A DNA stretch of 64,000 nucleotides from Jatrophihabitans telluris (lineage in GTDB: Bacteria; Actinomycetota; Actinomycetes; Mycobacteriales; Jatrophihabitantaceae): positions 1,798,001 through 1,862,000 of the forward strand of contig NZ_CP097332.1 of NCBI RefSeq assembly GCF_023516435.1. The letters run 5' to 3'. The notes beneath the pieces are model-generated. The model saw nothing but the letters and a program-made list of their open reading frames with translations, was not told where the DNA came from and ran no database searches. The number at the start of each line of letters is the position of its first letter. The stretch's first letter is position 1. Shown here one piece after another: positions 1 to 64,000 of this stretch. The position numbers and the translations under genes were made by a program.

Positions 1-31
1 GCTGGCACGACGCGGTCCCGTGCGCGCCAGC
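1..31 (+). terminator. Possible hairpin in the rpsB-tsf gap (cut by window edge)
   Basis: Positions 1-6 (GCTGGC) pair with 26-31 (GCCAGC), and 5-9 (GCACG) pair with 19-23 (CGTGC), leaving a small bulge. It lies just upstream of tsf, where rpsB is usually found in actinobacteria. It could be an attenuator or processing hairpin. There is no T-run, and the left part may continue outside the window. Confidence 0.3.
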
Positions 32-58
32 ACACATCTCAAAGGGGATTGAACTGAC

Positions 59-877
59 ATGGCGATTACCGCCGCAGACGTGAAGAAGCTCCGCGACGCC
101 ACTGGCGCGGGGATGATGGATGCCAAGAAGGCACTCGAGGCCGCCGACGGCGATTTCGACAAGGCCGTCGAGGAGTTGCGCATCAAGGGTGCGGGCAAGG
201 CCGCCAAGCGTGGGGCCGAGCGTGAGACCAGCAACGGTCTCGTCGCCGCCGCCGAGAACGCGATGATCGAGCTCGCCTGCGAGACCGACTTCGTGGCCAA
301 GAACGAGCAGTTCCAGGCTCTGGCCGGTGACATCGTCGCGCATTTCGTGAAGTCCGACGTCAGCGACGTCGAGTCCTTGCTCGCCGAGACGCTCGCCGAC
401 GGCGAGACCGTGGCCAAGAACATCGACGCGCTCAACGCCCTGATCGGCGAGAAGATCGAGCTGCGCCGAGCGGTCAAGCTCGAAGGCAAGATCGCCACCT
501 ACCTGCACAAGAAGTCAGCCGATCTGCCGGCTCAGGTCGGTGTGCTGGTCTCGTTCACCGGCGACGACGTCGAGGCCGCCCGTAGCGCGGCGATGCAGGT
601 AGCGGCGCTCAAGGCGTCCTACCTCACTCGCGAGGACGTCCCGGCCGACACGGTCGAGAACGAGAAGCGCATCGCCGAGGAGATCGCCCGCAACGAAGGC
701 AAGCCCGAAGCCGCGATCAGCCGCATCGTCGAGGGCCGAGTCAACGGCTTCTTCAAGGAGAACGTGCTGATCGAGCAGTCCTCCGTGCACGACTCGAAGA
801 AGACCGTCAAGGCGCTGCTGGACGAAGCCGGTGTGAGCCTGACCGGGTTCGCCCGCTTCGAGGTCGGCGCTGCCTGA
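59..877 (+). CDS. tsf: Elongation factor Ts
   Basis: Nucleotide exchange factor that regenerates EF-Tu-GTP in the cytoplasm. The protein is 272 aa, the usual actinobacterial length. An N-terminal UBA-like domain (about residues 3-40, with [11 protein letters not shown]) is followed by the signature [11 protein letters not shown] near residues 80-90, which contacts EF-Tu, and a dimerisation domain rich in lysine and glutamate. The ATG at 59 is preceded by a strong AAAGGGG at 41-47. It is the first gene of the conserved block tsf-pyrH-frr-cdsA; rpsB should lie just off the left edge. The 113-nt gap to pyrH holds a perfect 14-bp palindrome. Confidence 0.98.
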
Positions 878-921
878 GCCAGCTTGACCTGAGCGAGTCC
901 TCAGCCGCGGACGCCAGCCGA

Positions 922-935
922 TGACCGATCGGTCA
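922..935. promoter_or_regulatory. Perfect 14-bp palindrome upstream of pyrH
   Basis: TGACCGATCGGTCA at 922-935 is exactly self-complementary and sits about 55 nt before the pyrH start in the 113-nt tsf-pyrH gap. The form, two half-sites TGACC and GGTCA around a short centre, resembles operators of TetR-type repressors. No regulator gene lies next to it, so the function is unproven. Confidence 0.35.
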
Positions 936-990
936 GCACAGTAGGGCAGGATCAGCTCGGACGGGCACAGCACATCGAAAAGGGGCCATC

Positions 991-1773
991 ATGACCGAAT
1001 CACCCTCCGGGGCCGGCCAGATGGCCCCTTTCTCGACCGACGGGTCCGAACGTGCGGCGCCGCCGGCTTACCGGCGTGTCCTGCTCAAGCTCTCGGGTGA
1101 GGTTTTCGGCGGCGGCAGGGTCGGCGTCGACCCAGAGGTCGTCCAGTCGATCGCCCGTCAGATCGCCGAAGTGCACCGCAACGGCACCCAGGTCGCCGTC
1201 GTGGTCGGCGGCGGCAATTTCTTCCGCGGCGAGGAACTGTCCCAGCGGGGCATGGACCGCGACCGCGCCGACTACATGGGCATGCTGGGCACGGTCATGA
1301 ACTGCCTGGCCCTTCAGGACTTCCTCGAGAAGGCCGGTGTTCCCACCCGAGTGCAGACGGCGATCACGATGGGCCAGATCGCCGAGCCCTACATCCCTCG
1401 CCGCGCCGAGCGTCACCTGGAGAAGGGCCGTGCGGTCATCTTCGGAGCCGGCGCGGGCCTGCCGTACTTCTCCACCGATACGACAGCCGCGCAGCGGGCC
1501 CTGGAGATCGGGTGCCAGGTCTTGTTGATGGGCAAGAGCGGCGTCGACGGCGTCTACGACTCCGACCCCAAGTTCAACCCGAATGCGGTGAAATTCGACC
1601 GCATCTCCTATGACGATGTGCTGCGCCGCGGGCTGAAGGTCGCCGACGCGACAGCTTTCAGCCTCTGCCGAGACAACGCGATGCCGATCATCGTGTTCGA
1701 TCTTGCGGATGGCAACATCGCGCGAGTCGTTCGTGGTGAGAAGATCGGCACCGTGGTCTCGGCCACCGGCTGA
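991..1773 (+). CDS. pyrH: UMP kinase
   Basis: Phosphorylates UMP to UDP with ATP, the step after de novo UMP synthesis. The protein is 260 aa of the amino-acid-kinase fold. Visible motifs are [13 protein letters not shown] (phosphate-binding start), [12 protein letters not shown], and [18 protein letters not shown] followed by [16 protein letters not shown] (UMP and ATP sites). The N-terminus has about 25 extra residues relative to the compact enzyme. The ATG at 991 is supported by AAAAGGGG at 978-985. It is followed within 45 nt by frr, as in most actinobacteria. The enzyme links this locus functionally to the pyr operon at 39.7-49.9 kb, which makes its substrate. Confidence 0.97.
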
Positions 1774-1817
1774 GCCGGTTGTCCCACCTGTACCCGCTGC
1801 CCGACAAGGAGATTGAC

Positions 1818-2375
1818 GTGATCGAGGAAACGCTCTTCGAAGCCGAGGAGAAGATGGAGAAGGCTGTGAGCGTTCTCCACAACGATCTCGGCGGTCTGCG
1901 CACGGGCCGCGCCTCGGCAAGCGCGTTCAACCGCATCGCGATCGACTACTACGGTGCGATGACCCCCCTGTCGCAGTTGGCATCGGTCAGCATTCCCGAG
2001 GCCAGGATGGCCGTCATCAAGCCCTACGACGCCTCCCAGCTCGGTGCGCTGGAGAAGGCGATCCGCGACAGTGACCTTGGCGTGAACCCCACCAACGACG
2101 GCAACCTGATCCGGGTCGTCTTCCCGCAACTGACCGAGGAACGGCGTCGCGACTTCGTGAAGTTGGCACGCAGCCGCGGCGAGGACGCGAAGGTGTCGAT
2201 CAGGTCTGTGCGCAGGCATGCCAACGAGACGTTCAACAAGCTGGTCAAGGACGGCGAGGTGGGCGAGGACGACGCGCGTCGGGCCGAAGCCGACCTGCAG
2301 AAGGCGACCGACCGCTACGTGGCTCAAGTCGACGAGTCGGTCAAGACCAAAGAAGCAGAGCTGCTCGAAGTCTGA
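1818..2375 (+). CDS. frr: Ribosome recycling factor
   Basis: Splits post-termination ribosomes together with EF-G. Starting at GTG 1818 gives 185 aa, exactly the family length. AAGGAG at 1806-1811 lies six nt before that GTG, so it is preferred over the in-frame upstream codon at 1779, which would add 13 unrelated residues. The sequence shows the typical two-domain pattern: helical arms starting [15 protein letters not shown], the RTGRASA segment, then the small beta domain containing [12 protein letters not shown], and a C-terminal helix ending in EAELLEV. Its stop overlaps the cdsA start by one base (TGATG), indicating translational coupling. Confidence 0.97.
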
Positions 2376-3535
2376 TGGTCGACACCCCCGAGGACCCCGA
2401 CGCCCCCGAGGACCCCGAGCACCACGACGCTTCCGAGGACCCCGACGCCCCCGGCGAGCCAGACGACCTCGGCGACCCTGAACCGGCCGCTACCGGGCGC
2501 CACGGTGGATCGGGTATGTCCGCCGCCGAGATCATCGCCAGAGCGCGCGCCGCCGATCCGGCCGCGGCCAGCCGTCCGTCCCGGTCGGCTCGGCGTGCCG
2601 CCGAGCAGGCTGAGGCGCTCGCGGAACGGGTCGAGGCCGCCACGGACGAACCGAGCATGACGCGCCACCTCGCGGTCGTCGCCTCGCCGGTCCCGCTGAT
2701 CGAGGACCTTCCGGTCGCCGTGCGCACCTCGCGTGCCGGACGCAATCTGCCCGCCGCCATCGGGGTCGGCGCGGGTTTGGGCGCCCTGGTGTTGGCGTCG
2801 GTATTTCTCTACCGACCGAGCTTCGCGGTCATCCTCGTCATCGCTGCCGCGATCGGCGTGTACGAGATGGTGCAGGCCATCTCCACCGTCGAGGCCCGGC
2901 CGCCGTTGGTCCCGCTGGTCGTAGGCGGTGTCGCGATGGACGCGGCCGCGTGGTTCCGCGGACCGGACGGCCTGGTCGGTGCGCTGTTGCTCACCGTGCT
3001 CGGGGTCGTCGTGTGGCGCCTGGCCGACGGGGCCGCGGGCTACCTGCCCGATGTCGCCTCCGGCGTGTTCATCGCCTTGTACGTACCATTCCTGGCCGGC
3101 TTTGCCGCCCTCATGGTCCATCCCGACGACGGGGCCGCGCGGATCGTCATGTTCATCCTGGCGGTGGTGTGCTCCGACACCGGGGGGTACGCGGCTGGTG
3201 TGTTGTTCGGCAAGCATCCGATGGCGCCGACCGTCTCGCCCAAGAAGTCCTGGGAGGGCTTCGCCGGCTCGCTGGTGGGAAGCTCGATTTCGGGGTCCCT
3301 GCTCATGGTCTTCTGTTTTCATCACGAGTGGTGGAAGGGTGTCATCTTCGGGCTGGCGATCGCCGTTACGGCGACCCTGGGCGATCTCGGCGAGTCGATG
3401 ATCAAGCGGGACCTGGGCCTGAAGGACATGGGCAAGCTGCTTCCTGGTCACGGCGGGATCATGGACCGGCTCGACTCCCTGCTTCCCTGCGCGCCCGTCG
3501 CGTACCTGTTACTCGCGGCCTTCGTTCCGCACTGA
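2375..3535 (+). CDS. cdsA: Phosphatidate cytidylyltransferase
   Basis: Makes CDP-diacylglycerol from phosphatidic acid and CTP, the branch point of membrane phospholipid synthesis. The protein is 386 aa. The last 270 residues are hydrophobic with about eight membrane helices. They end with the family signature [20 protein letters not shown] and then GIMDRLDSL, which contains the metal-binding aspartates. The first 40 residues are an acidic Pro-Glu-Asp repeat ([11 protein letters not shown] and variants), followed by a soluble Ala/Arg-rich stretch to about residue 125. This disordered N-terminal extension is common in actinobacterial CdsA and absent from E. coli. The ATG overlaps the frr stop by 1 nt. 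Confidence 0.96.
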
Positions 3536-3575
3536 GACGCTGTCTCCGGCGGCGGGTTCGCGGCTGCGTGCGTGG

Positions 3576-3581
3576 GACAAT
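3576..3581 (+). promoter_or_regulatory. -10 element of rlmN
   Basis: GACAAT lies nine nt before the rlmN ATG, and no Shine-Dalgarno sequence is present. This suggests a leaderless or nearly leaderless transcript. The same hexamer precedes dxr at 21037-21042. Confidence 0.4.
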
Positions 3582-3590
3582 GGTCGGGTT

Positions 3591-4688
3591 ATGACTTCAT
3601 TGCCTCTGGTGTTCGATGCCCCCCGCCGCGGTCTTCCGCCGCGACACTTCGCCGACTTATCGCCCGAACAGCGTCGACAGGCGGTCGTCGAACTGGGGGA
3701 GAAGCCCTTCCGGGCCGATCAGCTGGCCCGCCAGTACTACGGCCGGCTCGTCAACGATCCGGACCAGATGACCGATCTGCCCGCCGCCGCGCGGGAACTG
3801 CTCGGCAAGGCGCTGTTCCCTCCGCTGCTCACCGAAGTCCGCCACGTCGAGACCGATCGCGGAACCACCCGCAAGACCCTGTGGAAACTGCACGACGGCA
3901 CGCTCGTCGAGAGCGTGTTGATGCGCTACCGGGACCGGCTCACGGTCTGCGTCTCCAGCCAGGCCGGCTGCGGTATGGCCTGCCCCTTCTGTGCCACCGG
4001 GCAGGGCGGCCTGAACCGCAACCTGTCGACAGCCGAGATCGTCGAGCAGGCGGTCGCGGCGGCTCGGGTCGCCGCCGCCGGTGAATTGCCCGGCGGTCCG
4101 GTCCGGCTGTCGAACGTGGTGTTCATGGGCATGGGTGAACCGCTGGCCAACTACAACCGCGTCGCCGCGTCCCTGCACCGGCTCATCGACCCGTCGCCGT
4201 CCGGGCTCGGCCTGTCCCAGCGCTCGATCACGGTTTCCACCGTGGGTCTCGTCCCGGCCGTGAACCGGCTTGCCGACGAGGGCCTGAACGTGACCCTAGC
4301 CGTTTCGCTGCACGCGCCGGACGACGAACTGCGTGACACCCTGGTGCCGGTCAACACCCGCTGGAAGGTGCGCGAGGTGTTGGAGGCCGCCGACGCCTAC
4401 GCGTCGCGAACCGGGCGCCGGTACTCGATCGAGTACGCCATGATCCGCAACATCAACGATCAGGCCTGGCGTGGGGACCTGCTGGGGCAGCTGCTGTCCG
4501 GCCGCCTGGCGCACGTCAACCTCATCCCGCTGAACCCGACTCCAGGGTCGAAATGGGATGCCTCACCCAAGCACGTCGAGGAAGAGTTCGTGGCGCGGAT
4601 CGCGGCTCACGGAGTGTCGGTCACCGTTCGCGACACCCGCGGTCGCGAGATCGACGGAGCCTGCGGGCAACTCGCGGCCAAAGCCTGA
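3591..4688 (+). CDS. rlmN: 23S rRNA/tRNA adenine C2 methyltransferase RlmN
   Basis: Radical-SAM enzyme that methylates C2 of A2503 in 23S rRNA and A37 in some tRNAs. The protein is 365 aa. The radical-SAM cluster cysteines are C127, C131 and C134 in [25 protein letters not shown] and the C-terminal [16 protein letters not shown], which carries the methyl-carrying cysteine region, are also present. The start at ATG 3591 has a -10-like GACAAT nine nt upstream and no ribosome-binding site. It closes the tsf-pyrH-frr-cdsA group. In relatives dxr often follows closely, but here a 16-kb metabolic block intervenes. It converges on the downstream FMN-binding gene. Confidence 0.97.
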
Positions 4689-4725
4689 CGGCTCGAACGC
4701 TTCTTCTCGGGCGGACTGCTGCTCG

Positions 4726-5409
4726 TCAGCTCAACAGGGCCGCGACGGACGAGGGCAGGCCGATGCCTGGACGGAGGTCGGGGGCGGCAATGGCCTCCTG
4801 GTAGCGGGGAGTCCGCGGGAGCACCCCGGCCCAGGCGGGCCCAGCCACGTCGTCTTCAGGATCCTCGGGCCAGCCGTCGCTGACCTTGAGGCTCCACTCC
4901 TCCGCCGCGAACCGCAGCACGAGCGTCGCGGCAAGCTCCTTGGACCGGGGGCGGCGCACCTCACTCGTGCGTCCCGGGATGAGGGCTTCGGTCAGAACGT
5001 CGAGCGCACGAGTCTTGGCTGCTTCCTCGATGGGCACACAGTGGCCGAAGAGCACGGCGCTGCGGTAATGCATCGAGGACTCGAACGCAGAGCGCGCAAC
5101 AACGAGCGCGTCAATGCTGGTGAGGGCCATCGCGGCGGGGATGCCTTCGCCGAGCACGCGCAGCCAGCGTGACCCGGTCGAACCGTGCAGCAGCAGCTGA
5201 CCGTCATCGTCCATCGCCACGGCGATCGGGAGCACCATCGGCTGCTCCTGCAGCGCGAAGGACACATGGGCGACCTGGGCGTCGGCGACCAACCGACGCA
5301 GCGCGGCCGCGTCATTGCCCGGGAACTTCTCACTCATCCGGCTCGGCTGCGTCCGTCCCCCTCCGTTGAGTGCGGGATCAGTGCTCGGTAGCGAAACAGG
5401 TTCGGTCAC
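4726..5409 (-). CDS. Pyridoxamine 5'-phosphate oxidase-like FMN-binding protein
   Basis: Flavin-binding split-barrel protein of the Pyridox_ox_2 type. Family-typical segments are AQVAHVSFALQEQPMVLPIA near the N-terminus, LLLHGSTGSRWLRVL, the ALVVARSAFESSMHYRSAVL segment that lines the flavin, and WAGVLP near the C-terminus. Its substrate is unknown; relatives reduce or oxidise small heterocycles or bind heme. The GTG at 5409 is chosen because conserved family sequence (RTQPSR) lies upstream of the first internal ATG at 5337, while an ATG at 5451 would add 14 poorly conserved residues. No clear ribosome-binding site separates these options. It lies 109 nt after the XRE-cupin gene on the same strand and may be co-transcribed. 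Confidence 0.8.
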   Translation of the reverse strand: MTEPVSLPSTDPALNGGGRTQPSRMSEKFPGNDAAALRRLVADAQVAHVSFALQEQPMVLPIAVAMDDDGQLLLHGSTGSRWLRVLGEGIPAAMALTSIDALVVARSAFESSMHYRSAVLFGHCVPIEEAAKTRALDVLTEALIPGRTSEVRRPRSKELAATLVLRFAAEEWSLKVSDGWPEDPEDDVAGPAWAGVLPRTPRYQEAIAAPDLRPGIGLPSSVAALLS

Positions 5410-5518
5410 CGGCGCATTCTCGCAGCGAACCGCTGCCACTGTCGCCTGCATTGTCAGCTGGAGGGCCCCACGCTGTCTGCCGACGGGTCGCGGCCGGCGC
5501 CCGACCCGGCATCCTGGA

Positions 5519-6094
5519 TCAGAACTCGCGCGGGTGACGGATGATGAGGACGGCCTCGACGGGATCTTCCCCGATGGCGAGATAGCCGTGTTCGCCGCTG
5601 GATTCCCATTTCGCGTTCTGTCCCGCGCTGACCTCGACCTGGTCCCCGAGCGGTCCGGCGCGCAGCTGGCCGGCGGTGACGAGAAGCTGTTCGGTGACGC
5701 CTGCGCCGTGGCCGGGTGAGACCTGCTGGACTCCCGGCGTCACCGTCAGCCGATAGATCTCGGTGGTGACGGTGGGGTCGTCATAGACATCGATGAGAAC
5801 GGCCGACACGGCCGCTCCGTACACGCGCGGGGTGGGGGGCTGCTCCCCGGGCTCCCTCAGCAGGTCCGCCAGGCCCACCCCGAGTTGGGCCGCGATCGCG
5901 TACAGGGTTTCCAGAGTCGGATTGCGGCGTCCGGCCTCGATCTCAGACAGCGTCGCCTTGCCCAGTCCCGCCGCTGCTGCGACGTGGGACAGCGACCAGC
6001 CTCGAGCCGAGCGCAGTTGGCGGATCCGGCGGCCGATCGTCGCGGCCGGCGTGGGTCCTTCGGTCGACAGCTCTCCCTTGCCGTGGTGGACCAT
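5519..6094 (-). CDS. XRE-family regulator with cupin domain
   Basis: Cytoplasmic transcription regulator of 191 aa. A helix-turn-helix occupies about residues 18-75 (IGRRIRQLRSARGWSLSHVA, then LGKATLSEIEAGRRNPTLET). A C-terminal cupin covers about 100-190 (SPGHGAGVTEQLLVTAGQ). Such fusions usually control an adjacent transporter or catabolic gene, with the cupin sensing a small ligand. It is divergent from the benE-like transporter with only 18 nt between the two starts. A second in-frame ATG at 6112 would even overlap the CATATG that contains the transporter start. A 20-bp inverted repeat at 6102-6121 is the likely operator. Specificity is inferred, not seen. Confidence 0.9.
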   Translation of the reverse strand: MVHHGKGELSTEGPTPAATIGRRIRQLRSARGWSLSHVAAAAGLGKATLSEIEAGRRNPTLETLYAIAAQLGVGLADLLREPGEQPPTPRVYGAAVSAVLIDVYDDPTVTTEIYRLTVTPGVQQVSPGHGAGVTEQLLVTAGQLRAGPLGDQVEVSAGQNAKWESSGEHGYLAIGEDPVEAVLIIRHPREF

Positions 6095-6105
6095 CCCGGT
6101 ATCGT
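6078..6105 (+). promoter_or_regulatory. Leaderless promoter of benE-like gene
   Basis: TTGCCG at 6078-6083 and TATCGT at 6100-6105 are separated by 16 nt. The -10 hexamer ends exactly seven nt before the ATG at 6113. There is no ribosome-binding site, so the transcript probably begins at the start codon. Confidence 0.5.
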
Positions 6106-6121
6106 TCCACATATGGAACGA
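6102..6121. promoter_or_regulatory. Perfect inverted repeat, likely XRE-cupin operator
   Basis: TCGTTCCA-CATA-TGGAACGA has 8-nt arms and a 4-nt spacer. It covers the start codon of the transporter, overlaps its -10 hexamer and lies upstream of the regulator. One dimeric repressor bound here would silence both divergent genes. This is inference from position and symmetry. Confidence 0.6.
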
Positions 6122-7444
6122 CTGCAACCAGTGCTCGCCGGGCTCGTCACCGCCCTGGTGGGCTTCACCAGTTCGTTCACCGTGGTGCTCGCCGGACTGC
6201 GGGCCGTCGGAGCGGACCAGGCCCAGTCCGCTTCCGGACTTCTCGCTGTCAGCGTGATCATGGGTGTGGTGGCCCTCCAGGCGTCGGTACGGTCGCGAAT
6301 GCCGATCAGCATCGCGTGGTCCACGCCCGGCGCGGCTCTGCTCGTCTCCAGCGGCGCCGTGCCGGGCGGCTTCGGCACCGCGGTGGCCGCCTTCGGTATC
6401 TGCGGCCTGCTGACCGTGGCCACCGGCGTCGTCGCCAGACTGCGGCAACTCGTTCTCGCCATCCCCAGACCGCTGGCCAATGCGCTGCTGGCCGGAGTGC
6501 TGGTGCAGTTGTGCGTCGTTCCGGTGGCCACCGTCAAGCACCGTCCTGGTCTCGCGCTGGCCATCATCGCGACCTGGCTGGTGCTCAGCCGTTATGCGCG
6601 CCGCTGGGCCGTCCCCGCGGCGATGGCGGTCGCGCTCACCGAGATCGTCCTGTCCTCCTCCTCGGCCGACCTGTCCGGCATCTCGCTGGCGCCGCGGCTC
6701 GTGCTCACCGCGCCCACGCTGAATCTGACCGCGTGCACCCTCGGGCTCTCGCTCTTCGTTGTGACGATGGCGTCGCAGAACGTCCCGGGGATCGCGGTCC
6801 TGGAAGGGTTCGGCTACCGTCCGCCGGTCCGCACCGTCCTGCTGGACACCGGTCTCGCGACCGTGGCCGGAGCGGCGCTCGGTGCCCACGTGGTGAACAT
6901 GGCGGCGATCAGCGCGGCCCTGTGCGCCGGTCCGGAAGCAGGCGTTGACAGGGGCAGACGGTGGATCGCGTCGGTGGTAGCGGGGCTGACCTACATCGTG
7001 TTCGGACTGAGCGCCGGCCTGCTGGCCGCACTGGTCGCGGTTGCTCCCGCGGGTCTGGTGGAGACCGTCGCGGGACTGGCACTGATGGCGACTTTGGGCG
7101 CGGCGTTGTCCGCCGCGGTGGCCGATCTTGCGCCGGGAGGGGCCGCCGCAGCGCACCGGAAGGAGCGCGGCCCGAAGGCACGGGCCCGGACGACATCGGG
7201 TTACCGCGAAGCGGCCGTCATCACCTTCCTCATCACGGTTTCCGGGGTCAGCTTCGGTGGGATCGGATCAGCCTTCTGGGGTCTGGCGGCGGGGTTGGCG
7301 GTGCTGGCCTTCCTCGACCCGCAGTTGCTGCGCGCCACGGGTCAGGGCGAGGAAGTGCTCGAGACGGACGGGCCGCAGGAGGCGGCGGGTCAGCGCCCCA
7401 GCACTCGGTTGACCGCGGCGGCGACGGCAGAGGGCCGCCCGTGA
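6113..7444 (+). CDS. benE: BenE-type benzoate/H+ symporter-like transporter
   Basis: Integral membrane transporter of 443 aa with about 12 hydrophobic helices. The N-terminus (LAGLVTALVGFTSSFTVVLA) matches the BenE family opening, and ISIAWSTPGAALL and SQNVPGIAVLEGFGY are further family hallmarks. BenE proteins import benzoate or related aromatics, but no aromatic-degradation gene lies in this window, so the true substrate may be another carboxylate or amine-derived acid. The family is normally about 390-400 aa; the extra length is a hydrophilic C-terminal tail. The ATG at 6113 is supported by a leaderless promoter. The last 55 nt overlap the end of the convergent FAD oxidoreductase gene. Confidence 0.85.
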   Translation: MERLQPVLAGLVTALVGFTSSFTVVLAGLRAVGADQAQSASGLLAVSVIMGVVALQASVRSRMPISIAWSTPGAALLVSSGAVPGGFGTAVAAFGICGLLTVATGVVARLRQLVLAIPRPLANALLAGVLVQLCVVPVATVKHRPGLALAIIATWLVLSRYARRWAVPAAMAVALTEIVLSSSSADLSGISLAPRLVLTAPTLNLTACTLGLSLFVVTMASQNVPGIAVLEGFGYRPPVRTVLLDTGLATVAGAALGAHVVNMAAISAALCAGPEAGVDRGRRWIASVVAGLTYIVFGLSAGLLAALVAVAPAGLVETVAGLALMATLGAALSAAVADLAPGGAAAAHRKERGPKARARTTSGYREAAVITFLITVSGVSFGGIGSAFWGLAAGLAVLAFLDPQLLRATGQGEEVLETDGPQEAAGQRPSTRLTAAATAEGRP

Positions 7445-8775
7445 CGGGCTTCGGCGGCGTCGGCCCAGGTCATCGCCTGCAGGCCGGCGTTTGCTCCGAG
7501 CCAGCGCAACGGCTCCGGCTCCCACTGCGGTGACCGATGATTCACCCAGGGCAGCTCGGTCAACGGGGTGTCACGCTGGAGGATGAGATCGGTGAGCGTG
7601 CGCCCGGCGAGGTTGGTGGTCGACACCCCGTCGCCGACATAGCCACCGGCCCAGGCGATCCCGGTCGCCCGGTCCAAACCGGCCGAGGCGTGCCAATCGC
7701 GCGCGATCGCGAGCGGACCGCCCCAGCGATGGGTGATTTTCGCGCCGCTGGTCACCGGAAGCAGTTCGGTGAGCGCCGCTTGCAAAGCCGAGAAGACCTT
7801 GTCGTTACGGTCGAATCCCGGCCGAACCGTCGATCCGAAGTGGTAAGGAGCGCCGCGGCCTCCGAACACCAACCGGTCGTCGGCGGTGCGCTGACCGTAG
7901 ATGATCAGATGGCGGAGGTCGGCGAAGGTCTCCCGATCCCGCAGCCCGATCTCGTCCCACACGTTCTCGCTGAGCGGCTCGGTCGCGATCATCAGCGAGT
8001 AAACCGGGACCACCGCGCGGCGGTAGCCCTTGAGCCGTGGGGTGAAACCCTCCGTCGCGCGGACGATGAACTCGGCTCGGAGCACGCCCAGGTCGGTCAG
8101 CACCCGACCGGGCTCGATGGCGCTGACGCGGGTGCCCTCATAGATCCGTACGCCGGACTGTTCCACCCGCCGGGCCAGTGATCGAGCCAGCTTGGCGGGA
8201 TGAATTGCCGCGCAGTGCGGGGTGTAGACACCACCCAGCACATTCGTGGCGTTCAACCGCGACCGCGCCTGCTCGGCGTCCAGCCGGCTCAGATCGGATT
8301 CGCCGAAGCCGAAGCGGCGGGCTTCGTCGATCTCCTCGTCGGCGCGATCCAGTTGTGGGCCGCTGCGCGCCAGCGTGATCGTGCCGCCGGCGGCCCAATC
8401 GGCGTCGAGGGAATCGGAGGCGATCACGCGCCCGATCTCGGCGACCGTCTCCTGCATGGCCCGGTGCTGGCCCAGGGCGGCCTCCGGACCGTATTCGCTG
8501 GCCAGGGCGCTCAGCCCGACCGGGAACAGCGCCGAGCACCAGCCGCCGTTGCGGCCCGAGGCGCCGAAACCGGCCGTCTCCGCCTCCACGATCGCGATCC
8601 GCAGGTCGGGACACGCCCGCTGCAGGTAGTAGGCCGTCCACAGGCCGGTGTAGCCCGCGCCGACGATTGCGACGTCGACGACTCGGTCAGCGGGGGACGC
8701 GGACGCCAGCGACGGCCGGGGCGCCAAGGCGTCCCCGGCCGTCGCGAGCCACAGCGACAGCTGCGAATAGCTCAT
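7390..8775 (-). CDS. FAD-dependent oxidoreductase (DAO family, gamma-glutamylputrescine oxidase-like)
   Basis: Flavoenzyme of 461 aa in the D-amino-acid oxidase fold. The dinucleotide-binding motif is VAIVGAGYTGLWTAYYL near residue 35, followed by FGASGRNGGWCSALFP, where the GRNGGW stretch is typical of PuuB-like amine oxidases. The C-terminal part has GYVGDGVSTTNLAGRTLTDL, the second FAD contact. It would oxidise a secondary or primary amine to an imine or aldehyde, releasing hydrogen peroxide. Context supports an amine substrate: 23 nt downstream of ald on the same strand, and near a polyamine importer and an aminotransferase. The exact substrate cannot be read from sequence. The 3' end overlaps benE by 55 nt. 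Confidence 0.85.
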   Translation of the reverse strand: MSYSQLSLWLATAGDALAPRPSLASASPADRVVDVAIVGAGYTGLWTAYYLQRACPDLRIAIVEAETAGFGASGRNGGWCSALFPVGLSALASEYGPEAALGQHRAMQETVAEIGRVIASDSLDADWAAGGTITLARSGPQLDRADEEIDEARRFGFGESDLSRLDAEQARSRLNATNVLGGVYTPHCAAIHPAKLARSLARRVEQSGVRIYEGTRVSAIEPGRVLTDLGVLRAEFIVRATEGFTPRLKGYRRAVVPVYSLMIATEPLSENVWDEIGLRDRETFADLRHLIIYGQRTADDRLVFGGRGAPYHFGSTVRPGFDRNDKVFSALQAALTELLPVTSGAKITHRWGGPLAIARDWHASAGLDRATGIAWAGGYVGDGVSTTNLAGRTLTDLILQRDTPLTELPWVNHRSPQWEPEPLRWLGANAGLQAMTWADAAEARHGRPSAVAAAVNRVLGR

Positions 8776-8798
8776 CGGACGGATCCGTTCCGTTTCGC

Positions 8799-9917
8799 TC
8801 AGGCCGACAGTGCTTCGTCCAGACTGCGGCTGGAGTAGCCGTGCGCCTCGGCCACCGGCGCGTTGGTGAGCTCGCCGGCGTGGGTGTTCAGGCCCAGGGC
8901 CAAGGCCTTGTCGGCCTTCAGCGCGTCCTTCCAGCCCCGGTTGGCCAGCTCGACCGCGTAGGGCAGGGTGACGTTGGTCAGCGCGTAGGTGGACGTGTGG
9001 GGCACGGCGCCAGGCATGTTGGCCACGCAGTAAAAGACCGAGTTGTGCACGGCGTAGGTCGGATCGGCGTGGGTGGTAGGCCTGGAGTCCTCGAAGCAGC
9101 CGCCCTGGTCGATGGAGATGTCGACGAGCACCGAACCCGGCTTCATCCGCGAGACGAGCTCATTGCTGATGATCTTGGGCGCCTTCGCGCCGGGAACCAG
9201 CACGGCTCCGATGACCAGGTCAGCGTCGAGCACGGCCTTCTCGACCTCGTACGCGTTGGACGCGATGGTCTGGCAGTGGCCCTGGTAGATGGCGTCCATC
9301 TGGCGAAGCCGCGCGACGTTGCGGTCGAGCAGGAGGACTTCGGCCTGCATGCCGAGCGCGATCGCCGCCGCGTTCTGCCCGGACACGCCCGCGCCGATCA
9401 CGACGACCTTCGCCGCGTAGACGCCGGGGACGCCGCCCATGAGCACGCCACGGCCGCCGCCCTGACGCATCAGGTGGTAGGAGCCGACCTGCGGGGCGAG
9501 CCGGCCCGCGACCTCGGACATCGGAGCCAGCAGCGGCAGGGAACCGTCGGACAGCTGGACGGTCTCGTAGGCGATGCCGGTGGTGCCGGCCTTGAGCAGG
9601 GCGTCGGTGCAGCTCTTGTCGGCCGCCAGGTGCAAGTACGTGAACAGGGTCTGGTCGGACCGCATCCGGTGGTATTCCTCGGCGATGGGTTCCTTGACCT
9701 TGAGCAGCAGATCTCCCTCGGCCCAGACATCGTCCGCGCTGTCGAGGATCTTGGCGCCCGCGGCGACGTAGTCCTCGTTCGGGATGGAGGAGCCCAGGCC
9801 GGCGTCGCGCTGGACGAACACCTCGTGCCCATTACGCGCGAGTTCGTTCACACCCGACGGGGTGATCGCCACCCGGTACTCGTGGTTCTTGACCTCTGAG
9901 GGGATTCCGACCTTCAT
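8799..9917 (-). CDS. ald: Alanine dehydrogenase
   Basis: NAD-dependent enzyme interconverting L-alanine with pyruvate, ammonium and NADH. The protein is 372 aa, typical length. It starts MKVGIPSEVKNHEYRVAITP; other family segments are DLLLKVKEPIAEEY, YLHLAADKSCTDALL, the Rossmann motif VVIGAGVSGQNAAAIALGMQ, and DISIDQGGCFEDSRPTTHAD. The ATG at 9917 has GAAGGG seven nt upstream; a farther upstream codon would add 27 unrelated residues. It is divergent from an Lrp/AsnC gene that probably controls it, as AldR does in mycobacteria. Here it could recycle the alanine made by the nearby pyruvate-dependent aminotransferase, which is inference. Confidence 0.96.
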   Translation of the reverse strand: MKVGIPSEVKNHEYRVAITPSGVNELARNGHEVFVQRDAGLGSSIPNEDYVAAGAKILDSADDVWAEGDLLLKVKEPIAEEYHRMRSDQTLFTYLHLAADKSCTDALLKAGTTGIAYETVQLSDGSLPLLAPMSEVAGRLAPQVGSYHLMRQGGGRGVLMGGVPGVYAAKVVVIGAGVSGQNAAAIALGMQAEVLLLDRNVARLRQMDAIYQGHCQTIASNAYEVEKAVLDADLVIGAVLVPGAKAPKIISNELVSRMKPGSVLVDISIDQGGCFEDSRPTTHADPTYAVHNSVFYCVANMPGAVPHTSTYALTNVTLPYAVELANRGWKDALKADKALALGLNTHAGELTNAPVAEAHGYSSRSLDEALSA

Positions 9918-9995
9918 GACTGACCCTTCGCAATTCGATGGATCAGGACGTCTTCGTTGACGTACTGATACGTCGAGGATGAAGGATTGGACGCT

Positions 9996-10044
9996 CAAAT
10001 GGCTAGAGGGCTGAACAAAATTCTGTCAGGATGGCCAAATGGCT
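9996..10044. repeat. 9-bp direct repeat, 40 bp apart, in the ald-lrp gap
   Basis: CAAATGGCT occurs at 9996-10004 and 10036-10044, exactly 40 bp apart, close to four helical turns. The second copy includes the lrp start codon. It may be a paired binding site for the Lrp-type regulator, but nine bases can recur by chance. Confidence 0.3.
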
Positions 10045-10617
10045 GCCCGAAGTTCGAGCGCGACGCCGAAACGACCGCTATCGCCGAACGCCGTGCGGCG
10101 CGAAACCCGCATGGGACGGGACCGGAACCGGCTCGACCCCGCCGTGGCCGACACCGGCGCCGCGGCCGGATTGGACCGCATCGATCGGGCCATTCTCGAT
10201 CGTCTGGCCGCAGACGCGCGACTGCCGAACAACGCCCTGGCCGAAGCCGTCGGAATCGCGCCGTCCACGTGCCTGGGGCGCGTGCGCTCGCTGCGGGAGC
10301 GGGGGGTGATCCGTGGGTTCCACGCCGACATCGATCCGTCGGCCGTGGGCCGGCCGATCCAGGCGATGATCGCGGTTCGCATGCAGTCCCACGCGCGCAG
10401 TCACATCAGCGAGTTCGCCGCCAGCGTCAGTCGGTTGCCCGAGGTGCTGAATGTCTTCTTTCTGGCCGGCGCCGATGATTTCCTCATCCACGTCGCGGCC
10501 CGCAACACCCAGAACCTGCGCGACTTCGTCGTGGTGAACCTGTCCGGAGACCCGGATGTCGCCCTGACCGAGACGAACCTGATCTTCGAGCACATCAGGG
10601 CCGGCGCGCCCGGCTGA
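10039..10617 (+). CDS. Lrp/AsnC-family transcription regulator (ald-linked)
   Basis: DNA-binding regulator with an N-terminal winged helix (LDRIDRAILDRLAADARLPN, then ALAEAVGIAPSTCLGRVRSL) and a C-terminal ligand-binding ACT-like domain with FFLAGADDFLIHVAARNTQNL. It is 192 aa from ATG 10039, which has AGGA seven nt upstream. A shorter start at 10111 would trim a basic 24-residue leader. Divergence from ald and its family place it as the probable alanine-responsive regulator of ald, like AldR or BkdR-type proteins. It ends 26 nt from the convergent renalase-like gene. Confidence 0.92.
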   Translation: MAARSSSATPKRPLSPNAVRRETRMGRDRNRLDPAVADTGAAAGLDRIDRAILDRLAADARLPNNALAEAVGIAPSTCLGRVRSLRERGVIRGFHADIDPSAVGRPIQAMIAVRMQSHARSHISEFAASVSRLPEVLNVFFLAGADDFLIHVAARNTQNLRDFVVVNLSGDPDVALTETNLIFEHIRAGAPG

Positions 10618-10643
10618 GCGCGACGGCTACCGCGGCCGGGCAG

Positions 10644-11609
10644 CTAGCGCAGCTCGGCCGCGAGCTGCTCACCCAGGCGGGTCCCGGACAGCCACGCCGA
10701 CTCCACGCGCGGCGATCCCGTTTCGCACCAGGCATCCCCGCACGCAGAGACAGCCTTACTCAGCCGCCCGTACGGTTCGCGATGTACGCCTGCGGGTTTG
10801 GCCAACGTCCATCGATGGGCGTGCGTCCACACCGGCGCACTGCGAAGTCCGAACAGGTCGAGCAACGCCGCCACTACCGGCTCTACGGCTGCGTCGGGGT
10901 CGGCCAACCAGTTCCGGGCGGCGGATGCGGTCGTGTGCGCGACCAGGACGGCCGCGCCGTCGCCGCGGCGGGCTCCGTCGTCGGCGACGAAGCTCAACAC
11001 CGGATCACCGTTGACGAAGCACCCGTCGGCGAAGGGCCACTCGCGTGCCGGCCACCCACTGGCCACCGCAATCACAGGATCGAAAGGGACGTCCCGCAGC
11101 TGGTTCGAGGACGGTCCGGACAACAGCCGTCGCGCCTGAGCGTCCGGCATCGCCAAGACCACGTGCCGATAGCGGTCACCGGCCACTGTCGCACCGCCGT
11201 CGGAGTCGACGGCTTCGATGACTTCAGTGACTTCGGCCGCCAGTCGCACCGGGATGTCGCCGAGCACCGTCCGAACAACGCTGCGCAGCCCCGCCGGAGT
11301 CGACCAGCGCGTCGGCCCGCTCGAACTGCCCAGCTCGCGGCCATGGGAGGCAACCGCGAAGGTGTTCGTCCACTGCCGAGCTATTCCCGAGGATTGCCAG
11401 CCACCGACGACTGTGGCGAACGCGGGATCGGCCGCGGTGAAGTAGGCGGCTCCCAGATCCACCCGGCGTCCGTGCAGCTCGGGGGACGCGAGCCGGCCAC
11501 CAGGTGCATGGCCGCGTTCGAAGACCGAAACGTCGACGCCGGCATCGACCAGAGCTCGCGCGCACGCTGCTCCGGCGATACCGGCGCCGACAACGGCAAC
11601 CTCAGTCAC
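10644..11609 (-). CDS. Renalase-like NAD(P)/FAD amine oxidase family protein
   Basis: Flavoprotein of 321 aa. The N-terminus carries a complete FAD-binding motif, VAVVGAGIAGAACARALVDA, with an acidic end FERGHAPGGRLAS. The C-terminus has AWLSGTRLGEQLAAEL, typical of renalase-like proteins where the last helix closes the flavin site. Bacterial renalases oxidise dihydro-NAD isomers; other members act on amines. The GTG start overlaps the upstream aminotransferase stop by one base (TAGTG), so it is the last gene of an lrp-aminotransferase-renalase operon read leftward. Function within amine catabolism is inferred only from this position. Confidence 0.8.
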   Translation of the reverse strand: MTEVAVVGAGIAGAACARALVDAGVDVSVFERGHAPGGRLASPELHGRRVDLGAAYFTAADPAFATVVGGWQSSGIARQWTNTFAVASHGRELGSSSGPTRWSTPAGLRSVVRTVLGDIPVRLAAEVTEVIEAVDSDGGATVAGDRYRHVVLAMPDAQARRLLSGPSSNQLRDVPFDPVIAVASGWPAREWPFADGCFVNGDPVLSFVADDGARRGDGAAVLVAHTTASAARNWLADPDAAVEPVVAALLDLFGLRSAPVWTHAHRWTLAKPAGVHREPYGRLSKAVSACGDAWCETGSPRVESAWLSGTRLGEQLAAELR

Positions 11610-13030
11610 TAGATCTTGGTCGCGCCCTCGATCAGGACCGCTCGCAGGATCTGCTCGATCTCGTCGAACTCGGCCTGCCCGCAGATCAGTGGCGGCGCCA
11701 GCTGAACCACCGGATCGCCCCGGTCATCGGCACGGCAGTACAAGCCGGCCTCGTAGAGCGCCTTGGACAGGAATCCGCGCAACAACCGCTCGGATTCGTC
11801 GTCGCTGAAGGTCTCCTTCGTCGCCTTGTCCTTCACCAGTTCGATGCCGTAGAAGTACCCGTCGCCACGGACGTCGCCCACGATCGGCAGGTCCGTCAGC
11901 TTCTCCAGGGTCGCCCGGAAGGCGGCCTCGTTGTCGAGCACGTGCTGGTTGAGGCCCTCCTTCTCGAACAGATCCAGGTTGGCCATCGCCACGGCCGAGG
12001 ACACGGGGTGCCCACCGAAGGTGTAGCCGTGCGGGAAGTACGTCGTGCCCTTGAGGAACGGCTCGGCCAGCCGGTCGGAGATGAGACAAGCGCCGATAGG
12101 GGAGTAACCGGAGGTCATGCCCTTGGCGCAGGTGATCATGTCCGGCTGGTACCCGAACTTGTCGGCACCGAACATCGGTCCGAGACGCCCGAAGGCGCAG
12201 ATGGTCTCGTCCGACACGAGCAGGACGTCATAGGTGTCACAGATCTCGCGCACCCGCTGGAAGTATCCCGGCGGGGGCGGGAAGCAACCGCCGGAGTTCT
12301 GCACCGGCTCCAGGAACACCGCGGCGACCGACTCGGGCCCCTCCATGATGATGGCGGTCTCGATCTGGTCCGCTGCCCAGCGGCCGAAGGCGACCGGGTC
12401 GTCGCCGAAGACCGGCGCACGGTAGATGTTGGTGTTCGGCACCTTGTGCGCACCGGGGACCAGCGGTTCGAACATCGTCTTGGCGGCCGGGATGCCGGTG
12501 ATGGACAGCGCGCCCTGCGGCGTGCCGTGGTAGGCGACGTACCGCGATATCACCTTGTGCTTCTCAGGCCGGCCGGTGAGCTTGTAGTACTGCTTGGCCA
12601 GTTTCCACGCGGTCTCGACGGCCTCGCCGCCACCGGTGGTGAAGAAGACCCGGTTGAGGTCCCCCGGCGCGAGATCGGCCAGCCGGTCGGCCAGTTGAAT
12701 GGCCTGGGGGTGGGCGTAGGACCAGAGCGGGAAGTAGGCGAGCTCGGCGGCCTGGCGACCGGCGGCCTCGGCCAGTTCGCGGCGCCCGTGGCCGGCCTGC
12801 ACGGTGAACAGGCCGGAGATGCCGTCGAGGTAGCGGCGTCCCTGGATGTCGTAGATGTAGGCGCCTTCACCGCGCACGATCGTGGGCACCGGCGAGTGCT
12901 CGTAGGAGGACAGCCGGGTGAAGTGCATCCACAGGTGGTCGCGGGCGGAGTCGGACAGTTCTTGCGCGTTGTAGCGGTCCGAGCCGAAATTTGCGGCTTC
13001 GGAGGACGTGTCGATCGGGCTGGTTGTCAT
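11609..13030 (-). CDS. Class III aminotransferase (putrescine/omega-amino acid type)
   Basis: PLP enzyme of 473 aa. Visible segments are YLDGISGLFTVQAGHGRREL, FTTGGGEAVETAWKLAKQYY (phosphate-binding region), VFLEPVQNSGGCFPPPPGYF, LLVSDETICAFGRLG (aspartate that pairs with PLP) and CAKGMTSGYSPIGA, with the Schiff-base lysine. This pattern matches omega-transaminases that use pyruvate and amines such as putrescine, cadaverine or beta-alanine, as in SpuC-like proteins. It is translationally coupled to the upstream Lrp gene by a 4-nt ATGA overlap and faces a polyamine importer across a shared intergenic region. The usual partner, an aminobutyraldehyde dehydrogenase, is not in the window. Confidence 0.88.
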   Translation of the reverse strand: MTTSPIDTSSEAANFGSDRYNAQELSDSARDHLWMHFTRLSSYEHSPVPTIVRGEGAYIYDIQGRRYLDGISGLFTVQAGHGRRELAEAAGRQAAELAYFPLWSYAHPQAIQLADRLADLAPGDLNRVFFTTGGGEAVETAWKLAKQYYKLTGRPEKHKVISRYVAYHGTPQGALSITGIPAAKTMFEPLVPGAHKVPNTNIYRAPVFGDDPVAFGRWAADQIETAIIMEGPESVAAVFLEPVQNSGGCFPPPPGYFQRVREICDTYDVLLVSDETICAFGRLGPMFGADKFGYQPDMITCAKGMTSGYSPIGACLISDRLAEPFLKGTTYFPHGYTFGGHPVSSAVAMANLDLFEKEGLNQHVLDNEAAFRATLEKLTDLPIVGDVRGDGYFYGIELVKDKATKETFSDDESERLLRGFLSKALYEAGLYCRADDRGDPVVQLAPPLICGQAEFDEIEQILRAVLIEGATKI

Positions 13031-13503
13031 GCGATACCCCAGTTGTAGGTCTGTTTCTTCAGCTTCAGGTACATGAAGGTTTCGGTCCGTCGGACGCCGG
13101 GAAGTTTCCGGATCCGGTCGTTTATCAACTCCAATAGATGGTCGTCGTCCACCACCACCGCCTCGGCCAGGATGTCGAAAGATCCGGCTGTCAACACGAC
13201 ATAGACGACCTCGGGAATCTCCGAGAGCAGGTCTGCGGCCTCTTCCAGATCGCCTTCGATGTTGATACCGATCATCAGTTCGCGGGCGAAGCCGATTTGC
13301 TGCGGATCGGTGACCGCCACGATCTGCACGGTTCCGGTCTCGATCAGCTTCTGCACCCGCTGTCGTACCGCCGCCTCCGACAGCCCGACGGCCTTACCGA
13401 TGGCCGCGTACGGACGTCTCCCGTCCTGCTGCAACTGCTCGATGATGGCCTTCGAGGTGTCGTCGAGTTGCTGCCGCCGGGAGCGGGTCTTCGGCTGCGC
13501 CAT
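13027..13503 (-). CDS. Lrp/AsnC-family regulator (amine operon)
   Basis: Regulator of 158 aa: a basic lead (QPKTRSRRQQ), a winged helix (about residues 14-60, IIEQLQQDGRRPYAAIGKAV then LSEAAVRQRVQKL) and an ACT-like effector domain (YVVLTAGSFDILAEAVVVDD). It is the first gene of the lrp-aminotransferase-renalase operon and is divergent from the PotDABC-like importer. It is therefore the best candidate to control uptake and catabolism together in response to an amine. The start codon has a well-formed leaderless promoter at 13511-13539 and no ribosome-binding site. Confidence 0.93.
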   Translation of the reverse strand: MAQPKTRSRRQQLDDTSKAIIEQLQQDGRRPYAAIGKAVGLSEAAVRQRVQKLIETGTVQIVAVTDPQQIGFARELMIGINIEGDLEEAADLLSEIPEVVYVVLTAGSFDILAEAVVVDDDHLLELINDRIRKLPGVRRTETFMYLKLKKQTYNWGIA

Positions 13504-13510
13504 ACCACGG

Positions 13511-13539
13511 ATAATGCAGGATGTCGGGCCTCAATGCAA
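13511..13539 (-). promoter_or_regulatory. Leaderless promoter of the lrp-aminotransferase operon
   Basis: Read on the minus strand: TTGCAT (13539-13534), a 17-nt spacer, CATTAT (13516-13511), then seven nt to the ATG at 13503. Spacing and both hexamers fit a housekeeping promoter whose transcript starts at the initiation codon. Confidence 0.6.
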
Positions 13540-13741
13540 GCGAATCCGAAGGTATTGCCCGGCTCGTCCTTCTGAATCAGTGCCGTGGTCGGTCGTCCGC
13601 ATCGGATCGTCGGTGAAACCGCTTGGTAGCAAGCGCGACACACGCAGTAAACACCTTCGGGGTTCATTAGCGGTACCCAAACGCCGTCTGCTCTTTGGAA
13701 TTCGTTGCGATCGGGCCTAGACGTTGCGGAATTGCTTGTCA

Positions 13742-13810
13742 CCCGTCCCGTCGCGTGGCACGATCCGGGACGCCGAAACCCGTGCGCCTGATTGCGGGTG
13801 GCGGGACGGG
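13742..13810 (+). promoter_or_regulatory. Candidate structured leader of the potD-like gene
   Basis: CCCGTCCCG at 13742-13750 pairs perfectly with CGGGACGGG at 13802-13810. Inside, GCACG at 13758-13762 pairs with CGTGC at 13781-13785. The element ends about 48 nt before the ATG. A 9-bp closing stem with an internal hairpin resembles a regulatory RNA, but I recognise no known riboswitch consensus, and GC-rich DNA forms such stems by chance. Confidence 0.35.
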
Positions 13811-13858
13811 CCGTTCGGCTCGATGGTCGATCACATCAGGCACATCCGGAAGGAACCA

Positions 13859-15079
13859 ATGGTGTCCTCTGCTCGCGGTAATCCCCTCGCCGGAATCAGG
13901 CCAGACCTGGTCCGGGGGTTGGTCAGTCGCCGGACGATGTTGGCCGGCCTCGGCGCGGCGAGTTTCTCCGCGCTGCTCGCCGGCTGCGGAACCTCCGGCA
14001 TCGCCTACCACGGATCCGAGGCGGGTAAGCAAGCCACCGACCGCTCAGACGCCGACAAGGTCGTGAACTGGTCCAACTGGCCCGTATACATCGACGTGGA
14101 CGACAAGACCCAGAAGCGCCCCACACTCGAGGCGTTCACCAAGAAGACCGGCATCAAGGTCAATTACACCGAGGACTACAGCGACAACGACATCTTCTTC
14201 GCCAAGGTCAAGCCGCAGCTGACGGCCAACGCTGATACCGGTCGCGACGTGTGGTGCTCGACCGACTGGATGGTCTCGCGGCTCATCCGGCTCAACTGGG
14301 TGCAGAAGTTCGACCGCGCGAACATGCCGAACGCGAACAACCTCGTCGACACGCTCGTGAACGTCAGTTTCGATCCGGGACGCAATTACTCGATCCCGTG
14401 GCAGTCGGGCTTCACCGGCATCGCCTACAACCCGAAGGTCACCGGCGGCAAGAAGATCGAGACGATCGACCAGCTCCTGACCGATCCCGCCATCAAGGGC
14501 CGCGTCACGCTGTTGACCGAGATGCGGGACACGGTCGGCCTGGTCCTGCTGGGCATGGGCAAGGATCCGGCGAAGTTCTCGGACAAGGACTTCGACGACG
14601 CGATCAAGATCCTCACCGAGGCCAAGAACCGTGGTCAGCTCAAGGGCTTCACCGGCAACGAGTACGGCAAGGGGCTGGCCTCCGGCGACATCGCGGCCTG
14701 CATCGCGTGGACCGGTGACGTCGTCCAGCTCAAGGCCGACAACCCCGATCTCGGCTACGTACTGCCGAGCACCGGCCACATGGTCTGGTCGGACAACTTC
14801 GTGATCCCGAACAAAGCCAGGCACAAGAAGAACGCCGAGCTGCTCATCGACTACTACTACAGCCCCGACGTCATGGCAAAGGTCGAGGACTACGTCAACT
14901 ACATCCCGCCGGTCAAGGGCGTCAAGCAGGTCCTGGTCAAGAGCGACCCGGCGGTGGCCGACGACCCGCTGATCTTCCCCAGCGACGCCGTGCAGGCCAA
15001 GTCCCACGTTTTCATGGGCCTGACGGGCGAGCAGGAAAACCGCTTCAACAACGCGTTCCAGACCCTGATCGGCGGCTGA
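13859..15079 (+). CDS. potD: Polyamine ABC transporter, substrate-binding lipoprotein (PotD/PotF-like)
   Basis: Extracytoplasmic receptor that delivers spermidine or putrescine to the membrane permease. The protein is 406 aa. The N-terminus has a twin-arginine motif (SRRTML, residues 23-28), a hydrophobic stretch and a lipobox LLAGC with C43, so it is a Tat-exported lipoprotein. The mature part begins with VVNWSNWPVYIDVDDKT, typical of PotD-like proteins, and contains RDVWCSTDWMVSRL and SIPWQSGFTGIAYNP. The ATG at 13859 follows a GGAAGGA ribosome-binding site by about five nt. It heads the importer operon potD-potA-potB-potC and is divergent from an Lrp-controlled amine catabolic operon. Actual ligand choice is not determined. 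Confidence 0.9.
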   Translation: MVSSARGNPLAGIRPDLVRGLVSRRTMLAGLGAASFSALLAGCGTSGIAYHGSEAGKQATDRSDADKVVNWSNWPVYIDVDDKTQKRPTLEAFTKKTGIKVNYTEDYSDNDIFFAKVKPQLTANADTGRDVWCSTDWMVSRLIRLNWVQKFDRANMPNANNLVDTLVNVSFDPGRNYSIPWQSGFTGIAYNPKVTGGKKIETIDQLLTDPAIKGRVTLLTEMRDTVGLVLLGMGKDPAKFSDKDFDDAIKILTEAKNRGQLKGFTGNEYGKGLASGDIAACIAWTGDVVQLKADNPDLGYVLPSTGHMVWSDNFVIPNKARHKKNAELLIDYYYSPDVMAKVEDYVNYIPPVKGVKQVLVKSDPAVADDPLIFPSDAVQAKSHVFMGLTGEQENRFNNAFQTLIGG

Positions 15080-15126
15080 TCCACACCGTCTGGCGTGGTC
15101 GCGCCGAGTGCGCGCTCAACAACAGA

Positions 15127-15150
15127 ACCGAACACAGCACCGAACACAGC
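15127..15150. repeat. 12-bp tandem repeat between potD and potA
   Basis: ACCGAACACAGC is present twice in a row (15127-15138 and 15139-15150). It lies in the 145-nt gap separating the binding protein from the ATPase gene. The gap has no strong hairpin; the repeat may be neutral. Confidence 0.6.
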
Positions 15151-15224
15151 AGGACCGCACCGCACGACCCAACGGCACTTACCAGCAACAACCTGAAAAC
15201 CTCATCAGATAGGGGCACGACACG

Positions 15225-16379
15225 GTGGCAGCGACCGACGCAAGCAGCGGAACGGGCGATCTCGTTCTCTCCTCGTTGACCAAGTCCTACGGTCCCTTCA
15301 CGGCGGTGGACGACCTCAGCCTGAGGATCCCGCAGGGATCGTTCTTCGCCCTGCTCGGTCCGTCGGGCTGCGGCAAGACGACCACGCTGAGGATGGTGGC
15401 CGGACTGGAGCAGCCCACCGTCGGGCGGATCGAGATCGGCAGTTCCGACATCACGGGGACCAAGGCCTACCAACGGCCGGTCAACACCGTCTTCCAGAGC
15501 TACGCGCTGTTCCCGCACATGACGGTCTGGGAGAACGTCGCCTTCGGCCTCAAGCGGCGTGGCAGCAAGGGCGTGAACAAGGAGGTCGACGACGTCCTGG
15601 AGTTGACCGAGCTGACGGCGCTGTCCCAGCGCAAGCCCGGCCAGCTCTCCGGCGGCCAGCAGCAGCGTGTCGCGTTGGCCCGGGCCATCGTGAACCGGCC
15701 CGCCGTGCTGCTGCTCGACGAACCCCTCGGTGCTCTCGACCTCAAGCTGCGCCGTCAGATGCAGGTCGAGCTCAAGCGGATCCAGACCGAGGTCGGCCTG
15801 ACGTTCGTGCACGTCACGCACGACCAGGAGGAGGCCATGACGATGGCCGACACGATTGCCGTCATGAACGCGGGCCGGATCGAGCAGTTGGGCGCCCCGG
15901 CTGAACTCTACGAGAACCCGCAGACGACGTTCGTGGCGAACTTCCTCGGTCAGTCCAACATCATTCGCGGTTCGGTCAAGGAGCGGGCGGCGGGCTCGGT
16001 ACACACCGCGCTGCCCAACGGCGCCGTGCGGATCCCGGCCTCGCGCGTGTCCACCGGGGCCGACGAACTGCTGGTCGGCATCAGGCCCGAGAAGGTGAAG
16101 CTGCACGACGAGCCGATCACCTCAGCCGACGGTCCGGTCGGCGAGAACGTGATCTCCGGCTGCATCGTGACCGACGTCAGCTTCATCGGGGTGAGTACGC
16201 AGTACCTGGTCAAGACGCCTTGGGGGCAGGAGCTGATGGTCTTCGAGCAGAACCAGGGCATCGAGAACCTCAATGCCGTCGGGGATCCGGTGGCGATGTC
16301 GTTCGCGGCCGAGCACACCTTCGCCCTCGATGCGCAACAGGATGTCACCGCCGGCATCGAGCCGGACGGGGCGGTCTGA
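15225..16379 (+). CDS. potA: Polyamine ABC transporter ATP-binding protein
   Basis: ATPase subunit that powers polyamine import, 384 aa. Walker A is [16 protein letters not shown] (about residue 45), the ABC signature is [15 protein letters not shown], Walker B is [15 protein letters not shown], and the switch histidine sits in [16 protein letters not shown]-terminal TOBE domain follows (about residues 285-370, [11 protein letters not shown]). It begins at GTG 15225 behind AGGGGC and is separated from potD by 145 nt. It is coupled to potB by a 1-nt TGATG overlap. The family also includes iron and sulfate importers; the adjacent PotD-like receptor decides for polyamines. Confidence 0.93.
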
Positions 16380-17305
16380 TGACGGCCGTTGCCGCGCCGG
16401 CACCGGCGCAGACGCCGGCCGCCGCGCCGGTACCCACGAAGCGACGGCGGCCCTCGATCGGGGTCTTTCTGCTGATCCCGGGGTTCCTGTGGCTGGCCGT
16501 GTTCTTCCTGGTTCCGCTGGTCTTTCTCGGATCGCAGTCGATCCAGACCGGGACCATCGAGGAAGGGTTCAAGGTCACCTGGCACTTCGGTAACTACAGT
16601 TTCGCCTTCAGCAACTTCGCGAGCCAGTTCTTCCGCTCGCTGATCTACGCCCTCCTGGCGACGGTGTTCTCGTTGCTGATCGGTTATCCCCTGGCGTACG
16701 CCATCGCGCAGAAGGCCGGGCGGTTCAAGTCGCTGTTGCTCGTCATCGTCATCGCCCCGTTCTTCACCAGCTTCCTGCTGCGGACCCTGGCCTGGCAGAC
16801 GATCCTCAGCACCAACGGCGTGGTTTTCAAGGTCTTCAAGCACACCGGGCTGCTGTCGGTCACCGGCTGGCTGAACCTGACCAACGGCAACCAGTTGCTC
16901 AACTCCCCGCTGGCCGTCGTCGCCGGTCTGACCTACAACTTCCTGCCGTTCATGGTGCTTCCGCTGTTCGCCAACCTCGACCGGCTCGACCCCCGATTGC
17001 TGGAGGCGGGCGGTGACCTCTACGCCGCGCCCATCAAGTCCTTCTGGCACATCACCCTTCCGTTGTCGATGCCCGGGATCGTGGCCGGCACACTGCTGAC
17101 GTTCATCCCGGCCGCCGGCGACTACGTCAACGCCCAGCTGCTCGGTAACACCAACACGAACATGATCGGCAACGTGATCGACGGGCAGTTCTTGCGGGTG
17201 CTGGACTATCCCGTCGCCGCGGCGCTGTCGGTGACGCTGATGGTCACGATCGTGGTCCTCGTCGCGGTCTACGTCAGCCGTGCCGGAACGGAGGAGCTGG
17301 TCTGA
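16379..17305 (+). CDS. potB: Polyamine ABC transporter permease (PotB-like)
   Basis: Membrane subunit of 308 aa with six predicted helices. The Ala/Pro-rich N-terminal tail of about 25 residues is followed by the first helix (GVFLLIPGFLWLAVFFLVPL). The cytoplasmic EAA loop that docks the ATPase is EAGGDLYAAPIKSFWHITLP, near residue 215. A C-terminal transmembrane segment completes the channel half. Both ends overlap their neighbours by one base (TGATG), so potA-potB-potC are translated as a unit. Confidence 0.93.
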   Translation: MTAVAAPAPAQTPAAAPVPTKRRRPSIGVFLLIPGFLWLAVFFLVPLVFLGSQSIQTGTIEEGFKVTWHFGNYSFAFSNFASQFFRSLIYALLATVFSLLIGYPLAYAIAQKAGRFKSLLLVIVIAPFFTSFLLRTLAWQTILSTNGVVFKVFKHTGLLSVTGWLNLTNGNQLLNSPLAVVAGLTYNFLPFMVLPLFANLDRLDPRLLEAGGDLYAAPIKSFWHITLPLSMPGIVAGTLLTFIPAAGDYVNAQLLGNTNTNMIGNVIDGQFLRVLDYPVAAALSVTLMVTIVVLVAVYVSRAGTEELV

Positions 17306-18159
17306 TGTCGACAACGATGCAACGGCCGGCGGCGCCCCCGGCGCTTCGTCGGCGAACCCCGTGGCAGGTGGCCCGCGACAACATCGTGTGGGTCGGCGCG
17401 TTCCTGGCGCTGGTCTTCCTGCTGCTGCCGAACTTCGTGGTGGTGCTGTTCTCCTTCAACAAGCCCAAGGGCCGGTTCAACTACACGTGGACCAGGTTCT
17501 CCCTGGACGCGTGGCGTCATCCGTGCAGCGCCCCAGGCATGTGCAAGGCCCTCGGCCTGTCCCTGAAGATCGGAATCGCGGCCACCGTGGTCGCGACGAT
17601 CCTCGGAACGCTGGTCGCCTTCGGTCTGGCGCGCTACCGCTTCCATGGACGGGCGGGGGCGAACCTGCTGGTCTTCCTGCCGATGGCGACGCCGGAGGTG
17701 GTCATGGGATCCTCGCTGCTCACCCTGTTCGTCAGCATCGGGTGGTCGCTGGGTGCCGTGACGATCTTCATCGCGCACGTCATGTTCTGCCTGAGCTACG
17801 TGGTGGTGACCGTCAAGGCGCGGATCGCCGGCCTCGACCCCCGGCTTGAACAGGCGGCGGCGGACCTGTACGCCAACGAGGTCCAGACCTTCACCCGGGT
17901 CACGCTGCCGCTGGTCGCGCCGGGTATCGCCGCGGGGGCGTTGCTGGCCTTCTCGCTGTCCTTCGACGACTACATCGTGTCGAACTTCAACGCCTCCAGT
18001 TCGTCGGTCACCTTCCCGATGTACGTCTACGGTGCGGCGCAGCGCGGCACGCCGGTGCAGATCAACGTCATCGGCACCATCATGTTCCTGGTGGCCATCC
18101 TGGCCGTGGGCGTGGGTCAGCTCGTGGCCAGCCGCCGCAACCGGCACAAGTGGGCCTGA
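17305..18159 (+). CDS. potC: Polyamine ABC transporter permease (PotC-like)
   Basis: Second membrane subunit, 284 aa, with six helices and an EAA loop LEQAAADLYANEVQTFTRVT followed by LPLVAPGIAAGALL. Typical PotC sequence FSLSFDDYIVSNF lies near residue 215. It pairs with PotB to form the polyamine channel. The ATG overlaps the potB stop by 1 nt. A strong 16-bp hairpin 33 nt downstream ends the operon before the speB-like gene. Confidence 0.94.
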   Translation: MSTTMQRPAAPPALRRRTPWQVARDNIVWVGAFLALVFLLLPNFVVVLFSFNKPKGRFNYTWTRFSLDAWRHPCSAPGMCKALGLSLKIGIAATVVATILGTLVAFGLARYRFHGRAGANLLVFLPMATPEVVMGSSLLTLFVSIGWSLGAVTIFIAHVMFCLSYVVVTVKARIAGLDPRLEQAAADLYANEVQTFTRVTLPLVAPGIAAGALLAFSLSFDDYIVSNFNASSSSVTFPMYVYGAAQRGTPVQINVIGTIMFLVAILAVGVGQLVASRRNRHKWA

Positions 18160-18191
18160 GCGACACCGAGGCTTCCCGTACGCAAACCGGT

Positions 18192-18228
18192 CACCGGCTG
18201 GATCGAGTTTCCCTCGATCCAGCCGGTG
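18192..18228 (+). terminator. Strong hairpin terminator after potC
   Basis: A perfect 16-bp stem (18192-18207 with 18213-18228) closes a 5-nt loop TTTCC. There is no long T-run, as is usual in high-GC actinobacteria. It separates the importer operon from the ureohydrolase, which has its own promoter 16 nt further on. Confidence 0.75.
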
Positions 18229-18243
18229 CATTCTCTGATGAGG

Positions 18244-18249
18244 CATACT
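18244..18249 (+). promoter_or_regulatory. -10 element of the ureohydrolase gene, leaderless
   Basis: CATACT ends exactly seven nt before the ATG at 18257, with no ribosome-binding site between. The placement just behind the potC terminator supports independent transcription. Confidence 0.45.
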
Positions 18250-18256
18250 CCAGGCC

Positions 18257-19270
18257 ATGGCTAGATATGGTGCTCAGTTCGGTCCCGACATCACCTTCCT
18301 CGGCGTCGACAGGTGCGACTGGGCCGACGTGGCTACCTACGCCGACGCCGACATCGTCATCCTGGGAGCACCCTTCGACGGGGGAACCTCCCATCGCTCG
18401 GGCACCCGCTTCGGTCCGCAGTACATCCGCCAGACCTGCTACCTGCCCCACGACGGCTCGCGTCCCTCGTTGGCCATGCGGGTGGACGGCCTGCAGGACC
18501 TGAGGGTCTATGACGCCGGTGATGTCGAACTGTTCTCCGGTGACGCCGCTCGATCCGTCAAGGACCTGCAGGAGGCGGTGTACGCCGTCACTCGCAACGG
18601 GGCGATCCCGCTCATCCTCGGCGGCGACCACACCATCGCGTGGCCGGACGCGGCCGGCGTCGCGCAACACCTCGGTCAGGGCCGGGTGTCGATGATCCAC
18701 TTCGACGCCCACGCCGATACCGGCAACATCGAATTCGGCTCGCTGATCGGACACGGGCAGCCGATGCGCCGCCTGATCGAATCCGGCGCGCTGCGCGGCG
18801 ACCGGTTCCTGCAGGTCGGTCTGCGGGGCTACTGGCCGCCGCCGGAGACCCTCGGATGGATGGCCGAGCAGAACATGCGGTCCTACGAGATGACCGAGAT
18901 CACCGCTCGCGGGTTGGAGGCCTGCCTGACCGAGGCGTTCGCGATCGCGACCGACGACTGCGACGGGGTTTTCCTGTCCGTTGACATCGACGTCTGCGAT
19001 CCCGGACACGCTCCTGGCACCGGCACGCCCGAACCGGGTGGCTTGACCTCGCGCCAGTTGTTGGACTCGGTGCGTCGCATCGCCTACGAGTTGCCCGTGG
19101 TGGGAGTGGACGTCGTCGAGGTCTCGCCGCCCTACGACCACGCCGAGATCACCTCGTTCCTGGCCAACCGCGTCGTTCTCGAGGTGCTCAGTGGGATCGC
19201 CCGCCGGCGCCGTGACGCCGTGGACGGGACGGTCTGGGACCCCCGTCAGCCCCTGCTCGACGGTCGCTGA
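18257..19270 (+). CDS. speB: Ureohydrolase (agmatinase/guanidinobutyrase-type)
   Basis: Binuclear-metal hydrolase that would release urea from a guanidino compound, such as agmatine to putrescine. The protein is 337 aa. Metal-binding motifs are complete: GGDHTIAWPDA, MIHFDAHADTG and SVDIDVCDPGHAPGTGTPEP. The first two carry the histidine and aspartates of the cluster and the third the second pair. Family members differ in substrate (agmatine, guanidinobutyrate, guanidine, formiminoglutamate) and sequence alone does not choose. The polyamine importer directly upstream favours agmatine. No nickel chaperone genes are nearby, which argues against guanidine hydrolase. The symbol is by family. Confidence 0.87.
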   Translation: MARYGAQFGPDITFLGVDRCDWADVATYADADIVILGAPFDGGTSHRSGTRFGPQYIRQTCYLPHDGSRPSLAMRVDGLQDLRVYDAGDVELFSGDAARSVKDLQEAVYAVTRNGAIPLILGGDHTIAWPDAAGVAQHLGQGRVSMIHFDAHADTGNIEFGSLIGHGQPMRRLIESGALRGDRFLQVGLRGYWPPPETLGWMAEQNMRSYEMTEITARGLEACLTEAFAIATDDCDGVFLSVDIDVCDPGHAPGTGTPEPGGLTSRQLLDSVRRIAYELPVVGVDVVEVSPPYDHAEITSFLANRVVLEVLSGIARRRRDAVDGTVWDPRQPLLDGR

Positions 19271-19356
19271 GTCGGCCGGGACGAACACCGCGCCGAAATC
19301 CCGATCCTTCGTCACGCTCGGAGCGCGCCCGCTCTCGATCTTCGGATTTAGTGGCG

Positions 19357-19377
19357 TATTGTTCGACCAAGGTCGAA
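19357..19377 (+). promoter_or_regulatory. -10 element with adjacent inverted repeat before the saccharopine-DH-like gene
   Basis: TATTGT at 19357-19362 fits TANNNT. Starting on its last base, TTCGACC (19362-19368) and GGTCGAA (19371-19377) form a perfect 7-bp inverted repeat with a 2-nt spacer. A repressor bound here would block promoter clearance. No matching site was seen near the other amine genes. Confidence 0.4.
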
Positions 19378-19413
19378 TTTCGTCCCATAATCCGTGATAG
19401 GAGCTTGGTTTCG

Positions 19414-20628
19414 GTGAAGTTGCTCATCTTGGGCGCCGGTGGTGTCGGATCCGCAGCGGCGAAGATCGCCGCGCGCAGGACGTTCCTCAGCAGTGTGGTG
19501 GTCGCCGACTACGACCTCGCTCGGGCGCAGAAGACGGTTGCCGACGTGGACGATCCTCGATTCCACGCGACCGCGGTCGATGCCTCCGACCAGTCCGCCG
19601 TCGAGGCGCTCATCGGGGAGCAGTCCATCGACGCCGTGCTCGGGGCGACCGATCCGCGATTCACCATGCCGATCTTCCGCGCCGCGCTCGCCACGAAGAT
19701 CCACTACCTGGACATGGCCATGTCGCTGTCTCGACCGCATGCCACGGACCCGTACCGCCAGACCGGCGTCAAGCTCGGCGACGAGCAGTTCGCGCTGGCC
19801 ACCGAGTGGGAAACCTCGGGCAAGCTTGCTCTCGTCGGGATCGGTGTGGAGCCGGGACTGGCCGACGTCTTCGCTCGCTACGCCTCGGACAACCTGTTTT
19901 CCGAGATCGACGAGCTCGGAGTTCGCGACGGCGCGAACCTGACCGTGGACGGTTACGAGTTCGCCCCGTCCTTCTCGATCTGGACCACCATCGAGGAATG
20001 TCTCAACCCGCCCGTGGTGTACGAGAAGGAGCGCGGGTGGTTCACCACGGAGCCCTTCAGTGAGCCCGAGGTCTTCGATTTCCCGGACGGCATCGGCGAG
20101 GTCGAGTGCGTCAACGTCGAGCACGAGGAGGTGCTGCTGATGCCTCGCTGGCTCGAGGCCAAGCGGGTGACGTTCAAGTACGGCCTGGGCAACGAGTTCA
20201 TCGAGGTGCTCAAGACCCTGCACAAGCTCGGCCTCGACCGCACCGAGCCGCTCACGGTGGGTGGGGTCCAGGTGAGCCCACGCGACGTCGTGGCCGCGGC
20301 GCTGCCCAATCCGGCCGAACTGGGCGAGAAGATGCACGGCAAGACCTGCGCGGGCCTGTGGGTGCAAGGCACCGGCAAGGATGGCCGCCCGCGCTCGACG
20401 TACCTGTATCACGTCGTCGACAACGCCTGGTCGATGGCCGAATACGGCTGCCAGGCCGTCGTGTGGCAGACGGCGGTCAACCCGATCGTCGCGCTCGAAC
20501 TGATCGCCACCGGGGAGTGGACGGGCCGGGGCATCCTCGGCCCCGAGGCGCTACCGGCCGAGCCGTTCCTCGAACTGCTCGCCGGCGACTACGCCTCACC
20601 GTGGGGGATCAAGGAGCTGGCGGTCTGA
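19414..20628 (+). CDS. Saccharopine dehydrogenase-like oxidoreductase
   Basis: NAD(P)-dependent enzyme of 404 aa. It opens with a Rossmann motif, KLLILGAGGVGSAAAKIAAR, has DAVLGATDPRFTMPIFRAAL, and ends in the family's GRGILGPEALPAEPFLELL. This fold makes or breaks bonds between an amino acid and an amine or keto acid: saccharopine in lysine degradation, or carboxy(nor)spermidine in alternative polyamine synthesis. The polyamine neighbours make the second class worth testing. The GTG at 19414 is chosen because AGGAG ends ten nt upstream; a TTG at 19405 is too close. It is separated from speB by 143 nt with its own promoter. Confidence 0.85.
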   Translation: MKLLILGAGGVGSAAAKIAARRTFLSSVVVADYDLARAQKTVADVDDPRFHATAVDASDQSAVEALIGEQSIDAVLGATDPRFTMPIFRAALATKIHYLDMAMSLSRPHATDPYRQTGVKLGDEQFALATEWETSGKLALVGIGVEPGLADVFARYASDNLFSEIDELGVRDGANLTVDGYEFAPSFSIWTTIEECLNPPVVYEKERGWFTTEPFSEPEVFDFPDGIGEVECVNVEHEEVLLMPRWLEAKRVTFKYGLGNEFIEVLKTLHKLGLDRTEPLTVGGVQVSPRDVVAAALPNPAELGEKMHGKTCAGLWVQGTGKDGRPRSTYLYHVVDNAWSMAEYGCQAVVWQTAVNPIVALELIATGEWTGRGILGPEALPAEPFLELLAGDYASPWGIKELAV

Positions 20629-20654
20629 GCGCAGCGACCTATCGGAGGCTCTGA

Positions 20655-20694
20655 ACGGGCCTGTTGCTTCGGCACGCTGAGGCAGCAGGCCCGT
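20655..20694. terminator. Bidirectional terminator, saccharopine-DH-like / DUF2631
   Basis: A 13-bp stem (20655-20667 with 20682-20694, one G-T wobble) closes a 14-nt loop. It sits between two convergent genes and marks the right end of the amine block. Confidence 0.65.
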
Positions 20695-20709
20695 CGGGTG
20701 CCTCGATTG

Positions 20710-20967
20710 CTAGCCGCGCCACTGGGTGCGGCTGCGCGCCCGGTCGTAGAGCAGGCCGCCGATGAGGGCAAGCATGCAGACAACGATGGCCAGCGCGCCG
20801 GCGAGGTTGTAATGCGTGGTCGTCAGGAAGAGGGCGAGCACGACCACCGAGAACCAGCCCATGATCTGGCGACCCTTGGTGAAGTCGTGGTGCCAACCCC
20901 ACTGCTCGGGACGCTCGTGCGGGGCGTGCGAACCGTCCGTCAGCTCGTGCCCGTGCTCAGCAGCCAC
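20710..20967 (-). CDS. DUF2631 membrane protein
   Basis: Small protein of unknown function, 85 aa from the GTG at 20967, which has AGGGAG eight nt upstream. An ATG at 21024 would add 19 Arg/Gly-rich residues. The N-terminal half carries [10 protein letters not shown], the DUF2631 hallmark. The C-terminal half has two hydrophobic helices ([20 protein letters not shown] and [18 protein letters not shown]) and a basic end. The same family lies near dxr and rip in mycobacteria, so the neighbourhood is conserved. It is divergent from dxr. Confidence 0.85.
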
Positions 20968-21036
20968 CCCAACCACTCCCTGCGTCTCGTCCGCTCGGCC
21001 TTTCCGGCGCGTTGCTGTACTCATTCTGGCATCGGC

Positions 21037-21042
21037 GACAAT
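21037..21042 (+). promoter_or_regulatory. -10 element of dxr
   Basis: GACAAT lies six nt before the dxr ATG, with no ribosome-binding site. It is the same hexamer and similar spacing as before rlmN, consistent with a leaderless transcript. Confidence 0.4.
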
Positions 21043-21048
21043 GTCGGC

Positions 21049-22281
21049 ATGAATCGCCCCGCCGATCAGGTCGACACCGACGGTCCCGCCGCCGGCCGCC
21101 CTCGCCGCATCGTCCTGCTCGGCTCGACCGGCTCCATCGGAACGCAGACGGTCGAGGTGATTGCTGCCGCCTCGGACCGGTTCGAGATCGTGGGACTGGC
21201 CGCCGGCGGATCCAACCCGGCGTTGTTGATCGAGCAGGCGGTGGCGACCGGCGCGCTACTGCTCGCGGTCAGCGACGAATCGGCGCGCACCGAGGTCGAG
21301 GCCCGGATCGAGCGTGACTGGCCCGCCGACCGGCCGCGGCCGACGGTGAGCTACGGCCCGGGTGCCACGAGCGACCTCGCCGGCGCCGAAACCGATGTGG
21401 TGCTCAACGGGGTGGCCGGCGCCCAGGGACTGCGGGCCACCCTCGCCGCGCTGGCCGCCGGACACACGGTCGCCCTCGCCAACAAGGAATCGCTGATCGC
21501 CGGCGGCCCGCTCGTGCTCGCGGCGGCCAAGCCGGGCCAGCTCGTGCCGGTGGACTCCGAGCACTCCGCGCTGGCACAGGCGCTGCGCTCGGGCACGCAC
21601 GAGGAGGTCGCCTCCTTGATTCTCACCGCCAGCGGCGGGCCGTTCCGGGGCCGCAGCCGCGCCGAGCTCGCCGATGTGACCCCGACCCAAGCGCTGGCCC
21701 ACCCGACCTGGGCCATGGGCAAGCTCATCACCACCAACTCGGCGACGTTGGTGAACAAGGGGCTGGAACTGATCGAGGCAGCCCTGTTGTTCGACGTGGA
21801 CTACGACCGGATCGCCGTCGTCGTCCACCCGACGTCGATCGTGCATTCGATGGTGGAATTCACCGACGGTTCGACGCTCGCACAGGCCAGCCCCCCGGAC
21901 ATGCGGCTGCCCATATCGCTGGCTCTCGACTGGCCGCGACGGGTGCCGAACGCGGCCCACCCGGTGGACTGGACTCAGGCCCAGGACTGGCACTTCGAGC
22001 CCGTCGACCACGTCGCGTTCCCGGCGATCGGGCTGGCACGGACCGCCGGCCGAGCCGGTGGCTGCGCACCGGCCGTGTTCAACGCCGCCAACGAGGAACT
22101 GGTCGCCGCCTTCCACGCCGGCCGGTGCGGCTTCCTCGACATCGTCGACGGCGCGGCGGACGTCCTGCAGCTGTGGCTCGATTCAGAACACGCCGCCGCT
22201 GGGAACCCGCGCGATGTGGCCGATGTTGAAGAGGCGGAGAGGTGGGCCCGGGCGCGATCGCTGCGCACGATCGCCTCCTGA
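21049..22281 (+). CDS. dxr: 1-deoxy-D-xylulose 5-phosphate reductoisomerase
   Basis: Second step of the MEP isoprenoid pathway: DXP to MEP with NADPH. The protein is 410 aa. NADPH-binding [14 protein letters not shown] lies near the start. [30 protein letters not shown] and [12 protein letters not shown] carry the substrate and metal residues, and [20 protein letters not shown] is the flexible-loop region. About 15 residues precede the conserved core. The start at ATG 21049 has a -10 hexamer six nt upstream and no ribosome-binding site. Two genes downstream, ispG supplies a later step of the same pathway. An 11-bp tandem repeat spans its stop codon. Confidence 0.97.
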
Positions 22282-22312
22282 TCGCCTCCTGATCTCGTCC
22301 TGATCTCTTCGA
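22269..22312. repeat. 11-bp imperfect tandem repeat over the dxr stop
   Basis: Four consecutive units begin with GATC (at 22269, 22280, 22291 and 22302). The first two are identical, GATCGCCTCCT. The unit is not a multiple of three, and the dxr stop TGA (22279-22281) is created at the first junction. Slippage here would change the last residues of Dxr only. Confidence 0.6.
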
Positions 22313-22348
22313 GACAGGCACAATGGTGGACGGACGGCAACCGGTCCG

Positions 22349-22365
22349 CCCCGCAACCTGCGGGG
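22349..22365 (+). terminator. Small hairpin in the dxr-rip gap
   Basis: CCCCGC (22349-22354) pairs with GCGGGG (22360-22365) around AACCT. It lies 42 nt before the rip start. It may be a weak terminator or part of the rip leader. Confidence 0.35.
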
Positions 22366-22407
22366 ACGGTCCCGGCGGCTGCCGCGGACACCCCGAAAGG
22401 ACACTGC

Positions 22408-23766
22408 GTGCTCTACGCCCTTGGCGTGATCGCCTTCGCTCTCGGACTGCTGGGCTCGATCGCGCTGCACGAGATCGGCCACATGGTGCCCGCGAAGAAG
22501 TTCGGGGTCCGGGTGACCCAGTACATGGTGGGCTTCGGTCCGACGATCTGGTCCAAGCGCAAGGGTGAGACCGAGTACGGCGTCAAGGCCATTCCGATGG
22601 GCGGCTACATCCGCATGATCGGGATGGTGCCGCCCGGCAAGGACAAGCAGTCCCGTTGGCCGCGCCGGATGGCCGAACTCGTCGAGGAGTTTCGAGCCAC
22701 CAGCCGGGCCGAGGTCGAACCGGGGCAGGAGCATCGGCAGTTCTACCGGCTCACCCCCGGCAAGAAGATGATCATCATGCTCGGCGGCCCCACGATGAAC
22801 CTGCTCATCTTCATCTTCATCACCGTGCTGCTGTACGGGCTCATCGGCGTGAAGGGCCCGACCACCACGGTTGCGTCGGTCAGCAAGTGCGTGGTCCCGG
22901 TCACCTCGACCGCCACCGACTGTCCGGCCGCCGGTTCGGCCGGTTACGTCGCCGCACCGGCCAACGGTCGGCTGGTCGCCGGCGATGTCATCGAGTCCAT
23001 AAACGGCACGCGGATCTCCCACTGGTCCCAGTCCGTGACCATCATCGAGGCGTCGGCCGGCAAGACTCTGACCGTGCGCGTGCAGCGCGCCGGCGCTCCG
23101 GTCACCCTGACCATCACTCCCGTGCAGACGACCAAGTACGCCAACGACCAGGGCACCAAGACCAAGCAGGCCGGCTTCATCGGGATCAGCACCACCCAGG
23201 ACTACCAACGTCTCGGTGTCGCCGGGATCAGCAGGGTGATCTGGAAGCAGATGAGCTTGGGCGTGGACGCGCTCAAGCAGTTCCCGAGCAAGATCTCCTC
23301 CCTGGTCGGCACGGTGTTCGAGGGCAAGCCACGCGATGCGCAGGGTGCGGTCGGAGTCGTGGGCCTGGGTCGTATCGGCGGCCAGATCGCCGACTCCCAC
23401 CAGATCAGCACGCTGGACAAGATCTCCTCGTTGCTCAGCCTGCTCGCCGGGGTGAACCTGCTGCTGTTCTTCTTCAACCTGCTGCCGCTGCTCCCGCTCG
23501 ACGGCGGTCACGTGGCCGGCGCCCTCGTCGAGTCCGTGCGGCGCGGCTGGGCGCGGCTGAGGCTGCGCGTCGGCGGCCACGACGCGGTCACGGTGGGTCC
23601 CGACGGCAAGCCCGTCGATGAGCCCACGGGTCAAAGCCCGCGGCCGCAGATCTTCGTCGACGTGGCCCAGCTGGTCCCCGTCATGTACGTGGTCGCCGGC
23701 ATCCTCATCGTGTTCTCGGTGCTGGTCATGTACGCCGACATCGTCAAACCCATCACCCTGAACTAG
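22408..23766 (+). CDS. rip: Site-2 membrane metalloprotease (Rip/RseP, M50)
   Basis: Intramembrane zinc protease that cleaves anti-sigma factors within the membrane. The protein is 452 aa. The active-site HEIGH is at residues 21-25 in the first helix, and the third zinc ligand is D365 in LLPLLPLDGGHVAG near the last helices. A PDZ domain lies between (about residues 175-245, LVAGDVIESINGTRISHW), with GGPTMNLLIFIFI before it. It starts at GTG 22408 with an AAGGA site about seven nt upstream. The dxr-rip-ispG order is the mycobacterial one. Its anti-sigma substrates are not in this window. Confidence 0.95.
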   Translation: MLYALGVIAFALGLLGSIALHEIGHMVPAKKFGVRVTQYMVGFGPTIWSKRKGETEYGVKAIPMGGYIRMIGMVPPGKDKQSRWPRRMAELVEEFRATSRAEVEPGQEHRQFYRLTPGKKMIIMLGGPTMNLLIFIFITVLLYGLIGVKGPTTTVASVSKCVVPVTSTATDCPAAGSAGYVAAPANGRLVAGDVIESINGTRISHWSQSVTIIEASAGKTLTVRVQRAGAPVTLTITPVQTTKYANDQGTKTKQAGFIGISTTQDYQRLGVAGISRVIWKQMSLGVDALKQFPSKISSLVGTVFEGKPRDAQGAVGVVGLGRIGGQIADSHQISTLDKISSLLSLLAGVNLLLFFFNLLPLLPLDGGHVAGALVESVRRGWARLRLRVGGHDAVTVGPDGKPVDEPTGQSPRPQIFVDVAQLVPVMYVVAGILIVFSVLVMYADIVKPITLN

Positions 23767-23838
23767 CTCGACGTCGACCAACCGGCCGGCACGCCAACCC
23801 AGCCCAACCCAACCAACCCAGCAAGCACAGGAGAGTCC

Positions 23839-24228
23839 GTGACGCAGGCTGCAACCCCACCCAGCAAGCCCGAGGTCGAGTTCCCGGCCACCGAACCAAC
23901 CGGTGAGCTACAGATCCGTGACCTCACCGTCGGTGACGGGGCCGAGGCCCACGCCGGCCAGCAGGCCGTCGTGCACTATGTCGGCGTGGCGTACTCGACG
24001 GGTGAGGAGTTCGACGCCAGTTGGAACCGCGGCGCACCGTTCACCTTTCCGCTCGGGGAGGGCCGGGTCATCGCGGGCTGGGACCAGGGTGTTCAGGGCA
24101 TGAAGATCGGCGGTCGGCGCGAGCTGATCATCCCGCCGCAGCTCGGTTACGGCGACCGCGGCGCCGGCGGCGCCATCAAGGGCGGCGAGACCCTCATCTT
24201 CGTCGTCGACCTGCTTGAACTTCGCTAG
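23839..24228 (+). CDS. FKBP-type peptidyl-prolyl cis-trans isomerase
   Basis: Cytosolic proline isomerase of 129 aa with one FKBP domain (about residues 25-128). Visible hallmarks are [40 protein letters not shown], the [15 protein letters not shown] loop, and IFVVDLLEL at the end. There is no signal peptide, so it acts inside the cell. The GTG start at 23839 follows AGGAGAG. The 72-nt gap before it is CA-rich with repeated CCAACCC, apparently unstructured. An FKBP between rip and ispG is less common than the plain rip-ispG pair. Confidence 0.93.
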
Positions 24229-24295
24229 CCGTCTCCCGCACGTCTCACCACAGCACGCACGCAACGCGAGAATCACGAGAAACAGAGGTCTAGAC

Positions 24296-25456
24296 ATGGG
24301 CACGCCGATTGCTTTGGGAATGCCGAGCGCGCCACCGCCGGTGCTCTCGCCCCGCCGCAAGTCCCGTCAGATCAAGGTCGGTTCGGTCGCCGTCGGCGGT
24401 GACGCTCCGGTGTCGGTGCAGTCCATGACCACCACCCTGACCGCTGACGTCAACTCCACGCTGCAACAGATCGCCGAGCTCACCGCGTCCGGGTGCGACA
24501 TCGTCCGGGTCGCCTGCCCCAGCCAGGACGACGCCGACGCGCTGCCCGCCATCGCCCGCAAGTCGCAGATTCCGGTGATCGCCGACATCCACTTCCAGCC
24601 GAAGTATGTGTTCGCGGCCATCGACGCGGGCTGCGCGGCGGTCCGGGTCAATCCCGGCAACATCAAGGCGTTCGACGACAAGGTGGGCGAGATCGCTCGC
24701 GCGGCCGCCGACGCCGGGGTGTCGATCCGCATCGGGGTGAATGCCGGTTCCCTCGACAAGCGCCTGCTGGCCAAGTACGGCAAGGCCACCCCCGAGGCGC
24801 TGGTCGAATCGGCGCTCAACGAGGCCGCCCTGTTCGAGGAGCACGGGTTCCGCGACTTCAAGATCTCGGTCAAGCACAACGACCCGGTCATCATGGTGCG
24901 TGCCTACGAACTGCTCGCCGAGGCGTGCGACTACCCGCTGCACCTCGGCGTGACCGAGGCCGGCCCGGCGTTCCAGGGCACGATCAAGTCCTCCGTGGCG
25001 TTCGGGGCGCTGTTGGCGAAGGGAATCGGCGACACCATTCGGGTGTCCTTGTCCGCTCCGCCGGTGGAGGAGGTCAAGGTCGGCCTGCAGATCCTGGAGT
25101 CGCTCAATCTGCGCCAGCGCCGCCTGGAGATCGTTTCCTGCCCGTCCTGTGGACGCGCCCAGGTCGACGTGTACTCCCTCGCCGAGAAGGTGACCGCCGG
25201 GCTGGAAGGGGTCGAGGTTCCGCTACGGGTCGCCGTGATGGGCTGCGTCGTCAACGGTCCCGGCGAGGCGCGTGAGGCTGACCTCGGCGTCGCCAGCGGC
25301 AACGGCAAGGGCCAGATCTTCGTCAAGGGCGAGGTCATCAAGACGGTGCCGGAGTCCCAGATCGTCGAGACCCTGATCGAGGAGGCGCTCCGGATGGCCG
25401 AGGAGATGACGGCCGCGGGCGTGGCATCGGGCGAACCGAGCGTCATCACCACCTGA
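24296..25456 (+). CDS. ispG: (E)-4-hydroxy-3-methylbut-2-enyl-diphosphate synthase
   Basis: Iron-sulfur enzyme of the MEP pathway that converts MEcPP to HMBPP; also called GcpE. The protein is 386 aa. The N-terminal TIM barrel has [27 protein letters not shown] and [12 protein letters not shown]. The C-terminal domain carries the 4Fe-4S ligands in [13 protein letters not shown] and [17 protein letters not shown]. The ATG at 24296 is preceded by AGAGG. An earlier in-frame codon at 24215 would overlap the FKBP gene and adds nothing conserved. Confidence 0.97.
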
Positions 25457-25499
25457 AATCGGTTGTGCGTAGCCGCCCGGAGGTCCAGAGTCAGCGGCC

Positions 25500-26738
25500 G
25501 TGACCATCTCCATCCGCCGGGCCGAGCCGGCTGACCTGCAGGCCATCGCCCGGCTGGACAGCGTCGCCTTCGGCTTCAGCTACACCGAACGGCATCTGAG
25601 CGAACTCGCCGATGGCGGCATCGACCTGGCCAGGTTCTGGGTTGCCGTCGACGACAGCCGAGCCGGCCGGCCTGACGGGGGACCGGACGGCACGATCGTC
25701 GGCGTCACCGGCGACTTCGACCTGACGGTGACGGTGCCCGGGCTGCGCCAGGTGCGCACGCCGGGCGTCACCTGGGTGTCGGTCGCCCCCACTCACCGGC
25801 GCCAGGGCATCCTGCGCGGCCTGATGATCCAGCAGCTCACCGACTATGCCGACCGCGGCGAGTCGATGGCGATGCTCACAGCCAGCGAGGGCGGCATCTA
25901 CGGCCGCTTCGGCTACGGGGCGGCGAGCGTGGTCCGCACGACCGAGATCGATCGCCGCACGGTCCGGCTCGTTCGCTCGACCGATCCCGGTTCGGTTCGT
26001 CTCGTCCCGGTCCAACAGGCTCGCGACCTGGTCCCGGCGTTGTTCGATCGCTGGCACGCTCGTACGGTCGGCGCGGTGAGCCGGTGGCCGGCGCGGTGGC
26101 GCGACATCTTCACCGACCATCCCGAGGACCGCGAGGGTGCCACGGAGGCGTTCTATCTCGTGCACGCCGATGGCTACATCGCCTACCGGGTCAAGGAGGA
26201 GTGGGGCGAGGGCCATCCGAGCTCCCACCTCTGGATCCATGACTACGTGTATCTGACGCCGCAAGCACACCTGGCCCTCTGGCAGGTAGTGCTCGGCTAC
26301 GACCTCGTCGGGACGATCCACAGCCACAAGGTGCCCTTCGACGATCCCCTCGCGAGACTGCTGGACAACCCCCGCCAGCCGCGGACCACCGCGGTCAACG
26401 ACGGCGTGTGGGTGCGTCCGCTCGACGTTGCAGCGATGCTGTCGGCGCGCCGTTACGCGGTGGAGGTGGACGCCGTCCTGGAGATCCAGGATTCCCTCTT
26501 CGGTGACGGTCGATACCACCTGACCGGCGGTCCGGACGGTGCCCACTGTCGGCGCGTGGACCGCGGCGCGGACGTCCGGATGCCCGTCGCAACGCTCGGC
26601 GCGGTCTATCTCGGGGGTAGCAGGCTCAACACCCTGCACCAGGCGGGCCTGGCGGAGACCTCCGACGATGCGCTGCTCAGCCGCCTCGATCGTGCCTTCC
26701 TCGCCGACCGCGAACCGACACACGGCACGCCGTTCTGA
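25500..26738 (+). CDS. eis: Eis-family GNAT N-acetyltransferase
   Basis: Acetyltransferase of 412 aa resembling the mycobacterial Eis protein, which acetylates aminoglycosides and other amines at several positions. The first GNAT domain (about residues 1-150) has the acetyl-CoA site VSVAPTHRRQGILRGLM and the following GGIYGRFGYGAAS. A second GNAT-like region and a C-terminal sterol-carrier-like domain follow. The chain ends in phenylalanine (HGTPF); in Eis the terminal Phe carboxylate is the catalytic base, so the key residue is kept. It starts at GTG 25500, 43 nt after ispG. Real substrates here are unknown. Confidence 0.9.
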   Translation: MTISIRRAEPADLQAIARLDSVAFGFSYTERHLSELADGGIDLARFWVAVDDSRAGRPDGGPDGTIVGVTGDFDLTVTVPGLRQVRTPGVTWVSVAPTHRRQGILRGLMIQQLTDYADRGESMAMLTASEGGIYGRFGYGAASVVRTTEIDRRTVRLVRSTDPGSVRLVPVQQARDLVPALFDRWHARTVGAVSRWPARWRDIFTDHPEDREGATEAFYLVHADGYIAYRVKEEWGEGHPSSHLWIHDYVYLTPQAHLALWQVVLGYDLVGTIHSHKVPFDDPLARLLDNPRQPRTTAVNDGVWVRPLDVAAMLSARRYAVEVDAVLEIQDSLFGDGRYHLTGGPDGAHCRRVDRGADVRMPVATLGAVYLGGSRLNTLHQAGLAETSDDALLSRLDRAFLADREPTHGTPF

Positions 26739-26838
26739 TCCTGCGCCCGAGATGGGCCGCGGTACCGGGCTGAGTCGCGCGGCGAATCGCCGCACGGGTC
26801 ACCGGCCGAGTCCTCTGATGAGGCGGCGGCCGAGCCGG

Positions 26839-26844
26839 TAGCGT
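26839..26844 (+). promoter_or_regulatory. -10 element of the frameshifted GNAT gene, leaderless
   Basis: TAGCGT ends seven nt before the GTG at 26852, with no ribosome-binding site. This supports 26852 over the in-frame GTG at 26843. Confidence 0.45.
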
Positions 26845-26851
26845 GTCTTTC

Positions 26852-27705
26852 GTGACCTCGCTGCGGACCCGGCCCCGCGCGCTGCGAGCGTCCGATGCTC
26901 CCGCGTTGCGCGCGCTCATCGACGCCGATCCTGTCCTCAACTGTGTGCTCGCCTCTCGCCTGGGCTATGCCCCGATCTGGAGCCGCGCCGATTCGGTGGG
27001 CCGTTGTGGGGCTTGGACGATCCCGACACGGGCCGGTTGCGCGCGGCTGTGTTCCACGGCGGAAACCTGATTCCCGTCGGCAACGATCCGGCCGCCCTGC
27101 AGTCCCTGGCCGAGTTCCTTTCCCACGGCGCCCGTGGGTGTTCCTCGATCGTGGGCGACGCGGACGCTGTGGCCGCGATGTGGCCCACGCTGTCGCGGGG
27201 GTGGGGGACCGCCCGGGCGATCCGCGACAGCCAGCCGCTGTTGGCGAGCTCGGCGCTCGCGCCGGTGTCGTCGGATCCGCGGGTGCGAACGGCTCGAACC
27301 TCGGACGCGCGCAGCTTCCTGCCCGCGGCGGTCGCGATGTTCACCGAAGAACTCGGGGTCTCGCCCATCGGAGCGGATCACGGTGTCGGCTACCGGCAGC
27401 GAGTGGACGATGTCATCGCTTCCGGAAGGGCCTATGTGCGTCTCGACGCCGGCGGCCGGGTCGAGTTCAAGGCGGAGATCGGCGCGCTGTCGACCACGAC
27501 GGCGCAGGTCCAGGGGGTCTGGGTGCGGCCGGAGCTGCGCGGTCACGGGCTGGGCACTCGTGCGATGGCAGCGGTGCTGCGCCTCGCCCTGCACCGGGCG
27601 CCGACCGTCAGCCTCTACGTCAACGACTTCAACATTCCTGCCCGCCGGATGTACGAACGGCTCGGCATGGTTCAGGTCGGGACGCTGCGCACCGTCCTGT
27701 TCTGA
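26852..27705 (+). pseudogene. GNAT acetyltransferase gene with a -1 frameshift
   Basis: Two reading frames together make one protein of the DUF4081-GNAT type, as in the gene found near dxr/ispG in mycobacteria. Frame one runs from GTG 26852 through ADPVLNCVLASRLGYAP. Frame two resumes as DLEPRRFGGPLWGLDDPDTG and continues to a normal C-terminus with GVWVRPELRGHGLGTRAM and NDFNIPARRMYERLG. The switch falls in the CCCC run at 26970-26973. Restoring one base there gives an uninterrupted product of about 284 aa. It is either a real one-base deletion, a homopolymer sequencing error or, less likely, programmed frameshifting. Without correction a TTG at 27004 could start a 233-aa fragment that keeps the catalytic domain. 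Confidence 0.85.
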
Positions 27706-27787
27706 GGCCCACCCTGGGCTGACCCGACGGCGACGGCGGCAGACGTCCGCGCCAGACGCCGGGGTGGGTCGTGTCAGAGCGGACTGG

Positions 27788-27793
27788 TAGGTA
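27788..27793 (+). promoter_or_regulatory. -10 element of the HAD gene
   Basis: TAGGTA lies seven nt before the GTG at 27801, with no ribosome-binding site. Its last base departs from TANNNT. Confidence 0.35.
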
Positions 27794-27800
27794 TACGGCC

Positions 27801-28478
27801 GTGAAGCTCGATGCGGTCATCTTCGATTGGGGCGGCACCCTCACGCCGTGGCACACCGTGGACCCGATGCAGTGTTGGCTGGCGGTCACCGGAGACGAGG
27901 CGCTGGCCGCGCGGCTGCGGGCGGCCGAAGACGCGGCCTGGGTGTCCAGCCGTGACCACCACCGCAGTGCGCACATCGATGACGTGCTCTCGGTGGCCGG
28001 CGTCGAGCTGACGCACGACCAGCGCCGACGCTATTTCAGCTGGTGGGACGCGCATTCCGTCACCGATCCGGCCGCGCCCGAGATGTTGCGGGCGCTGCGC
28101 CAGCGCGGTCTGAGGATCGGCATTCTCTCCAACACGATCTGGCCCCGGGCCGAACACGAGCGCATCTTCGGTCGCGACGGGGTGTCCGGGCTGATCGACG
28201 GCGCTGTCTACAGCTCCGAGATCGCGTGGACAAAGCCCCATCCGGAGGCTTTCAGAGCGGCGATGGCGGCCGTCGGCGTCAGCGATCCAGCGCGGTCGGT
28301 CTTCGTCGGTGACCGGCTCTTCGACGACATCTACGGCGCCCAGCAAGCCGGCATGAAGGCGGTCCACATTCCGCACAGCGAGATTCCGGTGTGGCAGACC
28401 ACGGGTGTCGAGGGCACTCCGGACGCCGTGATCACCGGGCTGTATGAGCTGCCGTCCGTCATCGACGGGTGGTTGTAG
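27801..28478 (+). CDS. HAD-superfamily hydrolase
   Basis: Probable small-molecule phosphatase or dehalogenase-like enzyme of 225 aa. Motif I is VIFDWGGTL: the nucleophilic aspartate is present, but the second aspartate of the usual DxD is glycine. Motif II is GILSNT, motif III is TKPHPEAF (lysine) and motif IV is VFVGDRLFDDIYGAQQAG. The helical cap lies between motifs I and II. Loss of the second Asp is seen in dehalogenases and in some phosphatases, so the reaction is open. GTG 27801 places the first strand right at the N-terminus and has a -10 hexamer upstream. It converges on the DUF4439 gene. Confidence 0.85.
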   Translation: MKLDAVIFDWGGTLTPWHTVDPMQCWLAVTGDEALAARLRAAEDAAWVSSRDHHRSAHIDDVLSVAGVELTHDQRRRYFSWWDAHSVTDPAAPEMLRALRQRGLRIGILSNTIWPRAEHERIFGRDGVSGLIDGAVYSSEIAWTKPHPEAFRAAMAAVGVSDPARSVFVGDRLFDDIYGAQQAGMKAVHIPHSEIPVWQTTGVEGTPDAVITGLYELPSVIDGWL

Positions 28479-28510
28479 CCGCAGGCTCGTGCAGGCGCGA
28501 CCTCAGGGGT

Positions 28511-29008
28511 TTACAAGCCGGGAAACGCATCCGTCGGATGGTCCGGAGTCACCAGGCGCCGCCAGTGGTAGCTGCGCTCGGCCGCCACCTCGAGCGCGTC
28601 CAGCGCGCGGGTGCGGGTGGCGTTCGTTCCCGGCCCGGGCGCTGCCGTGGCGGTGGCCGACAGCAGGCCGCGCGCGGCATCGGCGCAGCCGGTCTCCAGC
28701 TGCAGGGCCCAGCGCGCGGCCGACGCCGCGTCGGTGACCTTTACCGAGGGCGAGTAGGCCGACGCCGACGCGACCGGAACCACCTTGCGGGTGACCAGGA
28801 GCGCCGCAAGAGCGTCTCGGCTGACCCGGTGTGCGTCCTGCAAAGAGCGTGCCTGGTCGATCTGAGCAGCCTCGAGGAGATGTACGCCGATGACGGCGTA
28901 GCCGAATATCGCGGCGTGGTCGGCGGCGAGCATCGTCTGCAGCGCCGAGGTTTCAGCCTCGGTCGCGGCGGCCGCGGTACTGGTGCCGCTGCGTGAAGGA
29001 CTGCTCAT
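28511..29008 (-). CDS. DUF4439 ferritin-like domain protein
   Basis: Four-helix protein of 165 aa, function unknown. The core begins ALQTMLAADHAAIFGYAVIG (helix with an H and an acidic partner), and continues with LLVTRKVVPVASASAYSPS and RALDALEVAAERSYHWRRLV. The helices resemble the ferritin-like fold, but a full set of di-iron ligands is not obvious. ATG 29008 overlaps the stop of the upstream Tat-exported protein by four nt (ATGA), so the two are co-translated. Mycobacteria have a related pair beside rimP, which suggests one conserved system. Confidence 0.85.
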   Translation of the reverse strand: MSSPSRSGTSTAAAATEAETSALQTMLAADHAAIFGYAVIGVHLLEAAQIDQARSLQDAHRVSRDALAALLVTRKVVPVASASAYSPSVKVTDAASAARWALQLETGCADAARGLLSATATAAPGPGTNATRTRALDALEVAAERSYHWRRLVTPDHPTDAFPGL

Positions 29009-29574
29009 CGAAGCACCTGCGCATGCACCGTGAGCGCGGCAGCGATGCTCCCGAACAGGGCGAGGGTCTGCTCGCTGTGATCGGCGCCCGCCGGCCAATC
29101 AAGCGTGCTCGTGCGCAACGCGGCCGCGGCCTGCCGCGAGGCTGCCGCCAGCGCCGTGGCGGTGCCGGCCACCGGCGGCCCGGACCCGGCACCGCCGGCA
29201 GGGGCCGCACCGGAAGACGGGCCGGGCGATGGTCGTGCGGACCCGGCCGAGGCATCACCACGCTGGGCATAGCGCCAGCCGGGGTACTGATCCAGCACCG
29301 CCGACAGCGCATCCCGCTGAGCGGTGACGTCGGCCTTGAGCGCCTTCAGAGCGGTCGCTGAGATGCTTGAGCCGCCGGCCGCCAGGGCCCGGTCGTATCC
29401 CGCCAACAGCCGATCGTGAACCGCACGGGCGTTTCGCAAGGCAAGCGGGGGAAGCGGCGGCGCAACGGCGACCCGGTGGTGGACCGACTTGGTCAGGCCG
29501 AGACCCGCACCGGCCAGCACGCCGACCCCGAGAACAGTTCGCCCCAAAAGGGTGCGGCGCGAGATTTCAACCAT
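29005..29574 (-). CDS. Tat-exported protein of unknown function
   Basis: Protein of 189 aa. The N-terminus has a twin-arginine signal, [15 protein letters not shown], followed by a hydrophobic stretch to about residue 27, without a lipobox cysteine. The mature part is two helical segments ([20 protein letters not shown]; later [20 protein letters not shown]) around a Pro/Ser/Gly-rich linker at about residues 105-135. No enzymatic motif is visible. It forms a two-gene operon with the DUF4439 protein, so it may export or anchor with that partner. It is divergent from rimP. Confidence 0.7.
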
Positions 29575-29600
29575 GACGCCAGCAGTCTTTCAGATGCCGG

Positions 29601-29606
29601 TAGGCT
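29601..29606 (+). promoter_or_regulatory. -10 element of the rimP-nusA-infB operon
   Basis: TAGGCT fits TANNNT and lies 57 nt before the rimP start. A short hairpin (TTCGG, seven nt, CCGAA) follows it in the leader. No clear -35 hexamer is visible. Confidence 0.4.
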
Positions 29607-29662
29607 CTGTTCGGAAGACTGCCGAAACGACGACAACTGGACACCGACGGGAGCGCCCCACG

Positions 29663-30253
29663 ATGACTGCGCGAACGCCGCAACGCGCCGCCCTGCTCGA
29701 GTTGCTGGACCCGGTGGTCTCCGCCCACGGCTATGACCTCGAGGACGTCTCGGTAACCGCTGCGGGCCGGCGAAGCCTCATCCGAGTCGTGGTGGACGCC
29801 GACGGGGGCATCGACCTCGACGCCGTGGCCGACGTGTCGCGGGCGGTCTCCGAGGTCCTCGACGATGAGTCCCGCGACCCGGGTTTCTCCGGCCCGTACG
29901 TGCTGGAAGTGACGTCCCCGGGCGTGGATCGACCGCTCACCGAGCCGCGGCACTGGCGCCGCGCCGTCGGCCGGCTCGTGTTGGTCACTGTCGCCGACCG
30001 GCCCGTCACGGCCCGGGTGATCGCGGCCGACGACGCCGCTGTCGTCCTCGACGCCGACGGCCACGAGACAACGGTCGAGTACGCCCGCTTGGGGCGCGGC
30101 AAGGTGCAGGTCGAGTTCGCGCGGTCCGGATCAGGTATCGCAGGGGAGGCCGGCGACGCGAGCGGCGGTGAGGTCGGCGATGAGGTCGGCGATGACGAGT
30201 TCGACACGGACGAGGCAGTAGCCGAGGACGCCGACGAGGAAGAGGAGGGCTGA
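29663..30253 (+). CDS. rimP: Ribosome maturation factor RimP
   Basis: Needed for late assembly of the 30S subunit. The protein is 196 aa. The N-terminal domain has [20 protein letters not shown] and [20 protein letters not shown]; the core signature is [20 protein letters not shown]. The C-terminal SH3-like domain ends near residue 155, followed by a very acidic tail of Gly, Asp and Glu. The ATG at 29663 has GGGAG about ten nt upstream. It starts the conserved rimP-nusA-ylxR-infB-rbfA operon; nusA begins three nt after its stop. Confidence 0.95.
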
Positions 30254-30256
30254 CCC

Positions 30257-31285
30257 ATGGTCTCGGTGGACATCGCCGCGCTGCGCAGCATCGAACGGGA
30301 GAAGGAGATCTCCTTCGACACGGTGCTGGACGCGCTTGAGACGGCTCTGCTCACGGCCTACCGCCACACGAACCACCCGATGCCGCACGCGCGAGTGGAG
30401 ATCGACCGCAAGTCCGGCGACGTCACCGTGTGGGCCGCCGAGTACGACCGCGACGGCACGCTGGTCGAGGAGTTCGACGACACCCCGACCGACTTCGGCC
30501 GGATCGCTGCCATGACGGCCAAGCAGGTCATCATGCAGCGCCTGCGCGATGCCGAGCACGACAGCACCTACGGCGAGTACTCCGGTCACGAGGGCGACAT
30601 CGTGACCGGCGTCATCCAGGCTGATGCCCAAGCGGCGCAGCGCGGTCTGGTCATCGTCGAACTCAGCAGCAAGATCGAGGCGATCCTGCCTCAGTCCGAG
30701 CAGGTACCGGGCGAGGTGTACAGCCACGGGACCCGGATCAAGGCCTACGTCGTCGCCGTGACCCGGGGCATGCGCGGTCTGCAGATCACCCTGAGCCGGA
30801 CTCACCCGAGCCTGGTGAAGAAGCTCTTCGCGCTCGAAGTACCCGAGATCGCCGACGGGAGCGTCGAGGTGATGGCCGTGGCCCGAGAGTCCGGACACCG
30901 GACCAAGATCGCGGTGTACAGCCGGGTGGACGGGCTCAACGCCAAGGGCGCGTGCATCGGCCCGATGGGTCAGCGGGTGCGAAACGTCGTGGCGGAGCTC
31001 CACGGTGAGAAGATCGACATCATCGACTACGACGAGGATCCGGCTACTTTCGTCGGCAACGCCCTCTCGCCGGCCCGGGCGCAGGAGATCACCGTTGTCG
31101 ATCCGGTGGCCAAGGCCGCGCGCGTCGTCGTGCCGGACTATCAACTGTCGCTGGCCATCGGCCGCGAGGGTCAGAATGCCCGGCTTGCGGCTCGGCTCAC
31201 CGGGTGGCGAATCGACATCCACTCCGACGCCGAATCGGCGGCGCCGGAATCCGGGGTGCGAAACCCGGACGTCACAGAGGAGTAG
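30257..31285 (+). CDS. nusA: Transcription elongation factor NusA
   Basis: RNA-polymerase-binding factor that modulates pausing, termination and antitermination. The protein is 342 aa, the short actinobacterial form without the C-terminal acidic repeats of E. coli. An N-terminal polymerase-binding domain covers about residues 1-105, S1 about 110-180, and two KH domains the rest, with [20 protein letters not shown] and [20 protein letters not shown] carrying the GxxG loops. The ATG at 30257 follows GAGGAGG by nine nt. Confidence 0.97.
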
Positions 31286-31293
31286 ACTTCTCA

Positions 31294-31725
31294 ATGGCCG
31301 TTCGCTCGACGACGGCAGTCCCAACGCTGGAAGACCCGCAGCGACGTGCGCCTAGTGCGAGCGGCGTCGCGGTTCGCACCTGCATCGGCTGCCGGCTCCG
31401 CGCACCGGCCACCGAGTTGCTTCGCGTCGTACTGGCGTCCGATTCGGGCCGTGACCCTGCAATACCGGGCACGGTTCAGCCGGACCCTCGCCGTCGCGCA
31501 CCCGGACGAGGGGCGTGGATACACCCCGAACCCGATTGCGTGGCCGCAGCGGAGCGGCGCCGGGCCTTCGGCAGAGCGTTCCGTGGTGGGACCTCCCCGG
31601 ACCCGACACCGGTCCGCGATTACGTCGCCGCGCTGGCGGCTCGTGCAGTACCTCGTTCGGCTCCCGCCGGACGGGTCGTTGGGGAGACCCGCGAAAGTGA
31701 GACGAAACCGATGAGCACCCGATGA
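31294..31725 (+). CDS. ylxR: YlxR/RnpM RNA-binding protein
   Basis: Small nucleic-acid-binding protein of 143 aa encoded between nusA and infB across many bacteria. The conserved core is VRTCIGCRLRAPATELLRVV, then GRGAWIHPEPDCVAAAERRR, with positively charged residues for RNA. In Bacillus the homologue binds RNase P RNA and slows it. ATG 31294 lies nine nt after nusA; GAGGAG at 31277-31282 is a little far upstream. The N-terminal 30 residues and the Ser/Arg tail are poorly conserved. Confidence 0.88.
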   Translation: MAVRSTTAVPTLEDPQRRAPSASGVAVRTCIGCRLRAPATELLRVVLASDSGRDPAIPGTVQPDPRRRAPGRGAWIHPEPDCVAAAERRRAFGRAFRGGTSPDPTPVRDYVAALAARAVPRSAPAGRVVGETRESETKPMSTR

Positions 31726-31801
31726 AGCGCCAGCAATGATTGCGTTTCCCATCTAAATCGGGGCCGTGCGGGTTGCCGCCGGCCCTGCGACAAGGAGTCC
31801 A

Positions 31802-34687
<2,886 letters not shown>

Positions 34688-34706
34688 GTCCAGCCTTACG
34701 GCTACC

Positions 34707-34743
34707 GTGCCCTCGTCGACCCCAACCGGGTCGGCGAGGGCAC
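34707..34743 (+). terminator. Hairpin between infB and rbfA
   Basis: A 16-bp stem (34707-34722 with 34728-34743) with one G-T wobble closes a 5-nt loop. It looks like an intrinsic terminator without a T-run. rbfA follows 31 nt later with its own AAGGAG, so it either receives read-through or uses a promoter not identified here. Confidence 0.65.
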
Positions 34744-34774
34744 GATTTGCCATGAAACACAAGGAGAAACCGTC

Positions 34775-35335
34775 ATGGCTGATTCGCCACGCGCCCGGCG
34801 CCTGGCCGGTCGAATCCGGCAGATCGTCGCTTCTTACCTGGAGACCCAGGTCAAGGATCCCCGCCTCGGCATGGTCACCATCACCGATGTCCGGATGACC
34901 GGCGACCTGCACGACGCCAGCATCTTCTACACCGTCTACGGCGGTGAGGCCGAGCGAGCCGATTCGGCCGCCGCGATCGAGGCCGCCCGGGGCCAGATGC
35001 GAACCGAGGTGGGGCGCCAGACCGGCGTGAAGTTCACCCCGACCCTGACCTTCTTCCTCGATGTGCTGCCCGAGTCGGCCAAGCACATCGATGACCTGCT
35101 CGCCGTAGCGCGGCAGGCCGACGCTGAGGTTGAGCGAGTTCGAGCGGGTGCACGTCCGGCCGGAGATCCCGATCCGTACCGCAAGCCCCGCGATGCCGAT
35201 GCTGATCCTGGTGCCGATCCTGGTGCCGATGCTGGTGCCGATGCTGGTGCCTCAGTTGATGTCCCGGCGGCACACGCCGCTGCGGTCGATGCCGCGGCCG
35301 TCGACGCCCTGGTCGCCGACACGGGCGAGCTCTGA
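34775..35335 (+). CDS. rbfA: Ribosome-binding factor A
   Basis: Late 30S assembly factor with a KH fold. The protein is 186 aa, about 50 longer than typical. The core (residues 1-120) has ARRLAGRIRQIVASYLETQV, VTITDVRMTGDLHDASIFYT and the helix SAKHIDDLLAVARQADAEVE. The extension (about 125-186) is rich in Asp, Gly, Ala and Pro. It contains four tandem 12-bp repeats that encode an ADPG/ADAG series. ATG 34775 follows AAGGAG. It overlaps nothing downstream; dinF starts 31 nt later. Confidence 0.95.
   Translation: MADSPRARRLAGRIRQIVASYLETQVKDPRLGMVTITDVRMTGDLHDASIFYTVYGGEAERADSAAAIEAARGQMRTEVGRQTGVKFTPTLTFFLDVLPESAKHIDDLLAVARQADAEVERVRAGARPAGDPDPYRKPRDADADPGADPGADAGADAGASVDVPAAHAAAVDAAAVDALVADTGEL
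35201..35248. repeat. 12-bp tandem repeat inside rbfA
   Basis: Four units of 12 bp begin at 35201, 35213, 35225 and 35237; the last two are identical. Each encodes Ala-Asp-Pro/Ala-Gly. The unit keeps frame, so copy number could vary between strains without destroying the gene. Confidence 0.75.
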
Positions 35336-35366
35336 GCCTCGCTCTGAGACGGACGGTCAAGGCTGG

Positions 35367-36701
35367 ATGAGCGCCATCGGACAGACCGACGACGCGGTCA
35401 GCGCGCGGCGCATCGTCACGCTCGCGGCCTCCGCTTTCGTCGTGCTCGCCGCTGAGCCGCTGTTCGTTCTCATCGACACGGCGGTGGTCGGCCACCTCGG
35501 CCGGGTTCAGCTGGCCGCTCTCGGAGCCAGCGGCACGATCATGACCCTGTTGGCCATCATCGGGACGTCCCTGGAGTACGGCACGACCGGCCGCGCCGCG
35601 CGCTACTACGGCGCCGGGCGGCGGGACGCCGCGATCAACGAGGGCGTGCAGGCCTCCTGGCTCGCGCTGGGTATCGGCCTCGGCGTCATAGCCGTGGGCG
35701 AGGTGCTGGCGGGCCCCCTCGTCCGGCTGATCGCGGGCTCGGATCCGGCCGTCAGTCACGAGGCCGAGATCTGGTTACGGATTGCGGTACTCGGACTGCC
35801 CGGGGTCCTGCTCGTCCTCGCCGGCAACGGGTGGCTGCGCGGGGTCCAGGACACCCGGACGCCGGTGCGCATCGTGGTCGTGGCCAACGTGCTGTCGGCG
35901 ATCGCCTCGCCCCTGCTGGTGTACCCGGCCGGCCTTGGCCTGGCCGGTTCCGCGGTGGCCAACGTCGTGGCCCAGTGGGTGGGCGCGGCTCTATGTGTAC
36001 GCGCTCTGCGCCGCGAGCACGCGCCGCTCGCTGCGCACTGGGCCGTCATGCGTAAGCAACTCGTCGTCAGCCGGGACCTCGTGCTGCGCGCCGCCGCCTT
36101 CCAGGCCGCGTACCTGACCGCGGCAGGGGTCGCCGGCCGGATGGGTGCCGCTCAGCTGGCCGCGCACCAGATCGGCCTGCAGCTGTGGGAGTTCGTCGCG
36201 CTGCTGCTGGACTCTTTCGCGATCGCCGCGCAGTCGCTCGTCGGCGCCGCACTCGGCGGGCGGGATGCCGCGGCGGCGAAGCGGAGTGCCCTCGCCACAG
36301 CAGCTCGGGTCAGCCGCTACGGCCTGTGGGCCGGCATCGTCTTCGGTGTGCTCATGGCGGCCGGCTGGTACGCGGTGCCTGCCCTGTTCACCTCTGACCG
36401 GGCTGTGCAGTACCAGGCGCACCTGTACTGGCCGCTGTTGATCGCCATGATGCCGATCGGCGGCGTGCTCTTCGCCCTCGACGGTGTCCTGCTGGGCGCG
36501 GCAGACAACGGGTTCCTGCGGACGATCACGCTCGTGTCGGCGGTCTTCGGCTACATCCCCCTCGCGCTGGCGGCACTCTGGTTCGGCTGGGGCATCGTGG
36601 GAGTCTGGGCGGGGCTGGCCACGTTCATCGGTATCCGGTTCGTCGGCATGGCGTGGCGCACCCGCAGCGGGCGCTGGCTGATCGTGGGGGAGAGCATCTG
36701 A
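35367..36701 (+). CDS. dinF: MATE-family (DinF-type) efflux transporter
   Basis: Multidrug and toxic-compound extrusion protein of 444 aa with about 12 membrane helices. Family segments are PLFVLIDTAVVGHLGRVQLA near the start, GVLLVLAGNGWLRGVQDTRT (first repeat end), and LWEFVALLLDSFAIAAQSLV in the second half. Cation-coupled export of drugs or metabolites is the family role. It sits between rbfA and truB as in several actinobacteria. The ATG at 35367 is chosen by homology; earlier in-frame codons overlap rbfA. The stop overlaps the truB start by 1 nt. Confidence 0.92.
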   Translation: MSAIGQTDDAVSARRIVTLAASAFVVLAAEPLFVLIDTAVVGHLGRVQLAALGASGTIMTLLAIIGTSLEYGTTGRAARYYGAGRRDAAINEGVQASWLALGIGLGVIAVGEVLAGPLVRLIAGSDPAVSHEAEIWLRIAVLGLPGVLLVLAGNGWLRGVQDTRTPVRIVVVANVLSAIASPLLVYPAGLGLAGSAVANVVAQWVGAALCVRALRREHAPLAAHWAVMRKQLVVSRDLVLRAAAFQAAYLTAAGVAGRMGAAQLAAHQIGLQLWEFVALLLDSFAIAAQSLVGAALGGRDAAAAKRSALATAARVSRYGLWAGIVFGVLMAAGWYAVPALFTSDRAVQYQAHLYWPLLIAMMPIGGVLFALDGVLLGAADNGFLRTITLVSAVFGYIPLALAALWFGWGIVGVWAGLATFIGIRFVGMAWRTRSGRWLIVGESI

Positions 36702-37606
36702 TGGCCAAGAAACCGCCCAGCGGACCGGGTGGGCTGATCATCGTCGACAAGCCTGCCGGCATCACCTCGCATGACGTCGTGGCCCGCATCCGCAAGATCG
36801 CCCGCACCCGCAAGGTGGGTCACGCGGGCACGCTCGACCCGATGGCCACCGGCGTGCTCATCGTCGGGGTGGAGCGTTCCACGAAGTTGCTGAACTACCT
36901 CCTGCTCAATGACAAGACCTACCAGGCGACCATCCGGCTCGGAGCTCGTACCACCACCGACGATGCCGACGGGGAGACCCTCGAGGACACCGATACCGCC
37001 GCCGTCGCTCTGGAGAGCATCCGCCCTGCCATGGCCGAGCTGACCGGGGCCGTCGACCAGCGACCCGCCTCGGTCTCGGCGATCAAGGTGGACGGCCAAC
37101 GTGCCTACGCCCGCGTGCGGGCCGGTGAGACCGTCGACTTGGCGGCGCGCGCGATCGAGGTCGCGCGCTTCGAGCTGCGGTCCGAGCCGGTACGGGTCGG
37201 CGGCTATCTCGACCTGGACGTCGAGGTCGAGTGTTCGTCGGGAACGTATGTACGCGCGCTGGCCCGGGATCTGGGAGACGCGCTCGGCGTGGGTGGCCAC
37301 CTCACGGCCTTGCGCCGGACGCGGGTCGGGCACTTCGGGCTGGACCGAGCCGTGACCCTGGAGGAACTGGCCGAGCGGGACGACCCGATCATGCTGCCGC
37401 TGTCAGAGGCGATCGGAATCGAGATGCCGGTCCGCACGCTCGCGCCCGAGGAGGCCGTCGAATTGTCCTTCGGCCGCTACATCGATCCGGCCGGTATCGC
37501 CGGGACCTACGGCGGACTCACCGCGGACGGGATCGCGGTGGCGCTGCTGGAGGAGATCGGCGGCCGGGCGCGCCCAGTGCTGGGATTCACCCCCGCCGGC
37601 AGCTGA
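36701..37606 (+). CDS. truB: tRNA pseudouridine-55 synthase
   Basis: Converts U55 of tRNA to pseudouridine. The protein is 301 aa. The catalytic aspartate lies in GHAGTLDPMATGVLIVGVE (about residue 48). Other family motifs are KTYQATIRLGARTTTDDADG and VECSSGTYVRALARDLGDAL. A C-terminal PUA-like segment follows after residue 240. The ATG overlaps the dinF stop by one base (TGATG). Confidence 0.97.
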   Translation: MAKKPPSGPGGLIIVDKPAGITSHDVVARIRKIARTRKVGHAGTLDPMATGVLIVGVERSTKLLNYLLLNDKTYQATIRLGARTTTDDADGETLEDTDTAAVALESIRPAMAELTGAVDQRPASVSAIKVDGQRAYARVRAGETVDLAARAIEVARFELRSEPVRVGGYLDLDVEVECSSGTYVRALARDLGDALGVGGHLTALRRTRVGHFGLDRAVTLEELAERDDPIMLPLSEAIGIEMPVRTLAPEEAVELSFGRYIDPAGIAGTYGGLTADGIAVALLEEIGGRARPVLGFTPAGS

Positions 37607-37638
37607 GACTGCTGGTCGGCCAGGCCCTCCTCACCCGG

Positions 37639-37644
37639 TAAACT
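37639..37644 (+). promoter_or_regulatory. -10 element upstream of efp
   Basis: TAAACT fits TANNNT and lies 78 nt before the efp start, in the 116-nt gap after truB. No convincing -35 hexamer accompanies it. Confidence 0.4.
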
Positions 37645-37722
37645 GGCTGGTTGGTGCCACCTCGCTCGCCGGGGTGACCGACCCTTCGCACAGAACCTCA
37701 TCGGTAGGAGACGCACGCACTC

Positions 37723-38286
37723 ATGGCCACCACGAACGACCTGAAGAACGGCCTGGTCCTCAACCTCGACGGTCAGCTCTGGACCGTGGTCGAGTTCCAG
37801 CACGTCAAGCCCGGCAAGGGTGGTGCGTTCGTGCGGACCACGCTCAAGAACGTGCTGTCGGGAAAGGTTGTCGACAAGACGTTCAACGCCGGCACCAAGG
37901 TCGAGACGGCCACCGTCGACAAGCGCACGATGACCTACCTCTACAAGGAGGGCGAGGACTTCGTGTTCATGGACGGCGACACCTACGACCAGGTGCACGT
38001 TCCCAACGCCGTCGTCGGTGAGGCCTCCGACTACCTGCTGGACAACGCCGAGGTTGCCATCGCCGTCCACGAGGGCGCACCGCTGTACATCGAGCTCCCG
38101 ACCTCGGTCGAGCTGGTCATCACCTACACCGAGCCGGGTGTGCAGGGTGACCGCGCGACCGGCGGCACGAAGCCCGCGACCGTCGAGACCGGCGCCGAGG
38201 TACAGGTGCCGCTGTTCGTGACCACCGGCGAGAAGATCAAGGTCGACACCCGTGATGGCCGCTACCTCGGCCGCATCAACGCCTGA
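37723..38286 (+). CDS. efp: Elongation factor P
   Basis: Rescues ribosomes stalled at consecutive prolines. The protein is 187 aa, the standard length, with three beta-barrel domains. The tip loop is KPGKGGAF, with lysine 32 at the position that reaches the P-site tRNA. EFP signature sequence lies near residue 150 ([20 protein letters not shown]). ATG 37723 follows GTAGGAG. The infB linker, cdsA and several membrane proteins here have proline runs that may depend on it. nusB follows 20 nt later. Confidence 0.97.
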
Positions 38287-38306
38287 TCTCGGAGCCGGAC
38301 GAATCC

Positions 38307-38714
38307 GTGGCAGCACGCAGCAAGGCCCGCAAACGCGCAGTCGACCTCCTGTATGAGGCGGACCTGCGCGGCTCCGACCCGATCTCGACCGTGGCCGAGC
38401 GCGTTGCGCTGGCCGACCCTCCGATCAACGACTACACGATCGAGCTCGTCGAAGGGGTCTCCGCGCGGCGGCCCGAGATCGACGATTTGCTCAGTCAGTA
38501 CTCCGAGGGCTGGACGCTGGACCGCATGCCCGGGGTGGACCGCGCGATCCTGCGGGTCGGGCTCTACGAGCTGCTGTGGTCCGAGGACATCCCGGACGCC
38601 GTCGCGATCGACGAGGCCGTCGAGCTCGCCAAGGCGTTGTCCACCGACGACTCGCCGAAGTTCGTCAACGGCCTGCTCGGACGAGTGCTGCGCGACCAGT
38701 TGCCGACCAGCTGA
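38307..38714 (+). CDS. nusB: Transcription antitermination protein NusB
   Basis: Helical RNA-binding factor that joins NusE and NusA in rRNA antitermination. The protein is 135 aa. It begins ARSKARKRAVDLLYEADLRG and ends with VAIDEAVELAKALSTDDSPK then FVNGLLGRVL, the usual NusB pattern. It starts at GTG 38307 behind GGAG. The efp-nusB pair is conserved. A strong bidirectional terminator separates it from bldD on the other strand. Confidence 0.96.
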   Translation: MAARSKARKRAVDLLYEADLRGSDPISTVAERVALADPPINDYTIELVEGVSARRPEIDDLLSQYSEGWTLDRMPGVDRAILRVGLYELLWSEDIPDAVAIDEAVELAKALSTDDSPKFVNGLLGRVLRDQLPTS

Positions 38715-38734
38715 ACCCGGTTTCCCCGACACGA

Positions 38735-38776
38735 CGAACGGGCCCGTCCTCGGCAAGGAAGACGGGCCCGTTCGTG
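38735..38776. terminator. Bidirectional terminator, nusB / bldD
   Basis: A perfect 15-bp stem (38735-38749 with 38762-38776) closes a 12-nt loop between two convergent genes. This is one of the strongest hairpins in the window. Confidence 0.8.
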
Positions 38777-38790
38777 GTGTTCCGGCGGCG

Positions 38791-39387
38791 TCAGTCGCCA
38801 GGATGGCCGATGGAACCGGGCGCCAGGACGCCCCACGAGACGAGCTTCTCGGTGAGCGACTCGAGCGAGGTGTCGAACATCAGGGCCAGGGCCCGCAGGT
38901 CCTCGCCACGGATGGACAGAACCTTGTTGCCGTAATCGCCGCGCTGACGCTGGATGGACTGTGCGTAACGGATCAGCGGCGCGGCCTCCTCGGCGGGTAC
39001 ACCCTGCATGCGCTGCAGATCCAGGACGATCTTGCCGGAGGCCTCGGCCCGCGATCCCCCGCCCGAACCCTCCTCGGACGGAAGCAGTTCGGAGATGGGA
39101 ACGCCGTAGAACTCGGCAAGTTCGGCGAGCCGGGCGACGGATACGGCACGGTCGCCCCGTTCGTAGGAGCCGACGACGACGGCCTTCCATTTGCCCCCGG
39201 ACTTGCGCTCGACCCCGTGCAGCGACAGCCGCTGCTGGGAGCGGACCGCACGGAGCCGACTGCCCAGGGCGCGCGCGTACTCGCGATCGTCCGGGGCTTC
39301 CGAACCGTTGTCCGAAGGCGCGGTGCCCAGATCCACGTCGACGTCGTCGACCGTGCCTGCGTTCTGCTCCGTCACGTTCTGTCCCAC
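38791..39387 (-). CDS. bldD: BldD developmental master regulator
   Basis: Global repressor of development in spore-forming actinomycetes, dimerised by tetrameric c-di-GMP. The protein is 198 aa. A 35-residue acidic N-terminal extension precedes the helix-turn-helix (about residues 38-100: RLRAVRSQQRLSLHGVERKS and VVVGSYERGDRAVSVARLAE). The C-terminal c-di-GMP signature RGD-X8-RxxD is present as RGDYGNKVLSIRGED. The GTG at 39387 has AAGGA very close; a second GTG four codons in is possible. Two BldD-box-like sequences upstream suggest autoregulation. It lies between efp-nusB and pyrR, as in Streptomyces. Confidence 0.95.
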   Translation of the reverse strand: MGQNVTEQNAGTVDDVDVDLGTAPSDNGSEAPDDREYARALGSRLRAVRSQQRLSLHGVERKSGGKWKAVVVGSYERGDRAVSVARLAELAEFYGVPISELLPSEEGSGGGSRAEASGKIVLDLQRMQGVPAEEAAPLIRYAQSIQRQRGDYGNKVLSIRGEDLRALALMFDTSLESLTEKLVSWGVLAPGSIGHPGD

Positions 39388-39395
39388 TGTCCTTA

Positions 39396-39410
39396 ATCAC
39401 GCTGTTTAGC
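39396..39410 (-). promoter_or_regulatory. Weak BldD box next to the bldD start
   Basis: This 15-nt stretch keeps eight of the ten defined positions of the Streptomyces BldD consensus NTNACNC(A/T)GNGTNAN, nine nt upstream of the start codon. It is weaker than the site at 39461. Confidence 0.35.
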
Positions 39411-39460
39411 CACGCAGGGTCACGGAATCGTGCTCAACCCCGCTCGTGCGCACTGCTTAG

Positions 39461-39475
39461 ACAACACAGCGTAAC
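39461..39475 (-). promoter_or_regulatory. BldD box upstream of bldD
   Basis: ACAACACAGCGTAAC matches nine of the ten defined positions of NTNACNC(A/T)GNGTNAN. On the minus strand it overlaps TACGCT, a TANNNT hexamer that could be the bldD -10. Autoregulation by BldD is known in Streptomyces, so position and match agree. Confidence 0.55.
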
Positions 39476-39661
39476 AGTTGACTAACCACGAGTGCCGCGA
39501 TTTCGCGAAAAATGACACAGGATTCGCAACCGGCTCCGGTGCCTGGTTTCCGCCTCGGCCGCAATGGGTCTCCGAGCCCGCCCGAAGGCCAGCCGGGGAC
39601 CGACCGGATCTCGCGCCCACGCCGCGGTCGAGGCCTCGCCGGGGCCTGTTCTCGCGGCTGC

Positions 39662-39667
39662 TACGGT
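39662..39667 (+). promoter_or_regulatory. Putative -10 element of the pyr operon
   Basis: TACGGT fits TANNNT and lies 70 nt before pyrR, which would leave a leader containing the PyrR loop. There is no clear -35. Confidence 0.35.
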
Positions 39668-39690
39668 GCTAGCTGACAGACGTCCTTTAA

Positions 39691-39717
39691 CGACTCGTCC
39701 CGTGAGGCGAGGAAGGG
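39691..39717 (+). promoter_or_regulatory. PyrR RNA-binding loop over the pyrR ribosome-binding site
   Basis: The RNA sequence GUCCCGUGAGGC (39697-39708) matches the PyrR-binding consensus RUCCNGNGAGGY at every position. CTCG (39694-39697) and CGAG (39708-39711) can close the stem. The purine-rich GAGGAAGGGGG (39709-39719), the only ribosome-binding site for pyrR, overlaps the 3' strand of that stem. PyrR-UMP binding would thus hide it and repress translation, as described for mycobacterial pyr operons. Confidence 0.65.
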
Positions 39718-39731
39718 GGTCAACTGCCGTC

Positions 39732-40328
39732 ATGTCCATCGAACCGGACGAGCAGGTGAACTCGGCGCACGCGCCACAGGTCGAGCCGACCGCCAAGACG
39801 GTCCTGCAGGCCGACGACATCTCGCGCATTCTCGACCGAATCGCGCATCAAATCCTTGAAAAGACCTCCGGCGGTACCGGGGTCGTGCTGCTCGGCATTC
39901 CCACCAGGGGCCGCTACCTCGCCCAACGCCTGGCCGAGCGGATCCGCTCGTTCGGTGCCGTCGAGGTCGGACTCGGGGAGCTCGACATCACCCTGCACCG
40001 CGACGACCTGCGCCGCTCCGCGCCACGGCCACTGGGCCGGACCGTCGAACCCGTCGGCGGCGTCGACGGAAAACTGGTGATCCTGGTCGACGACGTGCTG
40101 TTCTCGGGACGGACCGTGCGGGCGGCCCTCGACGCCATGACCGACCTGGGCCGACCACGCGCCGTCCAGTTGGCCGTGCTCGTCGACCGCGGTCATCGGG
40201 AGCTTCCGATCCGGGCCGACTACGTGGGCAAAAATCTCCCGACGGCAAGCGAGGAGCAGGTACACGTGCGGTTGGCCGAACACGACGGGCTCGACGCCGT
40301 CATCATCGAACGAGGAGTGGGCCGATGA
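39732..40328 (+). CDS. pyrR: PyrR bifunctional regulator / uracil phosphoribosyltransferase
   Basis: Binds pyr mRNA in response to UMP and has weak uracil phosphoribosyltransferase activity. The protein is 198 aa. The PRPP-binding loop is [20 protein letters not shown], and [11 protein letters not shown] and [17 protein letters not shown] are family segments. The ATG at 39732 is followed by about 25 poorly conserved residues before the core. The ribosome-binding site overlaps a PyrR loop, so the protein probably represses its own operon. It overlaps pyrB by four nt (ATGA). Confidence 0.96.
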
Positions 40329-41287
40329 TCCGGCACCTGCTCTCCGCCGCCGACCTGGACCTGGCCACGGCGACCACGCTGCTCGATTCGGCCGAGCAGA
40401 TGTTCGCCATCCAGCACCGCGAGGTCAAGAAGCTGCCGACCCTGCGCGGACGCACGGTGGTGAACCTGTTCTTCGAGGACTCCACCCGCACCCGATCGTC
40501 CTTTGAAATAGCGGGAAAGTGGCTCTCGGCCGATGTGATCAACATCAGCGCCAAGGGGTCCTCGGTCAGCAAGGGTGAGAGCCTGCGCGACACCGCTCTT
40601 ACCGTGGCCGCGATGGGAGTGGACGCGCTCGTCGTACGGCACGCGAGTTCCGGGGCCGTCGCCCGTATCACCGAGTGGGTGCAGTGCCCGGTCATCAACG
40701 CCGGCGACGGCACCCATGAGCACCCCACACAGGCATTGCTCGACGCGTTCTCCCTGCGCCAGCGGCTGGGCGAGCTCCGCGGCCGTCACGTGGTGATCGT
40801 CGGCGACCTCACCCATTCGCGCGTCGCCCGCTCGAACGTGTTGCTGCTGGCCACCCTGGGTGCCCGGGTGACCCTGGTGGCACCGCCGACGCTCATGCCT
40901 TCGGGAGTGGCGAGCTGGAAGTGTGACCGCAGCTGGGATCTGGATGACGTGCTCTGCGGCCGCGCCTTCGGCGACGTCGACGCGGTGATGATGCTGCGCG
41001 TGCAGCGCGAGCGTATGAGCGGCGGCTATTTCCCGACCGAGCGCGAGTACGCGATCGGTTACGGGCTCAGCCCGCGGCGACTGGCCCTGCTGCCCGAGCA
41101 TGCCCCGGTGCTGCATCCCGGCCCGATGAACCGCGGGCTGGAGATCTCCTCAGCGGCCGCGGACTCCGCCCGCTCCATCGTGCTGGACCAGGTCAAGGCC
41201 GGTGTCGCAGTCCGGATGTCCGTGCTCTACCACCTGCTGGCCGGCGACCAGCAACCCGCTCCGGTACTCGAGGAGGCCGTCCGATGA
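40325..41287 (+). CDS. pyrB: Aspartate carbamoyltransferase, catalytic chain
   Basis: First committed step of pyrimidine synthesis: carbamoyl phosphate plus aspartate to carbamoyl-aspartate. The protein is 320 aa. Carbamoyl-phosphate loops are [19 protein letters not shown] (about residues 48-66) and [28 protein letters not shown] near residue 265 is the aspartate-side loop. There is no separate regulatory chain, so it probably works as a simple trimer or with PyrC. It is coupled on both sides by 4-nt ATGA overlaps. Confidence 0.97.
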
Positions 41288-42672
41288 GCCGACCCACCTC
41301 CGACCAGCAACCACGCCCGATCCTGTTGCGAGGGGTGCGACCCCTCGGTGGCGACGTCGTCGACGTACTCGTGAGCGACGGGCGGATCGCGCAGCTCGGG
41401 GCCACACTCGACGCGCCCGAACACGCCCTCGTCGTCGATGGCGAACAAGGCGTCCTGCTGCCGTCGTTCGTCGATCTGCACACCCATCTGCGTGAGCCCG
41501 GCCGGGAGGACGCCGAGACGATCGAGTCGGGGTCGGCGGCCGCCGCGCTCGGCGGCTTCGGGTGTGTGCACGCCATGGCCAACACCAGTCCGGTCGGTGA
41601 CACCGCCGAGATCGTCGAGCAGGTCCATCGCCGGGGACGCCGAGCCGGCCTGGTGGACGTGCGGCCTGTCGGGGCCGTGTCCAAGGGGCTGGCCGGGATC
41701 GAGCTGGCCGAGATCGGCAACATGGCCCGGTCCGCGGCGGGGGTCCGCGTGTTCAGCGACGACGGGCACTGCGTATCCGACGCACGGCTGATGCGCCGCG
41801 CGCTGGAGTACATCAAGCCCTTCGATGCGGTTGTGGCCCAGCACGCGCAGGATCCGCGGCTGGCCGATGCCGCGAGCTGTGCTCACGAGGGCGAACTGTC
41901 CGGCAAACTCGGTCTGCCCGGCTGGCCCTCGGTGGCCGAGGAGAGTGTCATCGCCCGCGACGTCATGCTGGCCGAGCACACCGGTTCCCGGCTGCACGTC
42001 TGCCACGTCTCCACCGCCGGCAGCGTCGAGGTCATCAGGTGGGCCAAGCAGCGCGGGATCGACGTGACGGCCGAGGTCACGCCGCACCACCTGTTGCTGA
42101 CCGTGGACCTGCTTGCCGACTACGACCCCGTGTTCAAGGTCAACCCGCCGCTGCGACCCCACGAAGACGTCCTGGCCCTGCGGGCAGGCCTCGCTGACGG
42201 GACCATCGACGCCGTCGCGACCGATCACGCACCGCACGCCGCGCACGACAAGGACCACGCGTTCGCTGATGCCGCGTTCGGCATGCTGGGCCTGCAGACC
42301 GCCCTCGGGGTCGTGCTGCAAGCCATGTTCGCCGACGGGCGGCCGGTCGACGGTTTCGGCTGGGCCGAGCTGAGCGACCGGATGAGTGTCCGTCCGGCGC
42401 GGATCGGCCGCGTCGCCGGACACGGAAGGCCGATCGCCGTGGGGGAACCGGCCAACCTGACCGTCATCGACCCGGACGGGCGGTGGCGCGTCGTCGCGGC
42501 CGAGCTGGCCTCGCTGTCGTCCAACACCCCCTACTCCGGCAGCGTTCTTCCCGGCGTGGTCCGAACCACGCTGCTGCGGGGTCGTCCGACCGTGCTGGAT
42601 GCGCGGCTGGCGGTGGCGGAAGCCCTGGACGGGCATGACGATTTCGATGACCTGGTGGGGCTTTCACGATGA
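41284..42672 (+). CDS. pyrC: Dihydroorotase
   Basis: Zinc amidohydrolase that closes carbamoyl-aspartate to dihydroorotate. The protein is 462 aa, class I. Metal ligands are in [20 protein letters not shown] (H-x-H), then [23 protein letters not shown] and the aspartate in [14 protein letters not shown]. The N-terminal composite barrel has [20 protein letters not shown]. It starts within the pyrB stop (ATGA). The downstream membrane-protein gene that often lies between pyrC and carA in actinobacteria is missing. A micro-ORF takes its place. Confidence 0.97.
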
Positions 42673-42704
42673 CGGTACGAGCAGAGAGCGGAGCGACACA
42701 GTGA
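42669..42704 (+). CDS. Possible 11-codon micro-ORF coupling pyrC to carA
   Basis: ATG at 42669 overlaps the pyrC stop (ATGA). The reading frame [11 protein letters not shown] ends with TGA at 42702-42704, overlapping the carA start (GTGA). Both junctions are the classic 4-nt type, so ribosomes could pass from pyrC to carA through it. There is no conserved sequence to prove translation; chance overlap is possible. carA also has a GGAG seven nt upstream and may start independently. Confidence 0.4.
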
Positions 42705-43798
42705 CGGCACTGCTGGTCCTGGAGGACGGTCAGACCTTTCGTGGTGACAGCTACGGCGCGGTCGGCGAAACGTTCGGCGAGCTGGTGTTCAACACCGGGA
42801 TGACCGGTTACCAGGAGACCCTCACCGACCCGTCCTACCATCGTCAGATCGTGGTCCAGACCGCGCCGCACATCGGCAACACCGGCGTCAACGACGAGGA
42901 TCCGGAGTCGAGCCGGATCTGGGTTTCCGGTTATGTGGTCCGCGATCCCGCCCGCAGGGTGTCGAGTTGGCGAGCGAGCCGCTCGCTGGCCGAGGAGTTG
43001 ACCCGCCAGGGCGTCGTCGGCATCTCCGGAATCGACACCCGTGCACTGACCCGGCATTTGCGGGAACGCGGGGCGATGCGCTCGGCGATCTCCAGCGTGG
43101 ACCTGGACCCCGATTCGTTACTGGCCAAAGTCCGCTCCTCGCCGGGAATGCTCGGCGCGGACCTGGCCGGCGAGGTCAGTACCTCAGTGCCGTATGTCGT
43201 TTCCGCGCAGGGCGAAAGCCGATTGACCGTGGCCGCGTTGGACTACGGCATCAAGGCGATGACGCCGCAGCGGATGGCTGAGCGCGGGATCACCACCCAC
43301 GTGCTTCCCGCGACCTCGAGCCTGTCCGACATCCGAGCCTGCGGTGCGGACGCGGTGTTCCTGTCCAACGGGCCGGGGGATCCGGCGACCGCCGACGGCG
43401 CGGTGGAGCTCGTGCGGGAAGTACTGCGGGCTGAGGTCCCGGTGTTCGGAATCTGCTTCGGCAACCAGCTCCTCGGCCGGGCTTTCGGTTTCGGCACCTA
43501 CAAGCTGCGTTACGGCCATCGCGGCATCAACCAGCCGGTGCAGGATCGCCAGACCGGAAAGGTCGAGGTCACCGCGCACAACCACGGCTTCGCCGTGGAC
43601 GCGCCGCTGCAGGGTTCCAGCCAGACCCCGTTCGGTGCGGTCGAAGTCAGTCACGTCTGCCTCAACGACAACGTCGTGGAAGGTCTACGTGCCCTTGATA
43701 CCAAGGCCTTCTCGGTTCAATACCACCCGGAGGCCGCGGCCGGCCCGCACGACGCGGCCTACCTGTTCGACCGATTCGTGGAGCTGCTCGATGCCTAA
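42701..43798 (+). CDS. carA: Carbamoyl-phosphate synthase small subunit
   Basis: Glutamine amidotransferase subunit that feeds ammonia to CarB. The protein is 365 aa from GTG 42701, with GGAG seven nt upstream. The N-terminal domain has [20 protein letters not shown] and [14 protein letters not shown]. The class I amidotransferase domain has the nucleophile in [20 protein letters not shown] (GICFGNQ where most have GICLGHQ) and the histidine and glutamate in [15 protein letters not shown]. It overlaps carB by eight nt. Confidence 0.97.
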
Positions 43799-46700
43799 GC
43801 GCACTGACATCTCGCACATTCTGGTGATCGGCTCGGGGCCGATCGTGATCGGCCAGGCGTGCGAGTTCGACTATTCAGGAACCCAGGCCTGCCGCGTACT
43901 GCGCAGCGAAGGCTTTCGGGTGAGCCTGATCAACTCCAATCCGGCCACCATCATGACCGACCCCGAGTTCGCCGATGCGACCTACATCGAGCCCCTGACG
44001 CCCGCCTTCGTGGAGAAGGTGCTGGCCACCGAGGCTGACCTGGGACACCCGATCGACAGCATCCTGCCTACGCTGGGTGGGCAGACCGCGCTCAACCTGG
44101 CGGTCGCACTGCACGACACCGGGGTGCTTTCGCGTTACGGCGTCGAACTCATCGGCGCCGACATCGATGCCATCCAGCGCGGCGAGGACCGTCAGAAGTT
44201 CAAGGACATCGTGCGCACGGTTGGCGGAGATGTCCCCGCTTCGGCGGTCTGCCACACCCTCGACGAGGCGGTGGCCTTCGCCGAGACGGTCGGCAACCGG
44301 GTCGTCATCCGGCCGTCGTTCACGATGGGCGGCCTCGGTTCGGGTATGGCGAACTCGGCTGAGGAGGTGCGTACCCAGGTCGCGCGCGGTCTGGCGGCCT
44401 CGCCCGTGGACGAGGTCCTGGTCGAGGAGAGCGTGTTCGGCTGGAAGGAGTTCGAGCTCGAACTCATGCGCGATCGCAAGGACAACGTTGTCGTCGTGTG
44501 CTCGATCGAGAACGTCGACCCGATGGGCGTCCACACCGGCGACTCGATCACCGTCGCACCCGCGATGACGCTGACCGACCGGGAGTACCAGCAGATGCGG
44601 GACATCGGGATCGCGGTGCTGCGCGAGGTCGGGGTCGACACCGGTGGTTGCAACATCCAGTTCGCGGTCGACCCGGCCACCGGCCGGCTGATCGTGATCG
44701 AGATGAACCCGCGGGTGTCGCGATCCTCGGCCCTCGCTTCGAAGGCGACCGGCTTCCCGATCGCCAAGATCGCGGCCAAGCTCGCGGTGGGTTACACGCT
44801 GGACGAGGTCCGCAACGACATCACCAAGGCCACGCCGGCCTCGTTCGAACCGACGCTGGACTACGTCGTGGTCAAGATCCCTCGGTTCGCCTTCGAGAAG
44901 TTTCCCGGTGCCGACCCGGTGTTGACCACGCACATGAAGTCGGTCGGCGAGGCGATGTCGATCGGGCGCAACTTCACCGAGGCGCTCGGCAAGGCCATGC
45001 GCTCGATGGAGACCAAGGCGGCGGGATTCTGGACCGCGGCCGGACCGGGTGAGGACTTCCGGTCCGTGGAGGAGTTGCTCGGCATCGCCTCGATTCCCAC
45101 CGACGGACGCCTCTACGCGATCGAAGCCGCTATGCGGGCCGGCGCCTCGGTGGATCAGGTGGCCGAGGCCACCGGCATCGACCCGTGGTTCGTCGACCAG
45201 ATGGCGCTGATCTTCGACGTCGGAACGGAGGTCGCCCAGGCGCCGGCGCTCATTCCCGAGCTGCTGCGAAAGGCCAAGCGGCACGGGCTGTCGGATCGCC
45301 AGATCGCCGCGTTGCGCCCGGAACTGGCCGGCGAGGACGGTGTCCGCGCCCTGCGCCACCGTGCAGGCATCCGGCCCGTGTACAAGACCGTGGACACCTG
45401 CGCCGCGGAATTCGCCGCGACCACGCCGTACCACTACTCCTCCTACGACGACGAGACCGAGGTGGCACCCCAGCCGGACAAGGCGAAAGTGCTGATCCTG
45501 GGCAGTGGGCCGAACCGGATCGGGCAGGGCATCGAGTTCGACTACTCGTGTGTGCACGCCGCGATGGCGCTGCGGGAGGCCGGATACGAAACCGTGATGA
45601 TCAACTGCAACCCGGAAACGGTCTCGACCGACTACGACACCGCCGACCGGCTGTACTTCGAGCCGCTCACCTTCGAGGACGTGCTGGAGGTGGTGCATGC
45701 CGAGCAGCAGTCCGGCACCGTCGCCGGGGTGATCTGCACCTTGGGCGGGCAGACTCCGCTCGGCCTGGCGCAGCGGCTCAAGGACGTCGGTGTACCCGTC
45801 CTCGGCACGCAGCCCGAGGCGATCGACCTGGCCGAGGACCGCGGTGAGTTCGGTCGGGTCCTCGCCGAGACCGGCCTGCTCGCGCCCAAGCACGGCACGG
45901 CCGTGTCCTTCGCTCAGGCCAAGGCCGTCGCCGACGGGATCGGCTACCCGGTCCTGGTGCGGCCGTCCTACGTACTGGGCGGACGGGGCATGGAGATCGT
46001 CTACGACGAGGAGAACCTGGCCTCCTACATCGACAAGGCCACCGAGATCGGACCGGATCGGCCCGTGCTGGTCGATCGATTCCTCGACGACGCCGTGGAG
46101 ATCGACGTCGATGCGTTGTTCGACGGGACCGATCTGTACCTGGGCGGCGTCATGGAACACATCGAGGAAGCCGGTATCCATTCAGGGGATTCGGCCTGCG
46201 CCCTGCCGCCCATCACCTTGGGCAGCTCCGTCATCGACGAGGTCCGCAAAGCGACGCGCAAGCTGGCCGAAGGCATCGGCGTGCGCGGTTTGATCAATGT
46301 CCAGTACGCGCTGTCCGGCGACGTGCTCTACGTGCTGGAGGCCAACCCGCGGGCCAGCCGTACGGTTCCGTTCGTCTCCAAGGCCACCGCGGTACCGCTG
46401 GCCAAAGCCGCCGCCCGGGTGGCGGTCGGGGCCAGCGTCGCGCAACTGCGTGCGGAGGGCATGTTGCCGGCCTCCGGCGACGGCGGTGAGCTGCCCGACG
46501 ACGCACCGATCGCGGTGAAGGAAGCGGTCCTGCCCTTCCACCGCTTCCGGACACCCGCCGGCGACGCGGTCGATTCGATCCTCGGCCCGGAGATGAAGTC
46601 CACCGGCGAGGTGATGGGCTTCGATCGGGTCTTCGGAACCGCGTTCGCGAAGTCGCAGGCCGCGGCCTACGGGTCGCTGCCGTCCAAGGGCACCGTCTTC

Positions 46701-47120
46701 GTCTCGATCGCGAACCGCGACAAGCGGGCGGCGATCTTCCCGGTCAAACGGCTGTTCGATCTCGGCTTCCGGATTCTGGCCACTACCGGCACGGCGCAAG
46801 TCCTCCGGCGCAACGGCGTCGCGGCTGAAGTGGTCGGCAAGTTCTCGGAGGGGCCGGGCAACATCGTCGAGAAGATCCTGGCCGGCGAGGTGGACCTGGT
46901 CCTCAACACTCCCTTCGGGTCACCGGGAAATTCCGGGCCGCGGGTCGACGGTTACGAGATCCGCACCGCCGCCGTGCAAGCCGGCATCCCCTGCCTGACC
47001 ACGGTGCAAGCGGCCGCGGCGGCCGTGCAGGGCATCGAGGAACTCGCCCGCGACGAGGTCACCGTGATGTCCCTGCAGGCCCACCACTTGGCCTTGCAGG
47101 CTTGGCGGAAAGGGCTTTGA
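43791..47120 (+). CDS. carB: Carbamoyl-phosphate synthase large subunit
   Basis: Makes carbamoyl phosphate from ammonia, bicarbonate and two ATP; serves both pyrimidine and arginine synthesis. The protein is 1109 aa. It consists of two homologous ATP-grasp halves. The first begins [20 protein letters not shown], the second [20 protein letters not shown] (about residue 565). Each has [14 protein letters not shown]- or [16 protein letters not shown]-type ATP loops. The C-terminal allosteric MGS-like domain is at about 970-1090 with [19 protein letters not shown]. The ATG lies inside carA, so translation is coupled. Confidence 0.98.
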
Positions 47121-47992
47121 TGACCGAGCTTGCGACTCCGCAGTACAAGCCCGTCCAGGAGACCGGCGAGATCTTCGATCTGACCCGGTTCGGTGAGTAC
47201 CTCCAGTTCACCGTCGTCGCGCCGGGTATCGCCGAGGCCTACCGTCCCGGGCAGTTCGTGGCGGTGGCCGTAGGGGGAGCGGATACCTCCATGCTGCTCC
47301 GGCGATCCTTCGCGCTCTACGGCGTGAAACCGGGTGGCGATTACGCGGGGACCATCCAATTCGTCATTGCGGCCAAGGGCAAGGGCACCCGGTGGCTGTT
47401 CGACCGCCGCCCGGGCGACAGCCTTGATCTGGTCGGCCCGCTCGGCGTGCCCTTCCCGGTTCCGCGCAACGGGACGCCGGCCGTGCTGGTCGGCGGGGGC
47501 TATGGCACGGCGCCGCTGCTGCCGATGGCCGAACTGCTGATCGCCGCCGACAGCGAGGTGGAGATGATCATCGGTGCGGCGACCGCAGACCGGCTGTTCG
47601 GTCAACTGCCGGCCAAGCGGCTGCTCGGCAAGATCACCGTCACGACCGACGACGGCTCGGCCGGACAGCGCGGTTGGGTGACCGACCCGCTGCCCTCGGC
47701 GATCGAGCGTCTCGGGGCCGAGATCGTCTACGCCTGTGGGCCGATGGGCATGTTGCGGGCGGTCGGGGAGGTGGCCAAGGCGCATGCCATTCCGGCGCAG
47801 GTCGCGGTCGAGGAATCGATGGCCTGCGGGATCGGCGTCTGCATGACGTGCGTGTTGCCGGTGCGCGGCTCGGACGGGGTGTCGCGGTTCGTTCGCTCCT
47901 GCGTCGAGGGGCCCGTCTTCGACGCCGGGCGGATTCGGTGGGCCGACGTCGGAAGCGTGCCCGCCGACTTGTTCGGAGCGGACGGGAACTAG
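47120..47992 (+). CDS. pyrK: Dihydroorotate dehydrogenase electron-transfer subunit
   Basis: FAD and iron-sulfur protein that passes electrons from dihydroorotate dehydrogenase to NAD. The protein is 290 aa. The FAD-binding beta barrel has YRPGQFVAVAVGG and LLRRSFALYG. The NAD domain has VLVGGGYGTAPLLPMAELL. The [2Fe-2S] cluster cysteines are in ACGIGVCMTCVLPV with the fourth in VRSCVEG. It starts in the carB stop (TGATG). Together with PyrD it defines the class 1B enzyme, unlike the quinone-linked class 2 enzyme of mycobacteria. Confidence 0.95.
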   Translation: MTELATPQYKPVQETGEIFDLTRFGEYLQFTVVAPGIAEAYRPGQFVAVAVGGADTSMLLRRSFALYGVKPGGDYAGTIQFVIAAKGKGTRWLFDRRPGDSLDLVGPLGVPFPVPRNGTPAVLVGGGYGTAPLLPMAELLIAADSEVEMIIGAATADRLFGQLPAKRLLGKITVTTDDGSAGQRGWVTDPLPSAIERLGAEIVYACGPMGMLRAVGEVAKAHAIPAQVAVEESMACGIGVCMTCVLPVRGSDGVSRFVRSCVEGPVFDAGRIRWADVGSVPADLFGADGN

Positions 47993-48038
47993 TGCGCGAC
48001 GTGGCCGCCAACCATCGGAGAACGGGAGTACAACCAGC

Positions 48039-49046
48039 GTGAGGACAACCCAGCCCACCGTGGATCTGCGCACCTCGCTGGCCAGCGTTCAGTTGGCCAA
48101 TCCGGTCCTCACCGCGTCGGGGTGTGCGGCCGCGGGCAAGGAGCTCGGTCAGTTCTTCGACGTCGCCGACCTCGGCGGGATCGTCACCAAGTCGATCATG
48201 ATGCGGCCGCGGTCCGGTCGGGCCACGCCTCGGATGGCCGAGACGCCGAGCGGAATGCTCAACTCGATCGGACTGCAGGGCCCGGGGATCGACTCCTTCA
48301 TCGCCAATGACCTGAAATGGTTGAAGGACAACGGCGCCCGGACGGTCGTGTCGATCGCAGGACACAACACCGACGAGTTCGTGAACCTCGCCAAGCGGCT
48401 GTACAACCAGCCGATCGACCTGCTGGAGGTGAACATCTCCTGCCCGAACGTCGAAAGCCGGGGTCAGGTGTTCGCCTGCGATCCGCTCGCGGCCTCGCGG
48501 GTCATCTCGGCGGTTCGGCGAGCAGCCAATCCGAATGTGCCAATCTTCGCGAAGCTGACCCCGGACGTGACGGACATCGCGGCGATCGCGCGGTCGGTGG
48601 CCGACGCCGGCGCCGACGGCATCTCGCTCATCAACACCCTGCTGGGCATGGTGATCGACCTCGACACGCTTCGTCCGGCGCTCGGCGGTATCACCGGTGG
48701 CCTGAGTGGGCCCGCCATCCGGCCGGTCGCGGTGCGTTGCGTATGGCAGGTTCACCAAGCCGTCCCGCACCTGCCGTTGCTCGGCATGGGCGGGATCAAG
48801 ACCGGGCGGGACGCGTTGGAGTTCATCCTGGCCGGCGCCTGCGCGGTGTCGGTGGGCACCGCGGTCTTCCACGACCCGACCGCGCCGATGCGCATCATCG
48901 GTGAACTTCGCGACGAGCTCGCCCTGCGCGGCTTTGCCTCGCTTACCGACGCGGTCGGGTTCGCGCACAAGAGCGCGGCCGAGCAGGACGGCTACTTCGC
49001 CGGGCTGGCCCGGGCCGACGCGGCCGCGATCGCCGGCGAGCGATGA
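48039..49046 (+). CDS. pyrD: Dihydroorotate dehydrogenase, class 1B catalytic subunit
   Basis: FMN enzyme that oxidises dihydroorotate to orotate. The protein is 335 aa. The class 1 signatures are LANPVLTASGCAAAGKELGQ, GMLNSIGLQGPGIDSFI and EVNISCPNVESRG, where the cysteine is the catalytic base. IRPVAVRCVWQVH and PLLGMGGIKTGRDALEFI bind FMN phosphate. GTG 48039 follows GGGAG. The partner PyrK is directly upstream. The stop overlaps the pyrF start (ATGA). Confidence 0.96.
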   Translation: MRTTQPTVDLRTSLASVQLANPVLTASGCAAAGKELGQFFDVADLGGIVTKSIMMRPRSGRATPRMAETPSGMLNSIGLQGPGIDSFIANDLKWLKDNGARTVVSIAGHNTDEFVNLAKRLYNQPIDLLEVNISCPNVESRGQVFACDPLAASRVISAVRRAANPNVPIFAKLTPDVTDIAAIARSVADAGADGISLINTLLGMVIDLDTLRPALGGITGGLSGPAIRPVAVRCVWQVHQAVPHLPLLGMGGIKTGRDALEFILAGACAVSVGTAVFHDPTAPMRIIGELRDELALRGFASLTDAVGFAHKSAAEQDGYFAGLARADAAAIAGER

Positions 49047-49885
49047 GTTCCCCCATGGACAGTTTCGGGACGCGACTGGATGCCGCGCTCAACGCCCGCG
49101 GCTCGCTCTGCGTGGGTATCGATCCGCACCCGGGCCTACTTACCGGCTGGGGGCTGGCCGACGACCTCGTGTCGCTCGAGCGGTTCAGCCTGACCTGCGC
49201 GGAGGCGCTGGCCGACACGGTCGCAGTGGTCAAGCCCCAGTCGGCGTTCTTCGAACGATTCGGCTCACGCGGTATCGCCGTCCTCGAACGCACGATCGCG
49301 GCCTGCCGGGACGCCGGCGCTCTGGTCCTGCTCGACGTCAAGCGCGGGGACATCGGCTCGACGATGACCGCCTACGCCCAGGCCTATCTCGACCCCTCCA
49401 GTGACCTGGCCGTGGACGCGATCACGGTCAGCCCGTACCTCGGCCTGGGCTCGCTGCAGCCGGCGTTCGACGTGGCTGCCGAACACGGGTGTGGCGTCTT
49501 CGTGCTCGGGCTGACGTCCAATCCGGAGGGCCCGGAGGTTCAGCACGCCCGGCGCCCCGATGGCCGGAGCGTGGCTCAGTCCGTGATCGATGCGCTCGCC
49601 GCCCGCAATGCCGGCGCCCAGCCACTCGGTGATTTCGGCGTGGTCGTCGGGGCGACCATCGGTGAGTCCGTGGCCGACCTCGGCGCGCTCAACGGTCCGT
49701 ACCTCGTGCCCGGCATCGGAGCCCAGGGGGGCAGTGCCGAGGACGTGCGCCGCATCTTCGGGGCGGGCCTGGCCGCGGTGCTGCCCAGCTCGTCGCGGGA
49801 GGTCCTGCGTCACGGACCGGATACCGGCGCGCTACGACAGGCCGCCGCCCGGTCGATCGATGAGTTCGCCTTCCTCCGCCGCTGA
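49043..49885 (+). CDS. pyrF: Orotidine 5'-phosphate decarboxylase
   Basis: Last step to UMP. The protein is 280 aa of the long type 2 form found in actinobacteria. The catalytic Asp-Lys-Asp set lies in DVKRGDIGSTMTAYAQAYL; LCVGIDPHPGLL is the N-terminal phosphate-side loop and VPGIGAQGGSAEDVRRIFG the C-terminal phosphate loop. It completes a full set from pyrB to pyrF; only pyrE is missing and must be elsewhere. A hairpin lies between it and gmk. Confidence 0.97.
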   Translation: MSSPMDSFGTRLDAALNARGSLCVGIDPHPGLLTGWGLADDLVSLERFSLTCAEALADTVAVVKPQSAFFERFGSRGIAVLERTIAACRDAGALVLLDVKRGDIGSTMTAYAQAYLDPSSDLAVDAITVSPYLGLGSLQPAFDVAAEHGCGVFVLGLTSNPEGPEVQHARRPDGRSVAQSVIDALAARNAGAQPLGDFGVVVGATIGESVADLGALNGPYLVPGIGAQGGSAEDVRRIFGAGLAAVLPSSSREVLRHGPDTGALRQAAARSIDEFAFLRR

Positions 49886-49906
49886 CCGTTCGCCGCTGAC
49901 CCACTG

Positions 49907-49946
49907 GGCCCGCAATGCCCCAGCAGACGGGCCCGTGCTGCGGGCC
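49907..49946 (+). terminator. Hairpin between pyrF and gmk
   Basis: GGCCCGCA (49907-49914) pairs with TGCGGGCC (49939-49946) around a 24-nt loop, with competing GGGCCCG pairings in the loop. It may end the pyr operon before the gmk promoter. The loop is long, so confidence is limited. Confidence 0.4.
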
Positions 49947-49960
49947 AGACCGGCGTTCGG

Positions 49961-49966
49961 CACAAT
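49961..49966 (+). promoter_or_regulatory. -10 element of gmk
   Basis: CACAAT lies six nt before the gmk ATG with no ribosome-binding site, consistent with a leaderless transcript independent of the pyr operon. Confidence 0.4.
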
Positions 49967-49972
49967 GCGAGC

Positions 49973-50563
49973 ATGACCTCTGGCACCACCGACGCGCCCA
50001 CTCCGCGAGCACGACTGACTGTGCTTTCCGGCCCGTCCGGCGTCGGCAAGGGGACGGTCGTGGCCGAAGTGCGTCGGCTGTACCCGCACGTCTGGGTGTC
50101 TGTGTCGTGCACGACCCGCAAGCCTCGGCCGGGGGAGTCCGACGGGGTGCAGTACCACTTCGTGTCCGACGCCCAGTTCGACGAGCTGATCGCCACCGGG
50201 CAGCTGCTGGAGTACGCGACCTTTGCCGGCAACCGTTACGGCACCCCCCGCAAGCCGGTGGACCAGCATCTGGCCGCTGGGCGTCCCACCGTCCTGGAGA
50301 TCGAACTGCAGGGCGCCCGCCAGATCAGGGACGCCATGCCCGAGGCGCAGTTCGTGTTGCTGGCCCCGCCTTCCATGGCCGAGCTCCGGGAGCGGCTGCT
50401 CGGCCGTCGTACCGAGGGCCCGCCCGATCTGGAAGCTCGGTTGGCTCGAGCCGAGATCGAGCTGGCGGCTGCGGACGAGTTCGACGAGGTGATCGTCAAC
50501 GACGACGTCGAGCACGCCGCCGGCGAGCTGGTCAAGCTGATCGAGTCGGCCTCCGCGGAGTGA
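49973..50563 (+). CDS. gmk: Guanylate kinase
   Basis: Phosphorylates GMP to GDP. The protein is 196 aa. The P-loop is [16 protein letters not shown] (about residues 15-28), with [20 protein letters not shown] binding GMP and [10 protein letters not shown] following. ATG 49973 has a -10 hexamer six nt upstream and no ribosome-binding site. In most actinobacteria gmk is followed directly by rpoZ; here the opposing pnt operon separates them. Confidence 0.96.
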
Positions 50564-50582
50564 GTCCGCGGCCGGCGCCGGC
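50553..50582. terminator. Hairpin between gmk and pntB
   Basis: CCGCGGA (50553-50559) pairs with TCCGCGG (50565-50571) across the gmk stop codon, and a 12-bp self-complementary GCCGGC repeat follows at 50571-50582. The two genes are convergent, so a bidirectional terminator is expected here. Confidence 0.45.
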
Positions 50583-50602
50583 GGGCAGCCGGAGCGCGGC
50601 CC

Positions 50603-51997
50603 CTACCCGACGGCCTTGATCGCGGTCACGAGGGCCGCAAGGCCTTTCTTCGCATCGGCGAACAGCATGCTGGTGCGCGGGTCGGTGTAGAGGTCGTTGT
50701 CGATCCCGGCGTATCCCGAAGCCATCGAACGCTTGATCACCAGCACGCTCTTGGCGCGGTCCACATCGAGAATCGGCATGCCGGACACCGCATTTCCAGG
50801 CCGTCGGGCGGCCGGGTTGGTCACATCGTTCGCCCCGACCACCAGAGCCACGTCGGTTCGTTCGAACTCGGGGTTGATCTCCTCCATCTCGCGCAGCTGG
50901 TCGTAGGGCACGTTCGCCTCGGCCAGCAGGACGTTCATGTGCCCGGGCATCCGGCCCGCGACCGGGTGGATGGCGTAGGAGACCTCGACGCCGCGCTCCT
51001 CGAGCAGCTCGGCCAGTTCGCGCGCCTCGTGCTGGGCCTGCGCGGCGGCCAGGCCGTAACCGGGAACGATGATCACCTTGTTGGCGTAAGCCAGTTGCAG
51101 GCCGGCGTCGTCCACCGCCACCGAGCGCACGCTGCCACCACTGCCGGGGGCGGCCGCCAGGCCAACGGCGCCGGTGCCGAAGCCGCCCGCGATGATCGAG
51201 ACGACCGACCGGTTCATCGCGTCGGCCATCAGCTTGGTGAGGATCCCGCCGGAGGCACCGACGAGCGCGCCAGCGATGGTCAGCGTGGCGTTGGACAGCA
51301 CGAAGCCAGCCATCGCGACGGCCGTTCCGGTGAAGGCGTTCAACAACGAGATGACCACAGGCATGTCCGCACCGCCGATCGGCAGGACCATGCCGATGCC
51401 CAGGCCCGTCGCCGCGAGCGCCACGATCAACAGCACCCACGCGTTGTCGGCGCCGGCGATCACCCAGACACCCGCGGCGACCGCCGCCAGCGCGAGCACG
51501 CTCGACATCAGGCGCGATCCGGGGAAGGAGACGGGCTGGGACCAGTAGCCCTGCAGCTTCGCCGCGGCGATCAGCGAACCGGAGAAGGTGACGCAACCGA
51601 TCAGCACGTCGAGCACGGAGGCGATGCCCGTGCCGGAGGAGACCTGCGGGTGGTGCTGGTAGTCGGCGACGGCGATCAGCGCCGCGGCGCCACCGCCGAC
51701 GGCGTTGAACAGCGACACCAGTTGTGGCATGGAGGTCATCGCCACGGCTCGGGCCGAGTAGAGGCCGGCGGCCGCGCCGAGCAGGGCTCCACAGAGCAGC
51801 ACCAGCCACCGGGTTGCCGACATGGTCCCGCCGTGGCCGACCTGGACCAGGACCGCGACGACGGCCAGCGTCATACCGGCGGCGGATAGTTGGTTGCCGC
51901 GACGGGCCGTCGCGGGCGAGTTCATCAGGTGCAGGCCGAGCACGAACGCCGAGGCACCGATCAGCGAGGCAACCCGCACTCCGTCATCGAGGGTCAT
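50603..51997 (-). CDS. pntB: NAD(P) transhydrogenase subunit beta
   Basis: Membrane subunit of the proton-translocating transhydrogenase that uses the proton gradient to make NADPH from NADH. The protein is 464 aa. The N-terminal half has about nine helices (LIGASAFVLGLHLM to AGGFGTGAVGLAAAPG). The C-terminal NADP-binding domain III has VIIVPGYGLAAAQAQHEARE, YAIHPVAGRMPGHMNVLLAE and VVGANDVTNPAARR, which grip NADPH. ATG 51997 overlaps the pntA2 stop by four nt. It is the last gene of pntA1-pntA2-pntB. Confidence 0.96.
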   Translation of the reverse strand: MTLDDGVRVASLIGASAFVLGLHLMNSPATARRGNQLSAAGMTLAVVAVLVQVGHGGTMSATRWLVLLCGALLGAAAGLYSARAVAMTSMPQLVSLFNAVGGGAAALIAVADYQHHPQVSSGTGIASVLDVLIGCVTFSGSLIAAAKLQGYWSQPVSFPGSRLMSSVLALAAVAAGVWVIAGADNAWVLLIVALAATGLGIGMVLPIGGADMPVVISLLNAFTGTAVAMAGFVLSNATLTIAGALVGASGGILTKLMADAMNRSVVSIIAGGFGTGAVGLAAAPGSGGSVRSVAVDDAGLQLAYANKVIIVPGYGLAAAQAQHEARELAELLEERGVEVSYAIHPVAGRMPGHMNVLLAEANVPYDQLREMEEINPEFERTDVALVVGANDVTNPAARRPGNAVSGMPILDVDRAKSVLVIKRSMASGYAGIDNDLYTDPRTSMLFADAKKGLAALVTAIKAVG

Positions 51998-52332
51998 CGG
52001 TCGTCCCCCGGCTCGACCCCGGCATGGGGTGGGGCGGCCTTTACCGGCACCGGACGCTTCTTGAACATCTGCAGCATCCGATCGGTGACCACGTAGCCGC
52101 CGACCACGTTGGCCGCGGCGAAGGCGGCAGCGAGGAACGTCAAGACGTAGCCCAGGGGCCCGGACACGAAGCCGGACAGGATGATCACGCCGACCAGGAC
52201 GACGCCGTGGATCGAGTTCGCCCCGGACATCAGGGGAGTGTGCAGGGTGGCGGGCACCTTGCTGATCACCTCGAAGCCCACCAGCAGGGCCAGGACGAAG
52301 ATGGTGAGGTCCCCGACGAATCCGGTGCTCAC
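51994..52332 (-). CDS. pntA2: NAD(P) transhydrogenase subunit alpha, membrane part
   Basis: Small membrane subunit of 112 aa with three helices (LTIFVLALLVGFEVISKVPA; SIHGVVLVGVIILSGFV; YVLTFLAAAFAAANVVGGYV). In E. coli this piece is fused to the end of PntA; here it is a separate gene, the three-subunit arrangement of many actinobacteria and alphaproteobacteria. It overlaps both neighbours by four nt, giving tight co-translation. Confidence 0.93.
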   Translation of the reverse strand: MSTGFVGDLTIFVLALLVGFEVISKVPATLHTPLMSGANSIHGVVLVGVIILSGFVSGPLGYVLTFLAAAFAAANVVGGYVVTDRMLQMFKKRPVPVKAAPPHAGVEPGDDR

Positions 52333-53489
52333 GCCGGACCCCCCATGGCCGCGGCCACGCCGGGATGGACGACCCGTCCGTCGCGGGTGATCAGTACACC
52401 GGCGGTGATCTCATCGTCGGGGTCCAGTCGCATGGAGCCATCCTCGGCAGTCAGGTGTTTGAGCAATGCGGCGACGTTCCGGGCGTAGGTCTGCGAGGCG
52501 CTGGTCGCCAACCGGGCCGGCAGGTTCGTCGCGCCGATCAGGGTCACTCCGTTGGCGGTGACGATGGTGCGACCCGCTTCGGAGCCGACGACGTTGCCCC
52601 CCAGCGCACTGGCCGCCATGTCGACCACCACGGAGCCGGCCCGCATCGCCGCCAACGCCTGGGCGGTGACGAGTACCGGGGGGGTGCGTCCGGGAACCTG
52701 AGCGGTCGTGATGACGATGTCGTGGCGGGCGATGACGGCGCTCAGTTCGGCCTGCTGCGCGCTGCGCTCCTCCTCACTGAGCTCACGGGCGTAGCCGCCG
52801 GCTCCGGCACCGGAGATCGCGGTGCTCAGTTCGACGAACTTGGCACCGAGCGAGCTCACCTCCTCGCGGGCGGCCGGGCGCACGTCGTAGCCCGACACCA
52901 CGGCCCCGAGCCGGCGCGCGGTGCCGATCGCCTGAAGCCCGGCGACACCGGCTCCGAGTACCAGGACGGTGGCGGGTTTGGAGGTGCCGGCCGCCGTGAT
53001 CAGCAGCGGGAAGAACCGGTCGAAGTGTTCGGCGGCGACCAGCACGGCGCGATACCCGGCCACGTTGGCCTGCGAACTGAGTGCGTCCATCCCCTGAGCC
53101 CGGCTCAAGGTGCGCGGCAGTTGATCGAGGCTGATCGCGGTGAGCGACCGATCGGCCAGCCGCCGCACCAGGTCCGGGTTGGTCAACGGCGCGAGCAGTC
53201 CGATGATCACCTGACCGGCGCGCAGGGAGTCCAGGACGGCGTCGTCCGGCCGACTCACCGACACGATCACGTCGGCTCCGCCGATCACCGCGGCCCGGTC
53301 GAGCACGCCGGCCCCGGCCTGCTGATACTGCTCGTCGGAGAACCAGGCCCGGCCACCCGCCCCGGATTCCACGAGGACCGCAGGGCCCGCGCCGATCACG
53401 CGCTTGGCGGCGTCCGGATCGAGGGCAACCCGCCGCTCGCCGTTGGCGTCCTCGGACAGGACCCCGACCGTGAACCCGCTGGTGCTCAT
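52329..53489 (-). CDS. pntA1: NAD(P) transhydrogenase subunit alpha, NAD-binding part
   Basis: Soluble domain I that binds NADH, 386 aa. The fold is the same as alanine dehydrogenase: VGVLSEDANGERRVALDPDA at the start, VLVLGAGVAGLQAIGTARRL as the Rossmann motif (about residue 170), and VVDMAASALGGNVVGSEAGR. It lacks the RQD-type catalytic residues of alanine dehydrogenase and is therefore not a dehydrogenase. The ATG at 53489 has GGAG about 11 nt upstream. Six tandem 11-bp repeats lie 31-96 nt upstream. Confidence 0.95.
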   Translation of the reverse strand: MSTSGFTVGVLSEDANGERRVALDPDAAKRVIGAGPAVLVESGAGGRAWFSDEQYQQAGAGVLDRAAVIGGADVIVSVSRPDDAVLDSLRAGQVIIGLLAPLTNPDLVRRLADRSLTAISLDQLPRTLSRAQGMDALSSQANVAGYRAVLVAAEHFDRFFPLLITAAGTSKPATVLVLGAGVAGLQAIGTARRLGAVVSGYDVRPAAREEVSSLGAKFVELSTAISGAGAGGYARELSEEERSAQQAELSAVIARHDIVITTAQVPGRTPPVLVTAQALAAMRAGSVVVDMAASALGGNVVGSEAGRTIVTANGVTLIGATNLPARLATSASQTYARNVAALLKHLTAEDGSMRLDPDDEITAGVLITRDGRVVHPGVAAAMGGPA

Positions 53490-53519
53490 ACGTGCTGTTT
53501 CTCCGCTCGGTGGTCACTG

Positions 53520-53585
53520 GGCTGGCGGGAGGCTGGATGGAGGCTGGAGGAAGCCTGGAGGAAGGCTGGATGGAGGCTGGATCGA
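53520..53585. repeat. Six tandem 11-bp repeats upstream of pntA1
   Basis: Units of exactly 11 bp begin at 53520, 53531, 53542, 53553, 53564 and 53575. The core is GGCTGGA; the last four bases vary (TGGA or GGAA mostly). One helical turn per unit places each core on the same DNA face. They lie downstream of a possible -10 at 53604-53609, so they may be transcribed in the pntA1 leader. The plus strand is rich in GG tracts. Confidence 0.8.
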
Positions 53586-53636
53586 GCTTGTGTCGTGGCA
53601 CGGACAGTAGCGGGCCGAAGGGAGAGGCGGCGGTAA

Positions 53637-53653
53637 CCTGGGTCACACCCAGG
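53637..53653. promoter_or_regulatory. Perfect inverted repeat between pntA1 and rpoZ
   Basis: CCTGGGT-CAC-ACCCAGG has 7-bp arms and a 3-nt spacer. If TACTGT (53604-53609) is the pntA1 -10, the site lies near -40 to -56, a common activator position. No regulator gene adjoins it. Confidence 0.4.
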
Positions 53654-53730
53654 CGCGTTCCTATGCGACGACGCGGGCCGGGACCGCCCGGCTCGGCCGG
53701 ACGGCGGCCGTCGAGGCCCGCGGGTGGGCC

Positions 53731-53783
53731 TGCGGGCGGCCGGGCGCGGTAGCATTGACCGGATGTGCGGGCGGCCGGGCGCG
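53731..53783. repeat. 18-bp direct repeat pair around the rpoZ promoter
   Basis: TGCGGGCGGCCGGGCGCG occurs identically at 53731-53748 and 53766-53783, start to start 35 bp. The segment between contains TAGCAT (53750-53755), a likely rpoZ -10. Confidence 0.7.
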
Positions 53784-53862
53784 CGAGGATCTGCCCTGGG
53801 CCCAACGGAACCCGCACACGTCAAGCTGCACGACCAAGCTACCGAACGGATTTGAGGCCCGC

Positions 53863-54132
53863 GTGACCAGCATCGCGTCCACCCCCGAAGGCATCACCAA
53901 CCCGCCCATCGACGAACTGCTCGAGCGCACCGGCTCGAAGTACGCCCTGGTCATCGTGGCAGCCAAGCGGGCCCGCCAGATCAACGCCTACTACAGCCAG
54001 CTGGGCGAGGGCCTGCTCGAGTACGTCGGGCCGATGGTCGAGACCGCTCCGCAGGAGAAGGCATTGTCCATCGCCCTGCGCGAGGTCAACTCCGACCTGA
54101 TCGAGTTCAAGCCGTCGGCTCCCGAGGCCTGA
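53863..54132 (+). CDS. rpoZ: RNA polymerase omega subunit
   Basis: Small RNA polymerase subunit that helps assemble beta-prime. The protein is 89 aa. The signature is [20 protein letters not shown] followed by [20 protein letters not shown]. The GTG at 53863 is chosen because GAGG lies five nt upstream and the conserved core follows closely; a longer frame reading from 53755 adds 36 unrelated residues. Its stop is 14 nt from coaBC. Confidence 0.95.
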
Positions 54133-54146
54133 GCCTGGCCGCGTTG

Positions 54147-55427
54147 GTGACGACCGAATCCGCAGCCGCAACCGGCACCGGGCTCGCCGATGGGCCGGCG
54201 CCCGGCGCGGGGCGGCGCATCGTGCTCGGCGTCTGCGGCGGTATCGCCGCCTACAAGGTTGCCGATCTGCTGCGCAGGCTGGTCGAGGCCGGGCACGACG
54301 TCCAGGTGGTGCCCACCGCGTCGGCGCTGAAATTCGTGGGCGAGCCCACCTGGGCCGCGTTGTCCCACCACCCGGTGGCCACGGACGTCTTCGCCCACGC
54401 CGATCAGATACCCCACGTCCGGCTCGGCCGTGGTGCCGACCTCGTCGTCGTGGCCCCGGCCACGGCTGACGTGCTGGCCAAAGCCGCGCACGGCCTGGCC
54501 GACGACCTGCTGACCAACACCCTGCTGACGGCCCGCTGCCCGGTGCTGTTCGTCCCGGCGATGCACACCGAGATGTGGGAGCACCCGGCGACGGTCGACA
54601 ACGTCGCCACCCTTCGGCGTCGGGGCTGCGTGGTCGTGGAACCCGCGACCGGTCGGCTCACCGGGGCCGACACCGGCAAGGGGCGCCTGCCCGAGCCGGC
54701 CGAGATCGCGCGGCTGGCCGAGCTGTTGCTACGCCGACCGGGCGCTCTGGTCCCCGACCTGAGTGGGGTCCGGGTCCTCATCACCGCAGGCGGCACCCGG
54801 GAGCCCCTCGACCCGGTTCGCTACCTCGGCAACCGATCGTCGGGCCGGCAAGGGTTCGAGATCGCCTCTGTCGCCGCTGCCCGCGGCGCGCAGGTGAGCC
54901 TCATCGCAGCGAACGTCGAACTGCCGACGCCGGCCGGTGCCGAGCTCGTGCGGGTCGAGACCGCAGAACAGCTGCGACAGGCCACACATGCCGCGGCCAA
55001 GGACGCCGACGTCGTGATCATGGCGGCCGCCGTAGCCGACTTCCGCCCGGTGACCACGGTCGAGCACAAGATCAAGAAGTCCGAGGCAGCACCGGAACCC
55101 GTCGAGCTGGTCGGCAACCCAGACATCCTGGTGGAGCTGGTGGCCGCCCGCGACGCCGGGGAGTTCGCCGCCGTCGTGGTGGGATTCGCCGCCGAAACGG
55201 GTGACCAGACCGGTGACGTCCTCAGCCACGGCCGCGCCAAGTTGGCGCGCAAGGGCTGTGACCTGCTGGTGGTGAACGCGGTGGGAGCCGGACGGGCCTT
55301 CGGTCAGTCCGACAACGCCGCGATCATCCTCGACCGCGACGGCAGGGAGACCGAAGTGCCGTTCGGACCGAAGGCCCTGGTGGCGGCCGCGGTGTGCGAT
55401 GCCGTGGTTTCCCGCCTCAATCGCTAG
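54147..55427 (+). CDS. coaBC: Bifunctional CoaBC (phosphopantothenoylcysteine synthetase/decarboxylase)
   Basis: Two steps of coenzyme A synthesis in one protein. It is 426 aa from GTG 54147; TTG at 54144 is one codon earlier. The flavin-dependent decarboxylase is N-terminal: [40 protein letters not shown] and [16 protein letters not shown]. The ligase is C-terminal: [20 protein letters not shown] then [15 protein letters not shown], and [20 protein letters not shown]. No clear ribosome-binding site is present; rpoZ is 14 nt upstream and may couple. Confidence 0.96.
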
Positions 55428-55430
55428 ACT
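55425..55430 (+). promoter_or_regulatory. Possible -10 element of metK
   Basis: TAGACT fits TANNNT and includes the coaBC stop codon. It lies 35 nt before the metK start. There is no convincing -35. Confidence 0.35.
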
Positions 55431-55465
55431 TTGCTCAATCCACATCAGGAACCATGGGAGATTTT

Positions 55466-56662
55466 GTGAGCCGACGCCTTTTCACCTCGGAGTCCGTGAC
55501 CGAGGGCCATCCGGACAAGATTGCCGATCAGATCTCTGACGGCATCCTGGACGCCCTTCTCGCCGCCGACCCCGCCAGCCGGGTTGCGGTGGAGACCATG
55601 ATCACCACCGGTCAGGTCCACATCGCCGGCGAGGTGACCACCGATGCGTACGCCGACATCCCCGCTATCGTGCGCAAGACGATCCTCGGGATCGGCTACG
55701 ACTCCTCGCGTAAGGGCTTCGACGGTGAGTCCTGCGGTGTCAGCGTGTCCATCGGCGCGCAGTCCCCGGACATCGCCCAGGGGGTCGACACCGCCTACGA
55801 GAGCCGTGTCGAGCATTCCGAAGACGCCATCGCGGCGCAGGGTGCCGGTGATCAGGGCCTGATGTTCGGCTATGCCTCCGACGAAACGCCGGAATTGATG
55901 CCGCTGCCGATCTGGCTGGCCCACCGGCTGGCCGAGAAGCTGACCGAGGTCCGCAAGAACGGCACGATCCCCTACCTGCGTCCCGACGGTAAGACCCAGG
56001 TCACCATCGAGTACGTCAACAACAAGCCGGTTCGGCTGGACACCGTCGTGGTGTCGAGCCAGCACGCCGAGGACATCGATCTGGACACCCTTCTCAAGCC
56101 CGACATCGAGGAGCACGTCGTCAAGCCGGTCGTCGAGGCCGTCGCCGGACTGGACACCAGCGACTACCGGTTGCTGGTCAACCCGACCGGCCGTTTCGTC
56201 ATCGGTGGACCGATGGGCGACGCCGGCCTGACCGGGCGCAAGATCATCGTCGACACCTACGGTGGCATGGCCCGGCACGGTGGCGGCGCGTTCTCCGGCA
56301 AGGATCCGTCGAAGGTTGACCGGTCCGCGGCCTACGCGATGCGCTGGGTGGCCAAGAACGTGGTGGCCGCCAAGCTGGCGACCCGCTGCGAGGTCCAGGT
56401 CGCCTACGCCATCGGCAAGGCCGAGCCGGTGGGCCTGTTCGTCGAGACCTTCGGCACCGAGACCGTTCCGGTTGAGCGGATCATCTCGGCGATCACCGAG
56501 ACCTTCGACCTCCGTCCGGCCGCCATCATCCGGGACCTGGACCTGAAGCGGCCGATTTACCAGAAGACCGCGGCCTACGGCCACTTCGGTCGCGAAGACG
56601 CCGATTTCACCTGGGAGCGCACCGACCGCGCCGAGCAGCTCGCCAAGCTCGCGACCAGCTGA
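55466..56662 (+). CDS. metK: S-adenosylmethionine synthetase
   Basis: Makes SAM from methionine and ATP; supplies RlmN, RsmB and other methylases. The protein is 398 aa. Signature motifs are [20 protein letters not shown] at the start, [15 protein letters not shown] (about residue 130) and [20 protein letters not shown] (about 275). GTG 55466 is preferred over ATG 55454 because GGGAG ends five nt before it and the homologous N-terminus starts there. No SAM riboswitch is visible. A very strong terminator follows. Confidence 0.97.
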
Positions 56663-56670
56663 GACCAACG

Positions 56671-56715
56671 CTGTGGGGGCAGCGGTGACCGTGAGGGTCG
56701 CCGCTGCCCCCACAG
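56671..56715 (+). terminator. Very strong hairpin terminator after metK
   Basis: A 20-bp stem (56671-56690 with 56696-56715) with one G-T wobble closes a 5-nt loop GTGAG. It begins nine nt after the stop and is followed by TCGTTTGC. It isolates metK from priA. Confidence 0.85.
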
Positions 56716-56765
56716 TCGTTTGCTCGGGCTGCAGGCAGACGTCCGGGCAACCGCCATGGCGTTCG

Positions 56766-56813
56766 TCGATACCTGAGCACTGACCTCGGTCGATACCTCA
56801 GCACTGACCTCGG
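56766..56813. repeat. 24-bp tandem repeat upstream of priA
   Basis: Two adjacent 24-bp copies (56766-56789 and 56790-56813) differ at one base, starting TCGATACCT and containing AGCACTGACCTCGG. They lie about 50 nt before the priA start between the metK terminator and the priA start. Confidence 0.75.
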
Positions 56814-56863
56814 CTGAGGCCTCCGCTGCGAAAACCGTCGGTGCGGACTGGTAGGCATGAGGC

Positions 56864-58861
56864 GTGTCCAGCGTCGGCGGTAGCTCCGGCCGCCGGCCCG
56901 CGGCGGCCAATCCGATCGCGCGGGTGGCGGTCGATTCACCCTTGCCCCACCTGGACCGCCCCTTCGACTATCTCGTCCCGATCGAGCTCGACCAGGTCGT
57001 CGGTGCTGGTTCGCGGGTCCGCATCCGTTTCGCCGGACGACTGGTCGACGGGTGGGTGCTGAGCCGCGAACCGGCCAGCGAGCACGATGGCCGGCTGGCG
57101 TACCTCGAGCGCGGCGTGGGCGACGAACCGGTGCTCACGCCGGAAACCACGGCCCTTTTCCGCGCGGTTGCCGACCGATGGGCGGGCACCTTCGCCGACG
57201 TGGTGAGGCTCGCGGTTCCACCACGGCATGCCCGAGCCGAGGCTGCCGCCCCGATCTCGCCGAGCGCGCCGACGACCGCGCTGCAGTCCACTGGCTGGCC
57301 GCGCTACCGGGCCGGTGCGGCGTTCGTCGCTGCGGTCGCCGCGCACCGGCCCGCGCGTGCGGTGTGGAACATCCTGCCCGACGAGGACTGGCCGGTCCGC
57401 GTTGCCGAGTTGGTGCGCACCAGCGTGGCGGCCGGGCGTGGCGCCATTGTGGTCGTCCCCGACGCTCGCGACAGCGCACGGGTGGACGCCGCACTGTCGG
57501 CGACCATGCCCGCGGGCTCGCACGTGCTGCTGAGCGCCGAACTCGGTCCCGAGGCGCGGTACCGACGGTGGCTGGCCGTCCGGCGCGGGTCCGTGATGGC
57601 GGTCGTGGGCAATCGCTCCGCGGTGTACGCACCGGTGCGCGATCTGGGGCTGATCGTCCTGCTCGACGATGGCGATGACCTGCACGCCGAGCCCCGGGCC
57701 CCCTACCCACACGCACGCGACGTCGCCGTCCTGCGCTCGGCCCTGGGCGGCGCTGCGCTGATGATCGGTGGTCATGCCCAGACGGCCGAGGCCGCCCTGC
57801 TTCTGCAATCCGGCTGGGCTCAGCGCATCGCTGCGAGCCGGGACGAGCTGCGCGCGGCGGCGCCACGGGTGATCGCCACGGGCGACGACTTCGAGCTCGA
57901 GCGTGACCCGGTCGCCCGTTCCGCCCGGCTACCGGCGGTGGCCTTCCGAGCTGCGCGCCAGTCCTTGGCGGCCGGACACCCGGTGTTGCTACAGGTCCCG
58001 CGCCGGGGCTACGTCCCCTCTCTGGCGTGCGTGAAGGACCGCACCCCCGCTCGGTGTCCGACGTGTTCCGGGCCGCTGGCGGCCTCGGGCCCTGGCGCCA
58101 CGCCGACCTGTCGCTGGTGCGGCCGGGCGGCCACGGACTGGCACTGCCCGGTCTGCTCGGGTCGGGCGCTGCGGGCGGTGGTGATCGGCGCCGGGCGGAC
58201 GGCGGAGGAGATCGGCCGTGCCTTTGCGGGCACGGTGACCCGGACCAGCGCCGGAGACCAGGTGCTGGCCGAGATCCCGGACGGCCCGAGTGTGGTGGTG
58301 GCGACGCCGGGAGCCGAGCCCTTCGTCGCGGGCGGGTACGGAGCGGCTCTGCTGCTCGACGGTTGGGCGCTGTTGTCCCGCGCTGACCTGCGTGCGGGGG
58401 AGGAGGCGCTGCGCCGGTGGGCCAACGCCGCCGCTCTTGTCCGCGCCGACGGTCAGGTGATCGTGACTGCCGACGCGTCGCTGGCGCCGGTGCAGGCGCT
58501 GGTGCGCTGGGATCCCTCCGGCTTCGCCGAGCGCGAGCTGGCCGACCGGCGCGAGCTCGATTTCCCTCCGGTGAGCCGCATGGCGTCGCTGACCGGCGAG
58601 CCGGCCGATGTCGCCGAGCTGCTCGCCCTGGCCCACCTGCCGGCCAGCGCGCAGGAGCTGGGATCGGTCTCGGCGCCACCTCCACGCCGGGCCGGCCGTC
58701 CACTGCCGCCCACGTCCGAGACGATCAGGCTGCTGTTGCGCGTTCCCCGCGCCGACGGCGTGGCGTTGGCTGAGGCCCTGCACGCGGCGGCCGCGGTGCG
58801 CTCGGCGCGCAAGTCCGGTGGGCCCGTTCGAACCGCCCTGGATCCCCTCGAACTGTTCTGA
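56864..58861 (+). CDS. priA: Primosomal protein N' (PriA), degenerate actinobacterial type
   Basis: Replication-restart protein homologue of 665 aa. The N-terminal DNA-binding domain is intact (RVAVDSPLPHLDRPFDYLVP and GSRVRIRFAGRLVDGWVLS). The helicase region has lost its motifs: where GxGKT should be, the sequence reads WNILPDEDWPVRVAELV, and the DEEH box reads LLDDGDDLHA. The zinc-binding part keeps seven of eight cysteines (ARCPTCSGPL, CRWCG, CPVCSG); the fourth ligand position reads CVKD. It is therefore not expected to hydrolyse ATP, as reported for other actinobacteria. GTG 56864 has TAGGCAT just upstream. Confidence 0.93.
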   Translation: MSSVGGSSGRRPAAANPIARVAVDSPLPHLDRPFDYLVPIELDQVVGAGSRVRIRFAGRLVDGWVLSREPASEHDGRLAYLERGVGDEPVLTPETTALFRAVADRWAGTFADVVRLAVPPRHARAEAAAPISPSAPTTALQSTGWPRYRAGAAFVAAVAAHRPARAVWNILPDEDWPVRVAELVRTSVAAGRGAIVVVPDARDSARVDAALSATMPAGSHVLLSAELGPEARYRRWLAVRRGSVMAVVGNRSAVYAPVRDLGLIVLLDDGDDLHAEPRAPYPHARDVAVLRSALGGAALMIGGHAQTAEAALLLQSGWAQRIAASRDELRAAAPRVIATGDDFELERDPVARSARLPAVAFRAARQSLAAGHPVLLQVPRRGYVPSLACVKDRTPARCPTCSGPLAASGPGATPTCRWCGRAATDWHCPVCSGRALRAVVIGAGRTAEEIGRAFAGTVTRTSAGDQVLAEIPDGPSVVVATPGAEPFVAGGYGAALLLDGWALLSRADLRAGEEALRRWANAAALVRADGQVIVTADASLAPVQALVRWDPSGFAERELADRRELDFPPVSRMASLTGEPADVAELLALAHLPASAQELGSVSAPPPRRAGRPLPPTSETIRLLLRVPRADGVALAEALHAAAAVRSARKSGGPVRTALDPLELF

Positions 58862-58876
58862 ACTCCCCGCGCTCCG

Positions 58877-58951
58877 GTTGAGGTTGCCCTCCTTGCTCGC
58901 GAGAAAGGCAACCTCAACGGATCGTGGGTGAGCAAGAAGGGCAACCTCAAC
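58877..58951. terminator. Alternative hairpins at the priA / MFS junction
   Basis: GTTGAGGTTGCC (58877-58888) can pair with GGCAACCTCAAC at 58907-58918 (12 bp) or, extended to 22 nt (58877-58898), with 58930-58951 with a single mismatch. The two are mutually exclusive. They lie between convergent genes, and the second arm covers the MFS stop codon, so at least one should act as a bidirectional terminator. Confidence 0.7.
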
Positions 58952-60863
58952 GGTTGTCGGTCAGGGCGTCCTCGTAGGCGACGTCCTGCCCGGGGATGCC
59001 GTCCAGGGCGGCCCCCTCACGGGCCAGCGCCTGCATCACCGTCTCGTGCCCGTGCCCGTGCTCGGCGCTGACGGTTCGGCTGGACGCGTGAGTGGACGTG
59101 TGGTCGGTCGCGGAGCCGGATCCCTGGCCGGACTTGGCGAGCTCGGACTTGGCGAGCCCGGCATTCGGCGGCAGATCGCGATCGGGTTCGGCGTGCACGA
59201 ACTTCTCGCCCCGCATCAGCGAGGCCACCGCGGCGATGAGCAGCATCACGATCGACGCGCCGAAGGCGATCAGCAGCCCGTGCTTGAACGCGTCGGCAAT
59301 CAGGTGCGGGAAGAACTGCTGACCGGTCAGAGCTGCGACATCGACGCCCGAGCCAGGCTGAAGCTGTTGCGGATCGACCTGGTGAACCAACTGCTGGATC
59401 GGGTTGTCGCCGAGGAAGGCCGCGAACAGGGTCCCGACGGGCGGAATGTGCGAAATCGTGTGGGCTGCCTCGGGCGTGATACCGAGCTTGGTCAGGCCTG
59501 CGTACATCGAGTCCGGCAGTCGGCTGGCCAGCCCGATCGCCATCAGTGTGAAGAAGCCGCCCATTGACAGGACCATCCCGGCGTTCATGCCGGTGGCCCG
59601 GATACCGGAGGCCGCACCACGCTCGGAGGCGGGCACCGCGTTCATGATCGCCGCCGAGTTGGGGGCGGCCATCAAGCTCATCCCGATACCGTTGGCGGCC
59701 AGCAGGGCGGCGAACACCACGTAGTTGAAGTCCGCCGGAATCAGGATCAGGCCCAGGAACGTGGCCGCGGTGAGCAGCAGCCCACCGGTGGCGAAGGCCC
59801 TCGCCCCGAACCGGTCGGACAGCGCGCCCGAGGCGGGGCCCGCGATCAGGAATCCGACGGTCAGCGGAAGCATGTAGATACCGGCCCAGAGCGGGGTGTC
59901 GTGGAAGGCGTAGCCGTGCAGCGGCAACCAGATCCCCTGCAGCCAGATGATCAGCATGAACTGCAGACCACCGCGTGCCATCGACGAGAGGAAGTTGACG
60001 CTCTGCCCCGCCGCGAACGCCCTGATTCGGAACAGCGACAGGTCCATCATCGGATCGGCGACGCGGGTCTCGATGAACCCGAAGGCGATCAGCAGGAGCC
60101 CGCCGCCGATCAGACCGGTCAGCACCTTCGGTGACGTCCAGCCCATGGTGTGACTGCCGTAGGGCTGCAGGCCGTAGGTGATGGCGACCAGGATCGCGAT
60201 CAGGCCGATGCCGAAGCTGAGGTTGCCCCACCAGTCGATAGCGATCCGGGCCGCGTTGTTGCGCGGCTTGTCCCGCAGGCTGCGATAGCCCATCCAGGTG
60301 CCCCAGATCCCGACGGGCACGCTGACCCAGAACACCGCACGCCAGTGCCATTCCGACAGCAGGCCGCCGATCACCAGGCCGAGGAAGGACCCGCCGATGC
60401 CGGCGACCTGGTTGACACCGAGGGCGAACCCGCGCCGGTCGGCAGGGAAGGCGTCGGTGATCAGGGCGGTCGAGTTCGCGGTCAGCATGGCGCCGCCGAC
60501 ACCCTGCACCACTCGCAGGACGATGAGTTCGAGGGCCCCGGCGGCGCCGCTGTTCGGGATCAGCGCGCAGGCGATCGAGGCGATCGTGAAGATCAGGAAG
60601 CCCAGGTTGAACAGCTTCGCGCGCCCGTACTGATCACCGAGCCGCCCGAAGGTCACGACCAGGACCGCTGTGACCAACAGATAGCCCATCAGCATCCACA
60701 GCAGGTAGGAGATGTTGGACGGTGCCAGCGGATCGAGTCCGAGTCCGGCGAAGATCGCCGGCAGCGAGATGAGCAGGATCGAGGAGTTCAGGGTCGCGGC
60801 CAGGATGCCGACGGTGGTCACGGACAGCGCGACGCGGCGCTCGTGAGCAGCAGGATCAAGCAC
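58947..60863 (-). CDS. MFS drug exporter, DHA2 (EmrB/QacA) family
   Basis: Proton-coupled exporter of 638 aa with 14 predicted helices. It opens TVGILAATLNSSILLISLPA. The A-motif is GRLGDQYGRAKLFNLGFLIF, and QGVGGAMLTANSTALITDAF with GVNQVAGIGGSFLGL is motif C of drug/H+ antiporters. The last 90 residues are a hydrophilic tail rich in His, Ser and Glu. The GTG at 60863 follows GGAAGGA. A MarR/TetR-like operator lies 19-33 nt upstream. No regulator gene is adjacent. Confidence 0.92.
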   Translation of the reverse strand: MLDPAAHERRVALSVTTVGILAATLNSSILLISLPAIFAGLGLDPLAPSNISYLLWMLMGYLLVTAVLVVTFGRLGDQYGRAKLFNLGFLIFTIASIACALIPNSGAAGALELIVLRVVQGVGGAMLTANSTALITDAFPADRRGFALGVNQVAGIGGSFLGLVIGGLLSEWHWRAVFWVSVPVGIWGTWMGYRSLRDKPRNNAARIAIDWWGNLSFGIGLIAILVAITYGLQPYGSHTMGWTSPKVLTGLIGGGLLLIAFGFIETRVADPMMDLSLFRIRAFAAGQSVNFLSSMARGGLQFMLIIWLQGIWLPLHGYAFHDTPLWAGIYMLPLTVGFLIAGPASGALSDRFGARAFATGGLLLTAATFLGLILIPADFNYVVFAALLAANGIGMSLMAAPNSAAIMNAVPASERGAASGIRATGMNAGMVLSMGGFFTLMAIGLASRLPDSMYAGLTKLGITPEAAHTISHIPPVGTLFAAFLGDNPIQQLVHQVDPQQLQPGSGVDVAALTGQQFFPHLIADAFKHGLLIAFGASIVMLLIAAVASLMRGEKFVHAEPDRDLPPNAGLAKSELAKSGQGSGSATDHTSTHASSRTVSAEHGHGHETVMQALAREGAALDGIPGQDVAYEDALTDNR

Positions 60864-60881
60864 AGTGGATTCCTTCCTTCG

Positions 60882-60896
60882 TTAGCCATGCTAACT
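60882..60896. promoter_or_regulatory. Inverted repeat in the MFS promoter region
   Basis: GTTAGC-CAT-GCTAAC has 6-bp arms and a 3-nt spacer in the 77-nt gap between the divergent MFS and def genes. Sites of the TTAG-N-CTAA type bind MarR-family repressors that control drug exporters. It is 19 nt upstream of the MFS start. Confidence 0.5.
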
Positions 60897-60926
60897 AATG
60901 TGGGTTTCCCGCGCGTAACCGGTAAC

Positions 60927-60932
60927 TAAACT
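60927..60932 (+). promoter_or_regulatory. -10 element of def
   Basis: TAAACT lies eight nt before the GTG at 60941 with no ribosome-binding site, consistent with a leaderless def-fmt-rsmB transcript. Confidence 0.45.
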
Positions 60933-60940
60933 CACGTGCT

Positions 60941-61534
60941 GTGACCGTCCTCCCCATCCGCCTGTTCGGCGACCCGGTGCTGCGCACCCGGGCCGACGAG
61001 GTGACCGTGTTCGACAAAGAGCTTCGCCAGCTGGTCTCCGACCTGCGCGAGACCATGCTCGACGCGCCTGGGGCAGGGCTGGCGGCGCCACAACTGGGTG
61101 TGAGTCTGCGGGTGTTCACCTACTGGCTCAGCGAGGATCAGCAGGGTCACCTGATCAATCCGGTCCTGCACTTCCCGTCGGAGGACATGCAGGACGGTCC
61201 CGAGGGCTGTCTGTCGATCCCTGGCCTGTCCTGGGATTGCGCGCGACGCGAGCACGTCGTGGCCCATGGCCAGAACGAGTACGGCGACCCGGTCACCGTC
61301 GAGGGAACCGCGCGCCTGTCCAGGTGCATCCAGCACGAAACCGATCACCTCGACGGCGTGCTGTTCGTCGATCGCCTCGACGCCGAAACCCGACGCGCGG
61401 CGATGGCCGAGATCCGCAACGCCGAATGGTCGGGGCTCACCCCGCCGGTCGTCAAGGTCAGCCCGCACGGCGCGGGCGCCGGTGGCGGGGGCGGTGCTCT
61501 CGGTCCCGGGAGCATGTTCGGGCTACGCCGGTGA
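60941..61534 (+). CDS. def: Peptide deformylase
   Basis: Removes the formyl group from nascent proteins; a metal enzyme. The protein is 197 aa. Motif I is GAGLAAPQ (residues 44-51), motif II EGCLS (88-92, metal cysteine C90) and motif III HETDH (132-136). A Gly-rich C-terminal tail of about 20 residues follows. GTG 60941 has TAAACT eight nt upstream. The stop overlaps the fmt start (GTGA), which couples removal and addition of the formyl group. Confidence 0.97.
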
Positions 61535-62484
61535 GGCTGCTGTTCGCCGGCACCCCCGAGGTCGCCCGCCCGTCGCTACAGGCCCTGATCGACAGCCCCA
61601 ACCACGAGGTCGTCGGCGTACTCAGCCGGCCCGAGAGTCGCTCCGGCCGCGGTCGCTCGCTCACCGCCTCGCCAGTGGCCGCCCTGGCCCAGGACCATTC
61701 CCTGCCGCTGTTCTCCCCGGCGCGGCCATCGGACCCGGATTTCGTCGCGGCGCTGACCGAGCTCGCGGTGGATGCCTGCCCGGTCGTGGCCTACGGGGCC
61801 CTGCTCCGGCAACCGACGCTGAGCGTGCCCCGGATCGGCTGGATCAATCTGCACTTCTCCTTGTTGCCCGCCTGGCGCGGTGCCGCGCCGGTTCAGCACG
61901 CCCTGCTCAACGGCGACGAGTTCACCGGCGCGTCGACCTTCCTCATCGGTCCGGGTCTGGACGACGGCCCGGTCTTCGGTGTCCTGACCGAGCGCATTCG
62001 GCCTGATGACACCAGCGGGAATCTGCTTGAGCGGTTGTCCGAGGCCGGAGCGGGCTTGCTGCTGGCCACCATGGACGGCATCGCCGACGGCAGCCTGAGC
62101 CCCGTGGTCCAACCCGTCGACGGTGTCTCGCTGGCGCCGAAGCTGACCCCGGCTGACGCACAGGTTCATTTCGACACCCCGGCCATCGCCCTCGAACGGC
62201 GCATCCGGGCGTGCACTCCGGCCCCCGGCGCGTGGACCGAAGCCGGTTCGGTGGGTGCCGACCGGCTCAAGCTCGGCCCGGTCCGGATCGCCACCGCAGA
62301 GCACGGACTGGCGCGCGGCGACCTCAAGCCGGGCGAGCTGGAGGTGCGCCGGCGGGCTGTGTTCGTCGGCACCCTTACCGATGCGGTCGAACTCGGCTCC
62401 GTCCAGCCCGCCGGAAAGAAGTCGGTGCCCGCCGCGGACTGGGCTCGTGGCGCACGGCTGGTGTCCGGGACTCGTCTTGGCTGA
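61531..62484 (+). CDS. fmt: Methionyl-tRNA formyltransferase
   Basis: Formylates initiator Met-tRNA. The protein is 317 aa. It starts [20 protein letters not shown]; the formyl-folate site has [20 protein letters not shown], with the catalytic Asn-His pair. The C-terminal domain (about 205-310) grips tRNA. The GTG at 61531 lies inside the def stop. The next gene, rsmB, probably starts eight nt before the fmt stop. Confidence 0.97.
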
Positions 62485-63859
62485 CCAGGCGCGCCGAGTT
62501 GCCTACGAGTTGTTGCAGGCGGTCAGCCGGGACGACGGGTACGCCAACCTCGTGCTGCCGCGCCTGCTGGACTCGGCCGCCCTCACCGGTCGTGACGCAG
62601 GGCTGGCCACCGAACTCGGCTACGGCACGTTGCGGGCGTCGGGAGTTCTCGATGAGATTCTGTCCCGCTGCGCCACCCGACCGCTGGACGACATCGAGCT
62701 CGGGGTGCTCGATCTGCTGCGGCTGGGTTCTTACCAGCTGCTCAAGACCCGTATCCCGCCGCACGCCGCCGTCGCCACGACCGTGAGCCTGGCCCGGACC
62801 GTGGGACACGCCCGCAGTGCCGGATTCATCAACGCGATCCTGCGCAAGGTCGCCAGCCGCGACTTCGACGGCTGGGGCGAACAGATCGGCGCGGGGGCGT
62901 CGGAACTGGGACGGCTGGCTCTGCGGTTCAGCCATCCCGGTTGGATCGTCGCCGCTTTCGAACAGGCCCTGGGCGGACCATCGGGCTCGTCGGTCGCCGA
63001 GCTGGCCGATCTGCTCGAGGCCGACGACGCCCGCCCCGACACTCACCTGGTCGCGTGGCCCGGACGCTGCGACCCCGCGGAGTTGGTCGAGCAGTCCGAC
63101 GGGGAGGCCGGGCCGTACTCGCCCTTCGCGGTGCGGATGGCGGGTGGGCGGCCCGCCGATATCGCGGCTGTACGCGAACACCGAGCCGGGGTGCAGGACG
63201 AAGGCAGCCAACTGTGTGCCTGGGCGCTGACCCGGTTTCCCGATGCCGTCCCCGAGGGCAATGCGGACGGTATCGCCGCAGTCCCTCGCTGGCTGGACCT
63301 GTGCGCGGGCCCGGGCGGTAAGGCCGCACTGCTGGCCGCGCTGGCGGCGGAGGCCGGCGCCGAGCTAGTCGCCAACGAATTGCATCCGCATCGGGCCGAA
63401 CTCATTGCCGCTGCGGTAGCCGGCTGGCCGGTCGAGATCCGGATCGGGGACGGCCGCACGCTGATCGACCACGCCGGCTTCGACCGAATCCTGCTGGACG
63501 CGCCGTGCACCGGGCTCGGGGCGCTACGTCGTCGGCCCGAGGCACGGTGGCGCAAGAGCCCGGCCGACCTGCAGGAGCTCGTCCGTCTACAGGCTGACCT
63601 GCTCGATGCCGCCGCCGGGCTGCTGCGCGTCGGCGGGGTGCTGGCCTACGTGACGTGCTCGCCGCATCCGGCCGAGACCACCGCCCAGGTCTCAGCCGTA
63701 CTGAAGCGCCATCCCGCGCTCGAACTCGTCCCCGCCGGCGCGGCGTTCGGTTCGATCCCGCGGAGCGAGGCCGCCGGGTTGGCCGAGGCGGTCCAACTGT
63801 GGCCGCATCGGCACGGCACCGACGCGATGTTCTTCGCCGCGTTCCGCCGCAACCGGTAA
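62477..63859 (+). CDS. rsmB: 16S rRNA cytosine-C5 methyltransferase RsmB
   Basis: Methylates C967 of 16S rRNA using SAM; also called Sun. The protein is 460 aa from TTG 62477. An N-terminal NusB-like domain ([20 protein letters not shown] and [20 protein letters not shown]) is followed by the methylase domain with [38 protein letters not shown] and the catalytic cysteine in [15 protein letters not shown]. The TTG start overlaps fmt by eight nt; it is chosen because the conserved sequence begins two residues later, but other starts are possible. A 16-bp repeat array begins inside its last codons. Confidence 0.93.
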
Positions 63860-63908
63860 CCGCCGCAGCCGGTAACCGCCGAAGCCGGTAACCGCCGAAG
63901 CCGGTAAG
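63851..63908. repeat. 16-bp tandem repeat over the rsmB stop
   Basis: Units of 16 bp begin at 63851, 63867, 63883 and 63899 (the last partial). The second and third are identical, AGCCGGTAACCGCCGA; each contains the small palindrome CGGTAACCG. The rsmB stop codon TAA (63857-63859) lies in the first unit. No gene is visible in the remaining 92 bp to the window edge. Confidence 0.8.
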
Positions 63909-64000
63909 GGCCGCGCGGATCGTTCCCGCTGTCCGTCCCAGCCATCGGCAACCACTGCGTGGACCGCACCGCCGCCACGACCGCGAGAGCCGTGCGGAAG

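Follow-up and report, generated by a model that had tools for sequence, protein, structure and literature searches.

The six 11-bp tandem repeats in front of the transhydrogenase gene pntA probably represent a lineage-specific minisatellite that has no dedicated regulator, with control of the operon exerted by a conserved upstream promoter that carries a Crp-type site. The array was detected in the window, the 64,000-nucleotide stretch of the Jatrophihabitans telluris genome analyzed here, and, judging from its position, is located within the probable untranslated leader of the pntA mRNA. According to this explanation, an 11-bp C-rich unit would have been multiplied in the leader by local duplication or slippage, and the untranslated leader would be a weakly constrained sequence. 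No dedicated regulator would act on the array, and any effect would be exerted via leader length and base composition. The operon would be controlled from upstream, through the -10 element TACTGT and the Crp-type site near -42.5, where a bound Crp dimer would serve as a class II activator. The array looks young and probably lacks a function.

The locus contains the following features.

50603–51997, minus strand: pntB, transhydrogenase beta subunit (PNTB, 464 aa)
51994–52332, minus strand: second part of the alpha subunit, 4TM region (PNTB_4TM, 112 aa)
52329–53489, minus strand: pntA, first part of the transhydrogenase alpha subunit (AlaDh_PNT, 386 aa)
53490–53597, minus strand: pntA 5' leader of about 108 nt, inferred from the -10 element
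53520–53585, minus strand (pntA strand): tandem array of six 11-bp units, identified by direct reading, TRF and lag identity
53604–53609, minus strand: -10-like TACTGT of the putative pntA promoter, kept in G003, G004 and G006, and TAGTGT in G007 and G008
53632–53647, minus strand: conserved Crp-like site TGTGACCCAGGTTACC, centered at about -42.5, identified by conservation and consensus scoring
53637–53653, no strand assigned: perfect 17-bp inverted repeat of 7-3-7 structure (CCTGGGT-CAC-ACCCAGG), overlapping the Crp-like site
53863–54132, plus strand: rpoZ, RNA polymerase omega subunit, divergent neighbor (89 aa)

The operon downstream of the array is a transhydrogenase operon as originally predicted, with three genes encoding AlaDh_PNT, PNTB_4TM and PNTB. 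With pntA starting at 53489 on the minus strand, the array falls in the middle of the inferred leader and downstream of the promoter, the transcription start being assumed 7 nt past the -10 element. No consensus promoter or terminator was found by scanning 53400–53900, and the -10 candidate therefore rests on conservation; in four species its spacing to a conserved element further upstream is constant, which supports the proposed placement of the repeats in the leader. A coding array was considered and rejected: the pntA open frame spans only 394 aa compared with 386 aa from the ATG, so that it ends a short way before the ATG, and the period of 11 is not divisible by 3. No structured RNA was matched in Rfam up to an E value of 1 in 52900–54200.

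The six repeats, the -10-like TACTGT and the inverted repeat reported in the original prediction were all recovered at the positions listed above. The unit approximates CCATCCAGCCT on the pntA strand (GGCTGGATGGA on the plus strand). Manual read-out resolves six units (53520–53585), and TRF called 53520–53581 (period 11, 5.6 copies, score 82), with imperfect copies showing 84% matches. Identity at lag 11 amounts to 46 of 55 bases. At this lag, the highest-scoring 51-base stretch reaches 43, whereas 30 simulated 64-kb sequences (second-order Markov model, best of lags 5–39) did not exceed 36, so that the head-to-tail copies exceed chance by both TRF and the Markov control. The proposed 7-bp core and 4-bp variable part describe the unit only roughly: two of the variable positions are nearly constant (A at position 11 in six of six units, G at position 9 in five of six), position 8 is split 3:3, and core positions 2 and 7 each show one deviation. 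Dispersed copies of the unit were not detected in the genome, where 29 matches with up to three mismatches were found compared with 36 for a reversed control; only three matches have at most one mismatch, all inside the array. No match was found in the plasmid records. The 11-bp array is not the sole array in the window: the same lag measure gives 47 for an array of 16-bp units at 63844 and 43 for one of 12-bp units at about 35199. The 16-bp unit occurs in 4.0 copies (63844–63907, score 107) and overlaps the 3' end of an open frame ending at 63856. A further 11-bp array, GATCGCCTCCT (3.4 copies, 22269–22305), lies where two plus-strand open frames meet.

Tandem arrays are an ordinary thing in this genome. 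In a 464-kb sample consisting of the window and 20 further stretches of the same genome, 52 arrays were counted (at least 2.5 copies, score of at least 60, overlapping rows merged), which argues for the MINISATELLITE reading of the pntA leader array. Twenty-one of them have only periods not divisible by three; among these, five have period 11, two of which (L155, L168) occur in open frames whose composition is that of coding sequence. The density is 11.2 arrays per 100 kb, or 11.1 without the window and L152. In small comparison samples, the corresponding values are 16.7 for G007/G008 (120 kb), 15.0 for G013 (80 kb), 7.5 for G004/G006 (40 kb), 5.0 for G017 (80 kb) and 2.5 for G025/G037 (80 kb). 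The genome also carries a dispersed repeat with the core GCAACGAGGGCAACCTCAACG, present in 372 copies with at most one mismatch (180 forward, 192 reverse) and in none of the 23 other family genomes. Its copies are found in arrays of period 31–32 (L169:4025-4269, L153:8325-8464, L219:1755-2212, L217:1865-2036 and others; degenerate copies at 58876–58952 in the window, between two convergent genes). Adjacent copies often face in opposite orientations, reversed next to forward, an arrangement that would permit a hairpin, and the repeat may be an amplified two-way terminator.

The comparison with relatives supports the minisatellite explanation. PntA of at least 67% identity is encoded in seven of the nine genus genomes searched, its own (G000) included, and G001 and G002 contain only a homolog of 45–46%. 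G005 was excluded from the leader comparison because its contig ends before the leader, which left six leaders (G000, G003, G004, G006, G007 and G008) of 72 to 117 nt. Absence of the repeats from relatives, which the original prediction had named, together with a deletion without effect, as evidence against itself, was observed for the 11-bp unit and its period in the five relatives read. The pntA leaders of G004 and G006 contain an array of unrelated 17-bp units (L003, L004; 2.6 to 4.6 copies by TRF), and those of G003, G007 and G008 contain no array at a TRF score of at least 20, a pattern of rapid unit turnover between related species. Alignment scores between the G000 leader and the other five were reached by 37 to 198 of 200 shuffles, so this leader aligns to the others no better than to shuffled sequences. 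The leader of G004 resembles that of G006 and the leader of G007 that of G008, and the G003 leader is faintly similar to those of G007 and G008 (scores reached by 2 and 7 of 200 shuffles). Besides its own locus, the region 53480–53700 produced only weak matches against 41 genomes (best E value 2.7e-4 among the matches listed), most of which involve its GC-rich end. A PntA scan of contigs kept the best 80 of 548 loci; where upstream DNA was viewed (11 of the 80 and three further family loci), promoter and array occurred together only at L049, on the same contig as that of G004.

Upstream of the leader, an island TGTGAnnnAGGTTACC-N22-TACTGTCCGT is common to G000, G003, G004 and G006, and G007 and G008 carry the version TGTGGGCAAGGTCAC(G/C), 21 bases, TAGTGT. 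The pattern TGTGAnnnAGGTTACC-N22-TACTGT matches four of the 298 genomes of the order, once in each and always at pntA, compared with two of the 298 for the reversed control pattern. The Escherichia coli Crp consensus is given as TGTGA-N6-TCACA in PMC4117774. The Crp-like site agrees with it at eight of ten positions in each of the five sequence variants present across the six species, with only three of five matches in the right half in the four closest species; a score of at least eight occurs at 55 of 464,000 sampled positions of the genome, of which eight fall inside the window. Class II activators are centered at -41.5, close to the center at -42.5 from the inferred start. Three proteins of the genome exceed the cut-off of the Crp helix-turn-helix family. 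One of them, L175 (230 aa), is a Crp homolog that matches 3d0s_A with a phmmer E value of 1.5e-103 and is almost identical to it in the recognition region; 3d0s is the Crp of Mycobacterium tuberculosis (Rv3676). For a subset of sites, PMC4117774 reports that M. tuberculosis Crp binding upstream of the start is associated with activation and binding close to it with repression. Crp control is the most likely regulation of pntAB, in which Crp would bind the site and activate transcription. The useful product is a specific pntAB promoter model in the genus, in which the spacing between a Crp-like site and the -10 element is constant, and if confirmed, it would tie NADPH supply to Crp/cAMP control.

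The original prediction placed the 17-bp inverted repeat at an activator position. The position is right, but the conserved element there is the partly overlapping Crp-like 16-mer and not the inverted repeat, whose perfect form is absent from the aligned relatives, where only the part within the island is kept. The window contains 13 perfect 7-3-7 repeats (68 with loops of 3–8), so this inverted repeat is unremarkable by itself.

The PhoP/SARP, Rho and structure readings are brought together here under the heading term ALTERNATIVES. The original prediction saw a resemblance to direct-repeat sites of PhoP- or SARP-type regulators, but it is scarcely probable that the units serve a regulator of this type (OmpR-fold) as operators. 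SARP sites do share the 11-bp period (PMC10972967, PMC10936776), and the PHO box fits in register at an average of 7.8 of 11 positions over five units. The fit of the array to the PHO, AfsR (consensus from PMC10972967) and SARP boxes was reached at only 2, 2 and 1 of the 127,890 positions of the window, which any array regular at 11 bp would be expected to show. Arrays with permuted columns fit equally well in 142 (PHO), 220 (AfsR) and 85 (SARP) of 1000 cases, and the unit therefore does not match a consensus beyond its composition and period. All six units lie downstream of the -10 element, where operators would block RNA polymerase, and no TANNNT occurs between the array and the ATG. SARP repeats are described as upstream, the last 8 bp before the -10, in PMC10936776, and the case of PimR shows that SARP sites need not overlap the -35, yet these are also upstream (PMC10972967). 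Neither the unit nor its period is kept in relatives. The GG-tract structures suggested earlier fare no better: no 3-tier quadruplex motif is present in the array, 2-tier motifs are commonplace in the window (384 and 350 on the two strands), and the folding signal of the G-rich DNA strand is weak (z -1.46, 17 of 200 shuffles as good).

The strongest functional rival is a Rho-loading leader, because of the extreme excess of C over G. A C-rich, G-poor leader with cytosines every 11 nt would act as a rut-like site and attenuate pntA transcription when translation starts slowly, which is possible but unlikely. The RhoTermPredict rule (PMC6407284) asks for a 78-nt segment whose C/G exceeds 1 and in which cytosines recur every 11–13 nt. 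The leader contains 49 C and 20 G, and its best 78-nt segment has a C/G of 3.73, unmatched by 12,786 other segments of this length taken every 10 nt along the two strands of the window; only three other regions of the 464-kb sample, both strands considered, reach at least this value. These are L152:13098-13256, L167:1558-1689 and L167:2823-2943, the first two of which contain tandem repeats. The leader RNA is no more structured than shuffles (z 0.73; 149 of 200 fold equally well). However, a repeating C-rich unit automatically yields a high C/G, the other five leaders have ratios of 0.75 to 1.06, and the chain of cytosines at 11–13 nt is eight long here compared with six or seven in those leaders. 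A version confined to this species, in which the unit number of a rut site below the Crp-type promoter sets the attenuation of pntAB, is distinctly improbable. A contingency (VNTR) locus at which copy number tunes pntA expression is very improbable. The leaders with 17-bp arrays in G004 and G006 measure 96 and 117 nt, respectively, so arrays here do change length between species. Nevertheless, the imperfect copies should slow slippage, and the species is represented by one genome, no second strain having been found and the nearest other PntA among the matches listed being at 73%.

The conserved island upstream, with no similar repeat downstream of it in five relatives, points to the minisatellite explanation. 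Arrays of unrelated units in the same leader in two species groups are a little unexpected under it, and the extreme C over G of the leader is allowed by neutrality without being explained by it. A function new to one species may also be compatible with the missing conservation. The case is mostly a caution: the 11-bp period had suggested a regulator's operator, a reading that finds no support in sister species or in the controls with permuted arrays.

Like bacterial intergenic minisatellites and VNTR loci, the array consists of short head-to-tail units with scattered substitutions in non-coding DNA, is not common to relatives and has many similar arrays in the genome; unlike them, it lies inside a probable transcript leader and is seen in one genome of the species. 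Its leader shares with Rho utilization (rut) sites a C-rich, G-poor composition, little structure and regular cytosines, whereas the property occurs in one of six species and the cytosine spacing is hardly distinctive. With SARP/PhoP direct-repeat operators it shares the 11-bp period and a better kept 7-bp part, but it is located downstream of the -10, fits as permuted arrays do and is not conserved. The promoter differs from actinobacterial Crp (Rv3676/GlxR-type) class II promoters in the weak right half-site of four species, and it resembles them in its TGTG-N8-YAC at about -42.5 from the inferred start, in a genome that encodes Crp.
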